From Macrocystis pyrifera (lineage: Eukaryota > Sar > Phaeophyceae > Laminariales > Laminariaceae), in NCBI GenBank assembly GCA_031763025.1, contig JASSKH010000020.1, positions 11,607,547 through 11,671,546 on the forward strand: a stretch of 64,000 nucleotides of DNA. Direction: 5' to 3'. Position 1 is the stretch's first letter. The number at the start of each line of letters is the position of its first letter. Position numbers and translations under genes: made by a program. The notes beneath the pieces are model-generated. The model saw only the letters and a program-made list of their open reading frames with translations, made no database searches and was not told the DNA's origin. This document shows positions 1 through 64,000 of the stretch, piece by piece.

Positions 1-905
1 AGATAATTTCGTGCTGGGCAGGCGGTTCCACGACAGGAGGATGGTCTGGAAGCTTTAAAGCTGTCAACGGGGGGAGGGCGCCAGACAGAGTAAATGCTCT
101 TGGCGCTCCCGCCGTGGCGAAACAAACGAAGCATATTAATAGTGACTCTTTGAAGGTCCAAGTGGAGCCCGTGGTACCTATGATACACCCTGAAGAAAAC
201 AAAACAGTTCAGATTTTGGAGGCCATGTGGCAGGCTTTTATAGGCACATTCTTTTTTTTTTTTTTTCCGGATTGTCATGGACATCACACCGCTCGTGGCG
301 CGCGTTTTTTACTTGGTTTTAGTATGTACCTGATTTTGGCTCAAATGGATCAGGTATACCTGATTTTGGCATTTGCCCAAAATAAAAAGTGAGATACGAG
401 CACGTACGTACGTGTCGGATACATCGCCACGGCAACCGAGAAGACCGCATAATTATCCACAAGGAAAATAAAGGATGAGAAAACAACTCGACGTCGAAAA
501 ATCGAAATCGATATCTAAATTAAAAAAGGGCAAATGCCAAAATCAGGTATACCTGATCCGTTTGAGCCAAAATCAGGTACATAATAAAATCAAGTAAAAA
601 ACGCGCGCCACGAGCGGTGTGATGTCCATGACAATCCGGTAAAAAAATAATGCACCTAAAGAACTGAGCGTGCCACATGGCCTCCAAAATCATCTGAATT
701 GTTTTTGTTCTTCAGGGTGTATCATAGGTACCACGGGCTCCACTTGGACCTTCAAAGAGTCACTATTAATATGCTTCGTTTGTTTCGCCACGGCGGGAGC
801 GCCAAGAGTATTTACTCTGTCCGGCGCCCCCCCCCCCGTTGACAGCTTTAAGCTTCCAGACCATCCTCCTGTCGTGGAACCGCCTGCCCGGCACGAAATT
901 ATCTT
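1..905. repeat. Foldback element 1 (long inverted repeat)
   Basis: Bases 1-375 are a near-complete reverse complement of 530-905, with a unique spacer of about 155 bases (376-529). The arms share the GC-rich outer part, the stretch with ATATTAATAGTGACTC, and the inner palindrome AGGTATACCT. Small indels (poly-T and poly-G lengths) and substitutions separate the arms. The left arm begins at the window edge, so the true terminus may lie outside. No transposase is encoded; open frames in the arms are incidental. It is probably a non-autonomous foldback or MITE-like element. Confidence 0.85.
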
Positions 906-1256
906 GCCGTACCAAACCTGAGACCACCTCGACGCGGGGTGGTGCAGACGAAACGCCGAGTGTCCATGGTGCTGTGAAGACTGCTGTGAACATAGAAAAC
1001 AACAGAGTACACAAAACAACTAACTGAAGCACATCGCACACCCCAAAGGAGAAAAAGTGAAACCAGCGTACGCACGTATGCATTTATATACGTACTTTTA
1101 CGTACGACGTACGAGGATAGAATTTATACGTCAATACAGAAGAATTTCAACCGAGAGAGGGCAGACGCAAAAATACGGAGAGAAAACACAGTGTACGTAT
1201 GGCCTCTCTGATTGGTTTAAAGTTGGCCAAAATCAGTTGAAAGCTAGACAGAGTAG

Positions 1257-1410
1257 AAAAAATCAGGTGTACCTTGGCCTTTTCGTGCCAAGATCAGTTA
1301 CAATGTCAGCTCGGCCAATAGCAGGGCTCCTGGTGTGTGTTTTGTACTTGCTTTCAGTATGTAACTGTTTTCGGCACGAAAGTGGCCAGGTATACCTGAT
1401 TTTGGCAAAA
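1257..1410. repeat. Foldback element 2, related to the inner part of element 1
   Basis: 1257-1305 is an imperfect reverse complement of 1351-1410. Both arms contain CAGGT(A/G)TACCT followed by TTTCGTGCC. The AGGTATACCT core also lies in the inner arms of the foldback at 1-905, so the two are probably related. No coding capacity is visible. Confidence 0.6.
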
Positions 1411-1420
1411 CCCCATTAAA

Positions 1421-1627
1421 AAAAGTCATAGATCGGAGATGAAGAAAAATGAAACAACCAAGCAAAAACACACAAAAATACCAATAAAGGAAATAGGGCA
1501 CAGATGCTCGCAGATTGCAGGCTCCCAAGCTACGCGAGGGGTGTAGAATGGAGATAAGAACCAAAAACAAAATAAATATGTTTTGTGCGCTATCTAAAAC
1601 ACCAGGGAAGCATTGTGTGTGTTCGTT
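1421..1627. other. Unassigned A-rich spacer
   Basis: This is AT-rich sequence between the second foldback and the LINE tail. I see no gene or repeat in it. Confidence 0.5.
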
Positions 1628-3010
1628 ACATTCAACCGTTCTTTTTACCCATCGACATCCAGCACAACCAGTGTCTGTGCCGACTCTTCAATCCTATTAA
1701 TAGCAGAGATACAAGTTCTGTGGTCACAAAGCTGTCTGGTACGCCACAGAGATACTACTTTGCCACGTATGTATGCAATACCACCCTCTCGCACGCGAAG
1801 GCCCTCAAAATGACACGTTGCGAGAGCATCGAAACAAACATGCGCAAACAAACGTCGTCTCTTCTTCGCGGGGGGGGTGGCACGGCAGAGCAAGGATCGA
1901 ATACCCAGTCGGGTAATGTTCGAAACGATGGCTGGTGGGGAGAACCCGAGACCTGGCGGACAGTTTCAGACTTGGCATAGATGCATAGTCGAAGAGTTCC
2001 GAGCCACCGAAGGGTCAACGAAACTTGCCCCCTCGGTGTATTGAGTTGAGACCGCGCTGTGGCCCACTGCTGCTGCAAAAAAGGCGGGGAAGTAGTACAG
2101 GGGGACCCTCGAAACAGCCGAACGGTTCATGGTGAGGTGGCACGAGGCTGAGGCTGAGCTGAGTATAGGCAACGCCGGGCATCCGCCGTGTCCAAGGGAA
2201 TGGGGTGAGGGCGGGCAAGAAGAGGAGTGGCAGAAAGAAAGCCGATCAAGAGAATGCGGAGAGGGGGGGGAACAGAGAGAGAGATAGATATATAGGTAGA
2301 TAGATAGGTTGGTGTAGAAGGGAAACTGCAGTGGACGAACGTAGGAAGGATATGGCAGACAGGGTAGCAAGGTACCGGGCAGACTACGAAGTAGAACATG
2401 CCTATACCACTCGTTGCATACTACCAACTGGTGCAGCTGGTTCGAACGTGGTATTCCTTTGTCTTCCTTTTGTTTTTGATTATTTTTGTTTCATTTTATT
2501 TTCTTTCTTCTTGCGCTGACCCTATGTTATTTTCATTTTTCTTATTTCTTCTCCTTTTTTTCCGATTGATAAGCCTTACTTATTGAAGGATTCGTGTGGC
2601 GTGGTGGGTGGATGACGAGCCTGCTTTGCTTGCTTCGTATTGTCTGACGCCGAGGGGCCGGGCATAGTTGACGAGCGCTGGACGGAGGCGGCAGAAAGGG
2701 CAGAAAGGTACTAGGTGGACCAGCAGGGAGACCCTGGCTGTGCTACTCGTACCATAAGCTGCTGCCGCTACCTGGAGGATGCTTTGTGCTTTGTTCGGTT
2801 TGCCAGTTATTTTTCCTTAGTCTTACTCTGTTGACGACGCCTACTATTAGTGGTGTTTTTCTTTTTTTTTTCGTTTTGTTTCCAGTTCGTTCTTTTTAAG
2901 TGTCTGCCAGTACCTCTGCGGGGGGGGGCACTAGAGTTTGTTTTTCATACAATATATATATGTATGTATGTATGTAACTTTTTCTTGTTTCTTTTCGCTT
3001 TCGAATTGTC
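1628..3010 (-). mobile_element. LINE copy with 5' inversion (twin-priming structure)
   Basis: 1628-1777 is the extreme LINE 3' tail in minus orientation (GTCGACATCCAGCAC motif, then ACAAGTTCTGTGGTCACAAAGC). At about 1778 the orientation flips. 1778-3010 is plus-strand LINE sequence: the end of the reverse transcriptase ORF, then its 3' UTR. The plus part stops roughly where the minus part begins in element coordinates, so the two halves are complementary pieces of one element. That is the layout expected from twin-primed reverse transcription. The ORF part has stops and frameshifts and is dead. Confidence 0.7.
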
Positions 3011-3480
3011 TTCTTTGTTTTTGACTTGTTTTGGTTGTCCACTTCCACGAAAAAATGCTTGATATTAATTGGAGAAGCCGAAATGGTGGGGGGGGGGGGC
3101 TGCCCTTGACCGTCCCCCCCCTGCAGGCGTACGCCTTCCTTACCCCTATATAAAATAGCCGGAGGGAAGAGAAAAAGGAGGGGGGTCGCCTCGTCCCTTT
3201 TCGCTTGCTTACGCCTCCCCCCTCCTCCACACAAACGAAACGCGGTCGACCTCCTTACCGGTCGTGCTCCGCTAGTGGAACGCCTCCCCTCACGAGACCG
3301 CGGTTCCTTTCCCCCTTCGTCCGGATATGTGTAAGGACTGTTCGGGCGCTTTGCAGCCTCCCAAGCGGTCCTTACTATACCGGGCGGAGTAGCACCTATA
3401 GTATTTAACCCCATCTCGTCCCTTGTCCTGGCTATCTCTCAAACTCCCCCCCCCCATGCTCCAACACCTCTGATACCCAC
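3011..3480. other. Spacer and probable 3' UTR of the DIRS-like element
   Basis: It contains a run of about 13 G near 3090 and a C-rich tract, then sequence that directly follows the tyrosine recombinase frame on the minus strand. I did not identify the element's terminal repeat here. Confidence 0.35.
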
Positions 3481-4609
3481 ACCGGGTCTTCCATGTTAGC
3501 CCTAACGTACACCCGACGACCATCTCCCTTCTTTCCTAATCACTGCCTCTGGCACTCTTCTCGCGGCCAGTCTGGTTGCCCCCCCTATTCTCCCCGAATG
3601 CAACGCGAATTCTTCCGGAATCAAACTTGCCCCCGCTCCTCTCCCCTCTTCCTTCCACCTCCTCCCTACACTGGCGAGACCCTTCCTCCAGCACTGGGTT
3701 GCCTTCCCCCTGGCCCGACCCTCCAACCGTCCGTTCCTCGATATGACATCAAAGGGGCTTCCTTTGTCAACTCCCCGTCATTGTACATTTCGAAAGCTCC
3801 ACCAATAGCCCCACTGCCCCTCCTTCCTCTCCTCCACCCCGTCCTGATCTTGTCCTGACTAGTACCGCTCCTTTTCTTCCTTGATCTCCTTTCGATCCCC
3901 TGAACACCACCTCTACCTTATTGGCTTCCCGAATGCTACCCTCCGCCAGTTGATCGTTATCTCCGAGAAACGCTACATTCCCCCTCCTTATGCAGTATAC
4001 CTTGTGATACACCCCTCTCTCCTTGGCAAACAATTCTGACGCTCGCAACATAAAAAAATAGGACAGTGTCAAGCCTATCCATAACACCCTCCCCCCTTGC
4101 CCCCATGATGCAGTGCTTCCTTGCATCCCCTTCAGCATCCCCCAAGTCAATGGTCTTCTTACCCTCTGCTGACTACCCGTCTCTACGTGTGCCCTCTTGA
4201 TACCTTGCCTCACCGATCTGATCAATGGGTTACTCATGGGCAACGAAAGCCCCACGAACTGCTCATGGTAGAAATTAATCGCCACTAACTTGCCTACTAC
4301 CGTCGACTCCTTGTTCCCTTTTTTCTGCGCAGCAGTACCCCATGAACTCGACCAACTCCCCCACTAACTCCATCTCCCCCATGTCGTTCTGCAGCCAACA
4401 CCCCTTCCCGACCAACAATCTCCAGCTCACCCACATCCTCCAATTCGCCCCGTAAGTTTTTCGAGACGAAGCTGCAACTCTTTCAAATGCGTACTCTCTC
4501 GCAATATCTCCGAACACACTAGCTGCTCCCCGATCTCAGTCCCTGCACCTGCCAAGCGATTTCGGGACATTCTGCGTTCTGTTTCTCGGGAACCTGTTCC
4601 TCTCGCCAC
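3480..4609 (-). pseudogene. DIRS-like tyrosine recombinase (broken)
   Basis: On the minus strand, consecutive pieces in different frames (4609-4427, 4517-4275, 4285-3767, 3726-3502) together read as a tyrosine recombinase. The N-terminal core-binding domain has SSRKTYGANWRMW. The catalytic domain has box I arginine in FMLRASELF, a likely catalytic lysine in VVFRGSKG, and the HxxR box in HSGRIGGATRLAARR (H codon 3598-3600). The catalytic tyrosine is in VYVRANM (codon 3507-3509) but one frame away from the HxxR box. In DIRS elements this enzyme integrates the circular cDNA without an integrase. The frameshifts make this copy non-functional. Confidence 0.85.
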
Positions 4610-4731
4610 CTAGTCAGACCATCTGCCAACCTGTTATCGACCCCCCGTACGTGCCTTGCCTGAAACACCACCGTCCCCTTGCGTCCAACGCCCCCATCAT
4701 TCTCATCAATGCCCCTAGCCTCGCTTGTTTC

Positions 4732-6200
4732 TTACCCCCCCCCACGACACCTCTTTACCCAGGTTACAGCTGCTTCGTTATCTGCCCTCATCAAAACTGC
4801 CTCCCCCTTCCTACCCGGTCTCTCCCCCCTCACGTCTACCATTACGAACGCCGTCACCCCCATGGCCATGACCTCCAACAGGTTAATAGAAATTAAATCA
4901 CCTACCGCCTGCCCCCCCTTTATCGTACGTTCTGCACCTCTTCTAGCAGGGCGAATCTCCAGTACACCCCCGTTTCCATGCACAACCCCCTATCGCTGTC
5001 AATGAAGCGTCCGAAAACCAGGTTCTACTCGGCCGCTGCTTCACGAAGCTGAAAGACGGTGCTGTTATGCTCTCTCCCCCGTACCCTCCCCCCGTCTCCA
5101 AAAACCATCTCCACCCTCCCACGTCTGCCATGAACTCCCGCGACAACCGCAGAACTCGTCTCGCTTCCTTCTGCTTTCTGAACCTACCCCACGCACCCCC
5201 CCCCCCCCGGCCCGCTCCACCCCATCAAGATGCAGATTAGATAACTGCAGAAGCCGACGGACGAAGTACCGTCCGGGCCGAATTACAAAGGATGCGTGGT
5301 GCAACTTCCCTGCTAACACTAGCACCTCCCTCACCGTTACCGTCTGCCGCCCTGCTGGCCAATCTACCAATCGCGCGCGTATTTCGTCCACTCTCGTTTC
5401 GGGAGGGCAATAGTCATGCTCTCTGTGTCAACATCGTACCTCAACACCTCTTGTTGCGTTGCCCAGCCTGTCACCTTTTTTTTTTCGAAAGTAACGGCTC
5501 CTCCCCTTCTGACCTCTCGCCCATAGCCTGCTCGTGGATTCCCGCTAGCGATCGAGACAAGTCCAAACACCGTGCCCCTTCCGGATCCCACTGAACTTCT
5601 GCTGAGATGGCATCATCCATACAAAAATTAAAAAAGCACAAAAGCTGGGTCGTCCTGCCCTCCCCCGTTCGCTGGCCGCACTACGCACTCTGCCGGCCAC
5701 TGGGCTACTGGACGCCCCGTTGCCTGCGTAACCGCCACGTGCTCTACCGCGCGGTTCCCGCCCTCGAGAACAAAGCGGATGTTCTCGTGGTGTTGCGTTG
5801 CGCATGCTGCATCGCAGTTGATATCACGCCCCCACCACCCCGGACTACCCCTCCACCCAAACTGCAAGCGCAAATCGACGTAAAGGTACTCCCCCCAATA
5901 CATACCCGGGACACCCGCAGTCCCGGAACTTTCTCTGCTTGCTTCTTTGGGAAAAAATCGCCCTGCCCCCCGCCACGTCCGCAACCGCTTTTCCCACACT
6001 GCGTCGCTAAATTTCTGCGCGCTTGAATGGTTTCCGTATGCAAGTTCCTGTGTAAGGTCCCCCCCTGGCCCAACGTCTACCGGTACCCCCACGCGTGCTA
6101 TGTGCCTCAACTTGTCGATTTCCGGGAATTGGTGCTTGTCCCAGAAGAACGCTTGTACGCGCTCTGGGTCCATGTGGGGTGCTGTCAACGAACCCCCCAA
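4732..6200 (-). pseudogene. DIRS-like reverse transcriptase and RNase H (broken, with an internal deletion)
   Basis: The pieces run 6200-5628, 5620-5480, 5391-5065 and 4983-4732, in several frames. FGWRGSPGWWG (5829-5861) is the DIRS-type motif B region. The active-site box reads CMDDA (ATGGATGAT on the complement of 5612-5620), in a different frame from the upstream part. Downstream come SKKK, KLHHASFVIRPGRYFVRRLL and an RNase H-like RADNEAAVTWVKRC. Between FFPK (about 5955) and YWGEYL (about 5900) roughly 100 residues expected in this family are absent, including palm motif A with its catalytic aspartate. With several frameshifts this copy cannot make active enzyme. Confidence 0.8.
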
Positions 6201-6299
6201 CCATTACACAACCCTCCCTACCCCCTCTTCCCCCCCCCGGTTACCCGCGACAAAACTGCCCCAGCCGTCGTAGCAAAACTCGCACTAAGCTTGCCGCCT

Positions 6300-7615
6300 T
6301 CACCGATTTCCCCGACACCTTCCCCAACAACCCCTCTGCAACATCCCAACGCTTCTGATCTTCAACGCGCCGGCCGGATATCGCACCTGTTTCTGACAAA
6401 ACCACCGCGCGCTCCCTCCCCCGAAGCCAAAATGGTCCCTCTGTGCGAAATTCCGCATGTCAATGTTGCTCAGCGCTGCTACCTGCTGTGTCCCTTCCCC
6501 CTTGACGATGAAAGTCCCTATAATCGTACCCAAGGCATCCGCCGAATAAAAGGGTGGGGATTTCCCATCCCCGCGCAGTGATAACCAGACCACTGTTGTA
6601 CGGTTGCTCTTGCGCCACATCGTCTCCGCTACTGATGGCTTGCTTCCCCGCTCCCCGCCTCCCCACCCCCATCCCCCCCCCCCCCCCCCCCCCCCCCAAC
6701 CTTGCAACCCGGACGAGAAATTCGATGCTCCCCCCTCCCCCCACTGCGGCCTGGTGCTGAGTACTGAACTGATGCCGTCCCCCCACCCCGGAGTTACTTC
6801 GTGCTGCGGCTGCCGGTGCAACCTCCGTGCTCCCCTCTCCCACGGACTTGTCTCCTCCCCCGCCCACCCCCGCTGTCCTTCGGGTGCCCCCATCTGCCGC
6901 TGTCGCGACCCCGACACGTCTATTTCCCACTCGCTTACATCCCCGAACCCCCCCCAGGCCTGACTGCTGCTGCTGCTGTAGCCTCATGCTTGGCCGCTGT
7001 TGCTGCTGTCGCGAATTCGGTACTCTCCCGCCTCAACCTATCCCCCCCCCCCCTCCCTCCCTCCCCCCCGCGGTTCCCCTGCCGCATTGCTCTGATGCCC
7101 ACCCTTGCTGCTGCTGCTGCTGCGGCGGCGGCGGGCCTCCCGGGCCCCAGGTCGTGAGCTGATGGATAGCCCGCCTCCCCCCCGCCTCCTGCTGATACGA
7201 ACTCCCTCCCCCCGACCATGGGGGGCCCTGAAACTCGTTTCCGGGAAAACAATTGGTCGTTGCGCTGCGATGGGGCATGTTGCATGGAGTTGGACTGCTC
7301 GCGGTTCCCATACGAGCTGTTCCCCCGCCCCCTACCCGACCGCATGTGAGCTCCTTGGTGTACTGTTTGGCTACCCTCAAAGTGCACGTTCCTACTCGTA
7401 CCCAGGCTACTCAGGGTATTTGCTCGCACTCTACCGTCGTCGTTGTTGCCCGACCCTCCTGCTGAAGACTGATCGTCCTCCGCGTTACCGGCCGCCCCGT
7501 TCCCTTGGGTCGACCCCCGCCTTGGCCCTGGGCCTCCCACAAGATTGTCGTGCTCCTCGTCCTGCTGCTGTATCGCGGTAAGAGATTCCCCCCTCCTGAT
7601 CGTCGACCCTCCCAA
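6300..7615 (-). pseudogene. DIRS-like gag-like region, low complexity
   Basis: This lies upstream (5') of the reverse transcriptase on the minus strand, in the gag position. The longest frame (7615-6935) starts MGGSTIRRGES and is rich in Gly, Arg, Ser, Gln and Asn, with an alanine run encoded by a (CAG/GCC)-type repeat near 7100-7135. Later frames (6987-6460 and 6917-6300) overlap, so at least one frameshift is present. A poly-C/poly-G tract of about 26 bases at 6675-6700 falls inside it. No zinc knuckle is visible. The assignment as gag rests on position and composition. Confidence 0.5.
7105..7137. repeat. CTG/CGG trinucleotide repeat
   Basis: A short GCTGCTGCTG run passes into GGCGGCGGCGG inside the gag-like region. 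Similar CTG runs lie at 6962-6980 and 7001-7010. On the minus strand they encode alanine or glutamine-rich stretches. Confidence 0.7.
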
Positions 7616-7928
7616 CGCACAGGCTCAATGACTGCTGACCACTTGACGACTCCTTGACGTCCCTTCCCCTGTCAAAAAAACAACTACACGACTCCCTGAC
7701 GTCCCTTGCCCGGTTCTATTCAGCTCGTGCAGGGCCTTGCCCGTCAGCTATCTATCCTGGATACTCGCTGCACCGACGACCCCGCTTCACACCGCTCTAC
7801 CGCTGCTTGCTCGTATCTGAACTGCGTTGGTCTTTCTTCATCAAACATCCGGAACTTCTATTATTTTTCATTCTTGCCCCCGTACTAAACATCCCTTGTT
7901 ATTATATGGGAAACCCTCCGAAACCGTC
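7616..7928. other. Unassigned 5' flank of the DIRS-like element
   Basis: This is probably the 5' untranslated part of the DIRS-like element on the minus strand. Two closely similar segments around GACGTCCCTT(C/G)CCC lie near 7655 and 7698. No gene was recognised. Confidence 0.3.
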
Positions 7929-7979
7929 GGCGCGCAATTAAAGTCCGCGTAAGCTGTCCCGTGACGTACAGAATTTGCC
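7929..7979 (+). repeat. 51-bp direct repeat, left copy
   Basis: Identical over 51 bases to 8895-8945 (begins GGCGCGCAATTAAAG, ends CAGAATTTGCC). The pair brackets the RepX repeat. It could be a long target duplication or a split direct repeat of the neighbouring DIRS-like element. Confidence 0.85.
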
Positions 7980-7989
7980 CTCATTCGGC

Positions 7990-8836
7990 AAGTCTAAAAT
8001 AACACGGGGCAGTTGACGCCAGCTATCTTCCAATCAAATGGCTGAAATAACGCGAACGACGGGAGCCATCTTCCAATAAAATCGCTGTATTAACGGGAAC
8101 GACGGGAACCACGTGAAATCACGCCGCACACAAACTAGAAGAAGAAAGACACAGCTCGCAGCTCGCACACCCGCAGTCACGCGACGATTGACCTTCGATC
8201 TCGACATATACTCCACCCATGGTCAACGAACTTGGTACCGGGCAAGGCCAATGAGTGCAAATTATGGCCTGGGAGGTATAATTGGAATCCGTCGTCCAGG
8301 GGGCGAGAGGTTGGCCGCGGCGTCCTATGCTCTTCGTCAGAGCTTTCCAAAAGTTCTGTTTCGTGCCAACGGAGAGGAATCGAGAGTTTTTGTCGTCTAT
8401 TTTCTACATACCAGCTGCCAAATATGTCTTTAGTAGACGCCTGGCCCACCCACGCCACATATCACCGAGCGAGGTGTGAGAACTGTGATACTAGTGTGGG
8501 CCGGAGCCTCTAACCAGCGCACTTCATTCAGAGTTCGTGACGTAATCGTTGGGTTTGTCGATCGATGTCAAACCTGGGAAATTGTCTATTTTTTGCCATC
8601 GGTGAGGGGTAGAGATTTTTTGTCGTCTGTCTTCGACAGACCAGTGCCAAAATGTTTTTTTATCAGACGCCTGGTCAGCCCACGCCACATATCACCGACC
8701 GAGGTGTGAGCACTGTGACACTAGGCTGGGTCGGAGACCTTAACCAGCGCATTCCGTTCAGATTTCATGACGGTGTCGTTGGTTTTGTCGATCCATGTCT
8801 GCCGAGGATTCTCATAAAGGTTGCCTCTAGTCACTG
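7990..8836 (+). mobile_element. RepX, unknown ~840-bp dispersed repeat, copy 1
   Basis: A strongly similar copy lies in opposite orientation at 59494-60320. Similarity starts around AACACGGGGCAG and ends around CTCTAGTCAC. There are no clear terminal inverted repeats and no conserved reading frame. The 3' half is an imperfect tandem dimer with a 230-base period: CGCCACATATCACCGA ends one unit near 8467 and recurs near 8697. The family is not recognised; a non-autonomous transposable element is likely. Confidence 0.75.
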
Positions 8837-8894
8837 GGAATGACTATACATTGCTCCAGTATCTGCCAAAACAGGGGTTTTACATATATTGCGC

Positions 8895-8945
8895 GGCGCG
8901 CAATTAAAGTCCGCGTAAGCTGTCCCGTGACGTACAGAATTTGCC
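8895..8945 (+). repeat. 51-bp direct repeat, right copy
   Basis: Identical to 7929-7979, same orientation, about 915 bases downstream, beyond the right end of RepX copy 1. Confidence 0.85.
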
Positions 8946-9051
8946 GTCTCATTCCTTCACTGGTTTATCTTTTCTACCCGTTACCCTCCAAACACCAGGT
9001 TGCCCCTACGACAACCTTCTCTTTTTCTCTTTGTTTCGTTGAGGTCTCCTA

Positions 9052-9329
9052 GCAATCTGGGAGAAGGGATATTTAGGTTGGTAAGCTGTTCAGATATTTT
9101 GGGTCCTGTTGGAATCAAGGTACGGGCGAAGACCCAACCCAACACCGGACTCTAACCCTAACCCTAACCCTAACCCTGACTCCAAACCGCAGCCAAAACG
9201 GGCCAAAACTGGCCATAAACAAACGCGGCTGCGCCGCTCAAATGCAGACGACGATTCCGAAGTGCAGACCGCGCTTCGTAATTTTCAAGTCAAAAACACC
9301 CCTAAATATCCCTTCTCTCAGATTGCTAA
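9052..9329. mobile_element. MITE-like foldback with about 28-bp terminal inverted repeats
   Basis: GCAATCTGGGAGAAGGGATA at 9052 onward pairs with the reverse complement of 9301-9329 with one or two mismatches. Pairing continues weakly outward. The interior (about 220 bases) includes a short telomere-like run and a C/A-rich stretch. No transposase is encoded. Confidence 0.6.
9152..9178. repeat. Short interstitial telomere-like repeat (CCCTAA)4
   Basis: Four tandem CTAACC units are seen. This motif corresponds to TTAGGG-type telomere DNA. It is short and internal to a foldback, so it is not a chromosome end here. Confidence 0.7.
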
Positions 9330-9336
9330 ACCTACT

Positions 9337-9490
9337 CGTTTCGTTTCGTTTCTCCAAGTCATGGAATGTGTATGTCGTGCCTGTCGTACTTTGTGACCAC
9401 ATCAGAACTTACTTGTATCTCTCTAGGATGAAAGAATCGGCATGGACACTGGTTGTGCTGGATGTCGACGGGTAGAAAGAACGGTTTAAT
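9337..9490 (+). mobile_element. LINE 3' tail fragment (5'-truncated), interrupted by a SINE
   Basis: It reads CATGGAATGTGTATG, then the signature block ending in GGATGTCGACGGGTAGAAAG and AACGGTTTAAT. The SINE starts at 9491 and the LINE tail resumes as ATGTGAAGAA at about 9825, so the SINE inserted into this tail. Confidence 0.75.
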
Positions 9491-9824
9491 GCCGGCGTCC
9501 CCGGTGGCTTGGTAGGTGGTCCGCGTGCCTATCGAGAAATATTTCGTGAGTTCAAATTTCACCGAGTGCATGCTCGTATGGACTTTTTCTTGAGTTAAAA
9601 AAATTATAAGCGAAAAGCACGAGAGAGAGCGGGAGTTAGGTACATTCGATGAAACTAGACGAGCAGTGGGAATGCTGAACCCTATGCGCGACGAAAAATA
9701 CAAGGCACGTACCAGGGGGAAGAAGGGACGACACCTGTGACCACGGCTTGTCCGGAAGATCGTCGAGGGTAAAACCTCCTAAGAGTGGGCTGGAAAGTGA
9801 AAGTGATGATTAAAAAAGAAAAAA
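9491..9824 (+). mobile_element. tRNA-derived SINE, copy 1
   Basis: The head GCCGGCGTCCCCGG is followed by a polymerase III A box (TGGCTTGGTAGG, 9505-9516) and a B-box-like TTCAAATTTCACC. The body ends GGGCTGGAAAGTGAAAGTG and an A-rich tail. About 330 bases long. It sits inside a LINE 3' tail. The B box is more decayed than in the copy at 20355. Confidence 0.8.
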
Positions 9825-9847
9825 TGTGAAGAATGCAACAAGCACAA

Positions 9848-10630
9848 TAGTGGGCAATGCAATGCCATGTCATCATACCGGACGACAGGCACGACATACA
9901 CATTCCATGAACTAGAGAAACGTAACAAAACAAATTAAAAAAAACAAAAAAAAAGAAGCCAAATCGGAAAAGAAACAGGAACAAGAAAAATATATAAGAA
10001 ACACACTGACTGCTGTAACATGTTGTTGTTGTCGTGCCCTCCCTGCAAGGGATGTGAGAGACACTTGAATAGACCGAGCTGGAAAAAAGTACGAAAAAAG
10101 AAGAATACACCACTACTACATGTAAGCAGAGCAAGACTAAGAAGCAAGGGAAAATAGCAGGCAAATCACAGCACAAATCATCCTCCAGGAAGCGGCGGCA
10201 GTAGTTTGTGGTACGAGTAGCATAGCCAGGTTCTCCCTGCTAGTCCGCCTGGTACCTTGCTACCCCGTCTGCCTCCTCCGTTCAGCGTTCGTCAACTATG
10301 CCCGGCCCCTCGGCGACAGACAATACGAAACAACACGCAAAGCAAGCTCGTCATCCACCCACCACGCCACACGACTCCTTCAATAATGCTTATCAATCGA
10401 AGAAACAAGAGAAAGAATGAAAACGAAAATCACAGAGGGTCAGCGCAAGAAATATAAACAAAAAGAAGACAGAGAGCGGAAGACCGCGTTCGAATCAGCT
10501 GCACCAGTTGGCGGCACGATACCGAGTAGTATAGAAATGTTCTACTTGCTAGTCTGCCCGGTACCTTTCTGCCCTTTTTGCCATCTCCCTCCTACTTTCG
10601 TCCAATGCGTTTCGCCTTCTACTCCTGCCG
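9848..10630 (-). mobile_element. LINE 3' UTR fragment (variant B), minus strand
   Basis: This is a purine-rich, A-rich stretch matching, in reverse, the UTR of the LINE copy at 2390-3000 and collinear with 20700-21300. It includes TGCCCGGCCCCTCGGCG and two CTGGTACCTTGCTACC-type blocks. It carries no ORF and lacks the extreme 3' tip. Confidence 0.65.
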
Positions 10631-10727
10631 CCCCCCCCCCCCCCTCTCCGCGTTCATTCCCTTCTTCGGGTTTTCTGCCACTCCCACCTCCTGTTGCCCC
10701 TCGTGTTCTTCACATAAATACACCATT

Positions 10728-11137
10728 CATTCTTTCTACCCGTCGACATTTTCCACAACCAATGTCCGTTCGGATTCTTCAATCCCAGAAAGTTACAAGT
10801 TATGTGGTCTCATAGCTACGCCACATCAGAGATACTACATTGTTGCGTAAGCAGTAAGCACAGAAATAGACAATGCCATCCCATGTCAATATCATCATAC
10901 GAGTACTGGATATGACAGGCAAGACCTACATATATATATATTATCTGAAACAGACAAAACTAAGGAATACCAAAAAAACAAACAAAAACCAATAAAAAAA
11001 ACAAAACAAATAGAAAGAGACAAATGAAAGAAGTAGAACCGGAAAAAAAAAACTGTCGTGCCTCCCCGCAGGGATTGTGGCTGACACTTGAAAAAAAGCG
11101 TGCGAGAGAAAACGAAAAAACACACACAACCACTACT
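10728..11137 (-). mobile_element. LINE 3' tail plus UTR, minus strand
   Basis: It starts with CCGTCGACAT and continues into the A-rich UTR, ending where the plus-strand LINE reverse transcriptase begins at about 11138. The opposite orientation and the complete tail of the neighbour suggest two separate insertions. Confidence 0.65.
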
Positions 11138-13370
11138 ACTAGCTACTGTGAGACCGAGCGTATCCTCCCTGAAGAACAGTGCGGCTTCCGCCCCGCACGG
11201 TCGACAATCGATATGCTGTTTGTCGTGCGCCGGCTGCAGGAGCTCGGACGGCAGAAGAAAATCCCCCGGTACATGTGCTTCATCGATCTGCAGAAAGCGT
11301 ACGACTCTGTCGACCGATAGCTGTTGTGGAAGGTACTCACACGCCTTGGTGTACCAACCAAGATGCTCACAATCATTCGCAATTTCCACGAAGGCATGCG
11401 GGCTCGCATGCGTGCCGATGACGGTGAACACTCGGACTGGTTCAATGTAACCCAGGGGCTGCGGCAAGGCTGGTACTATCGCCGTTACTGTTCAACGTGT
11501 TCTTCGCCGCTGCGATACACATCGTGCTGGTGCGCCCCAGCAAAGACGAATGCATCGTAAGGGATTTGGTTCATCTCGAAGAGGATAGGGTTGTCGGAAA
11601 AGAGGAACCGTTGGCATGCGTGGAAAGGGCTGTGTGGGGCATGTTGTATGCAGACGACGCAGGATTAGTCTCGAAGTCGGGGGAAGGCCTTGCAAGAATG
11701 ATGACAGTCATCGTGACTGTCTTCGAAGCAGTAGGTCTCACGGTATCCGAAAAGAAGACAGAGACGATGCTCCTACGAACACCGGATCAGACGTTTACCA
11801 CCTCACCGCCGCCTATCGACGCTGCAGGCCAAAAGTATAAAAAGACGATCCAGGTTTTATACCTTGGAGGCAACATCCACGAGAACGCTGACCTCTCCTT
11901 CGAAATCGAGCGACGAATCAGTCTGATACGGGCATGCCTCAAACGGTATGGTCCGGGAACTGTACGATAGGACGAACGCACCGCCTAGTCTGAAAGTCCG
12001 GATGCTGAAGGCCGAGGATTGAGACCTTGCTGTACTGTTGCGTGACGTGGACCTTCAATGCGGACCACTTCACCAAGCTTCGATCAGCCCACCACGAAGT
12101 CCGTCTGGGAGTCATTGGCTTCCAGCGCCGACTACGCACCTACCACACCACCCTCTGGTACTCGAAGGCGCTCAGGTCACGATGCAAACGTATCGAAACG
12201 ACCATCCATCTGTAAACAAACGTCGACTCTTCTTTGCGGGGGCTCTGGTGCGGCAACACGAGGGGCGATTGCCCAGTCGGTTGATGTTCGGGGCGATCGC
12301 TGGTGGGGAGAGCTCGAAACAAGGCGGGCACGGCCCAAGACTTGGCCTAGGGCCATTGCTGAGGACCTTAGAGTGTTCAAAGCCACCGAGGGATCAACAG
12401 AAGACTCCCCCATAGTCTTTTGAGTTGGGACCGCACTGTGGCCCACTGCAGCAAAACAGACGGGAAAGTGGTACCGGGGAATCCTCGAAGCAGCTGAACA
12501 GTTCATGGGCACGTGGCACGAGGCTGAGGCAAAGCTGAGTAGACAGCGCCGTGCATCCGCTGCGGGTAGTGTTAGACGGGGGGAGGGGTAACAGCAGGAG
12601 GGGTAGAAGGAACACCGTACAAGTTAAGTGTATAGGGGCGGGGGGGGGGGGGGGGGGGGGGAGTAGAAGGGAAACCGCGGTAGAAGAGAGTAGCAAAGAG
12701 ACCGCAGATAGGGTAGCAAGGTACCAGGCCGACTAATAGGTTGGACTTTCTTTGCTACTCGTACCGCCAACTGCTGCGGCCGTTCGGTACGTATTGGCTT
12801 GGTGCTTTGATTTTTTTCCATGACTTAACGTTTTGCTGTATTTTCCCCTTCTTATCCTTATGAAAGAACAGAAGTACTACATAGATAGTGGGTGGGTGAC
12901 GAGCGAACGTATTTTGGCCCATTCATTATTTCTCTTTTTACTTAGTTATTTAAGTGTTCGCCGGGATGCATATATCCCTTTTTCCTTCCCGTTTCGTCCC
13001 CCTTGCACGCCCGTTTTGGCTCGTGCTCGGGGTAAGTATGTGTCTGGGCTTTGGCTTCCCATTTTATATATTTATTAAGGATTCTTCTCCTTTTCTTTTT
13101 CGGTTTGTTTTTCTTCGTTGCTTCTCCTTCTTTATGGTGTATTTTGGTTGCTGGCGTATGTATGTATGTTGTGTCGGCCGCACCTATTAATAGTGCCAAG
13201 GCAAGGTATTGCGTAGGCTATTAATGCGTTACGGTGTGTTATCTCTGTGTCGTAGTCTGTGACCACAGAGCTCGTATATTTCTCGTAGGGTGAAGAATCA
13301 GCACGGACACTGGGCTTGCTGGATGTCGACGAGTAGAAGGACGGTTTAATGTGAAGAGCACACACACACA
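11138..13370 (+). pseudogene. 5'-truncated LINE reverse transcriptase copy with its 3' UTR (dead)
   Basis: Translation reads the fingers/palm of a non-LTR reverse transcriptase. [15 protein letters not shown] begins near 11163; palm motif A ([13 protein letters not shown]) is followed by a stop codon at 11318-11320; motif C with MLYADDAG is near 11641-11664; the C-terminal region with LPSRLMFG follows near 12270. Several frameshifts split it. A UTR follows from about 12730, with a G tract at 12640-12660, and the 3' signature GGATGTCGACGAGTAG near 13322 ends in a (CA)n tail at 13357-13372. It is closely related to the minus-strand copy at 61380-64000. The sequence before the fingers domain, including any endonuclease, is missing. 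Confidence 0.85.
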
Positions 13371-13372
13371 CA

Positions 13373-13586
13373 TGACCCAGGACCCAACCGTACGCTGTAA
13401 AAGTATCAAATCAGATGCGCACAGCTCGATGCGTACGTACGTGGTATGACATGCGTGGACAGATCTGTATGCAATGTCATGGATACCGTTGTCCAACAAC
13501 CAACACATGCTCTTGTTATATTACGACAGGAGTTTACTGCTGTCGTATACAACAGCCATACCATACGCGACCGCAGCCCTGTTAGG
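13373..13586. other. Unassigned spacer with TACGTACGTACG
   Basis: No gene was recognised; it includes a short alternating TACG run near 13433. Confidence 0.4.
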
Positions 13587-13676
13587 ACTGCAGTCCCGAA
13601 TTGAATTGGGGACAACCCATTAATACCTAAATCATATACCAGGCATCACGATTTATCCATGAAACGGGACTGCAGT
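13587..13676. mobile_element. MITE family 2, copy 1
   Basis: The terminal inverted repeats read ACTGCAGTCCCG at 13587 and its complement ending at 13676. Related copies lie at 14656-14717 and 27743-27830. About 90 bases, non-coding. Confidence 0.6.
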
Positions 13677-13738
13677 ACTATTTGATGAAAGAGTATGCTA
13701 TTAATAGTTTGGCAAAGCAATATAGGAATATGCTCTTA

Positions 13739-13843
13739 TTACGGGAGGCCATAGTAAATAGGACCAAATATTGTTCGCACAAATAGGCAAACATATAGTT
13801 TTTTATGTACACCATCGGTCCTATTAACTATGGACCCCTGTAG
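13739..13843. mobile_element. MITE family 1, copy 1
   Basis: The left end is TTACGGGAGGCCATAGTAA; the right end is its near-complement, ending at CCCCTGTAG. TA dinucleotides flank both ends (13737-13738 and 13844-13845), as in Tc1/mariner-type insertions. 105 bases, non-coding. Confidence 0.8.
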
Positions 13844-13890
13844 TAGTTATAGTTCGGCATGGGCTCGTGGCCTAAACAAGAATTCTGAAA

Positions 13891-14238
13891 CTACAACAAA
13901 TCCTCATCCCGAGATCTGATTTTCCAAGGTTTCACAAACCATCTCGCATACTTCAGTTTGCCGTCACCCTTTCTTTGGTCCACAAACACAAATCCCAAAC
14001 ACACCACATCAGCAGCACTAGCACCACTCCCGAAGGACGTCCATTGAGCAGGGTGTGCAAACGACGAAGACATTTCTTGACTCGACAGCAACAGTAACGA
14101 CCCATCCGAAGGCCATCCATCGAGAAGGGAGTGCACCCTACAAAGAAACGTCTTCAAGCTACTTGAAAACAGCATTGACTGGTACGAATCTTCCAGCACT
14201 ACTCCGAACACCAGAAACCATCGGTAGGGGGGGGACAT
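13891..14238 (-). CDS. Possible small protein or terminal exon, unrecognised
   Basis: An open frame of 115 codons begins with ATG at 14238 and ends at a stop at 13891. The C-terminal half looks protein-like: a hydrophobic stretch (ADVVCLGFVFVD) followed by a basic tail (DGKLKYARWFVKPWKIRSRDEDLL cut short here as KLKYARWFVKPWK). An upstream in-frame stop precedes the ATG. The opposite strand carries a shadow frame. I do not recognise the family and cannot exclude a chance frame. It lies between two MITEs. Confidence 0.3.
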   Translation of the reverse strand: MSPPYRWFLVFGVVLEDSYQSMLFSSSLKTFLCRVHSLLDGWPSDGSLLLLSSQEMSSSFAHPAQWTSFGSGASAADVVCLGFVFVDQRKGDGKLKYARWFVKPWKIRSRDEDLL

Positions 14239-14454
14239 CCCATCAAGCAGGTGTGAGCCATGTCAAATGCTACGGAGGCAGTAGGGGGTGCTCGCTAGGA
14301 GTGATCGAAATGGTTGGGACTGGCTGACAGGGGGGCTCGTCACCTGAGAACGCAGGACACTCAGAACTGGCATCAACCGACTGGGGTCCCAACATGCTGT
14401 ATTTTGGTACAGCACTCATGAACTACGGAATAGAGGGACTCTATATATCTATGT

Positions 14455-14650
14455 TGTATCCGGTACGATGACGTGGCATTGCATTGTCTACTCTGCTATC
14501 ATTGCAAACATTGTTACATCTCTGGGTGTCCTATGTAGTGCTGTAACCTACAGAGCTTGTATCTCTGTGATGCTGTACAGGGTATGTAGGACTGAATAGT
14601 CGTGATGGACACTGATTGTGCTGGATGTCGAGGGGTGGAATCAACCTTTC
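14455..14650 (+). mobile_element. LINE 3' tail, plus strand, diverged
   Basis: It begins GATGACGTGGCATTGCATTG and ends with GTGCTGGATGTCGAGGGGTGG. The usual AGAACGGTTTAAT end is degraded. A MITE of family 2 follows immediately. Confidence 0.6.
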
Positions 14651-14655
14651 GAGGG

Positions 14656-14717
14656 CTGCAGTCAGTCCCGTTTTAGTAGCGAAAGTGAGTGCTTTGTTCC
14701 CTAAACGGGACTGCGGT
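14656..14717. mobile_element. MITE family 2, copy 2 (short)
   Basis: CTGCAGTCAGTCCCGTTTTAG pairs with CTAAACGGGACTGCGG across about 30 bases of unique sequence. Confidence 0.55.
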
Positions 14718-15084
14718 TGTGAAGAACACAAACGTGGCGCTTGAACGACTCACAGCAGTGGACGACTCTACTGCTGTGTTGTTGCATCAACAAGGAAGGG
14801 CGGTTGATACAGCAGTTGATCGGGCTCAGCGTGCGCACTAGTTTTTGTCTGACGCCAGGCGCTTATGGTGGAGCTCCACAGCAGTCCTGTGTAGCAAGCA
14901 CATCGCAAAGTTGCGTTTGGCCCGCCGCTTTTCTGTCTGGCTTCGTTTCTGAGTGTCATGAACTGTTGTTTGTGCGGACCATATCAATACGCAAACAATC
15001 TCGTGGGGAAACACGTGGTTTCACTTTAGGTGCCGAGCTCCGCGTGTGAGGTCCGTATCGAGCAGAAATCGGTGGCATGTGAAA
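14718..15084. other. Unassigned spacer
   Basis: A 102-codon open frame (14741-15049) is present but shows no recognisable domain and overlaps an antisense frame. I see no supported gene. Confidence 0.4.
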
Positions 15085-15265
15085 GCTCCATATGACATGG
15101 CATTGCATTACATACGTGTCAACGTAGTATCTCTGTGGCGTAGCTTTGTGACCACAGAACTTTTATCTCTCTGGGTTTGAAGAATCGGCACGGACACTGG
15201 TTGTGCTGGATGTCGACGCGTAGAAAGAACGGTTTAATGTGAAGAAAACAACAACACAACATATG
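15085..15265 (+). mobile_element. LINE 3' tail, plus strand
   Basis: The canonical signature GTTGTGCTGGATGTCGACG, then AACGGTTTAATGTGAAGA and an AACAACAACA tail. It is 5'-truncated just upstream of TGACATGGCATTGCATT. Confidence 0.75.
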
Positions 15266-15540
15266 TTTTTTTCCCCAAACGTAACAACTAAATGACTGTT
15301 AAAAAACGATTGTGAGCCATTCCGAACTGTCATGGCGCTCCAAATATACCCGAATATAGTATACCGGAAGGTCAAGCCTTGCATACCTCTTTTAACTCCT
15401 GATATGTCACGAATTGGCTGTCCATAGTATGACCAGACGTATTACAGCATACATTCTGCAATAGACAAATTAAGCAACCGGAATGTTATTCTGTTTGATG
15501 CGAAAAGCCATATGTGTGATTTTAAGCGTATCCCGGCCTG
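15266..15540. other. Unassigned spacer
   Basis: I see no gene or known repeat here. Confidence 0.4.
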
Positions 15541-16015
15541 ATGTTGTTGTTGTTGTTGTTGTTGTTGTTTTCTCCGCCCTTTCTAGCCGTCGACATCCAG
15601 CACAACCAGTGTCCGTGCCGATTCTTCAATCCTAGAGAGATACAAGTTATGTGGTCACAAAGCCACCCCACAGATAGAGATACTACGTTGCCACATATGC
15701 AATGCAATGCCATGTCATCATACTGCGCGCGACAGGCACGCCATACACATTCCATGACCTACACATGTATAGAGAAACGAAACGAAACAAATAATAAAAA
15801 TAAAAAAACAAAGAAAACAATTCGAAAGAGAAAAAGAATAAGAAACAAGAAGAAAAAAAAAAATATATATATATATAAACACACCATCGTGCCCCCCCCG
15901 CAGGGGATCTAGCAGACACTTGAAAAAAACGAGCAGGAAAAAAAAAAGGAAAAATGAGAAAACACCACTACTACTAATTTAGTCGCCGTCAACAGAGTAA
16001 GACTATGGAAAATTG
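15541..16015 (-). mobile_element. LINE 3' tail plus UTR, minus strand, with (TTG)n end
   Basis: The left edge is a (GTT)n run of eight units. It is followed by TAGCCGTCGACATCCAGCAC and the A-rich UTR down to about 16015. Read on the minus strand the element ends in (CAA)n. Confidence 0.75.
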
Positions 16016-16087
16016 AGGCTACAGAAACCTACTTCGTGGTATGCCGCACACGGATGAACAAAAATCACCCTGATCGTAAACTTGAGT

Positions 16088-16093
16088 AAGGAG

Positions 16094-16126
<33 letters not shown>

Positions 16127-16180
16127 TTTCACATTAAACCGTTCTTTCTACCCGTCGACATCCAGCACAACCAGTTCAAA
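16088..16180 (-). mobile_element. Short LINE 3' tail, minus strand, with (TTG)n end
   Basis: A run of ten GTT units is followed by CACATTAAACCGTTCTTTC and the GTCGACATCCAGCAC block. Only about 60 bases of element body remain. Confidence 0.7.
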
Positions 16181-17010
16181 AGAGAGTGGTTTTGTGTAAG
16201 CATCATACAACGGGAAACACGACACAACGCAAGAAAAAACGAAGGAACTACAGAAGGCTTGAAAAACAAAAACGAGGAGTTTCTTCGCCCGCACGGGAAA
16301 AGCAAATGGAGGAGCGGGGAGAGACAAGCGCGCCGAGAACACAGCGGGGCGCCGCGACTATCGTGCGTTGGAGCGACGCCATGTCGGTGCTGCCCGTGCA
16401 CGCCACGAGGTTGTGGCCAAAAGTGCTGCTGAGACCGAAGCTCGCCAATCGGCCGATCTAGCCGAGGAGCGAAAATTGTCACTGGATACCGACGAGCGGC
16501 TAAGACTTGTCACGGCAGCAAACTTCCCGGGGAGCGTCAACACCGGTTGCACGTGGAGGCATAAACGCTTGCAGCACTAGTGGCGCTGGCAGCTGAGCAG
16601 GGGCGGAGGTGGCCAGGGGTGGCGAGGCTGGCGAGGCTGGCGAGGCTGTCGAAGGAGATGGATCGACACCTTCCATCTCCTCCTCCTGTCGCTGCGGTGC
16701 TATTTGTTGCTGCCTCTCATCCTACCGTTTTTATATTTTTTACGAAGGTTTTCCTTAATCTCTGATTCTCGGTCTCCTGAAATGAAAGCTTCAGAGCTTT
16801 GTTGGTCTCCAGTGAAAGAAATGATGACGGCTCCTGTCAATGTTTCATCGTTGTGGTCGGTCGAAGAAAACAGAATTCATCTCTTCGCACAACGGTGAAT
16901 GAACACCGATATTGCTGGTAGCGGCTATTACTGTGATGAATGGGACCTCACGCGCCGAGCTTCGTGGTATGACGTGAAAATCGGGGGTTCATGATTCTAT
17001 GTATATTACA
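16181..17010. other. Spacer with one coding-like stretch
   Basis: On the plus strand, 16368-16580 encodes a 70-residue Ala/Glu/Arg-rich, helix-prone stretch (AARARHEVVAKSAAETEA). There is no recognised domain, the start is uncertain and antisense frames overlap. The rest is non-coding. It may be a transposon remnant. Confidence 0.3.
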
Positions 17011-17348
17011 TCCGGCGTCCCCGGTGGCTTGGTAGGTGGTCCGCGAGCCTATCAAGATCAATTTCGTGAGTTCGAGTCTCACCGAGTGCATGCTCATAGG
17101 GACTTTTTCTTGCATAAAATTGATTAGCGGAAAGCGCGAGAGCGTGAGTTAGCTGTACATTCGATGAAAATCGACGAGCAGTGGGAATGCTGAACCCTAT
17201 GCGCGATAAAAACTAAAGGCACGTACCGGGGGGGAGAAGGGACGACACCTGTGACCACGGCTTGTCCAGAAGATCGTCGAGGGTAAAACCTCCTACGAGT
17301 GGGCTGGAAAGTAAAAGTGATGATGAAAAAAAAAATAAAAAAAAAAAT
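17011..17348 (+). mobile_element. tRNA-derived SINE, copy 2
   Basis: Nearly full length: head CCGGCGTCCCCGGTGGCTTG, B box GAGTTCGAGTCTC, body, then AAGTGATGATG and a long A-rich tail. It is flanked by otherwise unique sequence. Confidence 0.85.
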
Positions 17349-17910
17349 ACCCACACCCCAAAACATGAAGACATGAAAAATTAATATTTTTCTCTGTATT
17401 TCAGTCCTTGCCGACTTCCACTGCGGCTTGGTTCGTACTCGTATCATACTCGTATCTGGTCCACATGATTTACTACTCATTGTGAGATAAATTTCGTGGG
17501 TGGGAGTCTATTCGAGTCCTACGTGTTGATACATTAAGAAAAAATAGTGGAACGCCCGGGAGAGAGAGGTACTGCTGCTGTGACTCTCATGCTGGGTAAT
17601 CTTTAAGTCTTGCCAGCTTTACTTTTCGGGTGGTGTTTTCCCTCTTTCAAATCATATCATGTGCTTACACTTTCCACAACAACAAATAGCATGATGAGGT
17701 TGCAGTAGATAGATATATGCATTTTTGTTGTTTTTCCCAGTTTTTCCCACCGGGATTTTTTTTTTCTGTTTCTTTTTCTTGTTCTGAATATTTTCCTGAT
17801 GGGTTTTCACTCTGTTTTCGCGTGCTTGACTTTTGCCTTGTATGTGTAGACTGGTTTCTGAAGGTCGCCCCGGGCAGGAGGTTCCTTCTTTTGTCTTGCT
17901 CTTTTTTCTC
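17349..17910. other. Unassigned spacer with T-rich stretches
   Basis: 17460-17540 resembles the B-box half of the SINE head (GTGGGTGGGAGTC, GTTGATACATTAAG), perhaps a very decayed relative. No gene was recognised. Confidence 0.3.
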
Positions 17911-18248
17911 TTTTTTTTTTTTTTTTTATCCATCACTTTTACTTCCGAGCCCACTCGCAGGAGGTTTTACCCTCGACGATCTTCTGGACAAGCCGTGGTC
18001 ACAGGTGTCGTCCCTTCTCCCCCCCGGTACGTGCCTTTATTTTTTTGTCGCGCATAGGGTTCAGCATTCCCAATACTCGTCGATTTTCATCGAATGTATA
18101 GCCAACTCACGCTTTCGCGCTTTCCGCTTCTCAACTTTTTATGCAAGAAAAAAGTCCCTATGAGCATGCACTCGGTGGGACTTGAACCCACGAAATTGAT
18201 CTTGACCGGCACGCGGACCACCTACCAAGCCACACAGGGGACGCCGGC
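17911..18248 (-). mobile_element. tRNA-derived SINE, copy 3
   Basis: Complement of the SINE: a poly-T tract first, body, then B box and A box near the right end, finishing ACGCCGGC. It is in tandem with copy 4, only about six bases away. Confidence 0.85.
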
Positions 18249-18253
18249 ATACA

Positions 18254-18254
<1 letters not shown>

Positions 18255-18287
<33 letters not shown>

Positions 18288-18606
18288 CATCATCACTTTT
18301 ACTTTCCAGCCCACTCGTAGGAGGTTTTACCCTCGACGATCTTCTGGATAAGCCGTGGTCACAGGTGTCGTCCCTTCTCTCCCCCCCGGTACGTGCCTTT
18401 AGTTTTTATCGCGCATAGGGTTCAGCATTCCCACTGCTCGTCGATTTTCATCGAATGTACAGCTAACTCACGCTCTCGCGCTTTCCGCTAAAATCAATTT
18501 TATGCAAGAAAAAGTCCCTATGAGCATGCACTCGGTGAGACTCGAACTCACGAAATTGATCTTGATAGGCTCGCGGACCACCTACCAAGCCACCGGGGAC
18601 GCCGGC
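18255..18606 (-). mobile_element. tRNA-derived SINE, copy 4
   Basis: Head-to-tail with copy 3. A T tract of more than 30 bases (the A tail) precedes the body; it ends ACGCCGGC. Both internal promoter boxes are preserved (GAGACTCGAACTC and CCTACCAAGCCACC on this strand). Confidence 0.85.
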
Positions 18607-19430
18607 TTACTATGGTATGTATTGGCTCAGGTTGTCTTTCCGGCATGCTTGATTTTCGCCTGATTTATGTCGATCATTTTTGCAACGTTTTTCCCGGCAG
18701 GAAGTGCCGCCCTTTATATTTCTCGCACTGATTCTATGTACGTACGAGGTGATCATTTTTTGCATAATTGATATTTGCTTCACTGATGACGAGGATCGTT
18801 TACGGAACGTTACTCACGGCTGGACGTCCCGCCCTTTTTGTCTACCTCTCTGCCTCTGGCACATAGAACCCGCGATTGAAGTAACAGCAGTATGGCATAC
18901 AGCTTGCGAAGATGAGTTGTACAAAAAAAATCCACCTCGCAGCTGATATTTATTTATAGTTTTCTTCATGAATGCTGTCTTTCGAGCATGATTGGTTTTT
19001 GCTCGACACTGTGTAACGTTGGATGTTTCAAGAACATCCCCCCCCCGGCAGGAGGTGCCACGCGTTTCGTCTTTTTCTGACACTCATAGAGCATTGCGCT
19101 AGCCGTCTTTTGGCCTAGCTTACTATACGCCTCAGCTATACACCTGGTAGATCGTTTTCAACGTTCTTTTTGGCGAAACGTTCGTCCCATCCACCCTTGG
19201 CGTTGCTTTACCTCTTGGCATACGTACATCTCACTGGTATGCCATTATACGAGTACGCTGGGTTTTTCGCGGTATGATGAGTTGAACATGGAACACATCA
19301 GCACGTACTGCTGTGGTAAATGCGTAGTCCGGAAAACGTTCACCTAGGCGGGAGGTACCGGTCCGACACAGCTACAGTAGTATTGCTGTACTTCTGTATT
19401 TCGAGTACGAAATTTTCTCTGCCTTTTCTA
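18607..19430. other. Unassigned spacer
   Basis: I see repeated GGCAGGA(A/G)GTGCC motifs near 18698 and 19047 in otherwise unique sequence, suggesting an old local duplication of a few hundred bases. No gene was recognised. Confidence 0.3.
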
Positions 19431-19533
19431 TTACGGGGGTCCATAGTAAATAGGACTTACGGTACACACAAAAACCTATACATTTCCCTATTTTACCAAC
19501 ACTATTTGGTCCTATTTACTATGTCCCCCGTAA
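19431..19533. mobile_element. MITE family 1, copy 2
   Basis: TTACGGGGGTCCATAGTAAA at the left pairs with the right end ...CCCCCGTAA. TA flanks both sides (19429-19430 and 19534-19535). 103 bases. Confidence 0.85.
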
Positions 19534-19535
19534 TA

Positions 19536-20194
19536 GGTTTTCCACTGCGGGGTTTGCCACCTCATTGGTTGTCGTATATAATCTGCATATTTTCCTCGTC
19601 CACTATTACTTCACTCGAACCACACGGCATGGTGCGCGACGCGCATCACGCACATAGAGGGCGCCATCTGTTTTGTAACCAATGCTAGGGTTGTGATTCA
19701 TTTTCTTTGAACACACGAACACATACATATGTTACACCAGGTACACATGATGGGATGGGGTAGTGCTATTAATATCATTACGTATTAATGAGTGCTGCAT
19801 ATGTACCTCGTGATCTGGATTACGGAGATCTTTAAGACAAGTGTCCTGTCGTTACCAACCTTCCACTATTGGCAACGTCACAGACCAAGCTTGAAGACTG
19901 TTAATGGACGAGTGCCCGGGTACTCGTCTAAAACAGCCCCCACAATGCGCGAATAACCGGTTTGCTAGTACTCGTTGGCCGCGAGTGCGAGTACTGGCAG
20001 GCTGGCAGGGGTACAGCCCTCGTACAGAGTGTGTTTGTTGGCCTTTGGCGGTTCTTGTCTATGATACTCAAACGCTTTTATCTTTATTCTTTCTCTTTCG
20101 GTTAGTTCTTTCGTTTTCTCCAGATCGTAAAATGTGCGTGCCGTGCCTGTCGGTTCCCAGTACCATGACCTGGCATTGTAATATGTGATGTTCA
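19536..20194. other. Unassigned spacer
   Basis: I see no supported gene. Several short open frames overlap without recognisable content. Confidence 0.4.
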
Positions 20195-21300
20195 CTCACA
20201 ACCGTTTTTTCTACCCGTCGACATCCAGCATCGAGCACAACCAGTGTTAGTGCGGATTCTTAAATCCTGGAGAGTTCCAAGTTCTGTGGTCAGGTCGTTG
20301 GCCACAGACCTACGCCACAGAGAAACTAAGTTGTGATGCAGTGAACAGACTATTCACCGGCGTTCCCGGTCCCCGGTGGCTTGGTAGGTTGTCCGCGTAC
20401 CTATCAAGATCGATCTCGTGGGTTCGAGTCTCACCGAGTGCATGCTCGTAGGGACTTATTGTTGCATAAATAGTTGATTGAGCGGAAAGCGCGAGAGCGT
20501 GCGTTGGCTGTGACCATTCGATGAAAATCGACAAACAGTGGGAATGCTGAACCCTATGCGCGACACGAAATTAAAGCACGTATCGGGGGGAAGAAGGAAC
20601 GACACGTGTGACCACAGCTCGACCAGAAGATCACTGAGGGTAAAACCTCCTACGGGTTAGGCTGGAAAGTAAATGTAATGAAAAACAAAACACACGCGTA
20701 ATGCCATGTCATTATTCTGGATACGGCAGGCATGACAAACACATTATACGTGCAAGAGAGATAATTGTTATTAAAGGAGACAAACAAATAAAAAAAACAG
20801 AAAGCGAAGAAACAAATAGAAGAGAAAAAAAGGAAAAAAGTGTCGTGCGTCCCCTCAGGAGATTTAAGCAGACACTAAATGCGAACGAGCTATATCGAAA
20901 CCGCACCGCTACATACATCAGACATGGAGTTGGGAGCCAAGGGGAATAACAGGCGAACCGAGAAACAAAGCACCCTCGAAGGGTAGCCGCGGCAGTTTGA
21001 GGTACGAGTAGGATTGCCAGGTTCTCCGCACTAGGTTATCTGGTACCTTGCTACCCTGTTAACCCTCTCCGTCCTGCGTTCGTCAAATATGCCCCACCCC
21101 GGGAGAGGGTGCGTCAGAAAATACAACACAACAGCCTTGTCACCCACCTGCGCAAAGCGAATTCTTTCGCGAAGACAGAAATGAATATATAGTAATATAA
21201 TGAAAATAACAGGGATCAGGCGCAAAACAAAAAATTGGATAAAAGGAAGACCACGTTCGAACCAGCTGCGGCAGTTGGCGGCACGAGTAGCAGACAGACA
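20195..21300 (-). mobile_element. LINE 3' tail and UTR (variant B), minus strand, interrupted by a SINE
   Basis: 20195-20354 is the 3' tail block, 20355-20691 the inserted SINE, and 20697-21300 the rest of the UTR, collinear with 9848-10630. It includes CTGGTACCTTGCTACC and GCACGAGTAGCA blocks. Confidence 0.7.
20355..20691 (+). mobile_element. tRNA-derived SINE, copy 5
   Basis: A box TGGCTTGGTAGG (20377-20388) and B box GGTTCGAGTCT (20421-20431). The head has a small internal duplication (CCCGGTCCCCGG). It ends with GGCTGGAAAGTAAATG and an A-rich tail. It is nested inside a LINE 3' region. Confidence 0.85.
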
Positions 21301-21344
21301 TGATCTACTGCATGTTTGGCACGCGTTGTCTGCTGTGCTTGGTG

Positions 21345-21590
21345 CGTAACAAAGTAGTGTCTCTGTGGCGTCGTTTTACGTGGCCACATAACTCGTACCA
21401 GGTACCCCTCTAGGACTGAAGACACTTCGGTGATTGCTCAACAACAACGTACTGGTAGTATCTCTGTGTCCACAGAACTTGTATCGCTATCAACAAGATT
21501 GAAGAATCGACCCGGACACTGGTTGGGCGGGCTGGACGTCGACGGGTACGTACAAGAAAACAATAGTTTCATATGAAGAACACACACATT
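21345..21590 (+). mobile_element. Two tandem LINE 3' tail fragments, plus strand
   Basis: 21345-21433 is a diverged tail ending CAACAACAAC. 21450-21590 is a second tail with GGACACTGGTTG, GACGTCGACGGGT and a CACACACAC end. Confidence 0.6.
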
Positions 21591-22051
21591 CCCTGTGCCT
21601 GTCCTCGTTTTTGTTTTCCACGTATGATGGGTAGACATACAATTGATATTCATGTGTTTGAGGTCACAAACTGACTGCGTGCGAGACAGAAAAAAAAAAA
21701 TGATACTCGTATAAGAAAGAATGGCAAAATGTCAGGGGTACCGGCGTGGGGGGGGGGGGAAAGATGGAAGACGGAACCACGCTCGCCAAAAATGGCATAT
21801 AAGCTGTACCAGTATAATCCAGTAACAGCGCAGTGGGTTAGGATTTTTGTCATGAGCGAAATAGAAGTGAAAGAATGAACTGAGGAAATCTGAGGTTTGT
21901 GGAGTTAGAGAATCGTTGTTCTGCTTGGACAGAGGGGATGGGCAGGAGGTGCCTAGAGCTCATGACGAGTGCAGTTGGTTGAACTAGGGAGCTAGCATGG
22001 GAAGGGTTGACACAGTCGTGAGGAAGAAGACCATCTACCGTAGTACTCTGT
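21591..22051. other. Unassigned spacer
   Basis: No gene was recognised. It includes a run of ten G at 21750-21759 and an A-rich patch. Confidence 0.4.
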
Positions 22052-22235
22052 TGTTGTTGTTGTTGTTGGGTTTTTTTGTTCACATTAAACCGTTCTTTCT
22101 ACCCGTCGCCATCCAGCACGACCAGTGTCCGTGCCGACTCTTCAATCGCAAGGAGATACAAGTTCTGTGGTCACAAAGCTACGCCACAGAGATACTACGT
22201 TGCCACGTGTATGCAATGCAATGCCATGTCATCAC
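22052..22235 (-). mobile_element. LINE 3' tail, minus strand, with (TTG)n end
   Basis: (GTT)6, then CACATTAAACCGTTCTTTC, the CATCCAGCACGACCAG block, and body to TGCAATGCCATGTCATC. Confidence 0.75.
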
Positions 22236-22489
22236 TTCTGGGGGTGTACGAGCAGCTGTTTGTCATCTGTGCCTGGTACTCAGGTACTTGATTTGGGCGT
22301 GTGTACCCTTCTGCCCGTGTGAAACTCCAAAAAAACGGGGGGAGTCTTTTTTTTTTTTTTCGTGTATTCTTCGAATGAGTGGGTAAAATAAATGAAGCAA
22401 GTAAAACATCAGCCTGCCGGTACGAGAACACAACACAAATCATTTTTTTTGCTCTTCTACGCATATAGATTCACTAGTCTGTGCTGTAG

Positions 22490-22570
22490 CATGCTATATG
22501 TCTTGCCCGTGGTATCCGATACGATGAGATGGGCGTGGCATTGTTGTCTATTCTCCATACTGCACTAACT
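22490..22570 (+). mobile_element. Very short LINE tail-like fragment
   Basis: GATACGATGAGATGGGCGTGGCATTGTTGTCTATTC (described here only by its GGCATTG core) matches the start of the tail at 14455. The downstream signature is absent. Confidence 0.35.
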
Positions 22571-22704
22571 AATATTGATGCTTCAGGTAGAATCTTTTAG
22601 TTGTGGATTTCTGAACGCATGAGCTCTTCTTGTGTCTCTACGAAGGATCAATCCTTTTAGAAATGCAGTTCCGGTTTAGAGTCATTACTTTTTATGTTGT
22701 TGGC

Positions 22705-22850
22705 GTTGTCGTCGTTGTCGTTGTTGTTGTTTTCCTAACATTAAATCGTCCTTTCTACCCAGCTTCATCAGTACACCCCGTGTGTCCGGCCTGATTCCTT
22801 ATCCTAGAGAGATACTGATTCCGTGGTCACAGGCTGTGAGGCAGGGGAAG
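22705..22850 (-). mobile_element. Diverged LINE 3' tail, minus strand
   Basis: A (GTT/GTC)n run, then TAACATTAAATCGTCCTTTC and a degraded signature block. Confidence 0.6.
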
Positions 22851-23262
22851 ACCAAAACTGAAAAAAAAGAAAAGAAAAAGAGGAGAGAGCTTTTTTTTCA
22901 ATATTTCGCGCAATTTTTTCGATCTTCCAGATTTTCCTGTTTTTGTTTCCATATATGGGAAACTTGGCAAACATAGAGAATTTCACGAATAGTAGCAGAA
23001 TACCTCCGTATCTTGACCCATACCTCCGATTATTTCCAAGCTTCGGAAATTCTGAAAAAAAAGCTCCTAGAAGCCTTAGAATGGTTTGTCTTCAAAGGGG
23101 ACTTCAATTTAATAGAAGGATTAATCGGAAGGGACAGGGGTGAACTCGATGTCGCCAGGTGGAAAAAACGAATTATTGTGAATACAACGCACACATGCCA
23201 CAAAAAAAGACCAAAAGAACAATGACATATTTTGCTCTTCTTATTTCGTATTATTCATCTCC
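22851..23262 (+). other. A/T-rich segment with a coding-like frame
   Basis: 23013-23225 encodes a 70-residue helix-prone, charged stretch (ILKKKLLEALEWFVFKGDF) with no recognised family; no start or splice context is convincing. It may be a decayed exon or a chance frame. Confidence 0.25.
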
Positions 23263-23263
23263 A

Positions 23264-24180
23264 GGGGTTTGTCCAACTCGACGTGGCATATTTCTGAAAC
23301 CTAAGCAAGCCACGCACACTTGAGCCGTGTCGTCGACTGCTTGATAAGTGAGATCCACCACTCCCGAGAGACAGGGCCACCGGAGCAGCCGCAGCGCGAG
23401 GTCCGACTGACCCTCTCACGTACTAGACCATCCGCGGCGCCTCAAACAGTCACAAGGCCGTAGCAAACCCAGTTTTTCATCCCTCTTTGCCTCGCAAACC
23501 ACACGAGCACCGACCAGGTGACTTATGCGCTCAGTAGTTCGATCGCTGTATCCCCATCGCTGTGTACCTGAAAAAGTGCGGACAGGTCATTTACCTGTTC
23601 GTTGGAGGTTTCACGTTTTCGAGCCCGAATTTAGTGCCAAAAGGGTTTGTGAAAAGCTCTGGCATTGGTTTTTTTATTTGCACCACATTTTCTGTAATTT
23701 TGAAATTCGTCTCTTTTTCAAAACCAGTTGCTCGACCTATTAATAGCATCAACTCGCATTTTTTTTAGGGGGGGACGCCTGCGCGCGACTGCCCGGCAAC
23801 AGATTCTTGAGAGTGTCCGCGTCGAAATACTACTAATACTATGAGGACACCGTATCAACTAGGGTTTTATTTAGTTGAATCTCGATTTTTTTGTTTTTCC
23901 TTTGGTGTGATGTTCATCTGTTTGGACGAAACTCGTGTGAATCACCAAGCAAGCGTTTTGAAATAAACCAAAAACGTAGAATTCGACAAAAATACCTTTG
24001 GTACATTTTTTGGTCGATTTGTTCTCCAATTTTGGGAGTTTGTCCAAGTTGACGTGCCATGTTCCATGAAGCCGAAGCGAACATGAAAACTTCAGATGTG
24101 TCGTCGACTGCTTTAGAACCGAGATCCATCGTTCCTAAGAGGCAGAGCCACCAAAGCTGCAGCGCGAGTTCCAACCTTTT
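23264..24180. repeat. Diverged local duplication, about 767 bases apart
   Basis: 23264-23410 and 24031-24180 are similar in the same orientation: GGTTTGTCCAACTCGACGTG versus AGTTTGTCCAAGTTGACGTG, then GTGTCGTCGACTGCTT, GAGATCCA and CAGAGCCACC. The intervening sequence is unique. Confidence 0.65.
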
Positions 24181-24196
24181 CCCAAATGATCACACA

Positions 24197-24480
24197 GCGT
24201 GAGTTCCGGTTTCGAACCCAAGAAATCGTACATACGGCACGGTCGCAACCAAGGTTCTACCAGTACTGCTGGGCGCTCACGGTGCTCCTGAGCGGTTGGT
24301 ATGTCCACAGGACGATGCCAGGCACGGGCACTACGTGTGATTGGGAGATCACATAGACGTTTGTGTCCGAGTTTCGAACACAATAGATCGTACATACGCG
24401 CACGGTCGCAACAAGGTTCTACCGGTACTGTTGGGCGCTCACGGTGCTCCTGAGCGGTTGATGTGTCCACAGGTTGAAAA
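24197..24480. repeat. 162-bp tandem duplication
   Basis: GGGCGCTCACGGTGCTCCTG occurs at 24271 and 24433. The similarity covers most of a 162-base unit, two copies, from TTTCGAAC(C/A)CAA to GTCCACAGG. Confidence 0.75.
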
Positions 24481-24520
24481 AAGTGGTTTTCATCACTATC
24501 TCGAGGGGTTAACATCTGCC

Positions 24521-25392
24521 CATATCACATGTATTGCAGACGTCTAGCCCTGATTTCCATAACCTTTTCACCGATGTGTTTCCCTTCTTGATGAAGTCAT
24601 TTGGGAAAAGGTTGGAGTCCAGTACTCCTTCTTGTCGTGTTTCGTGTTCGGGTGTAGGGATCTGCTGTGCAGTATCTTGAGGTTTAGTTGCGGATTATCT
24701 TGCGTTTTTCTGTTCGGATTATATCAAGCACTATTAGCTGCCATGCCTTAGCTCGTGGTTTCGTTGATGATTTTTAACCCTTCTACTGTAGTACCGCAGT
24801 CTCCGTTTAGGCACATACCACATTAATTTGAAGTCGTTTGTCCCCAAAATGATACTGGTATGATAAAATTGTACTCCTAAAAGGGTGAAAACCCACCATT
24901 CAACCACTGCTCGGATCATATGAGACGCGGACGTGTCAAAATACCTTTTTTTCTCTTGTGTTCACAAAGAGAGTGGTGGCATCCCGGCAGCTCCGTGCAA
25001 TACACTCAAAACAATAAATCGCATTCATGACCTCGAACCTGTTGTGTCTAGGTACAGCAGAGCTTACCACATGTGCGAGACAACTTTTGGCAATGACTGT
25101 GGACGAGAGAAAAGGAAAAGCTGATTTAGTGTGATTGATGTGGGATTAGTGTTAGTCATATTCGTCTCGTACACAGAGACCCTCAACATTTTCTCGAACA
25201 CGTGTTAAGCTACAGCGGTACCCACTTTGCGCATGCTTGCGTTGTGCTTTCGGGTGTTTCTGTCGCAATCGAACGTCGGAAGAGCAAAACCCGTCGACCA
25301 CTCATCAGGTTGGCACCGGCCGGAGCTCGAAGCACGCGAGTGTGCAGAACCACCGTTGTTTTTCTTGCGTATCGGGAGTGAGCGGAGGGGAG
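24521..25392. other. Intergenic, upstream of the transporter gene
   Basis: No recognised gene. The promoter and 5' UTR of the transporter are expected in the last few hundred bases. An in-frame ATG at 25237 with no stop before 25393 leaves a longer N terminus possible. Confidence 0.4.
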
Positions 25393-25531
25393 ATGGCTCC
25401 GTTTCCCTATATGCCGATGATGGCTATCATGACAGGTCTCGTCAGCCAACAGGTGGTCCAGATGAGTATATTCGCCTATGCGGGGTTCATGGTGGAGTAC
25501 CTGGGGGCAGTCGACGACAAAGACAAAGCTG
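25393..25531 (+). CDS. Transporter exon 1
   Basis: Residues 1-46 plus one base. It encodes the N terminus and TM1 (MAPFPYMPMMAIMTGLV...). Donor GTGAGG. Ends DDKDKAG. Confidence 0.85.
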
Positions 25532-28500
25532 GTGAGGCTTGATTCCGGGCGTTGGCTTGGCTACACGTTTCGGAGGGAGTTCGGTTAGTAATGTATACAA
25601 AAAAGTTCAGGATCGAAGAAATGTTAGTCGGCTGTGCGTTTTTGGTAGAGGTTGGTGGAGCTCAACACAATTCTCAGCGGCAACCGACGTTGAGAACACC
25701 TGTAACCCGAAGCCAGGTACACAGCACTCTCATGGACTTGGTGTTCACCGGATGAGATTGAAATGTTATCGCCCCATTCAAAGATATCGGGTCTCTCCTA
25801 TGGATGATATCGTTTGGACTCAAAGGCCAACCACTTTTCTACCGTAGCCCGAATCATCATGGCAAGGACGTTGGGGCGGTTCCTCGAGCCTAGGTAGGGG
25901 GAAACACTGTTGGGCTTTAAAACGCCGGAGTATCGTAGCCCGTCAACCGAGTTGCAACAAAACACGTGTAAGTCTACAATGCCGTTGGGGTTCTACAACT
26001 CCAAGCGTTACATGCAATTGCTCATCGGTTTGCGTGCAGAATGTTATTCGTCTTGGACGACTTATCGGCGGAACGTAGACCCTTGTTTTTCTGCAGGGTA
26101 TCCTGCATCACCGTAACACGATCGAGGCGGGACATTTTTCGCTGACGGGCATCCTTGATTATGGATCTATGTACTAAATAATGCTGGGTCCTGCGTGGGA
26201 ATGTTTCAACACCTCGGACAGAACATCGTGTCCCCCTTGACGATGTAGATGCTTCAGGGCAGATATAAGTCCAGATCTGTACCAGATGCAGCATTTGGTT
26301 TTCAACGCTCGTGTTGACGCGTGGGGGGCGGAGTTGTATCATCCACTCAGCAGGTTTCTGGGGTTGGATATGCATTTATCAAAATCGTGCAAAACATCTC
26401 GCAACTGCGGAAGACGATCGAGATAAGGTCATTCGTGGTCTGGGCTACGCGTTCGTTTTAATTATAGTTTGGGGTAGAAGCATTCTGACGGCAGAGCGAC
26501 CGGAAACACGAGACTTGCGTTACTATCAGCCGTCCACAGTAGTTGAGGAAGAACACATAGCGGTTCAGGCATTTCTATGCTGCGCGCGCGTCCCGCAAAT
26601 CCCTGGGTGGCGCTTCCGACACGCCCGCCACCCACGCCGCCTGGCCGGCTTCGTGCGGGGCCACGGTCTAGAGTATTTTAAGCATCTACACGTTCAACCT
26701 TCGAAGTTTGAAGTCCCAAGAAACCTATAGCTTGCCAGTATAGGATTTCTTACGCTACTTAGGCCTTATTGTGCAAGGTTAGCACCTACGCTGGATGGCT
26801 ACAGCATCGTCGGTGCGTGTGATCTGCATGTACCCTACGGTTCTCGCCCAAAACCCCATTACGCAAAACGTAGGATCGAGTTACTTTGCTGTAAATCGTG
26901 ATCATGTCGAATAATATCTGGAACTGATTCACTTGCGCCAGGGTACTACGCCGGATTGTTGTCATCGGGGTTCATGATTGGCCGCATATTTTCGTCGCAC
27001 TTCTGGGGGCTGGTCGCGGACCGTTATGGGAGCCGCTTTGTCCTCATCTGTGGCCTCGTGGCTACCGCGGCACTTTCCATAGCGTTCGGTTTTTCTACAA
27101 CGTTTGTATACGCCTTTATTTGCAGGTGAGGCTTTCGACATTTCATAGAATGGACATTCTGCGGTAGCAGGGGAGGGGTTTGTTTTGGCGTATATGTAGT
27201 TTTGCCGATGAATAGTGCCCGTCGTAAAAGGAGCTTGCTGAGGCATTTTCATCTCCATTTCGTTTGAAGGCACTGTTTTGTTTGTCGCTCTACTCGTGCG
27301 TATCTGTAACAACTGCGGCTAACGTCTGTGAGGTATACGGCACACAGATAATGTTTCATTCTCAACTGCGAAAATTATTGCAAGCTAAACCGCTCTTGCG
27401 TCAACCGTCCGGCCCCAGGTTCCTTCTCGGGCTGTTCAATGGCATGATGACGGCTTCGAAAACATTGGTTTCCGAAGTGTGCGGAACGGAACACGGAACC
27501 GTAGGCATGGGCCTCATCACATGTGAGATTCTCGCGACCTAAGTCTATAGAAGGAGTAGTGTACCACGATCGCCTCGGGCGCCTCACTTCGTAGGGTCCA
27601 ATCCGCAGCGAACCATTGACATCGTGAAACCCTGCCAGTGCAGACCGATGAACGGATGAATGCATCCGAGACCTATGTACACGAGGCGTGGTGTGGTATG
27701 AGCAGAACCTTTATTTTCTGAGTCTGTCAAAACCCCTTCAGCATTGTAGTCCCGTTTTGGGGACAAATCACGAAAAAGCTGTTTGTCCCGAACACGATTT
27801 GTTCTTTGTCCCTAAGTCAGGACTGCAGTTCTAAAGGTGGTGTAACTAAACGCGGTCTAACAAGCCGCGCCGGATTCTCGTTTGTGTTCTTGTTTTATGT
27901 TCGAGTCAAAATATCTGGGACTGGTTCTAATTTCAGCAGAAGCAGTGCTCTCTGTGTGTATGCATTTCAGCGCCTTGTGAAACAGTCAAACCAGGTGCCC
28001 CACGAATCAACCCCGCTGAGGCATAAAAACGAAAGTTCAAAGAAAGCTTACATTCACAGCCATCGTTTTGGAACTCCCTTCAGAGCAACTGGACGCAACA
28101 TGTAGGCCGAAAACCACCATAGAGACTATTATAAAAATGCTACCGACGATTGATGAACGTGAAAAACTCACGAGGTTTCCAGATATCGACGTTAGTGACC
28201 ATAATGTTTTCGGCGAGAATGACCACCACTCGCGTACCGACAGGTGCAAGCTTCTCACGTAGCCCCGCCTCCCGTAAAGAGCGAGCGCCGCGACGTGGTT
28301 TTACAGGTCAGAAGCTGTAGAACGACCAAAATCTAAGGATATCTTGACGGGATGAAACACAACAAGACGTAACGTTTAAGCGCTGTACTTGTAGTTGACA
28401 AGCGTATTGGTCTCCCTCCCCGTCGCTTTTTCTCGTTGAAGATTCGTGATGATGTAAACAGCTTCTCTCCCGTGACCACGGTACGGCGTCCTACCTCCCA

Positions 28501-31500
28501 TCCTTGCACTAGGTACTCCTACTCGCCGTACCTACCTTCCGTTTCTCGTTCTGGTGCTCTCGCTGAAATTCGGTGACACGACGATGGAATAAAAGCCTTC
28601 TTGACTATACACCCCCACCTATTTTCGGCGTCACCTTTCCGCTAAGCACCCTCCGTTCCCTCCCCGTTCAATGCACTCGTCGAATGTTTGTGACATGGTC
28701 GACCGCCATCCTCCCAGGACCTCAGGACCGCCGTTTAGTTCCGCCTTGCCACTGTAACCCGCTTCTCTTCCCCCTGCGCCCCTGTCCCTCTCTCCTCCTC
28801 TCTCGCTGCCGTTGAACTTCGCTGGCATTATATTAACATCACCTTTTATACGTACTCGTAGCTGCCTGGTCCCTCGGAGCGGTTCTTGGCCCTGGCGTGG
28901 GGGGAATGCTGGCGCAGCCGGCGGATAACTTTCCAAGCACTTTCTCCCAGGACGGGATATTCGGGAGGTGATTGTTGGCGCCCGCTACTGGTAGGGAAGC
29001 CGCAGCACTGCTCGGACCGGAATATACTCGTGGTTGTTTTTTTTCGTGTGGGAGCCTTCTCCTTTTGCACGGTAGTACCGCAGTGTACATGTACGAAAGT
29101 CTGTATGTTATACCAATTGTTTAGTCCTCACAACGGGAGTGCCGACCTAAAGGCTAAGGCTAAACCGGTTGTAACCCTTACACAACCAAACCGTTGTTCC
29201 AAACTAAGTCTCCGCAAGGACATGGTTGCAGTTGTAAGAGGTCAAGTAAGGAACTATTAGTAGCATGCATGGCTGGAGCACCGTCTGTAGTCTTTCAAAG
29301 CATTTTAATAAGCTATATTGTCTGTTTTTTTCGAGCTTTATCGGGATGCGCTTTTTCGTTTGTTTCTGGCAGTCGTCGTTCGGGTGAGGACTACTGTACC
29401 TCGACGACGGTTGGCGCGACCTGCCGTGGCAAGGCTCAGATGACGGTCCTCGGTCCGATCGTTTCGCTGTACACTCCACTTTATTCAGCAATACGGTGCT
29501 ACGGTGTAGGGGTATCCATAGCTCCAAGTTTCCCCCAGCCTCCTTTGTCGTGGAGCGACTTTCCGAAAATGTTTAGGCTAGCTCCGACTATTACGGGGGT
29601 CCATAGTTAATAGGACCTATGGTGTACATAAAAATCTATACATTTACGTATTTTTACTAACAAAATTTGGTCCCATTAACTATGGACCCCCGTAATAGCA
29701 ATATCTATAACTTGAATGTGACCGATTAGATTTGTGAAACACGAATAGCATCCCAGCGGTCTCCCGCCAGTCACAATATTTCAACCATGAAGCGCTACTT
29801 CTATTGCAGCCCGACCCTGAGGCTGCCCGATTCGTTCCCCCGATACGAACGACATTCCTAGTCCGGGGACCTAGACGTCGGTTGTTAAATATCCTGGCAC
29901 CTTCTCTCAGGTTGAGTGTAGTGAAAAGGGAATAGTTGTAGGGGACTGATTAGACGATTCCTTTTCCTTTTCTATGCCAGGTGCCTTTGGGTAGTGCTTC
30001 GTCAGAGTTTAGAGCCTCACGTGAAGGCCCCTTTCCAAAGGCTTAATTCACTCCAACAATGGTGGCGATATATGATGCTACAGAGGAACGCCCAGTAGTT
30101 TACTAACATTTCTCATCGGAGAAGCGCTGAACTACAAATATTGATATAAGCTACCGAGACGACGGCGTTGAGAAACGTATACGGTTTACCCGAAGGCCAA
30201 CCCCCTTCTTGGCCAACCAAGTCAATGTTCCGCAAATTACTGTAACAACGAACGACGAAGCATGCCCCACTGCGTAGTAGCCTATTTTGTAAGCCCCATC
30301 AATCCCAGTGACAATCTGAATAAACCGAGCTTCCCTTCTCGCAGCGCGAGTTTGCAACTGTAGCGTGCGTCTGAAACAAGGACATATCGCTGGACGAGTC
30401 TAGCATGCATCTGTAAACCGCAACCCTGAATAATTTCATGCTGTCCAAATACAATCATGCACCCACAGGAATCCTTATCTGCTTTCTAATGTCGTCGGGG
30501 CTGGATTGGCGCTGTTGTCACTGCCGCTGGTATTCGCTTTCCTTCGGAGCACAAAGACAGCTGGGACTGTCAATTCACCGTGAGTGCTAAACTATGCTAT
30601 AACTGGTGCTGCGGTAGGGAGACTACTTTTGGGTCCTCGTTCAGACCACCCGCAGGCACTCCGCGGAACGACCATCTTGTCTTTTTTTGCGGTCTTGAGT
30701 TTTAAAGCCTTTTGTTTTCGCGATGTGCACCACCAACCAAAGATGTCCAAGACCAATTTTGACTGAAGGACAGAGCCACTCGCTCGAGCGGCGTAATCGC
30801 GGTACGTGGCAGTGACAAAGGGACAGCCGCACTGCCGTAACACCAGTGCATGCCTCGGACTGATAGATCATCGATTCCCACTTCATGATCTTGGTCTTTG
30901 AAGGCAGATCTAGTCCCGATCTGGTAGGATCTAGCTCATGTTTCCGGGCGGGACCCGCACAAACCGCATGATCTAGCACAAGTTTCTTGGATGGGATCCG
31001 TGCAATGCAGATCCGGCGCAACCGCTCTCTTCGGCAAGCGAAGAACTAGATTATGTAGATCATGATCTGTACATTTCTGGGTGACGGAGAGGGATGTTCA
31101 CTGAGGATCTGCCAGGTATCATATGCATCCCCTTTGCGTTGCACCTCATTATTCCTTTACACCTACAAATAGAGGCCGGGAGAACGTTCATCATAAAAGT
31201 TGAATAAATTCTAAAGTCATTTTTGGGTGTGAGATGGAGGTCCTGAAGTGAGGCGGCGCGGAAAAAATACTAATACGGGGGACCAAAGTAAATAGGGCCA
31301 AATATTGTTGGCAAAATTAGGGAAACGTACAGGTTTTTGAGTGTACCGTAGGTCCTACCAGGTATTTATTATGACCCCTCGTAGTAATAGGTGCTATCCC
31401 TACCTCGCGGCACTCGTTTGCACCTTGCTCAATGATTCCTGAGCGGCGTAGCGCAGCGGGTGAGCAATCAACCGTTACTGTCGTGTGACACGTTTACTGC

Positions 31501-34500
31501 TATAGAATTGGTTTTCCAGACTACTGTAGCGCATAACTTCCGACAGTGAGGCACCACCCCTACCGGGCATTATCCCACAGGAGGCCCTCGTTCTTCCGCT
31601 CCCGACTAAACAGAGAGAAAGCCTGGTACTCTTCTTGGTGCACGTCTTGGCGCAGCTTCTTCCGCCGAGCAAGACACGGCGGTGACAACGGCAGCTACCG
31701 TACGGACAGTCGCAACAAGGGTGGTGCGGAAGAAGGTACTGGCACCGACTGCGCGGATTCGATCGAGGCTTGTGGTGCTCGGGCACCGTCCTGGATCCAG
31801 CCGAAGACTATACCTCCTACTACTGCTACGAAAGGCAAAGGCGGTTGGACTGACAGAAGCTTTAGGTCGGCGATTGAGGCTTGGGGAATTAGTAAACCTT
31901 CCTGCATGAAGCCGGCGACGAAACCTGCTCCTACAGATCGAACACGAGATTGGACCGACGAAGAGACCGACGAAGACAACAATAGGAAGCCGTCCTGGAT
32001 GCAGCCGGAGACGATGCCTCCAACTTCTGATGACGGTAGAATAATTGAGTCGGGCCATGGTGCGGAGCGGGCCCGTCGCAAAATGAAGGACTTCAAGCAG
32101 GACAGCTTACTGGCGCAGCGACACATCGTCGCGCTTCTGTTTATGGAGGCGGTGTATTCGGTAAGCCATGCTACGGCCGTGGTGCGGTGGGGAGAAGGGA
32201 AGAGAGGTACAAATCAGTCAAAATATTTACGACCGCCGATGCTACTTGAACTTCGAGGTGCCGATGCAAATCATGCGCCGACCTACTCATTCAATTGAAA
32301 GCCTAATTAGTATGTCCTAAATACCTGGTATGTGTTCACGTTAAACACCGAAAGCAGTACGGTAGTGTTACTCTTAGTACAGTGGTACAGAGACAGGTGG
32401 TGCCACAGGGATGGCAATCTTTGGCCAACCCATTTTGAATTGCGATATTAGTAGTATCGGAATCGAATGAATGTCATTCCCTTAACTTGTCTCCAGACTC
32501 GGACTTTGACGAAACGAGGCACCGGTAACGATATGCAGTATGCGTATACGAGCGATAGGGTGAACGGAAATAACATACGCCACATGCTTAAACTGGACGG
32601 ACGTTAAACAATTTGTTTTTCACAACGGGACGAGACGGTGGTTCTACTGCTGTTGCAGACGGGACGGAATAGGGGAGTGGGCGTAAACATTCCGCAACGG
32701 TTCGGGACGGTACAGCAGTACTATGAGTTGTGGCTTTCATGACCGGTACCACACGCAACGTCAGTATCTTGTCCGTTGGTATTACTAGTACTTGGAGTAC
32801 TATTCCGGGGGACCATAGTAAATGGGACCAAATTTTGTTAGTAAAAATTGGGAAATCTATAGGTTTTTGTGTATACCGTAGGTGCTAGTTACTATGGTCC
32901 TCCGTAGTAGCTGTAAGAGAAAGATACAGTCAATATATACGCCCAGTACATACTCGGATGATGAAGTAGTTCGGTCTTCAGTTCTGGTCACACCCCCAGT
33001 ACCCACGTAACAAATGCGGATATCTCGTGCACTTCGAGTATTCCGGAGTTCTATACTGCGGGTACTGCAAGTACCGGCGGTCCTCCGTAGTAGCTGTAAG
33101 AGAAAGATACTCTCAATACATACGCCCAGTACATACTCGGATGATGAAGTATTTCGGTCTTCAGTTCTGGTCACACCCCCAGTACCCACGTTACAAATGC
33201 GGATATCTCGTGCACTTCGAGTATTCCGGAGTTCTATACTGCGGGTACTGCAAGTACCGGCAGTTTCCCGCTTGTTGGTACTGCAAGTACTGTGAGTACT
33301 CGAAGTACCGACAACATACACTCAATAGGCCCCGTATATACTCGGAGTACCCCATGTATTCAGGTGTTTGATGCCTCGGGTACCGCCTGAACTCGGGATT
33401 CGTGCTGCTTATGCTTCCAGTACTTGCAGTGTTTCGGCCTTCACTAGTGCCCATACTCCAAGCACTCGCAGTATTCAGGCCGCCAGTACTCTAATACTAT
33501 CAGTACTCGAGTACGAGATGTACTCGATAGTCCGAGTATACTCGGACTACGAAGTGGCCGTACGTGTAGCATTTGTGGAATGCCTTATGTACTGCGTTGT
33601 GTATATTTCATGGCTTCGTCAGGAGAGAAGAATGGAGTTTTTTAGCTGCTCCTATGCTATGTACGGATACTCTCCGCGTCCAAGCCAGAGGCAGAAGTGC
33701 GCTGCATTTTTTTATCATTTTCGTATTGGCGCAGAACAACAGTAGCAATAGTGTTAATAGTAGAGTACTCCAACATCAAGCCCCCGCGCGCTGCCTGCCG
33801 TCGACGAATCTGACCCGAAAACAAGCGTATGAACAAGCAGCCTTTGGTGAGGAGAAGATATACCACACACAGCGAACGAGCACATCCGCCAGCCGTTGCG
33901 TCGCAATACTAACAGTGCACAGACAGCAATCGAGCAACAGGCATCTCTTCAACGCCCGCACAGCACAATGCATGCCCTACATAGAGACACCAATGTGCGT
34001 CCATCTGGTTACCCCCATCACAGCTCAGGCTTTGTCCCAAGGCGCGGTTTGTGTATGTAGCCAGTACCTGGTCAGCCCCGCTAGAAAAAAGTTCATCCAT
34101 GTGTGGAACTCCGAGTCTGTGACCTGGGCCGGCTCAGCGCCACTCATAGCCTGTCACAGTTGGCCCTGTCCCATTTTCATCCAGCGAACTAGAACCTGGG
34201 CCGGAGCTGCTAGGGCGCATATACTAACCTGAAAGAACCCTTTGCCAGTAACCCGCAGGATGTATGTGCAGGCAAACTCGATATCGGATACCCCCCAGAC
34301 CCGCTGGTGTAGTACGTCGCTCACAGGCAGATGCCGACAGCCCCGTCGTTCCGCATCACTGAGCGTAAGCTCGCGGTCCTGCGAGAGCTCCGTGACCACA
34401 TATGGATATCCCAGAGATATCCGCAGAAAGAGTTGTCTGTGAATCCACGCACCGCAGCCGGAACATTCACTACTACTACTGTATTGTCGAAGGTCGTTTT

Positions 34501-37500
34501 TTTAAAGCATGCATAGATTCCGGAGAGGCATACACAAACGCTAGCACGAAAACAACTGAACGTGGAGGAAATGTGAAACAAGGTGCTAAAGTTTCCATGT
34601 ACGGCTATGAGGGTCACGAAAATGGATACACGCTATATGCGTAATGATAGGAGTGTAGACCCAGGTACTTCTAGTGTCTACGTCGATGGTGGAAAAAGAA
34701 AAATCGTTTCCGATGATGAGGTTCCAGTACAGAGCCTGGAGAACGGACAGGCTTCTCAACGGAGACTACTGTGGGAAACACTACCCAATATCGTGCGTTA
34801 TATTCCATATTTGTCTTGCATATGGACGTCGTAAGCCGTATAATTCCTCATCGGGTCAAGCGCACACTTCTCGTTCGGTTCTGTGCTGTACTCTGCTGTG
34901 CTGCACAGTAGGACTACGGTACAGTATCACCTCCCTTATCATTTTCCTCGTTGCCATACGTGGACCCAGAATACGGCAAGAAACATATGTGTAGCTTTCT
35001 GAATGCCCATCCCCTCTCCCCTTCTCGTGTTCCGAATGTTTCACGCACTGGTTTCAATGGAGCGTGTGGTTAAGGGCCACAACCGCACATTCTGATTTTG
35101 TACGACGCATGCATATTGTGGGCAATCACCGTCTCCTGTACCATGCTCGTGTTTTTCCATCGCACTCTGGTTTCGACGAGCCATTGATTTGGTTGACAGT
35201 CCTCTAACAGTCCCCTGTGATCTGCCCACGTCCCAAGGGCTTCGTACTCGGGCTTAGCCGTGCATTTTATCGAAAGTAACCGTTCCCTGCCTCTTGCTCG
35301 TGCTTGGAAGGTTTCGTTCTCTGGGTTCGACGAGGTGTACGCGTTGTGGGCTTTGAGCAGCGCCTCCAAGGGGGGCCTGGAATGGTCAAGCGAGCAAATA
35401 GGGCAGGTGCGACCAACGAGGCCTTTACAATAGGACTTTATCCGAAGAGGGTACCAGAGCCATTGACGGCAGACTTTGCCATACCTGTATTTGATACTTC
35501 TTCCTTCGCCATGAGAATGAATATCGAAATGATTTTTTTCGGGTGTTCAAGAGGGGTATTTCCCTCAATGTCGAAAACCAACCTAGAATTTGTTATTACA
35601 TGTCCAGATGATAGGTATCCATCGCACCAAAATAGAATAGCAGCTTGGACGGCCTCGTGAGATACACGGTACAACAGCACTGACGTCATACCATGGGCGA
35701 CGCGCCTATGCCATAAATACCGCGATATTTTTGTATCTCGGATATCCCGAAACTGCCAATATTGATTTCGTTTCATGTTGTAGTGGTCAAGCCAGCAAAG
35801 TAGGTAAGGTAGACCAAACACCGCACTTATTTTTAACGATGTATCGAAGGGGGTGCCAGAGACGCGTGCGGCGACACGGAAGGCACGTTTCGGCTGAAAT
35901 ATTTCGTAGGTGTGTGTACGGAATAGACTATATTCGATACCCGGGGTGATTTTGGTGAACGCGTTGAACTTACGAACGTGTCGGGTGACGGCGTATGTGT
36001 AATTCACACGGAACCTTTCCCTAGTGGTCTGGAGGGTGTCGAGGCAGTCCTGAACCTTACCAAAGATTTCGGTAGAGTATTTACCGGGCAAGCCCCCCCG
36101 ACATCTTGTAGTACGTGCCCTACACAACCCTCCCTTCGAAAATATCTTTGACTGACGGAGCGTTTGCTCTCTGGGGCTACTCGGTGCCTCGTTTGTGTTG
36201 CACATCATTTTTCGTTAGCACCCAGGTTAGGGGATTGATATCGGGCTCCTCCTGCATATCTTTTCAAAAGTAGATCTTGGGATAAGCTTGGAAGAGGGGG
36301 GCCATACAAACTATTAATAGATGATACGCCTACTCTGGCACGCGCTCGGACCCATTCTAAGCCGCTCAACAAGGTGCGCTTGAGTCGAGATCTTTCTGAC
36401 GATGCATGCTGGGCTAGGGGTGCACGTACGTTTGCCTTCTGAGGCTCCCCGCTTAATAAGCTCTACGCGTGTAGCATATACACGACGCCCAGGCCCATTC
36501 TCCTTGAGCAAGTTAAAAGTGCAAAACCCGCCTAAACCTCCCATGGTCTACAGTAGACACATCGGTAAACAAGTGTTGGATCACAACCGATGTTTCAGTG
36601 ATAGTGGGAAATTCCTAAGTTGAATAGCCCCATCTGTCAAACGTATTTTACGGAAAAAATGCTACTCTTATTATCGTCGGACGCGTCTGATTGGTCGGGC
36701 CACTCAACGGAACGGAGTTGCACAATGTGTTTGCAAACCCCTTCGAGAATATCAGGATGTTCGTTCGATACTGGGATTTTTCGACAGTACGGGTATCCGC
36801 TTTGGTTGCTCGCCTGGAGTGGTCAAGTCCACGAAATAGATCAGGCGGAATATCTGGCGCTTCCTGTTGCATTTCTTTAACTCCCTCTTGCAACGTATGG
36901 CGTAAACAGCCGTTGGTCCTCTCGACTGTGACTTTGACATCCCGGACATCCCACATCTCCTTGAACAGGTCTTCTTCGCCTGCGGGTTGCTGGTGCTGCT
37001 CTTTGAGTTGGTAGCCGTGCCTTATCTCACGCCTTGGCTGGGTGTCAAGCTTTCGCAGAGGCTAGGCTCTGTGTTCGAGGTGCCCATCTACTTCTTGTTT
37101 CCTTTTCTATCACGCATGGGAGGTGGCGACCTCCCCGTCACCCTAACGGCCCTCGTCCTCCTCTTCACGTGCTACGTTTGCACCAACTCGGTGAGTGCTT
37201 GACGGTGTTATGCGTATGCTGTAGTTTTTGAACAAAGCTATTTCGTTCGGCGTTTGACGCTGGTGTTCTTGCTGCTGCAGCGATCAATGCTGGTGTTGTT
37301 TTCTTTCTGGTCTTCCTGTTCACGTGCTACGTTCGCACCAACCCGGCGTGTGCTTCACGGCGTTGGGAGTGATACTAGTGAAGGCATTTGTTGATGCAGA
37401 TGTTTGACGACGTTGCGGTTGCTGCTGTAGAAGGCAACGATCGAGGTATACGGGGTGCATCAGCGCTGATGTTGTTGCAGCTGAGGTAGTAGAATCTCTC

Positions 37501-38973
37501 CCCGTTCTACGCCAGCACAACCTCGGTGGGTGCAAGACGGTGCTGGGTTACATGTGCCGGTAAAAGGCATCTACCGATGTGGGTGTTTGACGATGTGGCA
37601 ATTGCTGCTTAAGGAAGCAGCGATCGATGTGCGGCGGGTGCTTGACGCTGGTGTTGTTGCTGTTGCAGTGTTACATTGTAGAACCTCTTTTCAAGCTACA
37701 TGTATGTGCACAAACTAGGCGAATGTTGGGTGTTTGCTGTAGGGATTTACGGCCGTTTTTTATATGGGTATCTACCGTTTTACCCCCTTTACTTCTCAGG
37801 GACGGGATAGTTGTTTGCCACGCCGCGCAGTTCTTCATGGGTGGACGAATGCTGCGTTGGGGGTGCATGTAACATTGTCTCAGGCTGATCTCTTGATTTA
37901 TTAGACCATATCCAAACCCTCGCTTGGAGAAGAACTAGATCCTAGATATTTACCGAACAACGAATAGGTCGAACTCCAGGTTACCTGGGGCCAGTTATAT
38001 TATTTTGAAATATTGTAAGATAAATTCGAAGAACAGAACAAGGTCACGGCCTACCTTATGTATTTGTCGAACATCTTAGTAATGTAGAATTCACAAAGAA
38101 AAAACGTTCAGCCATACATTGGGAACTCTCGAGTCGGGAACTCCGTCAGTCATAAATACTTCAACCAAGACGTCGATCGTATCAATATCGCAGCACGCTC
38201 GGCGCCGCATGGACTGTCTATACCGCTACAACGTCGGGCCACCCTACCCGGGGATGACTCCCCCGGGTGGCAATCTGCACCGCACCTAATTCCGTCCGGA
38301 GCCAGCGGGTCAACATGCTCAGGGTCCCCGAGGTAGCAGCAACTGTTTACACTGTTGCAACTGAAGAGACAAGATAAATTGACGCACGACAGCTTTTAGA
38401 AACTTGATGTGTGGTGGGGTTCATATTCAAACCTATCCATCCACCGGAGGAATAACCACATTAAAACTGAACACTACGCGCACTACCGCGTGTCTATGAA
38501 AGCCGCCATCCAACCTGAATGCCAACCAGCCATTCTACCATTTCCACCTTTCCTCCTTACCTCGCTGTCCTCCTACACCACAACACCTTTATACGTGCAC
38601 CCTCCTTGTCGACTACACGTCGTTCGCCTGATTTCCTTGTGCTTTCGTCTTCTTCGTATGGTCTATCCCTCCTCTCCGACCCTCGCTTTGTGTTGGATTT
38701 CGAGGGCAGTTCTTCGTGGGCACCGCGTTGGCTATCAACACCGCCACGGGGGCTGATCGACGGGGCGAGCTTAACGGCATCTCCTCGATGATCACCTCCT
38801 TGATGAGAGCAGCCTCTCCCATCGTGTCCGCATCCCTATTCGCCTACTCCATCAACAGCGGCCACGGTTTTCCCGTCAACCACCACCTCGCCTTCGCCTT
38901 CCTGGGCTCGATGAGACTCATCGCGGCGTGCATGGGGTGGAGCAGGATAACGGACAACGGCAACATGGAGTAA
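25393..38973 (+). CDS. MFS transporter, DHA1 / zinc-induced-facilitator-like, nine exons
   Basis: Exons 25393-25531, 26942-27125, 27419-27522, 28862-28967, 30469-30579, 31581-32160, 35311-35406, 36969-37190 and 38710-38973 join to 601 codons plus stop, with all splice phases matching and all introns GT-AG. The protein has two six-helix halves around a long loop (about residues 205-395). MFS motif A, GLVADRYGSR, is at residues 69-78. The antiporter motif C, GAVLGPGVGG, is at 148-157. DEVYALW (415-421) and GGL follow in the second half. Relatives (plant ZIF/ZIFL, fungal homologues) are proton-coupled exporters of small molecules in vacuolar or plasma membranes; substrate cannot be told here. 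The start at 25393 has a good context (GAGATGG); 25237 is an in-frame alternative. No exon carries a break, so the gene may be functional. Confidence 0.88.
26942..27125 (+). CDS. Transporter exon 2
   Basis: Residues 48-107. It carries YYAGLLSSGFMIGR (TM2), motif A (GLVADRYGSR) and TM3. Acceptor CCAG, donor GTGAGG. Confidence 0.92.
27419..27522 (+). CDS. Transporter exon 3
   Basis: Residues 109-142. FLLGLFNGMM and SEVCGTEHGTVGMG form TM4 and the following loop typical of this MFS group. Donor GTGAGA. Confidence 0.92.
27743..27830. mobile_element. MITE family 2, copy 3, in transporter intron 3
   Basis: TGTAGTCCCGTTTTGGGGAC and its complement at 27805-27830 (GTCCCTAAGTCAGGACTGCAG) form the ends. 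Non-coding. Confidence 0.6.
28068..28262 (+). other. Short coding-like frame in intron 3
   Basis: A 64-residue open frame (MELPSEQLDATCRPKTTIET...) with charged composition. It lies between exons 3 and 4 and is out of register with the transporter reading. Not recognised; probably chance or a remnant. Confidence 0.15.
28862..28967 (+). CDS. Transporter exon 4
   Basis: Residues 144-177. SAWSLGAVLGPGVGG (antiporter motif C, TM5), then MLAQPADNFPS. Acceptor TCGTAG, donor GTGATT; 106 bases restores the phase between exons 3 and 5. Confidence 0.92.
29591..29695. mobile_element. MITE family 1, copy 3, in transporter intron 4
   Basis: Best-preserved copy: inverted repeats TTACGGGGGTCCATAGTTAA with one mismatch over about 28 bases, TA at both flanks (29589-29590 and 29696-29697), 105 bases. 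Confidence 0.9.
30469..30579 (+). CDS. Transporter exon 5
   Basis: Residues 179-214. NPYLLSNVVG begins TM6, ending before the central loop. Donor GTGAGT. Confidence 0.92.
31273..31384. mobile_element. MITE family 1, copy 4, in transporter intron 5
   Basis: Diverged copy: left end ATACGGGGGACCAAAGTAAA, right end ATGACCCCTCGTAG, TA-flanked. Confidence 0.7.
31581..32160 (+). CDS. Transporter exon 6 (central loop)
   Basis: Residues 216-408. A long polar loop containing three imperfect peptide repeats (PSWIQPKTIPPTT, PSCMKPATKPAPT, PSWMQPETMPPTS at residues 284, 321 and 352), then the start of TM7 (IVALLFMEAVYS). Donor GTAAGC. Confidence 0.8.
32803..32907. mobile_element. MITE family 1, copy 5, in transporter intron 6
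   Basis: Left end TTCCGGGGGACCATAGTAAA, right end ACTATGGTCCTCCGTAG, TA-flanked (32801-32802 and 32908-32909). Its right end is also duplicated in the adjoining tandem repeat. Confidence 0.75.
32896..33261. repeat. 183-bp tandem duplication in intron 6
   Basis: Two copies starting at 32896 and 33079 (both begin GGTCCTCCGTAGTAGCTG), differing by few bases. The first copy begins inside the right end of a family 1 MITE. Confidence 0.9.
33262..33560. repeat. GTACT-rich simple sequence in intron 6
   Basis: Many irregular AGTACT and CGAGTA motifs (for example CAAGTACTGTGAGTACTCG). It continues the composition of the 183-bp unit; likely slippage-derived. Confidence 0.6.
33561..35310. other. Rest of transporter intron 6
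   Basis: Unique-looking sequence. A 219-codon open frame at 33573-34232 has no recognisable domain. I found no transporter exon between 32160 and 35311, and none is needed by the phases. Confidence 0.4.
35311..35406 (+). CDS. Transporter exon 7
   Basis: Residues 409-440: VSFSGFDEVYALW, then SKGGLEWSSEQIG. This matches the conserved segment between TM7 and TM8 in the family. The acceptor is GAAG, less common; donor GTGCGA. Confidence 0.9.
35438..36208 (-). CDS. Antisense 256-codon open frame in transporter intron 7, unrecognised
   Basis: It opens with ATG at 36208 and runs to a stop at 35438, entirely inside intron 7 and antisense to the host gene. The product is basic and aromatic-rich (NYTYAVTRHVRKFNAF, HYNMKRNQYWQFRDIR) without a clear signal peptide or membrane segment. 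Part of it overlaps a decayed duplication of the exon 7 junction (35782-35880 resembles 35389-35480), which argues that the frame is at least partly fortuitous. It could be a transposon remnant. No family recognised. Confidence 0.25.
   Translation of the reverse strand: MMCNTNEAPSSPREQTLRQSKIFSKGGLCRARTTRCRGGLPGKYSTEIFGKVQDCLDTLQTTRERFRVNYTYAVTRHVRKFNAFTKITPGIEYSLFRTHTYEIFQPKRAFRVAARVSGTPFDTSLKISAVFGLPYLLCWLDHYNMKRNQYWQFRDIRDTKISRYLWHRRVAHGMTSVLLYRVSHEAVQAAILFWCDGYLSSGHVITNSRLVFDIEGNTPLEHPKKIISIFILMAKEEVSNTGMAKSAVNGSGTLFG
35782..35880 (+). repeat. Decayed copy of the exon 7 end and start of intron 7
   Basis: TGGTCAAGCCAGCAAAGTAG here matches TGGTCAAGCGAGCAAATAGG at the exon 7 end (35389). 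Similarity continues into the intron (CGAAGGGGGTGCCAGAG versus CGAAGAGGGTACCAGAG). A weaker third copy begins near 36818. Confidence 0.6.
36969..37190 (+). CDS. Transporter exon 8
   Basis: Residues 441-514: TM8 (VFFACGLLVLLFELVAVPYL), then a loop with LGVKLSQRLG, TM9 and TM10. Donor GTGAGT. Confidence 0.88.
37305..37735 (+). repeat. Tandem decayed copies of the exon 8 end in intron 8
   Basis: The exon 8 end (CACGTGCTACGTTTGCACC then AACTCGGTGAGTGCTTGACG) recurs at about 37320, 37505 and 37690 with substitutions. Each copy keeps a version of the splice-donor region. Spacers carry TTGTTGCTG/TTGCAG-type motifs. Confidence 0.65.
37736..38709. other. Rest of transporter intron 8
   Basis: No gene or repeat is evident in it, apart from the pyrimidine-rich stretch before the exon 9 acceptor. 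Confidence 0.4.
38710..38973 (+). CDS. Transporter exon 9 (terminal)
   Basis: Residues 515-601 and TAA stop. FFVGTALAINTATGADRRG, ELNGISSMITS, RAASPIVSASLFAYS give TM11; HHLAFAFLGSMRLIAACMG gives TM12. Acceptor GCAG after a pyrimidine-rich stretch. Confidence 0.9.
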   Translation, partial: FFVGTALAINTATGADRRGELNGISSMITSLMRAASPIVSASLFAYSINSGHGFPVNHHLAFAFLGSMRLIAACMGWSRITDNGNME

Positions 38974-39390
38974 TCATCCATATCTTGCATGAAGAAGTGT
39001 GCCTTTCTCCTTGGTTCCGGGGTTCTGATTGCATGGGTGCGACATATTCTATGGTAGACGTTCAGCTGCATTTGTCGGTGGGCTCCGCCAATGAGAAGCT
39101 CTACGTATGTATGATCCAAACACGGGGGCTAGGGGATAGTGCACGCTTACCCTGATGAAACATGGCCATGGCCTCGGTGTGTTACGAATCACATGGCAAG
39201 GAACTATTTGCGTTGTGCGCTTGCCATAGTTGGGAAGCTCCAGGGGTTTCGAATAATTTAGCTCTCAAGTCTGCCCCTCTCGCAGGATGCGAAAGTCTGC
39301 AACGTAGAACATGGAGTAACTCGGCCTACGTATAGACGGTGTATTCGTTTCTGACTCGCTCCGTGAGGTGGCGCGCGGGATTGTTTTCCC

Positions 39391-39465
39391 TCCTGGATTC
39401 GATAAAACTGATCGCTGCGTGTATGGGGCAGAGAAAGATCACGCGGACAACACGAACATCTTTCA
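39391..39465 (+). repeat. Decayed partial copy of terminal exon 9
   Basis: CCTGGATTCGATAAAACTGA then TCGCTGCGTGTATGGGG matches the TM12-coding part of exon 9 (from about 38908), about 483 bases downstream of the original. Confidence 0.65.
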
Positions 39466-39742
39466 CAGATACACCGGAGCTCACATGTTTTAGGAGTGGA
39501 GGCGTTCTGTAAGAGGGCGTAGCGGGTTTCTGGTAGATCAGCTGCGAACAAGAGACAAACCTACCACCGGAAAACCTCCAAGGGGGGGGAAGCGATGAAA
39601 CTAGGGAAGTGATAGAAAGAAAACGGCAGAAAACTCTCGCCAGGTACTCGAGCTGGGGTTTCATTTTTAATTGTCATCGGAAGTGTGCGCGCTAGGAGTG
39701 GACGGTGAGCAGACACAGCATGTCTTTGTTCGCTGATTGCAG

Positions 39743-39787
39743 CTCGGACTGTGCGTTGCTATCCTGTTGGCTTTGCCGGGCTCAAAC
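39743..39787 (+). other. Exon-like hydrophobic segment downstream of the transporter
   Basis: Bounded by an acceptor-like TGATTGCAG and a donor-like GTAAGT, it encodes LGLCVAILLALPGSN, which resembles the last helix of MFS proteins. It may be an alternative or former terminal exon, linked to the exon 9 duplicate upstream. Confidence 0.3.
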
Positions 39788-39953
39788 GTAAGTCATGTTT
39801 TAGTAGAGCATATACCCTATTTTATGGCGGTAGTGTACACTACTACTTTTGTTCGAGATCGGTGCAACGTACGGTATAATCGGTCAACTTTCGACGCGTT
39901 GGAGTGCTGCTTGAGAGATTAACCGTTATGCGATAGCTGCTACGCTAAAACCT

Positions 39954-41000
39954 TCCGCGGTCACAGATATCTAATCGAGCCCGTGGACTGCTGATATACT
40001 TTCATCGTACCATGGACGTCTCCGTTCTCTTCTTTACATGAGTAATAGATCGGAGGCGTGCTAGTATAGGGGGGGTATGTTTCGGCCTTGAGACATTTTC
40101 ACCGGAAGGAGTCCCGAGTTTGGGAGCCACGCAGTTTTTTTTTATTCAATGCTATTTTTGCACTAATTGCGCGCGCTGAGATTGGGGTAGTACCACCTTT
40201 TGGACAAATCGTTTTTCAATAGTGGGACTTCGAAACTGATGAGCTACCCACCAGTTTGTTGTTATTTTGTTGTTGTGTTGTCTACCTACCGCTGGACAGC
40301 CACGGCATCGTGCTTCGGGGTTCGCCCTTTAGCTTTCCTCGAAGGGTGGGGTTATAGAGCGTCTCATGCGAGGAGCCTCTGCACGTATGAGATGCACCTC
40401 CATCGAAGAACGCATCCAAGTTCGCTAGAAACCCATACCGGTGTACGCTCAGTCCGTGCGATCGTATATCGGCGTCCGCGGTCACAGATATCTACTCGAA
40501 CCCGTGGACTGCCGATAGACCTTTATCGTACCATCAACGTCTCCGTTCTCTATTGTACATGGGTAATAGAACAGAGGCGTGCTAGTAGGGGGGGGGTATG
40601 TTCTGGCCTAAACACATTTCACCGAAAGGAGTCTTGGGTTTGGGAGCCACCCTGTATTTTTTTATTTAATGCTATTTTTGCAGTACTCACGCGTGCTGAG
40701 ATTGGGGTGGTAGATTTTCTTTGACCAAATCGTTTTTGATTGGTGGGGCTTCCAGACTGAGGAGCTACTCACCATTTTTTGTTGTTATTTTGTTTTGGTG
40801 GTAAATATACCTACCGCTGGCCAGCCACGGCATCATCCTTCAGAGTTTGGCCTTTGATTTATCTCGAAGGGTTGGGTCATAGAACTTCTCAAGCGAAAAG
40901 CCTCCGCTTGACTGACATGCACCCCTGTCGAAGAATGCATCCAAGTTTGCGACAAACCTATACCAGTATACGCTCAGCCTTTGCTATCGTATTTCGGTGT
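39954..41000. repeat. 521-bp tandem duplication
   Basis: Two diverged copies starting at TCCGCGGTCACAGATATCT (39954 and 40475). They share CCGTGGACTGC, GGCGTGCTAGTA, TGTTGTTATTTTGTT and CTACCGCTGG blocks. No conserved open frame. Confidence 0.8.
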
Positions 41001-44000
41001 TTAAGTTGCGATGTTTCGATGTGGGTTTGTTGAGTGAGGTACAGAGCTGGTCAAGCTGGGTGCTCCAAGAACATGATATTCTACAACTACCGTAGACTGG
41101 GTTGGGGGGATAGGGGCTGATCGTTTTCGCCCAAACATGTTTGACCGTCGGCTCTCTTCAAGGCCTCAGGGTCCGGGTGGGTGCGTCTGGACACGAATGG
41201 ATGACTCGGGGCTCTCAAATTGCTGAACTTCCCTATATATATTGGAGCAATCCCACTAGTTTAGAGTTTTCTGCTGTCCCATTTGCATGGCAGTACTTGC
41301 TTTTAGTCCCGTTCATGTTGTGAATTTTTGTTTGTGCTTTGCTTAGGCAGGCATTGGGATTGCGCTTCGGGTTTAGTGTGTGCATGTTGTTTTTAAAATA
41401 TATTTTCTTTTCCTGGGCGAAAGTATGGAGCTCCTAATGAAGGGAACCTGGGTCCAGCTATGAGTACCCCCCACCATGATGTCGCATGCACCAACGAGGA
41501 TGTTCAGTTCGTGCTTGTTTGTGACGGAAAAAGTAGGAAAAAGGTCGATTCTCGAATGGAAGTGGCAAGGGTTCACAATGGTGTTGGCTGTTGCAGTTCG
41601 GGCAGATCGAATTATTGCTCCTCTGATCGCGCAGGTACTTGTGACGGACGGCATCATTTGGCGGACCTGTGTCTAGATCGCACTGATCATGTTCACAGAT
41701 GTTCGCTTCGCCTGTCCGACGTGTTGTATTTTAGCATATCAGCGCGTGAAAGCCTTATCCGACGGTAGGGGTCGCACTGTTACGTTTTGAATGGTTTATT
41801 GAGCTCCTCATGCTTTAAGCTAGGAAAGAAAAGGCCCGACCCTCAACTTCGGATTGCTCGGCAGGCCAAGGAAGGTATGCCGAGCACAACCTTAGCAATT
41901 AGGTAGTCTGTTCGCAATCGTACCAGATATAGGGTAGCGTAAGGAATCTGATGATACCCGGGTACCTACCCGAGCATGGCCAACTCTATTCGGACTTGAT
42001 GTCTGGGTGCCCCACAGTATGTTCCGTGCTTTACATGCCCTTGACAGCCTTGATCGCACCGGGCGCATTCTAGGCATAGTTTTCGAGGCGTGGGGCCGGT
42101 CTAGGACTTCAACTATTCGGAGTCGTTTCGAATAGCCGTATCGTTCGTACTTTTTCCCAATTTCTAGGGGATAATAAGGGCGTCACTAAAATATTGTTGT
42201 GTATGTGTACGACAAATCAGGGTGGGCAAATAGTATGGATTTTTATAATCCTACGCAGCTATGGGCGCAGGAGTAGTTACGTATTGTTCACTTATGGAAG
42301 ATTTAGTTGCACGCTCTTGGTATTGGTCCAACGTTGGCGGATAACCATCTTGACGCAAGCACGGTAGCGTAAGGAATGTACTGCTGCTGTAGATGCATTT
42401 GAGTTTGAGGTACGGTCGCACGTAGTCCAGCGGGTATATTGCCAGCCGTACACACGCACGCAAGTGTATAATATTAATATACGTATATCCTACTATATGA
42501 AAGAAATAATATATCACACGTAGACATATCGTCAGACAGGAATCTGTAATACGATTTTGACAACAGTAGTTCCCCAGTCGATTGGGGTCCCTATTGCAGA
42601 GTAAAACAATAATGTTCTTGTCCATTCATCCGTCCGTCTGTATGTGTCTGCACTTTTGTCTGTTCGTCTGGGTCGCTTTTTGTATTTCTGAGCCGTGTCA
42701 AGCATGTCTATTGCCAAATTGGCCATTAGTTTCGTTTTGCGTCAAAGCGATTCCGAGCGGTTGACTCCCGGTACAACGTCGGGTATCGAAAGCTGGCCGA
42801 CAGACGATCTGCTTTTCGTTGGGCCTTATGACGCGTTCTACTCTAGAGGTAGCACATTTCTGCTAAACTGTTTTCCGGATGACGGGCCTCCTGAACCGAA
42901 AAAAAAATTGGAATGCCAATCTTGTTTCAAAAATGACGTAATTGTATGCTTGAGCCATGAGATTATTCATCGGGCTGCAATTTATATTTGCTGAAGTGAG
43001 TTTTCGGGTGAGATGTGGAGCTCCTCAAGTGAGGAGCGTCAGAAAATTTAGGGTGAACCTCTATAGTAGAACTTTTCTTATGTTGTTGGTTGACAATATG
43101 GCGAGATTTGTTTAGGTAGTTATTGTATTTCTGAGACCAGGTTCAGACCTCGGACAGATCATCGGTTTCCGCTTCATGTTCTAGATATTTCCTGACAGAC
43201 GTACTGTTGATATGAAGGATCTAGATCTGCTTGCCGGATGGGAGCTGTATATATAGCGTGCATGATCCTCGACATAGTTCCTGGATTGGGTATGTACTAT
43301 ACAGTTTTTCCTAGATTTTCTTAGGTTCTACGGGGAAAAACTCAGAACCTGCCTGACCTTCCTTCTGCTCACTCTTTACCGAACCCACGCCCAAATGCCC
43401 CTGGAAGTTTAAGAAAGCGTCCCCAAAAAAACGCAACCATCAAGAAATATGATTTCCGACCTCCAGCGAAATTATTTATCCCTTTAGCGTATAGAAACTA
43501 TTTCCTCTAAAAAATGTGTTTGTCTTTTTCTTGGTCGTCTTTTTTGTTAAGGTCATTTCACTGTCGTTGCAACATCCACACTCAAGCACGGCACGGCAAC
43601 ACCCTCGAGGCGGTGGCTCCGTACGTGTTGCTCGCCGCTTCCCGGAGTCTCGTGGTTCTACTCGGTAACTTCAAGGAGATATCGCACTCCGTTCGGTTCC
43701 CTTGCTCAAAGACTAGGGTCACTTTTCAAGACAAACGTTGGTGGTTCTGCCGATACGTTCGGCGAGAAATCGGATTGTCACTCGGGCCAAGGATATCCTT
43801 TCCTATTTCAAGGCAATACTGCTGTAGGAGAATTGGTATTGCCCTCGATGAAATGCATTTGAGCGCTGTTCCTAGTTTTCTTGTCGTACATGTTTGTGAA
43901 GTTGCAGATATTACAGTTGGTGAAAGTGACGAGAGAAACCAGTCGCTCTCACAGAGGCGGGGTTCGTCTCAAACTGAACGCCTGCGTGCTGGCTATCGGT

Positions 44001-44195
44001 ACCACTCGTGATCGTACTGTGGGGAGATGTGGAATATTCATCTTGGTTCGTAAAATGGCATTTGGCATCCTACAACATTTCTGCTTCGTGTTCAATTTTA
44101 AGGTCAAGGGTTTCATGGGGGTGGGGGCGTATGGTAGGCGGATGACATGGCCGAGGCCGAGATGTAGTTGACATGAATCCCAAAGAGTATTTTCT
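41001..44195. other. Long stretch without a supported gene
   Basis: Three coding-like patches are present: 41476-41676, 42695-42994 (GIESWPTDDLLFVGPYDAF) and 43514-44011 (LEAVAPYVLLAASRSLVVLL). None has a recognisable domain, consistent splice sites or a partner exon that I could join. They could be isolated exons or remnants. GATC-rich sequence near 43140-43270 resembles 30860-31070. Confidence 0.3.
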
Positions 44196-45340
44196 ACATT
44201 GGGGTTTCTTGATAGTTCGCGCAAAAGCAGCATATACTTCTGATTATTTTCTGCAGCGGGATTTCTTGATATTGCGCTTGTTTTACGCATGACGGTTATG
44301 ACGCAATCGACAGACGAGTAGACAGAACATGTCTGTACGACACAGAGGATCGCAACACAAAAGCGAACTACCTTTAGTCTTGAAGTTGGTACTGCGGCTG
44401 GGGCGTCGGTTGCGCGATGAAAATTATTTGAAACACTGTGTGGTGGAGGGTCATCCCTGCTGTGTTACTGTTCATTCTGACTGCCAGGCTTGCTACAAGG
44501 TAAACGACAAATCGACAAGAGATCTACGTAGCGCTAAGTACAAGAGTCCACACGGAGAGGGTCGTGATCCCCAACAAGCAGCTAGTTTCGCAACAACAGC
44601 CTTTCCGACGTATTTGCTACAGCGGGGTTTCTTGATAATTCCGCACAAACAACGTTTATTTCAGACTGATTTCTGCAGCGGGGTTTCTGGATGTCGCGCT
44701 TGTACGCACGACGGCTACCAAGTCATCGACAGACGAATAGACTAAATATTTATGTACTACAGAGAGGATTACAACATAAAAGCGATATGTCCTCGTCTTG
44801 AAGTTGATACTTCGGCTGCTGCGTCGGTCAAAAATCGTGTCGGTTGCGAGTCTTGAGTGATGTACCTGATTTACAAAGAGGGCCATCGCGTGTTTCTGTT
44901 TGGGGGGTTATCTCCTCTTTACTTCCCAGGGTCCGGACAAACCGTTGACGCATGTGTCGTCCATTCTCCACTCTTTTTTTACCGCCCAGACGGCTCAGCA
45001 TTCCCTGACTGCTCGTCAATTTCCATCGAGTTTCGCCAACTAACCCTCTCAAACAAGAAAACGTCACAATGGGCAGGTGGAAAGATCTCACCTGTTTATA
45101 ACTTACAGTAGTTGCTCGGTATCTGGCTTCCTTTATTCTCATTTTGGATGTGCCGTCGTTTTTTTAACAACTTACTACTCAATTTGGTACGGGTATATAT
45201 ACTCGTTCTCGTGTAGTTTTGGACAACAGTAGTATTGTATCTTGCAACAACACCATTTTCGACGTATTTTGTACAGCGGGGTTTGTTGATAGTTCCGCAA
45301 TAACAGCATTTCGGACTATTTTCTACACCGGGGTTTCTGT
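44196..45340. repeat. Diverged repeats around a GGGGTTTCTTGATA motif, three copies
   Basis: 44201-44420 and 44624-44840 are similar over more than 200 bases (423-base offset), including CATCGACAGACGA and GTCTTGAAGTTG(A/G)TAC. A shorter third copy lies near 45225-45340. Confidence 0.65.
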
Positions 45341-45559
45341 GTGTGGTGTTGGTACGACAGCAGTATGGTATCTACACTCGTTCGTGCTCGAGTGCTCTGA
45401 GCGGGATATGCTCTTCTTGTGTCCTCATATGGCTCTTGCGTACTTATAGTGTTAGTACCCCAGTATGGTATCTGTACTCGCTCCTGCTCTGTCGCCCCAA
45501 AGGCATGCTTGTGGTGTATCTTGGTACAGCAGTATAATGGTATACTTCGTATATACTCA

Positions 45560-45830
45560 TTAAATCCTCTTATGTTTGAGTCCCTCGGGTGGTGTTGGTA
45601 CATTATGGGCATGGTATGGTACGTAGTACGGTCGAGTGTGGCATGGTGTGCGGTATGGCACGGTATGTGACATCTTGAATGTTGGTATGGTATGATGGTG
45701 CGGTTTGATATACTATATGGAAAAGTCACGGTATGTGGTATGGTATGTCGGTGGTATGGTATGATGGTACGGTGTGGTGGATGTATTATATGCCTAAATA
45801 TTGCCTGGTGGTATGGTATGTTTCAGTATA
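45560..45830. repeat. GGTATGGTATG-rich simple sequence
   Basis: Irregular TATGGTA and GGTATG motifs dominate the plus strand here. No gene. Confidence 0.6.
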
Positions 45831-45922
45831 TAAGGTCCGTAAGAGTCGAATAAGTCGTATGGACATCATGTGTAACGACCTTATTTATCGGTCATTGGAT
45901 GGCAATTGGAATTAAAGGGATG

Positions 45923-45960
45923 CGGACAGACGGACGGACGGACAGACAGACAGACAGACA
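45923..45960. repeat. Tetranucleotide microsatellite (GACG/GACA)n
   Basis: About nine units of GGAC/AGAC follow one another. Confidence 0.8.
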
Positions 45961-46022
45961 CGTTTTCTATTACCTACATAGAGACTCAGTTTTACAAACA
46001 GAGAATAGTTACACACCCCGGA

Positions 46023-46530
46023 CACACTCATGAGCAAGCTCATCTATCGTGTATAGCTCAAGCTTCGAAAACATGTGCAGATGAGCTACCGCCTATAGCT
46101 CAAGCCGGGGGAAACATGTGTAGCTCATGTAGCTCCCATAGCTCATCTCGGGGGCAGATGAGCTGGCTCACGCAGCTCCTATAGCTCAGCCTGGACAAAT
46201 GTGTGTAGATGAGCTATCATCTACGGCTCAAGCTTTGAAAACATGTGCAGATGAGCTACCACCTATAGCTCAAGCGAGGAGAAACATGTGTAGCTCATGT
46301 AGCTCCTATGGCTCATCTCGGAGGTAGATGAGCTAGCTCATGTAGCTCCTATAGCTCAGTCTAGGAAAATATGTGTAGATGAGCTATCCCGTATAGCTCA
46401 AGCACTCAAAACATGTGCAGATGAGCTACCACCTATAGCTCAAGCAGGAAAAACATGTGTAGATGAGCTATCGTCTATAGTTCACCCCCGGAGAACGTAA
46501 TCATAGCTCATGTACGCAGTTCATTGTAGC
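46023..46530. repeat. 42-bp hairpin minisatellite, locus 1
   Basis: Units read roughly AACATGTGCAGATGAGCTAC then a short gap and TATAGCTCAAGC. In each unit TGAGCTA and TAGCTCA form a small inverted repeat around about six bases. Variant blocks insert TAGCTCATGTAGCTCC, giving a higher-order period near 175 bases. Read on the plus strand the first part continues an open frame with a repeating ADELPPIAQA peptide. Confidence 0.85.
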
Positions 46531-47708
46531 TTTTTCTCGGTAACACTTGCGTGTAAGATGAATAGCTGAAAAATCCCACCCTCAGGGACAAATGCGCATG
46601 TATATTTGGAATAAAGTGGGTCGTACAGCTTACCATGCGTATTTTCAATTTCAACGAGGGTACGAGCGGCATTCAATGGTCGATGTTACTATTGGTACTT
46701 TTCGCCAACTCATACTACAGTGAACATGATTAATATGGCTACTGCTATTAATAATCCTGCGCTGCAACGCCAGCGAAAAACCAACCGGCCGACCCATCCA
46801 CCCACCACCCATTCTTACGGCTATATTGAATCGCAACATCATCTGAATCCCGGACTCGGTAACACCGTTCCCTGAAAAACACCCCACTTCCCGTGGCTGG
46901 GGTACGAGCGGCATTCAACAACAAGGTGCAAAGACGAGACAGAGCAAGGCAGACACGAAAACTATCTTACTATATTAATCGCAACAGTACATCGCCATAC
47001 CGTTCCCTGAAAAACTTCCCGTGGCCACGCAAGGTGCAAAGAACAGAAAAAATCTACTATTGCTGCCAAAAAACCACGCAAACAGATTAACTGCTGTCAG
47101 GGACATCACAAAACGAAAACACAGCAGATCCGCCGCTGCTTCAGTTTATCCCTAAGGCACCTACGTGAAGCTTGAGCTTTCCCCTTCGTGCTCGTCGAAG
47201 ACGTCCTCGTCAGACCGGGTAGCTGTTCTGCCGGGTAGGGTATACACCGCCTATAAACCCGCTTGGTGGTGGTATGTCACGAATGGCTGTCTCCTTGGTC
47301 TCCTGTTGGTAAGCGCAGCGTGAGAAGGTGCACAGGACTTGTAAGCGCCGAACAATCGAGGCCTCTCGAACACACATCATGCACGGTACTGCTGTGTATT
47401 ATTTGAAAAATACGTAAAAGTCAGGTGCGAAAGAAGCATAATACATCAGCCGCCGACAAGAAACAACATGCCGCTGTACGGTCATCGTTGCTGCTGTGTT
47501 CGTGCGAGTACGGTTAATAAACACTGAACACCCGGACGAAAAATAAAACCTCACACAGCTACGAGTACAACTCGCTTCATAGATATATGTACATCCACCT
47601 TGCGACTACAATAGTACATTCCCCTACCCTTCAACTACTCCAGAAAAGCACACAGATTGGATGATGTAGCTCGAACAGCAGCATCATGGTCTAGGTGGGC
47701 AAAATCAC
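46531..47708. other. Stretch without a supported gene
   Basis: 46660-46700 and 46905-46920 share GGTACGAGCGGCATTCAA, and TTCCCTGAAAAAC recurs near 46869 and 47002, so an old duplication is likely. No gene recognised. Confidence 0.35.
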
Positions 47709-47930
47709 ACGACCTCCGAAACACGCACTACGCTTTCGGCCTGGGCTTCACCGTTGCCCTTAGCGACATCGATGGCGTTGTTGTTGGGGTCCACATCCAT
47801 CGATGGATCCGCTTGCTGCCCGGCGCCAGCCTGGTGTACGGCCGACGCGCCGCTAGAGCTGCTGCCCCGGGTCGTGGGCACACTGGGGGCGTTGCTGTGT
47901 TGTGTCGTTGTTGTGCTTTGTGCAAGCGCC
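47709..47930 (-). CDS. Possible terminal exon, Ser/Thr/Gln-rich protein, minus strand
   Basis: On the minus strand an open frame reads QHSNAPSVPTTRGSSSSG, then DPSMDVDPNNNAIDVAKGNG and ends EVV plus TGA at about 47709. A stop lies just upstream, so the exon must start at an AG within 47860-47935. The composition is that of a disordered protein tail. No family recognised; the host gene's other exons were not found. Confidence 0.35.
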
Positions 47931-48139
47931 TCTTGAGGTGTGCGTGGTTACAGCTGACAGCCGCTGTGTAGCTGTTGTGGTCAAAGAGCGAAAAAAAATC
48001 AAATTCTGCCGGGGTGTCGACCAGATCCGATCTACTGCAATATAATTATTATACCACATGCTGTACCTGGTACGTGCAACAAATATATGGTTGTTTGTGT
48101 TGATGTCGTTCTATTTTGCGTACTTGTGTTGGTCACTTT

Positions 48140-48570
48140 TACAGTTCATGAGCTAGCTCATCTATCCCCTATAGCTCAAGCCTTGAAAATATGTGCAGAT
48201 GAGCTATCGCCTATAGCTCAAGCTTTGAAAACATGCGTAGATGAGCTAACGTCTATAGCTCAGGCTTCGAAAACAAATGAAGATGAGCTATCGCCTATAG
48301 TTCAAGCTTTGAAGACATATGCAGATGACCTACCGCCTATAGCTCAAGCCAGGGGAAACATGTGCAACTCATGTAGCTTCTATAGCTCATCGCGGAGGTA
48401 GATGAGCTAGCTCATGCAGCTCCTATAGCTCACTCTGGATGTGTATGTGCAGATGAGCTATCCTCTATAGCTCAAGCTTTGAAAACATGTGCAGAGGAGC
48501 TACCCTCCTATAGCTCAAGCCAGGAAACCATGCGCAACTCTTGTAGCTCACGTAGCTCATCGGTGAGCTA
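48140..48570. repeat. 42-bp hairpin minisatellite, locus 2
   Basis: Same unit as at 46023-46530. The first five units are regular 42-mers, keeping a plus-strand frame (48087-48401) with the repeating peptide ALKTCADELPPIAQ; later units carry the TAGCTCATGTAGCT variant. Confidence 0.85.
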
Positions 48571-48738
48571 CCGTGAGCTGATCTGTCCGAGGTGTGGAAT
48601 AGTAGGAAGTCTGGTTTTTCTTAATTCAAAAGAGATCAAAGAATCGTCGCCTTGGAACTTGATTTTTAGTGATTTTTATATACGATTATGGTCATGCTCG
48701 TAATCGAAAACAGGATAACCTCAGACTTGTACGACTAG

Positions 48739-48930
48739 AATAATTCTACGAAGACTAGGCCCTTCACCTTGGACAGCACGCGCTTGGGCTTGCTGGTTGG
48801 AGACATCGATAAATGCAACAAAAATAATCTGTTCGACAAAGGCACTGAAAGCCCCCTGCTCTTAGGGCTGGACCCGCCCCGCAGCTACCGCATGGAACTC
48901 GTGGCGTACTGTGCCCGATCGTTTAAGTAG
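48739..48930 (+). CDS. Possible terminal exon of an unrecognised gene
   Basis: After an AG at 48738 the frame reads NNSTKTRPFTLDSTRLGLLV, then GDIDKCNKNNLFDKG, TESPLLLGLDPPRSY and RMELVAYCARSFK before TAG at 48928-48930. The mix of residues and GC-rich third positions look like real coding sequence. No upstream exon could be joined with confidence. Family not recognised. Confidence 0.4.
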   Translation, partial: NNSTKTRPFTLDSTRLGLLVGDIDKCNKNNLFDKGTESPLLLGLDPPRSYRMELVAYCARSFK

Positions 48931-49619
48931 CTCCCTTCTTCCGTTTTTCTTCTGTGTTTGGTCCTTTTCGTTCTTTCGTGATTGTTTTCCCCTTCATTTT
49001 CTAGTTTTTGTTTTTGTTTTTGTCCGGGGTGCAAGGGGGTGACGGTTCAGTATCATCACAGACTATGCCTATCCCAGCGGTTATTTGTAAACGTACAACA
49101 ATATATACGTCAAACTCACACACTACTATCCTCTGTCGTCCGGCCTTGTCGTGCTGCCACTGCACTGTTGTACGAGGTACCAGGTAAACCTACCGGAGTA
49201 GCGGTGAACAGGTTGCTATAAGATACGCTGTATTTGAAGAAGGGTGAGAGGGAGAGAGAGCTGAAATTATGGTCTGCAAGATCGGAAATTTCACTTGGCG
49301 GACGTCTAGTGTCCCACGCACGACCCGAGGTTATACCAGGTGCAACATCAATCGATAGCCGAACTCACACGCTACCGCCCGTCGCCCAGCCTTTGGGAAG
49401 AGAGAGAGACCTAGAGAGAAGAGTGCGGGAAAACGTACGGATATGCTACTACGGCCGAAGTAACAGGGACTACACCGCGGTAGAAACCACGTAAGTGAAA
49501 CTACCACGTCTGTAGCTGTATCAGTAGGACCTCATTGAGAAGGGGCAAACAACGCACGACGTTCCGCAGCGGCTGTTGCAGGGCCTTAATAGATCCACAA
49601 CAGCAGCGGCACTGAGGCA
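48931..49619. other. Stretch without a supported gene
   Basis: 49115-49230 and 49355-49500 share CAAACTCACACACTAC-like wording and gene-like spacing (AACTCACACGCTACCGCCCGT cut here), pointing to a degenerate duplication. No gene. Confidence 0.3.
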
Positions 49620-50110
49620 GGAGCGGGGGGAGAGGGGGGGGCGACCGGGGAGGGAAATGCTCAGTGGAGACGGTACCTTTAGGGACAGGAACCTGAAAGA
49701 TTAGGCTATGTCGGAAGAGACATCATAACTCAGCAGGGGGAGTGGACGAGAGGCAGGGACGGGGGGGAAGCGGGGGAGGTAAAGGACGAGAGGCAGGGAC
49801 GGGGAGAAAACGGGGGATACCGAGAGAGGGAGAGGGAGGAACGAGGTGCAGGAGGTGTTCAGGGGGGGAGAAGGAGGAGAAAGATGGAGGGACAGGGAGA
49901 GGAGAGAGGTAGCAAGGACTAGCGAGGAGCTGAGGGGGACGGAGTAAGAAGAAGGGGGATTCGGGGCGAGGGGCGAGGGAAGTGTACGAGACGGAGGGCA
50001 TGGAGGCGGGGAAGAACACAAAGAAAAAAAGGGGGTGGAAGGGGGGTAGCTGGACGAACAAGGGTACGAGAATGAATGGGCGAAGGGCGGAAGGAAGGGA
50101 GGAGGGACCG
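49620..50110. repeat. Polypurine tract
   Basis: The plus strand is almost all G and A for several hundred bases, with a repeated GAGAGGCAGGGACGGGG block near 49747 and 49787. Minus-strand open frames here are proline/serine-rich shadows. Confidence 0.75.
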
Positions 50111-51125
50111 GGCCTCGCCCAAGCGGCCCGCAACAGCTTTCCACGCGATGACGAGGAGCGAGAAACATGTCAGCGGGGAAAGGGAGGGGAAAGACGCAGC
50201 CGACGCGGTTCTCCGGGCGCTCGCGTGCGCCAAGCATCCCACTTCAATTCCTGCGTCTCATGAGGAGGTACGAAGGGCCGATGCCAGTGCTTCCCGCGAC
50301 AGAAGAGGGGCGAATACCAGATCGGACGGTGGGCCGAAGGTAGCACACGACTACCCCAGTGCTGATATGTACGAAGATCGTATGGCCAGCACGCTCACCA
50401 GGGGAACTACAACAGCATGGGTCGCTGGGGATGCAGATGGTGCCGGATCACTCACCGACAGCAACCGGCGAGCGCCAACCAGGGGTAGCAACACCGGTCG
50501 GCCGAGGACAACAGCCGACGGTCCCGTCGTCGATGTGAGTGAGGGCATGAGGATCAACACTAGCGATCGGCGTATTGCAGCCACACGCCCCGAGGACGGC
50601 ACAGAAGGGGGCGGGGAAGGACCCAGTATCCGCCGTTACGCAACTAGTACCAAGGGGGACGCAGCAGAGGAGCGGTCCGGCAATAACAACAGCCACAACG
50701 CATCCAGTAGCAGTTCCCCCGCATGACGGATGCAGACGACCACTTGGGGAAGGGCAAGCTCAAGTGCAGCGAGCCCAGCCCGACAGCCCGGAAAGCTCCA
50801 ACAGCACGCTACGACCGGGTCGGTGCCGAAGGAAGACAGGGCCAGGTCCCCAAGGCACTCCATTACAGGCGTTCTGAAGGGACAATCACAAACAGATGAC
50901 GGGCCTTCAAAACGACCAAGATCGCGGCCGAGGCACCGGCCACCAGATCATTCGGGTGAGAGCAATACCAGCATGCTATCCCTACCCTGGATTAGGATCT
51001 TGTGGGGTCGCTTCGCCCCCATCAGGGGGTCTGAAGCGCCCCCATCGGCGACTAAGGGTCACCTTCGAAAGAGACACCCAAAACCTGGAGGGTACAACTC
51101 GCCACGGCGAAGCAATAGCCGGTAG
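50076..51125 (+). pseudogene. Long GC-rich frame interrupted by one TGA, unrecognised
   Basis: 50076-50726 and 50730-51125 lie in the same frame, separated only by a TGA at 50724-50726 and one codon, giving about 349 codons if read through. The product is polar and disordered (Ser, Thr, Arg, Gly, Pro). No zinc knuckle, coiled coil or enzyme motif is visible. It may be a gag- or ORF1-like remnant of a retroelement covering about 50.1-53.85 kb, or a host exon. Low confidence. Confidence 0.3.
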
Positions 51126-51385
51126 GGTCCAATGCACCGGGCTATCAGGCAGGATTTGTCTCTCTTGGGAAGCTTAGCCATTGCATGGATGTAGGGTACT
51201 ACAGCAGGAAGGACGTTTGAAGCCCAGATGGCGACAGGGCAGGTGCTTCCGGTAAGAACCGGGCAGCTAAACACGGCTAGTGCTATCTATGAAGACCCAC
51301 AAGATACAAACATAAGGCAGGGGCGGGGAGTGAGGGGGGGGGGGAGGGTAACCGTGTGATAGACAGGGCTGTCGCAACATAGAGC

Positions 51386-51869
51386 ATGGGCAAAGACAGG
51401 TCGGAGGTCCAGAAGCCTCACGCCGGAAACAGGCTCAGCAGACACAGTGGACAACCGGGAATATCCCACTGCGACGAACGAAGAACCATTCAGCGTCGAG
51501 AATCTGCACCCATGCAGGTGGACGAGAACAATGCCCCTCCCTTGCTACGGGGAGCGGGGTCGGGTTCGAGGCACCCAGCTCGTCCCGCCGGGAACAAAGG
51601 AAACGGATGTAGGGGTCTGTCCCAGGTCCTTTCCCGAACGAAACCGAGGAGGTGAGGCGGAACGAAGAGAAAACGAGGAAGCGAGCGATGTGGTCCCCTC
51701 TCCGTTGCCAGAGGGGGCACCCCCGGGTTCCCAACATACCCGTCGGGCTGGAGACTACGTCACTAGGATGCGGTTTCACAGGGGGTCCACACGGGCAAGA
51801 GGTCAGTTAGGAAGTAGGGCGCTCCTGGCTGTTAAGGCTTCCAACAGTATATTAAGATGGCTTCACTGA
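51386..51869 (+). other. Overlapping coding-like frames, unrecognised
   Basis: Two overlapping plus-strand frames (51386-51655 and 51447-51869) are polar and low in complexity. They may be frameshifted parts of the same decayed element as 50076-51125. Confidence 0.2.
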
Positions 51870-52197
51870 CTACCTCCAGGCGCAACACCTGGCTTTCAGG
51901 ACCCCGGTGGCGCCAGGTCTCGGCGAAGTCATCCCGCCCAACCTCCTCCGGGAGCAACATCTGGTCAGAGACGCGAAGAGAGTAGTGACCCCATGAAACT
52001 CGACCCTGTCAGGAGGGAGGCAAGGCAGGAGACTCGCAAGCCATATCGGTGACTGGGAAGGGGGGTGGCCGCGGCCGCACCGAGAACGAAAGATATACTA
52101 AAGGACGCATATCTACCAGCATGAGGCCATGCACCCGGGCAGCAGCTAGGACGGGCGAAGCAGTCATCCGGCGCCGATCCGCCGGAACAAGCGGTAG

Positions 52198-53007
52198 AGC
52201 AACGCCTCCGGCACCCCAGGTTGGACCGGCAGCGTCCCAGACCGAAACCTCCTCGCGGGTTCCGTATTCACCACAACCGGAATAGGGGGGCATGACGTCA
52301 CCTGCGGCAACAAGGATGAGGTCACCAATAAAACCCACCCCCCTTTTGGGGCGATTGAGAGTTTCGGTGGGGGAGCCTTCACTGTCGCCGGCGGAGACGG
52401 CGTCTACACCGCCAGAACTTCGGTCGCCGATATCTTTGGCCAAGACGGGGACGTCGAGTCAGGATCGTTCGCCAACGGGTGCACAGTCGAGGGCAGAAGC
52501 CGGATTGGAGACGTTGGCGGTGATAACACCCCACCCCTGACAATGATAGTACCTACGCCGATCCAAGAGCCAGATTTGAGGGGCTCGTTGCCACCAGTTA
52601 CGACTGGGACTCACTCCCCCGACCCCTACACCAGTGGGTGTTCAGCCCACTCTCGGAGGAAGGCCGTCCACGCCCTCACAGCCGCAGATACACCCAACCA
52701 CCCGACCGGAGGCGCCCGAGCCGTGCCCGAGACAGCCTTCGCCAACGGGGCAGTCTCAACCACCGCCACTGCTTCCAACGGGGAGGTCCATACACGCACC
52801 GCCACCTTCGGCGACGCCGCAACCATTGCGGACTACATCGCAGTCTCCCATGTGACCCTGAACGTCCTATGTGACACGGCACCGGCACTAGTTACCGACG
52901 GTGCCCCCAACCTGGATAAGGACGCCACAGTTGACACCGGAAGCGTTACTTGCGATCACGACGTCATCGCGGTCAACGATCAGACGGGCGCAGCCGCCGC
53001 ATCCTAG
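52198..53007 (+). pseudogene. Open frame of 270 codons without an early ATG, unrecognised
   Basis: The frame is open from just after a TAG at 52195 to the stop at 53007; the first ATG is at 52543. The product is rich in Thr, Asp, Gly and Ala (GGAFTVAGGDGVYTARTS, then ATFGDAATIADYIAVSH). A separate frame with a RING-like motif overlaps its end. Repeat-derived origin is likely. Confidence 0.3.
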
Positions 53008-53461
53008 GACGCCACCGACTACGCCCGCAGGGGTGCCCGAGGGGAGGAGCTGGCGATCAGCGTCGACTCCAGAGTCACTGCCGCCGTCACCACGGACAGC
53101 GTCACCGACCCCCGTAGGACATGGAAAGCCCGGAGTGAAGCCCCCCGAGGATTGCTGCGTTTGCTACGAGTCCTTCGCGACCACTGTCGTTCATCTCCGC
53201 ACCTGTCCCTATCGACTTCACCTGCCTTGCTACGCCGCACGCCGCATAGGAGCGGCGACTGAACTACGTTCCCCGGCATGCAGAGTGACCGCAACGGTCA
53301 GACAAGCCGACAGAATAGCACTCCAACAGCACAGCGACGAAGTTATGACAACAGGCGATGGCGGTCGCACGACGACATATATGCTGTCTGGGGGTGGAGG
53401 GCGGTCATTCTGCAGGGCCACAAGGGACAGAAGAAGAGTGAGAGTGATATACAGCGTTTGA
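52901..53461 (+). pseudogene. Frame with a degenerate RING-like cysteine cluster
   Basis: From 53153 it encodes CCVCYESF, then 14 residues later CPYRLHLPC and finally SPACR. This follows the RING layout (CxxC, CxHxxHxxC, CPxC), but the first histidine is a tyrosine and the first cysteine of the last pair is a serine. Zinc binding would be impaired. It resembles the RING/PHD-like fingers found in some retroelement ORFs and in ubiquitin ligases; which one is not clear. Confidence 0.4.
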
Positions 53462-53699
53462 CACGGCATAAGGGAAGAAATCTCTCGAAAATGCACTGCT
53501 TTTGCGAGGTGCACCACCGTTGCGCCCTTGGCTCCGATGAAGACCCAATCCTCCGAGCCAGCATCAACGGGCTGCGCACGGTCACATACCGGGTCACGTC
53601 CTCTGATCGGGCTCTTCATGAGATGCACCAAGGAGTGGATCTGCACCCCCTTCTCCAATAGATTCAGCGTCTCGACGGACCAGCGGACACGGCGGAGAG

Positions 53700-53856
53700 A
53701 GCAGGGGAAAGCCGCCGGCAACAGGACGAGCTATAAGAAGGGTTGTGACCGTCTGCTCACTTCCCCACAGTCTCCGGGTTCAGTTCGCATCATCATGTTT
53801 GCCTACATGCCGTGTCCGCTTCTGGAAACTCCTCTGATCCTTAGATTAACACCATA
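53700..53856 (+). repeat. Dispersed repeat, copy 1 (possible element 3' end)
   Basis: GAGCTATAAGAAG, then TCTGCTCAC(T/A)TCCCCACAGTCTC and CGTGTC...CTTCTGGAAAC are shared with 58874-59052 in the same orientation. Upstream flanks are unrelated, so the second copy looks 5'-truncated. Confidence 0.65.
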
Positions 53857-55590
53857 ACATCCTCCTGAGCTGGTTTAGCCGGATAAGGCAAGCCACGCGA
53901 TATCTTAAACGGTGGACCGGACGTATTCTATTCTAACCAAACTGAGGGGAAAAAACCGGCCTATTTTCTTTTTCCGGTAGGAAAGGCCTTTCCAACTACG
54001 CGCATTACACGCGTCGCCTTGCTCTCTTGACGCGGCGCACGCTGTTACGCCCCCTCCTACTACGTTCCTAAATGCTCGCTTGCTCATAAACTCACTACAG
54101 TTTCCCCGAGGCACACAACGCGTCCCACCTAACACTAGTGTGCCAATCGATTGGAAATATTAAAATCGTCGCGCCTGCAAGGTAGAACTAGGCAAAAACG
54201 GCATGTCACAGATTGCACGGAACCCCGTTCGGTCGGACAAGGGTCTTATATTGCCCCCTACTCCCGCCATTCATAATTGGATCACGACGGTAACGAGATG
54301 TGACAGGGATTTTGTTTCATAACTGAACATACCAATCACCTGGCGCCTGGGAAAAACAGTGAAGTCCTGCAAATTCGTAGTGCCGTTGCCGAGCAAAGTG
54401 GGCTAGGTTTCCCAAGTGCCGCTGGCCTAGAACAACGCCCCCCAGCGGCATCGCGTTCATCCTTCCCAACTTAGATCAAGCGTTTCAAGAATCGCCACCC
54501 CGGTGCAATAGCGTAAGACGCTCCTCACCCATCAATCCCTCCGAAGCCCCGAAGCCGACACCACCAAGACAAGTGAGCCGGTGTTGCACGCGGCTGTACT
54601 CGACGATGAACCCCGGACGAGCTGCTCGATCGTCGGTCGGCTTTTCGAGCGGTGGCGTGAAAGACTTCGAGAGGGCGTGAAAGACGCAGGAGCGAGTGCA
54701 CGCACAAAAACGCGCACCCAAACACCCGGCAAAATGCCCGATGGACGGCGAGGCACAAGGAGAGGGAGAGAAAGATCGAGAGAGAGAACGAGGGAGGGGT
54801 AGAAAGAGAGATCATGCGTAAAACAGCGCGCCCGCGTCCACACCCACGCATTCTCACTCCGAACCCACTCATTTCTGACACCATCAGCTATTCCCCATCG
54901 TTGTCGGCGAAGCGGACGCGACAATACGGCGAGTAAAGTCGTAGACCTGCCCGGGCCGGCCCGCACGCCCCTTTCCGCCCTCGACCGGCGTGATGACTTA
55001 TTAGTCGATCGCGAATTTGTTTTCTGCGAGCATGGTTCGGTGGCGTACGGCGTGACTAATGATGAGTGACTGGGCGGTCGAGTCGATACAGAAATTGGCG
55101 ATCCCTGTCATAAAAAGTCTATTTGCTGTAGCCTAACTCAGAGTACAACCGCCGCTCGGCTGTCCCGGCTGCATGATCATGAACTCGCTAATCTATTTTC
55201 CTCGCCACCCCCGTTATGCACTACCTACGCAAGGGAGAGCACGAATACGCTGTATCGGTTGTAAAATACCCACATATGTGGACAAAATACAAACCATGAT
55301 GATGTCTCGACCAACTACAGATTTATCGACCCTGCAAGTCCATCCCTAAACCGTAGTCAACCAGCCCGCATGAGCACGAGAACACTAGAACAATGCCTAA
55401 AAACTAAATACGGGTCGGTACATCTGGAATGATCTGCATATTATGCATGTACCGTGTTGAAAATAATATTAAAAACATCGCGTGCTGCGGGCGAACAACA
55501 TGCGTACCGCGCATTGGGCAGTTCCGGCGGGGGTGAGGCAACACTGCAGTGCAAAACGTGGCTGCCATGGTTCCAAGTTCTGGCCCCAAA
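53857..55590. other. Stretch without a supported gene
   Basis: Minus-strand frames of 76-144 codons (53905-54135 and 54532-54966) overlap other frames and show no recognisable domain. No repeats stand out. Confidence 0.35.
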
Positions 55591-55599
55591 TGCGGAGGC

Positions 55600-56140
55600 A
55601 GAGCGGACACGACAAGAGTGCGAACGGGCAATGCTGGGTATTGGTGGAAATGTGTGCAGCATGTGGGTACATTGTTGACTTTCAGAATGTCCGTACATTG
55701 TGGCACTTGTTCCGTTACGCTGGGAACGGACAATACTGGACACTGTTGAAAATATGTGTAGCACGCCGGTGCGTAGTTGAATGTACGTACAATATACCTG
55801 TACGGTTGAAGCAGTGCAGCCCTACGTAGTCGCAATTCTTACAGTATGCCGGTATACGTCAGAGGAGAGTACAACACTGGACGTCGCTGAACGATTCTGC
55901 AGCATGCCGATACCTTGTAAAGGACAGTGAACAACTCGATCGCACATGCGGCTAACACGTTATCCATGCGTAAGTATATCGTTGAATGTTCGCTAGCCGG
56001 TACATTAATACCAATGCAGTACTACAAAGGAAGTTGTTGAAATTTCGCGCGGATGATGGTGTACGTTGGAGAAAAATGCAACACTAGACGTTGTGGCAAA
56101 GTGCGCAGCTTGCCGATACATTTCTATATTGAGTGAAATA
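55600..56140. repeat. Degenerate tandem repeat, about 110-150 base units
   Basis: Variants of (A/G)CAA(T/C)(A/G)CTGG, then TGTG(T/C)AGCA(C/T)G(C/T) and G(A/T)ACATT recur four or five times. Confidence 0.55.
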
Positions 56141-56321
56141 CTAGACCGCACACGCGTCGAACGAGTCATCACGACTTGAGGTGATGAAACACGCCGAGCC
56201 CTACTAATGCTACTGCTTTAAGTTCGATGCGTGCACGGACGAATCCCGAGCATGACTGCCTGCCTGTCTGCATTGCAGTCAAAATCAAATCACGAAAATG
56301 ACCAAGCGATTGCGACCCGTA

Positions 56322-56700
56322 TTTTCAGCAGTATGATACCTACTTACTGAGATAAAGTATCTCGCGTGCTGCGTGTTTCTGTACGACTGCAAGCTATTCA
56401 GTATCCGAGTGGGCATTAAGCATGGATACGAAATATGCAGCTTGTGGACGGGTCTAGCGACATTCTTGCGGTAGGTGACGCCGTCAACATAACATCTTCT
56501 TCGTCTCCCGAAAACGAGCAATCGACAGTACTTGCAGCAGTATGATACCTCTTCCTGAAAACTGGCATCTCGCATGCTGCGGGTTCCTGCACGATTGCAA
56601 ACCATGCAGTAAACGAGCAAGCATCATGCATGGATGCGAAATACACAACTTGTAGACGAATCTGGCGACCTTCGTGCGGTAGATGGTACCGTCAGCAGCG
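56322..56700. repeat. 209-bp tandem duplication
   Basis: CAGTATGATACCT recurs at 56329 and 56538; most of the unit is shared (ATCTCGC(G/A)TGCTGCG, CATGGAT(A/G)CGAAATA, GGT(G/A)ACGCCGTCA-like end). Confidence 0.75.
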
Positions 56701-56884
56701 TCTCTTAATAGTCTCTTCCCGTCCCCGTGCTTTCCTCGGCGGGCCCTCCGGTGAGCAAACCGGCGGTACGGCCTTTCACCGATTCCTCTCTCCTGCTTCC
56801 CTTTCCCCTTCTCGCCCCCGCTGATGTAGCAGGGGGGCTGGTCTCATGCCTTGTTCGTGAGGATTGCCTCGCGTTGCTGTTGGC

Positions 56885-57415
56885 TAGCATAATCTGTATC
56901 TAGTTGCATAAATTGCTGTTGAATTTACTACGATGCCTGTCTGTGTTATTCATGAGCGTGTTGTTCACTCCTGAGGTGCTGTATTTTCCTCATGTTTTAT
57001 ACACAGTATGTATGGTTTAGTGTGATCCGTAAAAGGAACATTATTTCATCTTGCGGGGCATCGCGAACAGGCGTTTCGTTCCATAAATTGTTTTTGTATT
57101 TATTACGATGCCTGTATGATTCATGAGCGTGTGGTTCACTGCTCGGGTACTGTCTTTTCCTTATGCTTTATACCCGGTATATAGGATTCAGTGTGATCCG
57201 TATGGGGGACATTATTTCATCTAGCGGGACGTCGCGTACAGGTATTTAGTTGCATGAATCGCTGTTGGATTTATTACGATGCCTGTATTATTAACGAGCG
57301 TGTGGTTCACTGGTCGGGTGCCGTATTTTCCTTATGCATCATAAGCGGCATATATGAATTTGTGTGATCCGTATGGGGGATATATTCCAACAAGCGGGGC
57401 GTCGCGACTAGACCC
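56885..57415. repeat. Three tandem ~172-bp repeats
   Basis: TTACGATGCCTGT recurs at about 56929, 57103 and 57274, each followed by ATGAGCGTGT(T/G)GTTCACT and GTGTGATCCGTA. Confidence 0.8.
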
Positions 57416-57469
57416 CCCCTCCCCCGCCAGAGTTTGTAAAGATCAAATGTGACGAGGGGTGGACGCTGC

Positions 57470-58195
57470 GCACTAGAAAGAGACTGTGTGCCGCGGCAGA
57501 CTTCAGGATACATCCATTCATTAAACATACCTGCGTTAAACACATGAAAAGAGTTGTGCGGCTACTACACTCACCCATTATGAAGTTCAGCAGAACCCGG
57601 ACTCTGCGAAACGAGGCATAAGTCACCCCCCCTCGCGGGGGGGCGGAGTCAGCTCTCATTCACTCACCGGCGTGCAGCCGCAAAACCCACAAGGTGTCCG
57701 CCCGCGGTCCCGCTTGGCGACCGGGGTGCGAACCGAACGTGACCTACCGAAGGTTCGGACCCAGTCACGACCTCCCTGCAGCGCGTACCGTTGAAACCGT
57801 TAGAACCCAAAGCTAGGGTCCACTGCTGTTGTTTACGCTGTGCTTACTCTTCGCGTCATTAGGTGTATTAGTCTAAACTTCGGCATAGGGAATCAAGAGC
57901 AACCTCGCTCTTCTATGATCAACCAGATAGGGCTTAGTGCTCAAACACGGAGCAGAAACAGGATGCGATACACGGGACGCAGGATATATCCATCGAACAG
58001 GATCCCGTCGGACGCGTGTGAGGTGTGCGTGGGACTACTACATTCGTGCATATCGAATCTTTGAGAACCCGGACTCTGCCGAATTACTCTTACCACGCAG
58101 CCCTCTCCCGAGGGGGGTGGACTCAGCCTTTGTTCACTCGAACTACACCCGCCTACGGATTCGGGGTTAGTCATCACCTCTGCGGTGGCCGCCCT
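57470..58195. repeat. Diverged 472-bp-spaced duplication
   Basis: 57475-57665 and 57950-58140 are similar: AACCCGGACTCTGC occurs at 57595 and 58067, followed by a C-rich/G-rich hairpin-like CCC(T/C)CGCGGGGGG block and CAGC..T.TTCACTC. Confidence 0.65.
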
Positions 58196-58873
58196 CCGCG
58201 GGTGCTGTGCTATCATATCTTCTGTAAACATTCGAGACCCACGGCGCCGAGCGACACGCGGAAGGCAAGCAAGCGGACCGCATGCCGTTGCAAATTGCCC
58301 CTCTACCATGTCCCGTTCATGAGTGTAGTGTTTGAATAGTGGCGTCGCTACCTATCTGCTGTAGTGTATTGAGAGATACCAGTTACGAGTCTACCCAGTA
58401 AGGAGCCATGATTATCAAGGTAAAACAGAAAATCCCCCAAGAACCCCCTCACACCTCAGGAGAAACCTCGACCAGGAGGAGCAACCTATAATTACAATCC
58501 TGCAAATAGAGTTCTTGTTTAGATGCAACACGTTCGTTTGCAGGCACAGACTATGCTCTGCCGGATTGGAGACCATGACATAGAGTCACGCGGTGCGCGT
58601 GTCATGCATGATGGCGAAGTCTCGTGGGGCTCTCCGGCCGATATAGCTTATGTTCCTCGAATGGCTGCTCATATATACTCACACTCTAAGACATAATGTA
58701 TTTCTTTGTTCTCAGAACAAACACGGCCATAGACCGTCCGGCACACATTCACGCGCTTAAGCTCTCTCAGCTCGTTGCAACGACTGCCACATGCATTCCC
58801 GTTATTCCACCCAGCCTACGGAAAGTACGCCTGAGCCATCTCCTAATTTTCTCAGTTTGTACTCTTCTGGTGT
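58196..58873. other. Unassigned spacer
   Basis: I see no gene or clear repeat here. Confidence 0.4.
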
Positions 58874-59052
58874 AGGGGAACACTGGTGGCAACAGGAGGA
58901 GCTATAAGAAGCGCAAGGAGTGGAAACGGTTGAGACCTTCTGCTCACATCCCCACAGTCTCGAGGTTCAATTCGCATTATCCCCTTTTCCTACAAACCGT
59001 GTCAACTTCTGGAAACCCCTCGGATCCTGGCATTAGCGCCGTAACACCACAC
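58874..59052 (+). repeat. Dispersed repeat, copy 2
   Basis: Matches 53700-53856 in the same orientation with modest divergence. Confidence 0.65.
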
Positions 59053-59379
59053 CTACAATGTACCCTGATTTCCTAGGCATGCAATGTGTTGTGCCGCAGC
59101 AATGTCATATTTTCGTCTCGTGATCACCACCAGTATGGAATGAGTGCATAGTGGATGGTGATGAGCAGCGATGTGGGTGCATGGCATAGTAAAGGAGGGC
59201 TGCAACGTTTAATGTCTCAACAAGACAGTGGGCATCACGGGGGTTAACTGCATTGCATTGTCGGCTTTATTATTGTGGTTGGTACTCTGTGTTATAGACA
59301 GTGACTCCTGATCGGTTACACTATGTACGTATACGGAAGAGATCGATCATTGCCGCCATACAATGACCCCAAAAACGTG

Positions 59380-60815
59380 CTTGTCAACGGTCGTTGTCGA
59401 CCGCAACAGACTGACAACGCTGGCTAACGTAAGACATTGTGAATCACGATAGACTGGCAACACTGTCTATCGATAGACACTTTTTGAACGTTGACTAGGG
59501 ACAAAGTTTAGGAGAATCCTAGCCAGACATCAATCGACAAATAAGACGACACCGCCTTGAACTATCAACGGAATTAGCCGGTTGAGGGCTCCGACCCAGC
59601 CTAGTTTCACAGTGCTCACATCTCGGTCGGTGATATGTGGCGTGAGCTGACCAGGCGTCTGACAAAAAAACATCTTGGCGCTGGTCTGTAGAAGACAGAC
59701 GACAAAAATTCCTTTCCCCTCTGAGATGGCAAAAAGTAGACTAAGTTTGAAATCGATCGACAAACCCAACGATTACGTCACGAACTCTGAATGAAGCTCG
59801 CTGGTTAGAGGCTCCGACTCACACTAGTATCATATTTCTCACACCTAGGTCGGTGATATGTGGCGTGGGTAGGCCAAGCGTCTACTGAAAACATATTTGG
59901 CAGCTGGTGTGTGGAAAACAAACGACAACCACTCTCGATCCCTCTCCGTTGGCACAAAACAGAACGTTTAGAACGTTTTGACGAAGAACATCGGACGCCC
60001 CGGCCAACCTCTCGACTCCTAGACCACAGATTCCAATGATTCCTCCGTGGTCGTAATTACACTTATTTGCCTTGCCCGGTAAGAAGCTCGTTGGCTGTGG
60101 GTGGATCACTTGTGGAGATCGAAGGTTAATTGTCGCGTGACTGCGGCTGTGCGAGCTGCGAGCTGTGTGTCTTTTTCTTTCTAGTTTGTGTGCGGAGTGG
60201 TCTCGCGTGGTTCCCGTGGTTGTCGTTAATACAGCGATTTTATTGGAAGATGGCTGCCGTCGTTCGTGTCGTTTCAGCCATTTGATTGGAAGATAAAACT
60301 TCCCCGTATTATTATACACTTGCTGATCCCAATAGACTGGCAACAGTTAGTGTCTATCGATAGATGTTGTTAGCGACAATAGACTGACAATGCTGTCTAT
60401 CGAAATATATTGCCAGAGAACTACATTTTTCGGCCATGGACACAATATGCCTTTGCCCTAACAGTGGAGTCACAAGGTTCTCCATGGATGGCCATTGTCC
60501 TGAACAACATAGACTAGATGTTGGGGAAGCAATCGCGATAGATATTGTCTGAACAATGGACAAAACCTTTTGCCTATCGATGGCTATTGCCGCCAACGCT
60601 ATACACGCAATTGTATCCATCAATAGCCATCGTCACCCACAACAGACTGTTGGGTGTGTATTCGCAATAGGTATTGCCTTTAAAAGTATTTTCTACAGTG
60701 GAATGATGCATGTCGACGGCCATTCTTGATGACCGCCGCAGCTTCTATTGCGGTCAACAATGGTACGCGATTGTGGCCAACATTAGTCATCGTCACCCAC
60801 AATTGATTGCTGACC
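59380..60815. repeat. Degenerate array with TCTATCGATAGA palindromes, host of RepX copy 2
   Basis: AATAGACTGGCAACA and CTATCGATAGA motifs recur irregularly at 59450-59485 and 60326-60420. Related ACAATAGAC, TATCGATGGCTATTG and CATCGTCACCCACAA motifs continue to 60810. RepX copy 2 interrupts the array; similar 30-base blocks lie on either side of it. Confidence 0.6.
59494..60320 (-). mobile_element. RepX, unknown ~830-bp dispersed repeat, copy 2
   Basis: Reverse complement of 7990-8836 with scattered substitutions. It keeps the internal tandem dimer. Flanking sequences differ from those of copy 1, so this is a dispersed element and not a segmental duplication. Confidence 0.75.
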
Positions 60816-60817
60816 GG

Positions 60818-61330
60818 TCTCCGAAAAATATAAGTCGGGCTTACTTCATTTCAGTATGGGACAAAAAACTCGAGTTAAGAAACTAAAACCTGAGGATTTT
60901 CTTCTGAAGTTGACCGGCATGCGACTTACTTGATTTCAGTATAGGCCCAGAAAACTCGACTTGGGAAACGGAAAGCTGAGGACTCTCTTGCGAAAACGTT
61001 TACCGGCATCCGAAAAAGTGTAGCAGGTATCTGGCTTCCTTGATTTCAGCAAAGGAGAAAAAAGCTCGAGCAAATAAACGGACAGTTGAGAAAATTCTTG
61101 TCACGGTGGTTTAGTTTTAAAGATCTAGATTACTTTTCAAAATGCAGTTAATATAAGGCAACGTAAGGGTAATAAATCGTTTTTTGAGGCAACCCCCCCC
61201 CCCCCGAAAATAAGTATGAGCAACATCCAAAAAATAAGCTTTTTCTTACTTGGTTTAAGTGTCGGTAAAAAAAACTCGATATGAGAAGCGGAAAGCTGAG
61301 AAATTTCAGAATATAACGTGGTTATAGTTT
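60818..61330. repeat. Four degenerate ~90-110 bp repeats
   Basis: Each unit has CTTACTTGATTTCAG or a variant, then AAAACTCGA and GAAAGCTGAG(G/A)A. A run of 13 C lies at 61193-61205. Confidence 0.65.
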
Positions 61331-61379
61331 GAAGATCCACGTTTTACTCAAAGTGGAGCAGTTAATATGTATGTGTGTG

Positions 61380-61956
61380 TGTTCTTCACATTAAACCGTT
61401 CTTCTACTCGTCGACATCTAGCAAGCCCAGTGTCCGTGCTGATTCTTCACCCTAGAAAGATACGAGCTCTGTGGCCACAGACTACGACACAGAGATAACA
61501 CACCGTAATGCATTAATAGCCTACGTAATACCATGCCTTCGCACTAGGTGCGGCCGACACAACATACATACATACGCCAGCAACCAAAATACACCATAAA
61601 GAAAGAGAAGCAACGAAAAAACCAAACCGAAAAAGAACAAGAAAAAGAAAAAGAAAAGGAGAAGAATCCCAAATAAATAAATAAAATGGGAAGCCAAAGC
61701 TCAGACACATACGTACTTACCCCGAGCATGAGCCAAAAGGGACGTGCAAGGGGAAAGATACGAGAAGGAAAAAGGGGACTATGCATCCCGGTCAACACTT
61801 AACTAAGTAAAAAGAGCAATAGTGAGTGTGCCAAAATACGCTCGTCACCCACCCACTATGTAGTACTTTCATAAGGATAAGAAGGGAAAAAATCAAAATG
61901 CATACCGAACGGCCGCAGCAGTTGGCGGTACGAGTAGCAAAGAAACGTCCAACCTA
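61380..61956 (-). mobile_element. 3' UTR and tail of the right-edge LINE
   Basis: Collinear in reverse with 12730-13372. On the minus strand it ends AACGGTTTAATGTGAAGAAC and then (CA)n. It is C/T-rich in the sense direction. Confidence 0.85.
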
Positions 61957-64000
61957 TTAGTCGGCCTGGTACCTTGCTACCCTATCTGCGGTCTCTCTGC
62001 TACTCTCTTCTAGCGCGGTTTCCCTTCTACTCCTCCTGTTCCCCCCCCTGCCCCCATACACTTGTACGGTGTTCCCTCTACTCCTCCTGCTGTTACCCCT
62101 CCCCCCATTCCCTCTAAAACTAACTGCAGCGGATGCACGGCGCTGTCTACTCAGCTTTGCCTCAGCCTCGTGCCACCTGCCCATGAACTGTTCAGCTGCT
62201 TCGAGGATTCCCCGGTACCACTTTCCCGTCTGTTTTGCTGCAGTGGGCCACAGTGCGGTCCCAACTCCAAAGACTAAGGGGGAGTCTTCCGTTGATCCCT
62301 CGGTGGCTTTGAACACTCTAAGGTCCTCAGCAATTGCCCTAGGCCAAGTCTTGGGCGGCCCGCCTGGTTTCGGGCTCCCCCCACCAGCGATCGTCCCGAA
62401 CATCAACCGACTGGGCAATCGCCCCTCGTGTTGCCGCACCACAGCCCCCGCAAAGAAGAGTCGCCGTTTACGGATGGTCGTTTCGATACTTTCGCATCGT
62501 GTTATCCTGAGTGCCTTCGCATACGAGAGGGTGGTGTGGTCGGTGCGTAGTCGGCGCTGGAAACCAATGACTCGCAGAAGGACTTCGTGGTGGGCTGATC
62601 GAAGCTTGGCGAAGTGGTCCGCATTGAGGGTCCACGTCACGCAACCGTACAGCAAGGTCTCAATCACCTCGGCCTTCAGCATCCGGACTTTCAGACTAAG
62701 CGGTGCGTTCGTCCTATCGTACAGTTCCGGACCATACCGTTTGAGGCATGCCCGCATCAGACGGATTCGTCGCTCGATTTCGAAGGAGAGGTCAGCGTTC
62801 TCGTGGATAATGCCCCCTAGGTATAAAAACTGGGTCGTCTGTTTATACGTTTGGTCTGCAGCTTCGATCGCGAGCGGTGAGGTGGTAAACGTCTGATCGG
62901 GTGTTCGTAGGAGCATCGTCTCTGTCTTCTTCTCGGATACCGTGAGACCTACTGCTTCGAAGACAGTCACGATGACTGTCATCATTCTTGCAAGGCCTTC
63001 CGCCGACTTCGAGACTATTCCTGCATCGTCTGCATACAACATGCCCCACACAGCCCTTTGCACGCATGCCAACGGTTCCTCTTTTCCGACAACCCTGTCC
63101 TCTTCGAGATGAACCAAATCCCTTACGATGCATTCGTCTTTGCTGAGGCGTACCAGCACGATGTGTATCGCAGCGGCGAAGAACACGTTGAATAGTAGCG
63201 GCGATAGTACGCAGCCTTGCCGCAGTCCCTGGGTGACATTGAACCAGTCCGTCATCCGCACGCACGCGAGCCCGCATGCCTTCGTGAAAATTGCGAATGA
63301 TTGTGAGCATCTTGGTTGGTACACCAAGGCGTGTGAGTGCCTCCCACAACAGTTCTCGGTCGACAGAGTCGTACGCTTTCTGCAAGTCGATGAAGCACAT
63401 GTACAGGGGGATTTTCGTCTGCCGCCCGAGCTGCTGCAACCGGCGCACGACAAACAGCATATCGACTGTTGACCGTGCGGGGCGGAAGCCGCACTGTTCT
63501 TCAGGGAGTATATGCTCGGTCTCGCAGTAGCTGCTTAGACGGGACGCAACGATTTTCAGCAACACCTTGCCTGCGTGAACAACAAGCGAAATACCTCTGT
63601 AGTTGTTGCAATCAGTTCTATCCTTCTTTTTATGAAGGGTTTTTATGATCGCATCTTTCCATTGCTGGGGGACTTCTCCCGTTACCCAAACGTTAACAAG
63701 GATACTGTGAAAATACTGCACGAAAGCGGGGTGGTCAAGTTTCAGTACTTCGACCGGGAGACCATCTGGTCCAACGGCTTTCCAGTTTGACATACCCTTC
63801 ACTGCTCCCATCATCTCGTCAATGGGTGGTTCATTTCCAAGGGATAGTTTCAGCGGTCATGGTGGCACTAGGTCGATGATCGTGGGGTCAAGTTTCAGCG
63901 ATTTCGTGTTCAATAGTTTGTGGTAGTGCCCCGCCCATCTTTCACGAATTCGCGCTTGATCCCGCAACAGCGTGCCATCCCCGTCCATGATAAACTGTTC
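61957..64000 (-). pseudogene. LINE reverse transcriptase ORF, partial at window edge, lightly broken
   Basis: From the window edge the minus strand reads EQFIMDGDGTLLRDQ, then a TGA (63857-63859), then [25 protein letters not shown], palm motif [14 protein letters not shown], a frameshift at about 63248, motif [15 protein letters not shown], motif [11 protein letters not shown], and a C-terminal region with LLYGCVTW and LPSRLMFG, ending in a Gly/Arg-rich tail at 61957. Non-LTR reverse transcriptases copy the element RNA at a nicked target. Compared with 11411-11445, this copy lacks 11 bases between two CGG triplets, causing the frameshift. The endonuclease would lie beyond the edge. Clade not assigned. 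Confidence 0.88.

Follow-up and report, generated by a model that had tools for sequence, protein, structure and literature searches.

Decayed direct copies of exon sequence beside the last three exons of a putative MFS transporter gene in Macrocystis pyrifera

Tandem duplication within genes has been described in a number of organisms. In an excerpt of a study on potato, a tandem genomic duplication across an intron-exon border of an RdRp gene made a new spliced intron (PMC4974935). Tandem exon duplications in animals have been placed at about 10% of genes (a 2002 study, as cited in an excerpt of PMC9013439). Extracts from two further sources describe the shuffling of LRR exons in ROCO genes of brown algae, with 72-bp exons retained whole and subject to alternative splicing (PMC11378527), and intron positions that arose by tandem duplication in Drosophila (PMC2891723). 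In this study, we analysed a stretch of 64,000 nucleotides from the kelp Macrocystis pyrifera (contig JASSKH010000020.1), hereafter the window. All of the results refer to this one window and to one gene in it.

The present case belongs among these published tandem-duplication systems; its copies are incomplete and decayed and recur at successive exons. As excerpted, the potato duplicate holds an intron end and part of the adjoining exon, as do both upstream copies of exon 7 reported below; however, a new spliced intron resulted there, whereas here decayed extra copies lie inside existing introns or in the 3' flank. Exon-like copies close to the source exon, in introns and flanks, are also found in the quoted account of animal genes, but those seen here are mostly partial and, judged by their sequence, show no sign of use. 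Local exon duplication within genes is shared with the ROCO family, although the extract tells of whole spliced exons and the copies here are mostly fragments, apparently dead. The likeness to Drosophila (PMC2891723, in part) is intron sequence derived from local tandem duplication of exon DNA; new intron positions are at issue there, and the lengthening of existing introns here.

One well-defined gene was found in the window (25393-38973, + strand), with nine exons and GT-AG borders. The rebuilt gene model is intact, a single open frame of 601 codons followed by a stop. Exon 6 has two possible starts (31581 or 31614, both in frame), the first giving a protein of 601 amino acids and the second one of 590. 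Based on its match to Pfam MFS_1 (E 7.6e-28; 97.9 bits against a curated cut-off of 33.4), the predicted product is a transporter of the major facilitator superfamily (MFS). Protein relatives were sought in genome contigs for exons 8-9 and in viral contigs for exons 2-3, and none was confirmed. The exons of the model are as follows:

25393-25531, + strand, exon 1
26942-27125, + strand, exon 2
27419-27522, + strand, exon 3
28862-28967, + strand, exon 4
30469-30579, + strand, exon 5
31581 (or 31614)-32160, + strand, exon 6
35311-35406, + strand, functional exon 7 (VSFSGFDEVYALWALSSASKGGLEWSSEQIGQ); the open frame joins its neighbours
36969-37190, + strand, functional exon 8
38710-38973, + strand, functional exon 9, including the stop

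A coding repeat was observed within exon 6. Its outer pair (31786-31830, PSWIQPKTIPPTT, and 31990-32034, PSWMQPETMPPTS) has a spacing of 204 nt (68 codons) and 85% identity over 40 nt; a third, middle copy (31894-31940, PSCMKPATKPAPT) was seen by eye only.

It had been predicted from the letters of this DNA that the last three exons each have decayed copies of their 3' ends just downstream, and a local alignment of each exon against the following 1 kb had been proposed. We used as query the last 120 nt of each exon (or the whole exon, if shorter) plus 40 nt beyond it, and as the null 300 dinucleotide shuffles per exon; the exon ends used were no more than 2 nt off the final gene model. Downstream of exons 7, 8, and 9, decayed direct copies of the respective exon end were detected, each beating all 300 shuffles. 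The end of exon 7 with adjoining intron (35378-35459) recurs at 35779-35861, at a spacing of 401, with a score of 42 against a shuffle maximum of 30.5; with looser gap costs and plain shuffles the margin was thinner (42 against 39, 0/300). The end of exon 8 with its donor (37152-37220) recurs at 37307-37376 (score 81, maximum 32.5), and 38897-38966 of exon 9 recurs at 39388-39459, 491 nt further on (69.5, maximum 36). The copies are thus real, and the predicted coordinates were within about 20 nt; the spacings had been put at about 390, 155-185, and 483, where we find 401, 155/180/183, and 491. Spacing and unit differ from one exon to the next, which suggests separate events, as had also been proposed.

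No copy was found in the next 1 kb for the ends of exons 1, 2, 3, and 6 (300 shuffles each), nor for that of exon 5 (score 24.5, with no shuffles of its own). The end of exon 4 was marginal, its score of 30 being matched by 3 of 300 shuffles. Plain blastn of 34800-39800 against the window (E up to 1) listed just the exon 8 copies and missed those of exons 7 and 9, which are therefore visible in targeted alignment only; a repeat search listed the exon 7 and 8 copies and missed the exon 9 copy. Searches of exon starts against the upstream 1 kb gave no copies for exons 2-6. For the starts of exons 8 and 9, the scores of 29.5 and 27 were equalled or exceeded in 13 and 17 of 300 shuffles, respectively, and were not accepted.

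With copies of the start of exon 7 and a near-whole copy of that exon included, none of which was part of the original prediction, the relics number eight (one doubtful): four of exon 7, three of exon 8, and one of exon 9. All lie on the + strand, in direct orientation, less than 1.5 kb from the source exon, and none derives from exons 1-6. The upstream exon 7 copies and the rescoring of 36760-36845 used plain letter shuffles as the null. The relics, and the array to which those of exon 8 belong, are as follows:

35007-35077, + strand, decayed end of intron 6 and start of exon 7, acceptor AG lost (second-best alignment, score 37; maximum of 300 shuffles 32.5)
35110-35180, + strand, decayed end of intron 6 and start of exon 7, acceptor lost in a 6-nt gap (score 47.5, 0/300)
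35779-35861, + strand, decayed end of exon 7 and start of intron 7 (score 42, 0/300; extended alignment 55)
36760-36845, + strand, near-whole decayed exon 7 with several indels, donor GT changed to GC (43 against a null maximum of 38; rescored, 52 against 35.5, 0/300)
37152-37306, + strand, array unit 1, last 39 nt of exon 8 and start of intron 8 (repeat search and unit alignment)
37307-37486, + strand, array unit 2, donor GT changed to GC, its 39 exon-derived nt open (84% over 58 nt; score 81)
37487-37669, + strand, array unit 3, donor GT kept (score 73, null maximum 41)
37670-37742, + strand, array unit 4, partial and doubtful, donor GT changed to GC (score 40; null 95% value 34, maximum 41)
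39388-39459, + strand, decayed TM12-coding part of exon 9 (score 69.5, 0/300)

Several further matches were not accepted. A second exon 9 copy at 39282-39319 (sharing AACATGGAGTAA) was equalled by 54 of 300 shuffles, the interior of exon 9 (38757-38843) with 40339-40425 scored 38 against a null maximum of 40, and the start of intron 7 (35426-35539) with 33537-33643 scored 35, equal to the null maximum. No inverted copy of exons 7 or 8 within 2 kb exceeded the 95% null value. One inverted match in the 3' flank of exon 9 (39019-39103 with 40434-40355, score 39) did exceed it, with a null maximum of 40.

The structure is clearest at exon 8, the end of which forms the head of an array in intron 8 with unit spacings of 155, 180, and 183. 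Units 1-3 are 57-65% identical to one another over their full length, and the doubtful unit 4 shows 45-50% identity to the others (global alignment). Beyond unit 2, aligned exon 8 copies begin at 37496 and, doubtfully, at 37684; of the "about three" recurrences predicted for 37305-37735, two are thus firm, and the copy at 37684, with a score of 40 against a maximum of 41, stays in doubt. The array takes up 479 of the 1519 nt of intron 8 in its three sure units, or 552 nt with the fourth, about a third of the intron. On a small scale, intron 8 has clearly been lengthened by tandem duplication, and the route of intron growth that had been envisaged holds here.

The most probable reading is that the relics are non-functional remains of several old local tandem duplications, of a kind that occurs widely in the window and takes no account of exon borders. 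Each event would copy about 120-500 nt in place. Where the duplicated stretch overlaps an exon, splicing would keep the copy that lies next to the remainder of the gene, and the other copy would decay. A duplication over an exon end would leave a relic downstream and one over an exon start a relic upstream; exon 7 has relics on both sides, two copies of its 5' end upstream and others downstream. Direct orientation and closeness to the source, as looked for in local tandem duplication, were found throughout. Adjacent units in constant register are present at exon 8; the copies of exons 7 and 9 are recognisable over just part of the presumed duplication unit, and for these exons an adjacent tandem copy is what we infer. 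Several observations count against this reading. The accepted relics all come from exons 7-9, a mild excess at exon borders is possible against the gene body, and just part of the presumed unit is seen at exons 7 and 9. Not all relics are visibly broken: the 39 exon-derived nt of unit 2 remain open, and the exon 9 relic is disrupted only near its 3' end, by a 2-nt insertion. The faintness of the selection signal and the GC at the three lost donors, both described below, also count against it.

Relics that derive from exon sequence may stay recognisable longer than those from introns, through selection acting on their source exon; the support for this in the data is faint. Summed over the eight relics, 70 of 336 aligned exon positions and 51 of 199 aligned intron positions differ (rows non-independent). 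By codon position 1, 2, and 3, the exon differences are 24, 17, and 29 of 112 each, again over eight non-independent rows.

It is unlikely, in our estimation, that the relics instead go back to tandem duplication of whole exons, the copies having formerly been used as alternative (mutually exclusive) exons before they decayed. The relic at 36760-36845 covers nearly all of exon 7; in the exon 9 relic, third codon positions carry the most differences (8 of 16); and array unit 2 reads LVFLFTCYVRTNP against LVLLFTCYVCTNS, all as such an origin would have it. However, none of the eight relics spans a whole exon with both splice sites; seven are partial, and the near-whole one has no GT donor. At most the last 39 nt of exon 8 are present in its copies, and the copy of exon 9 is confined to the TM12 part; neither in length nor in their ends do these match the exons, and the splice sites are mostly lost. 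Another proposal, which we regard as an outside chance, concerns the relic at 36760-36845, 123 nt upstream of exon 8. It might be the ancestral exon 7, followed by a short intron, whose upstream duplicate took over splicing, intron 7 growing from about 123 to 1562 nt. If that were true, introns in this genome would grow repeatedly through exon copying followed by a change in which copy is spliced.

The blindness to exon borders proposed under local tandem duplication was examined against a background of the same score at 1029 positions, spaced 60 nt apart over the whole window. Downstream copies with a score of 42 or more were found at 15.7% of them, of 69.5 or more at 8.3%, and of 81 or more at 6.6%, and upstream rates were similar. 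At the 851 positions left without the least complex tenth and 34.8-39.6 kb, the values were 14.2, 8.1, and 6.5%, respectively; of 164 positions in the gene body, 9.8% reach 42 or more. Against the window background (14-16% of positions), three of nine exon ends with a copy give P 0.12-0.16, and four of 17 borders (nine ends, eight starts) give P 0.21-0.27; against the gene body the values are 0.05 and 0.08, all of these being binomial probabilities that take exons as independent, with a background that takes in transposon-like and tandem-array DNA. Exon borders in this window show no firm excess of copies, and a mild one is possible when the gene body alone serves as the background.

A preference of the duplicating mechanism for exon-intron borders, as the original prediction had suggested, is very unlikely on these figures. 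Downstream copies at three consecutive exons and the P of 0.05 against the gene body speak for it, but the window background does not, and the exon 9 copy holds no splice border. Moreover, the ends of exons 1-3, 5, and 6 have no copy, and exon 7 is copied at its 5' end too.

Local copying is in fact widespread, direct repeats up to 1 kb apart making up 12.6% of the window. Clusters within 600 nt are 22 direct versus 6 inverted, whereas matches beyond 2 kb are balanced (66 direct versus 61 inverted); this local bias with distant balance fits duplication in place better than scattered insertion. The coding repeat within exon 6 also speaks for local duplication. The smallest spacing of the direct local duplications is 150-235 nt, about nucleosome size, in 10 of the 22 clusters (P 0.008 versus a log-uniform spread, post hoc). 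Other repeats were observed in the window. Two tandem copies of 521 nt with 80% identity (39954-41000) lie about 1 kb past the gene, and two arrays about 1.6 kb apart (46044-46514 and 48148-48570) have common 42/170-nt units rich in GAGCTA. A short interstitial telomere-type array, (CTAACC) in 4.3 copies, is present at 9152-9177, and reverse-transcriptase-like frames of a LINE-type element were recognised by eye at 61957-63856 (- strand) and 11428-11970 (+ strand).

From their sequence, the relics look mostly dead. Both aligned acceptors are lost, as are three of the five donors, all of which now read GC (36846 region in the 36760 relic, 37345 region in unit 2, 37717 region in unit 4); GC donors are functional at low frequency in many eukaryotes. 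GT survives as GTAGAC at 35809, with GTAAGG 5 nt earlier at 35804, in a relic that has an in-frame stop and a 1-nt insertion, and as GTGGGT at 37526 in unit 3. That the copied donors act as decoy splice sites regulating the gene seems extremely improbable: two of the five keep GT, but the other three are lost, and read-through toward either kept GT would meet a stop within 9 codons (35431-35433; 37200-37202, exon frames). Interleaved remains of a second whole gene copy were rejected by reasoning, because each relic adjoins its own exon, an order that needs a separate local event at each.

General local duplication can mimic a mechanism aimed at exons if exons alone are examined, and positions elsewhere must be scored as a control. 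The introns of Ectocarpus are noted for their length, with a median of 524 bp on autosomes in the excerpted account (PMC12477816). The share of long brown algal introns that may have arisen by duplication of the kind described here is a fair question to ask genome-wide.
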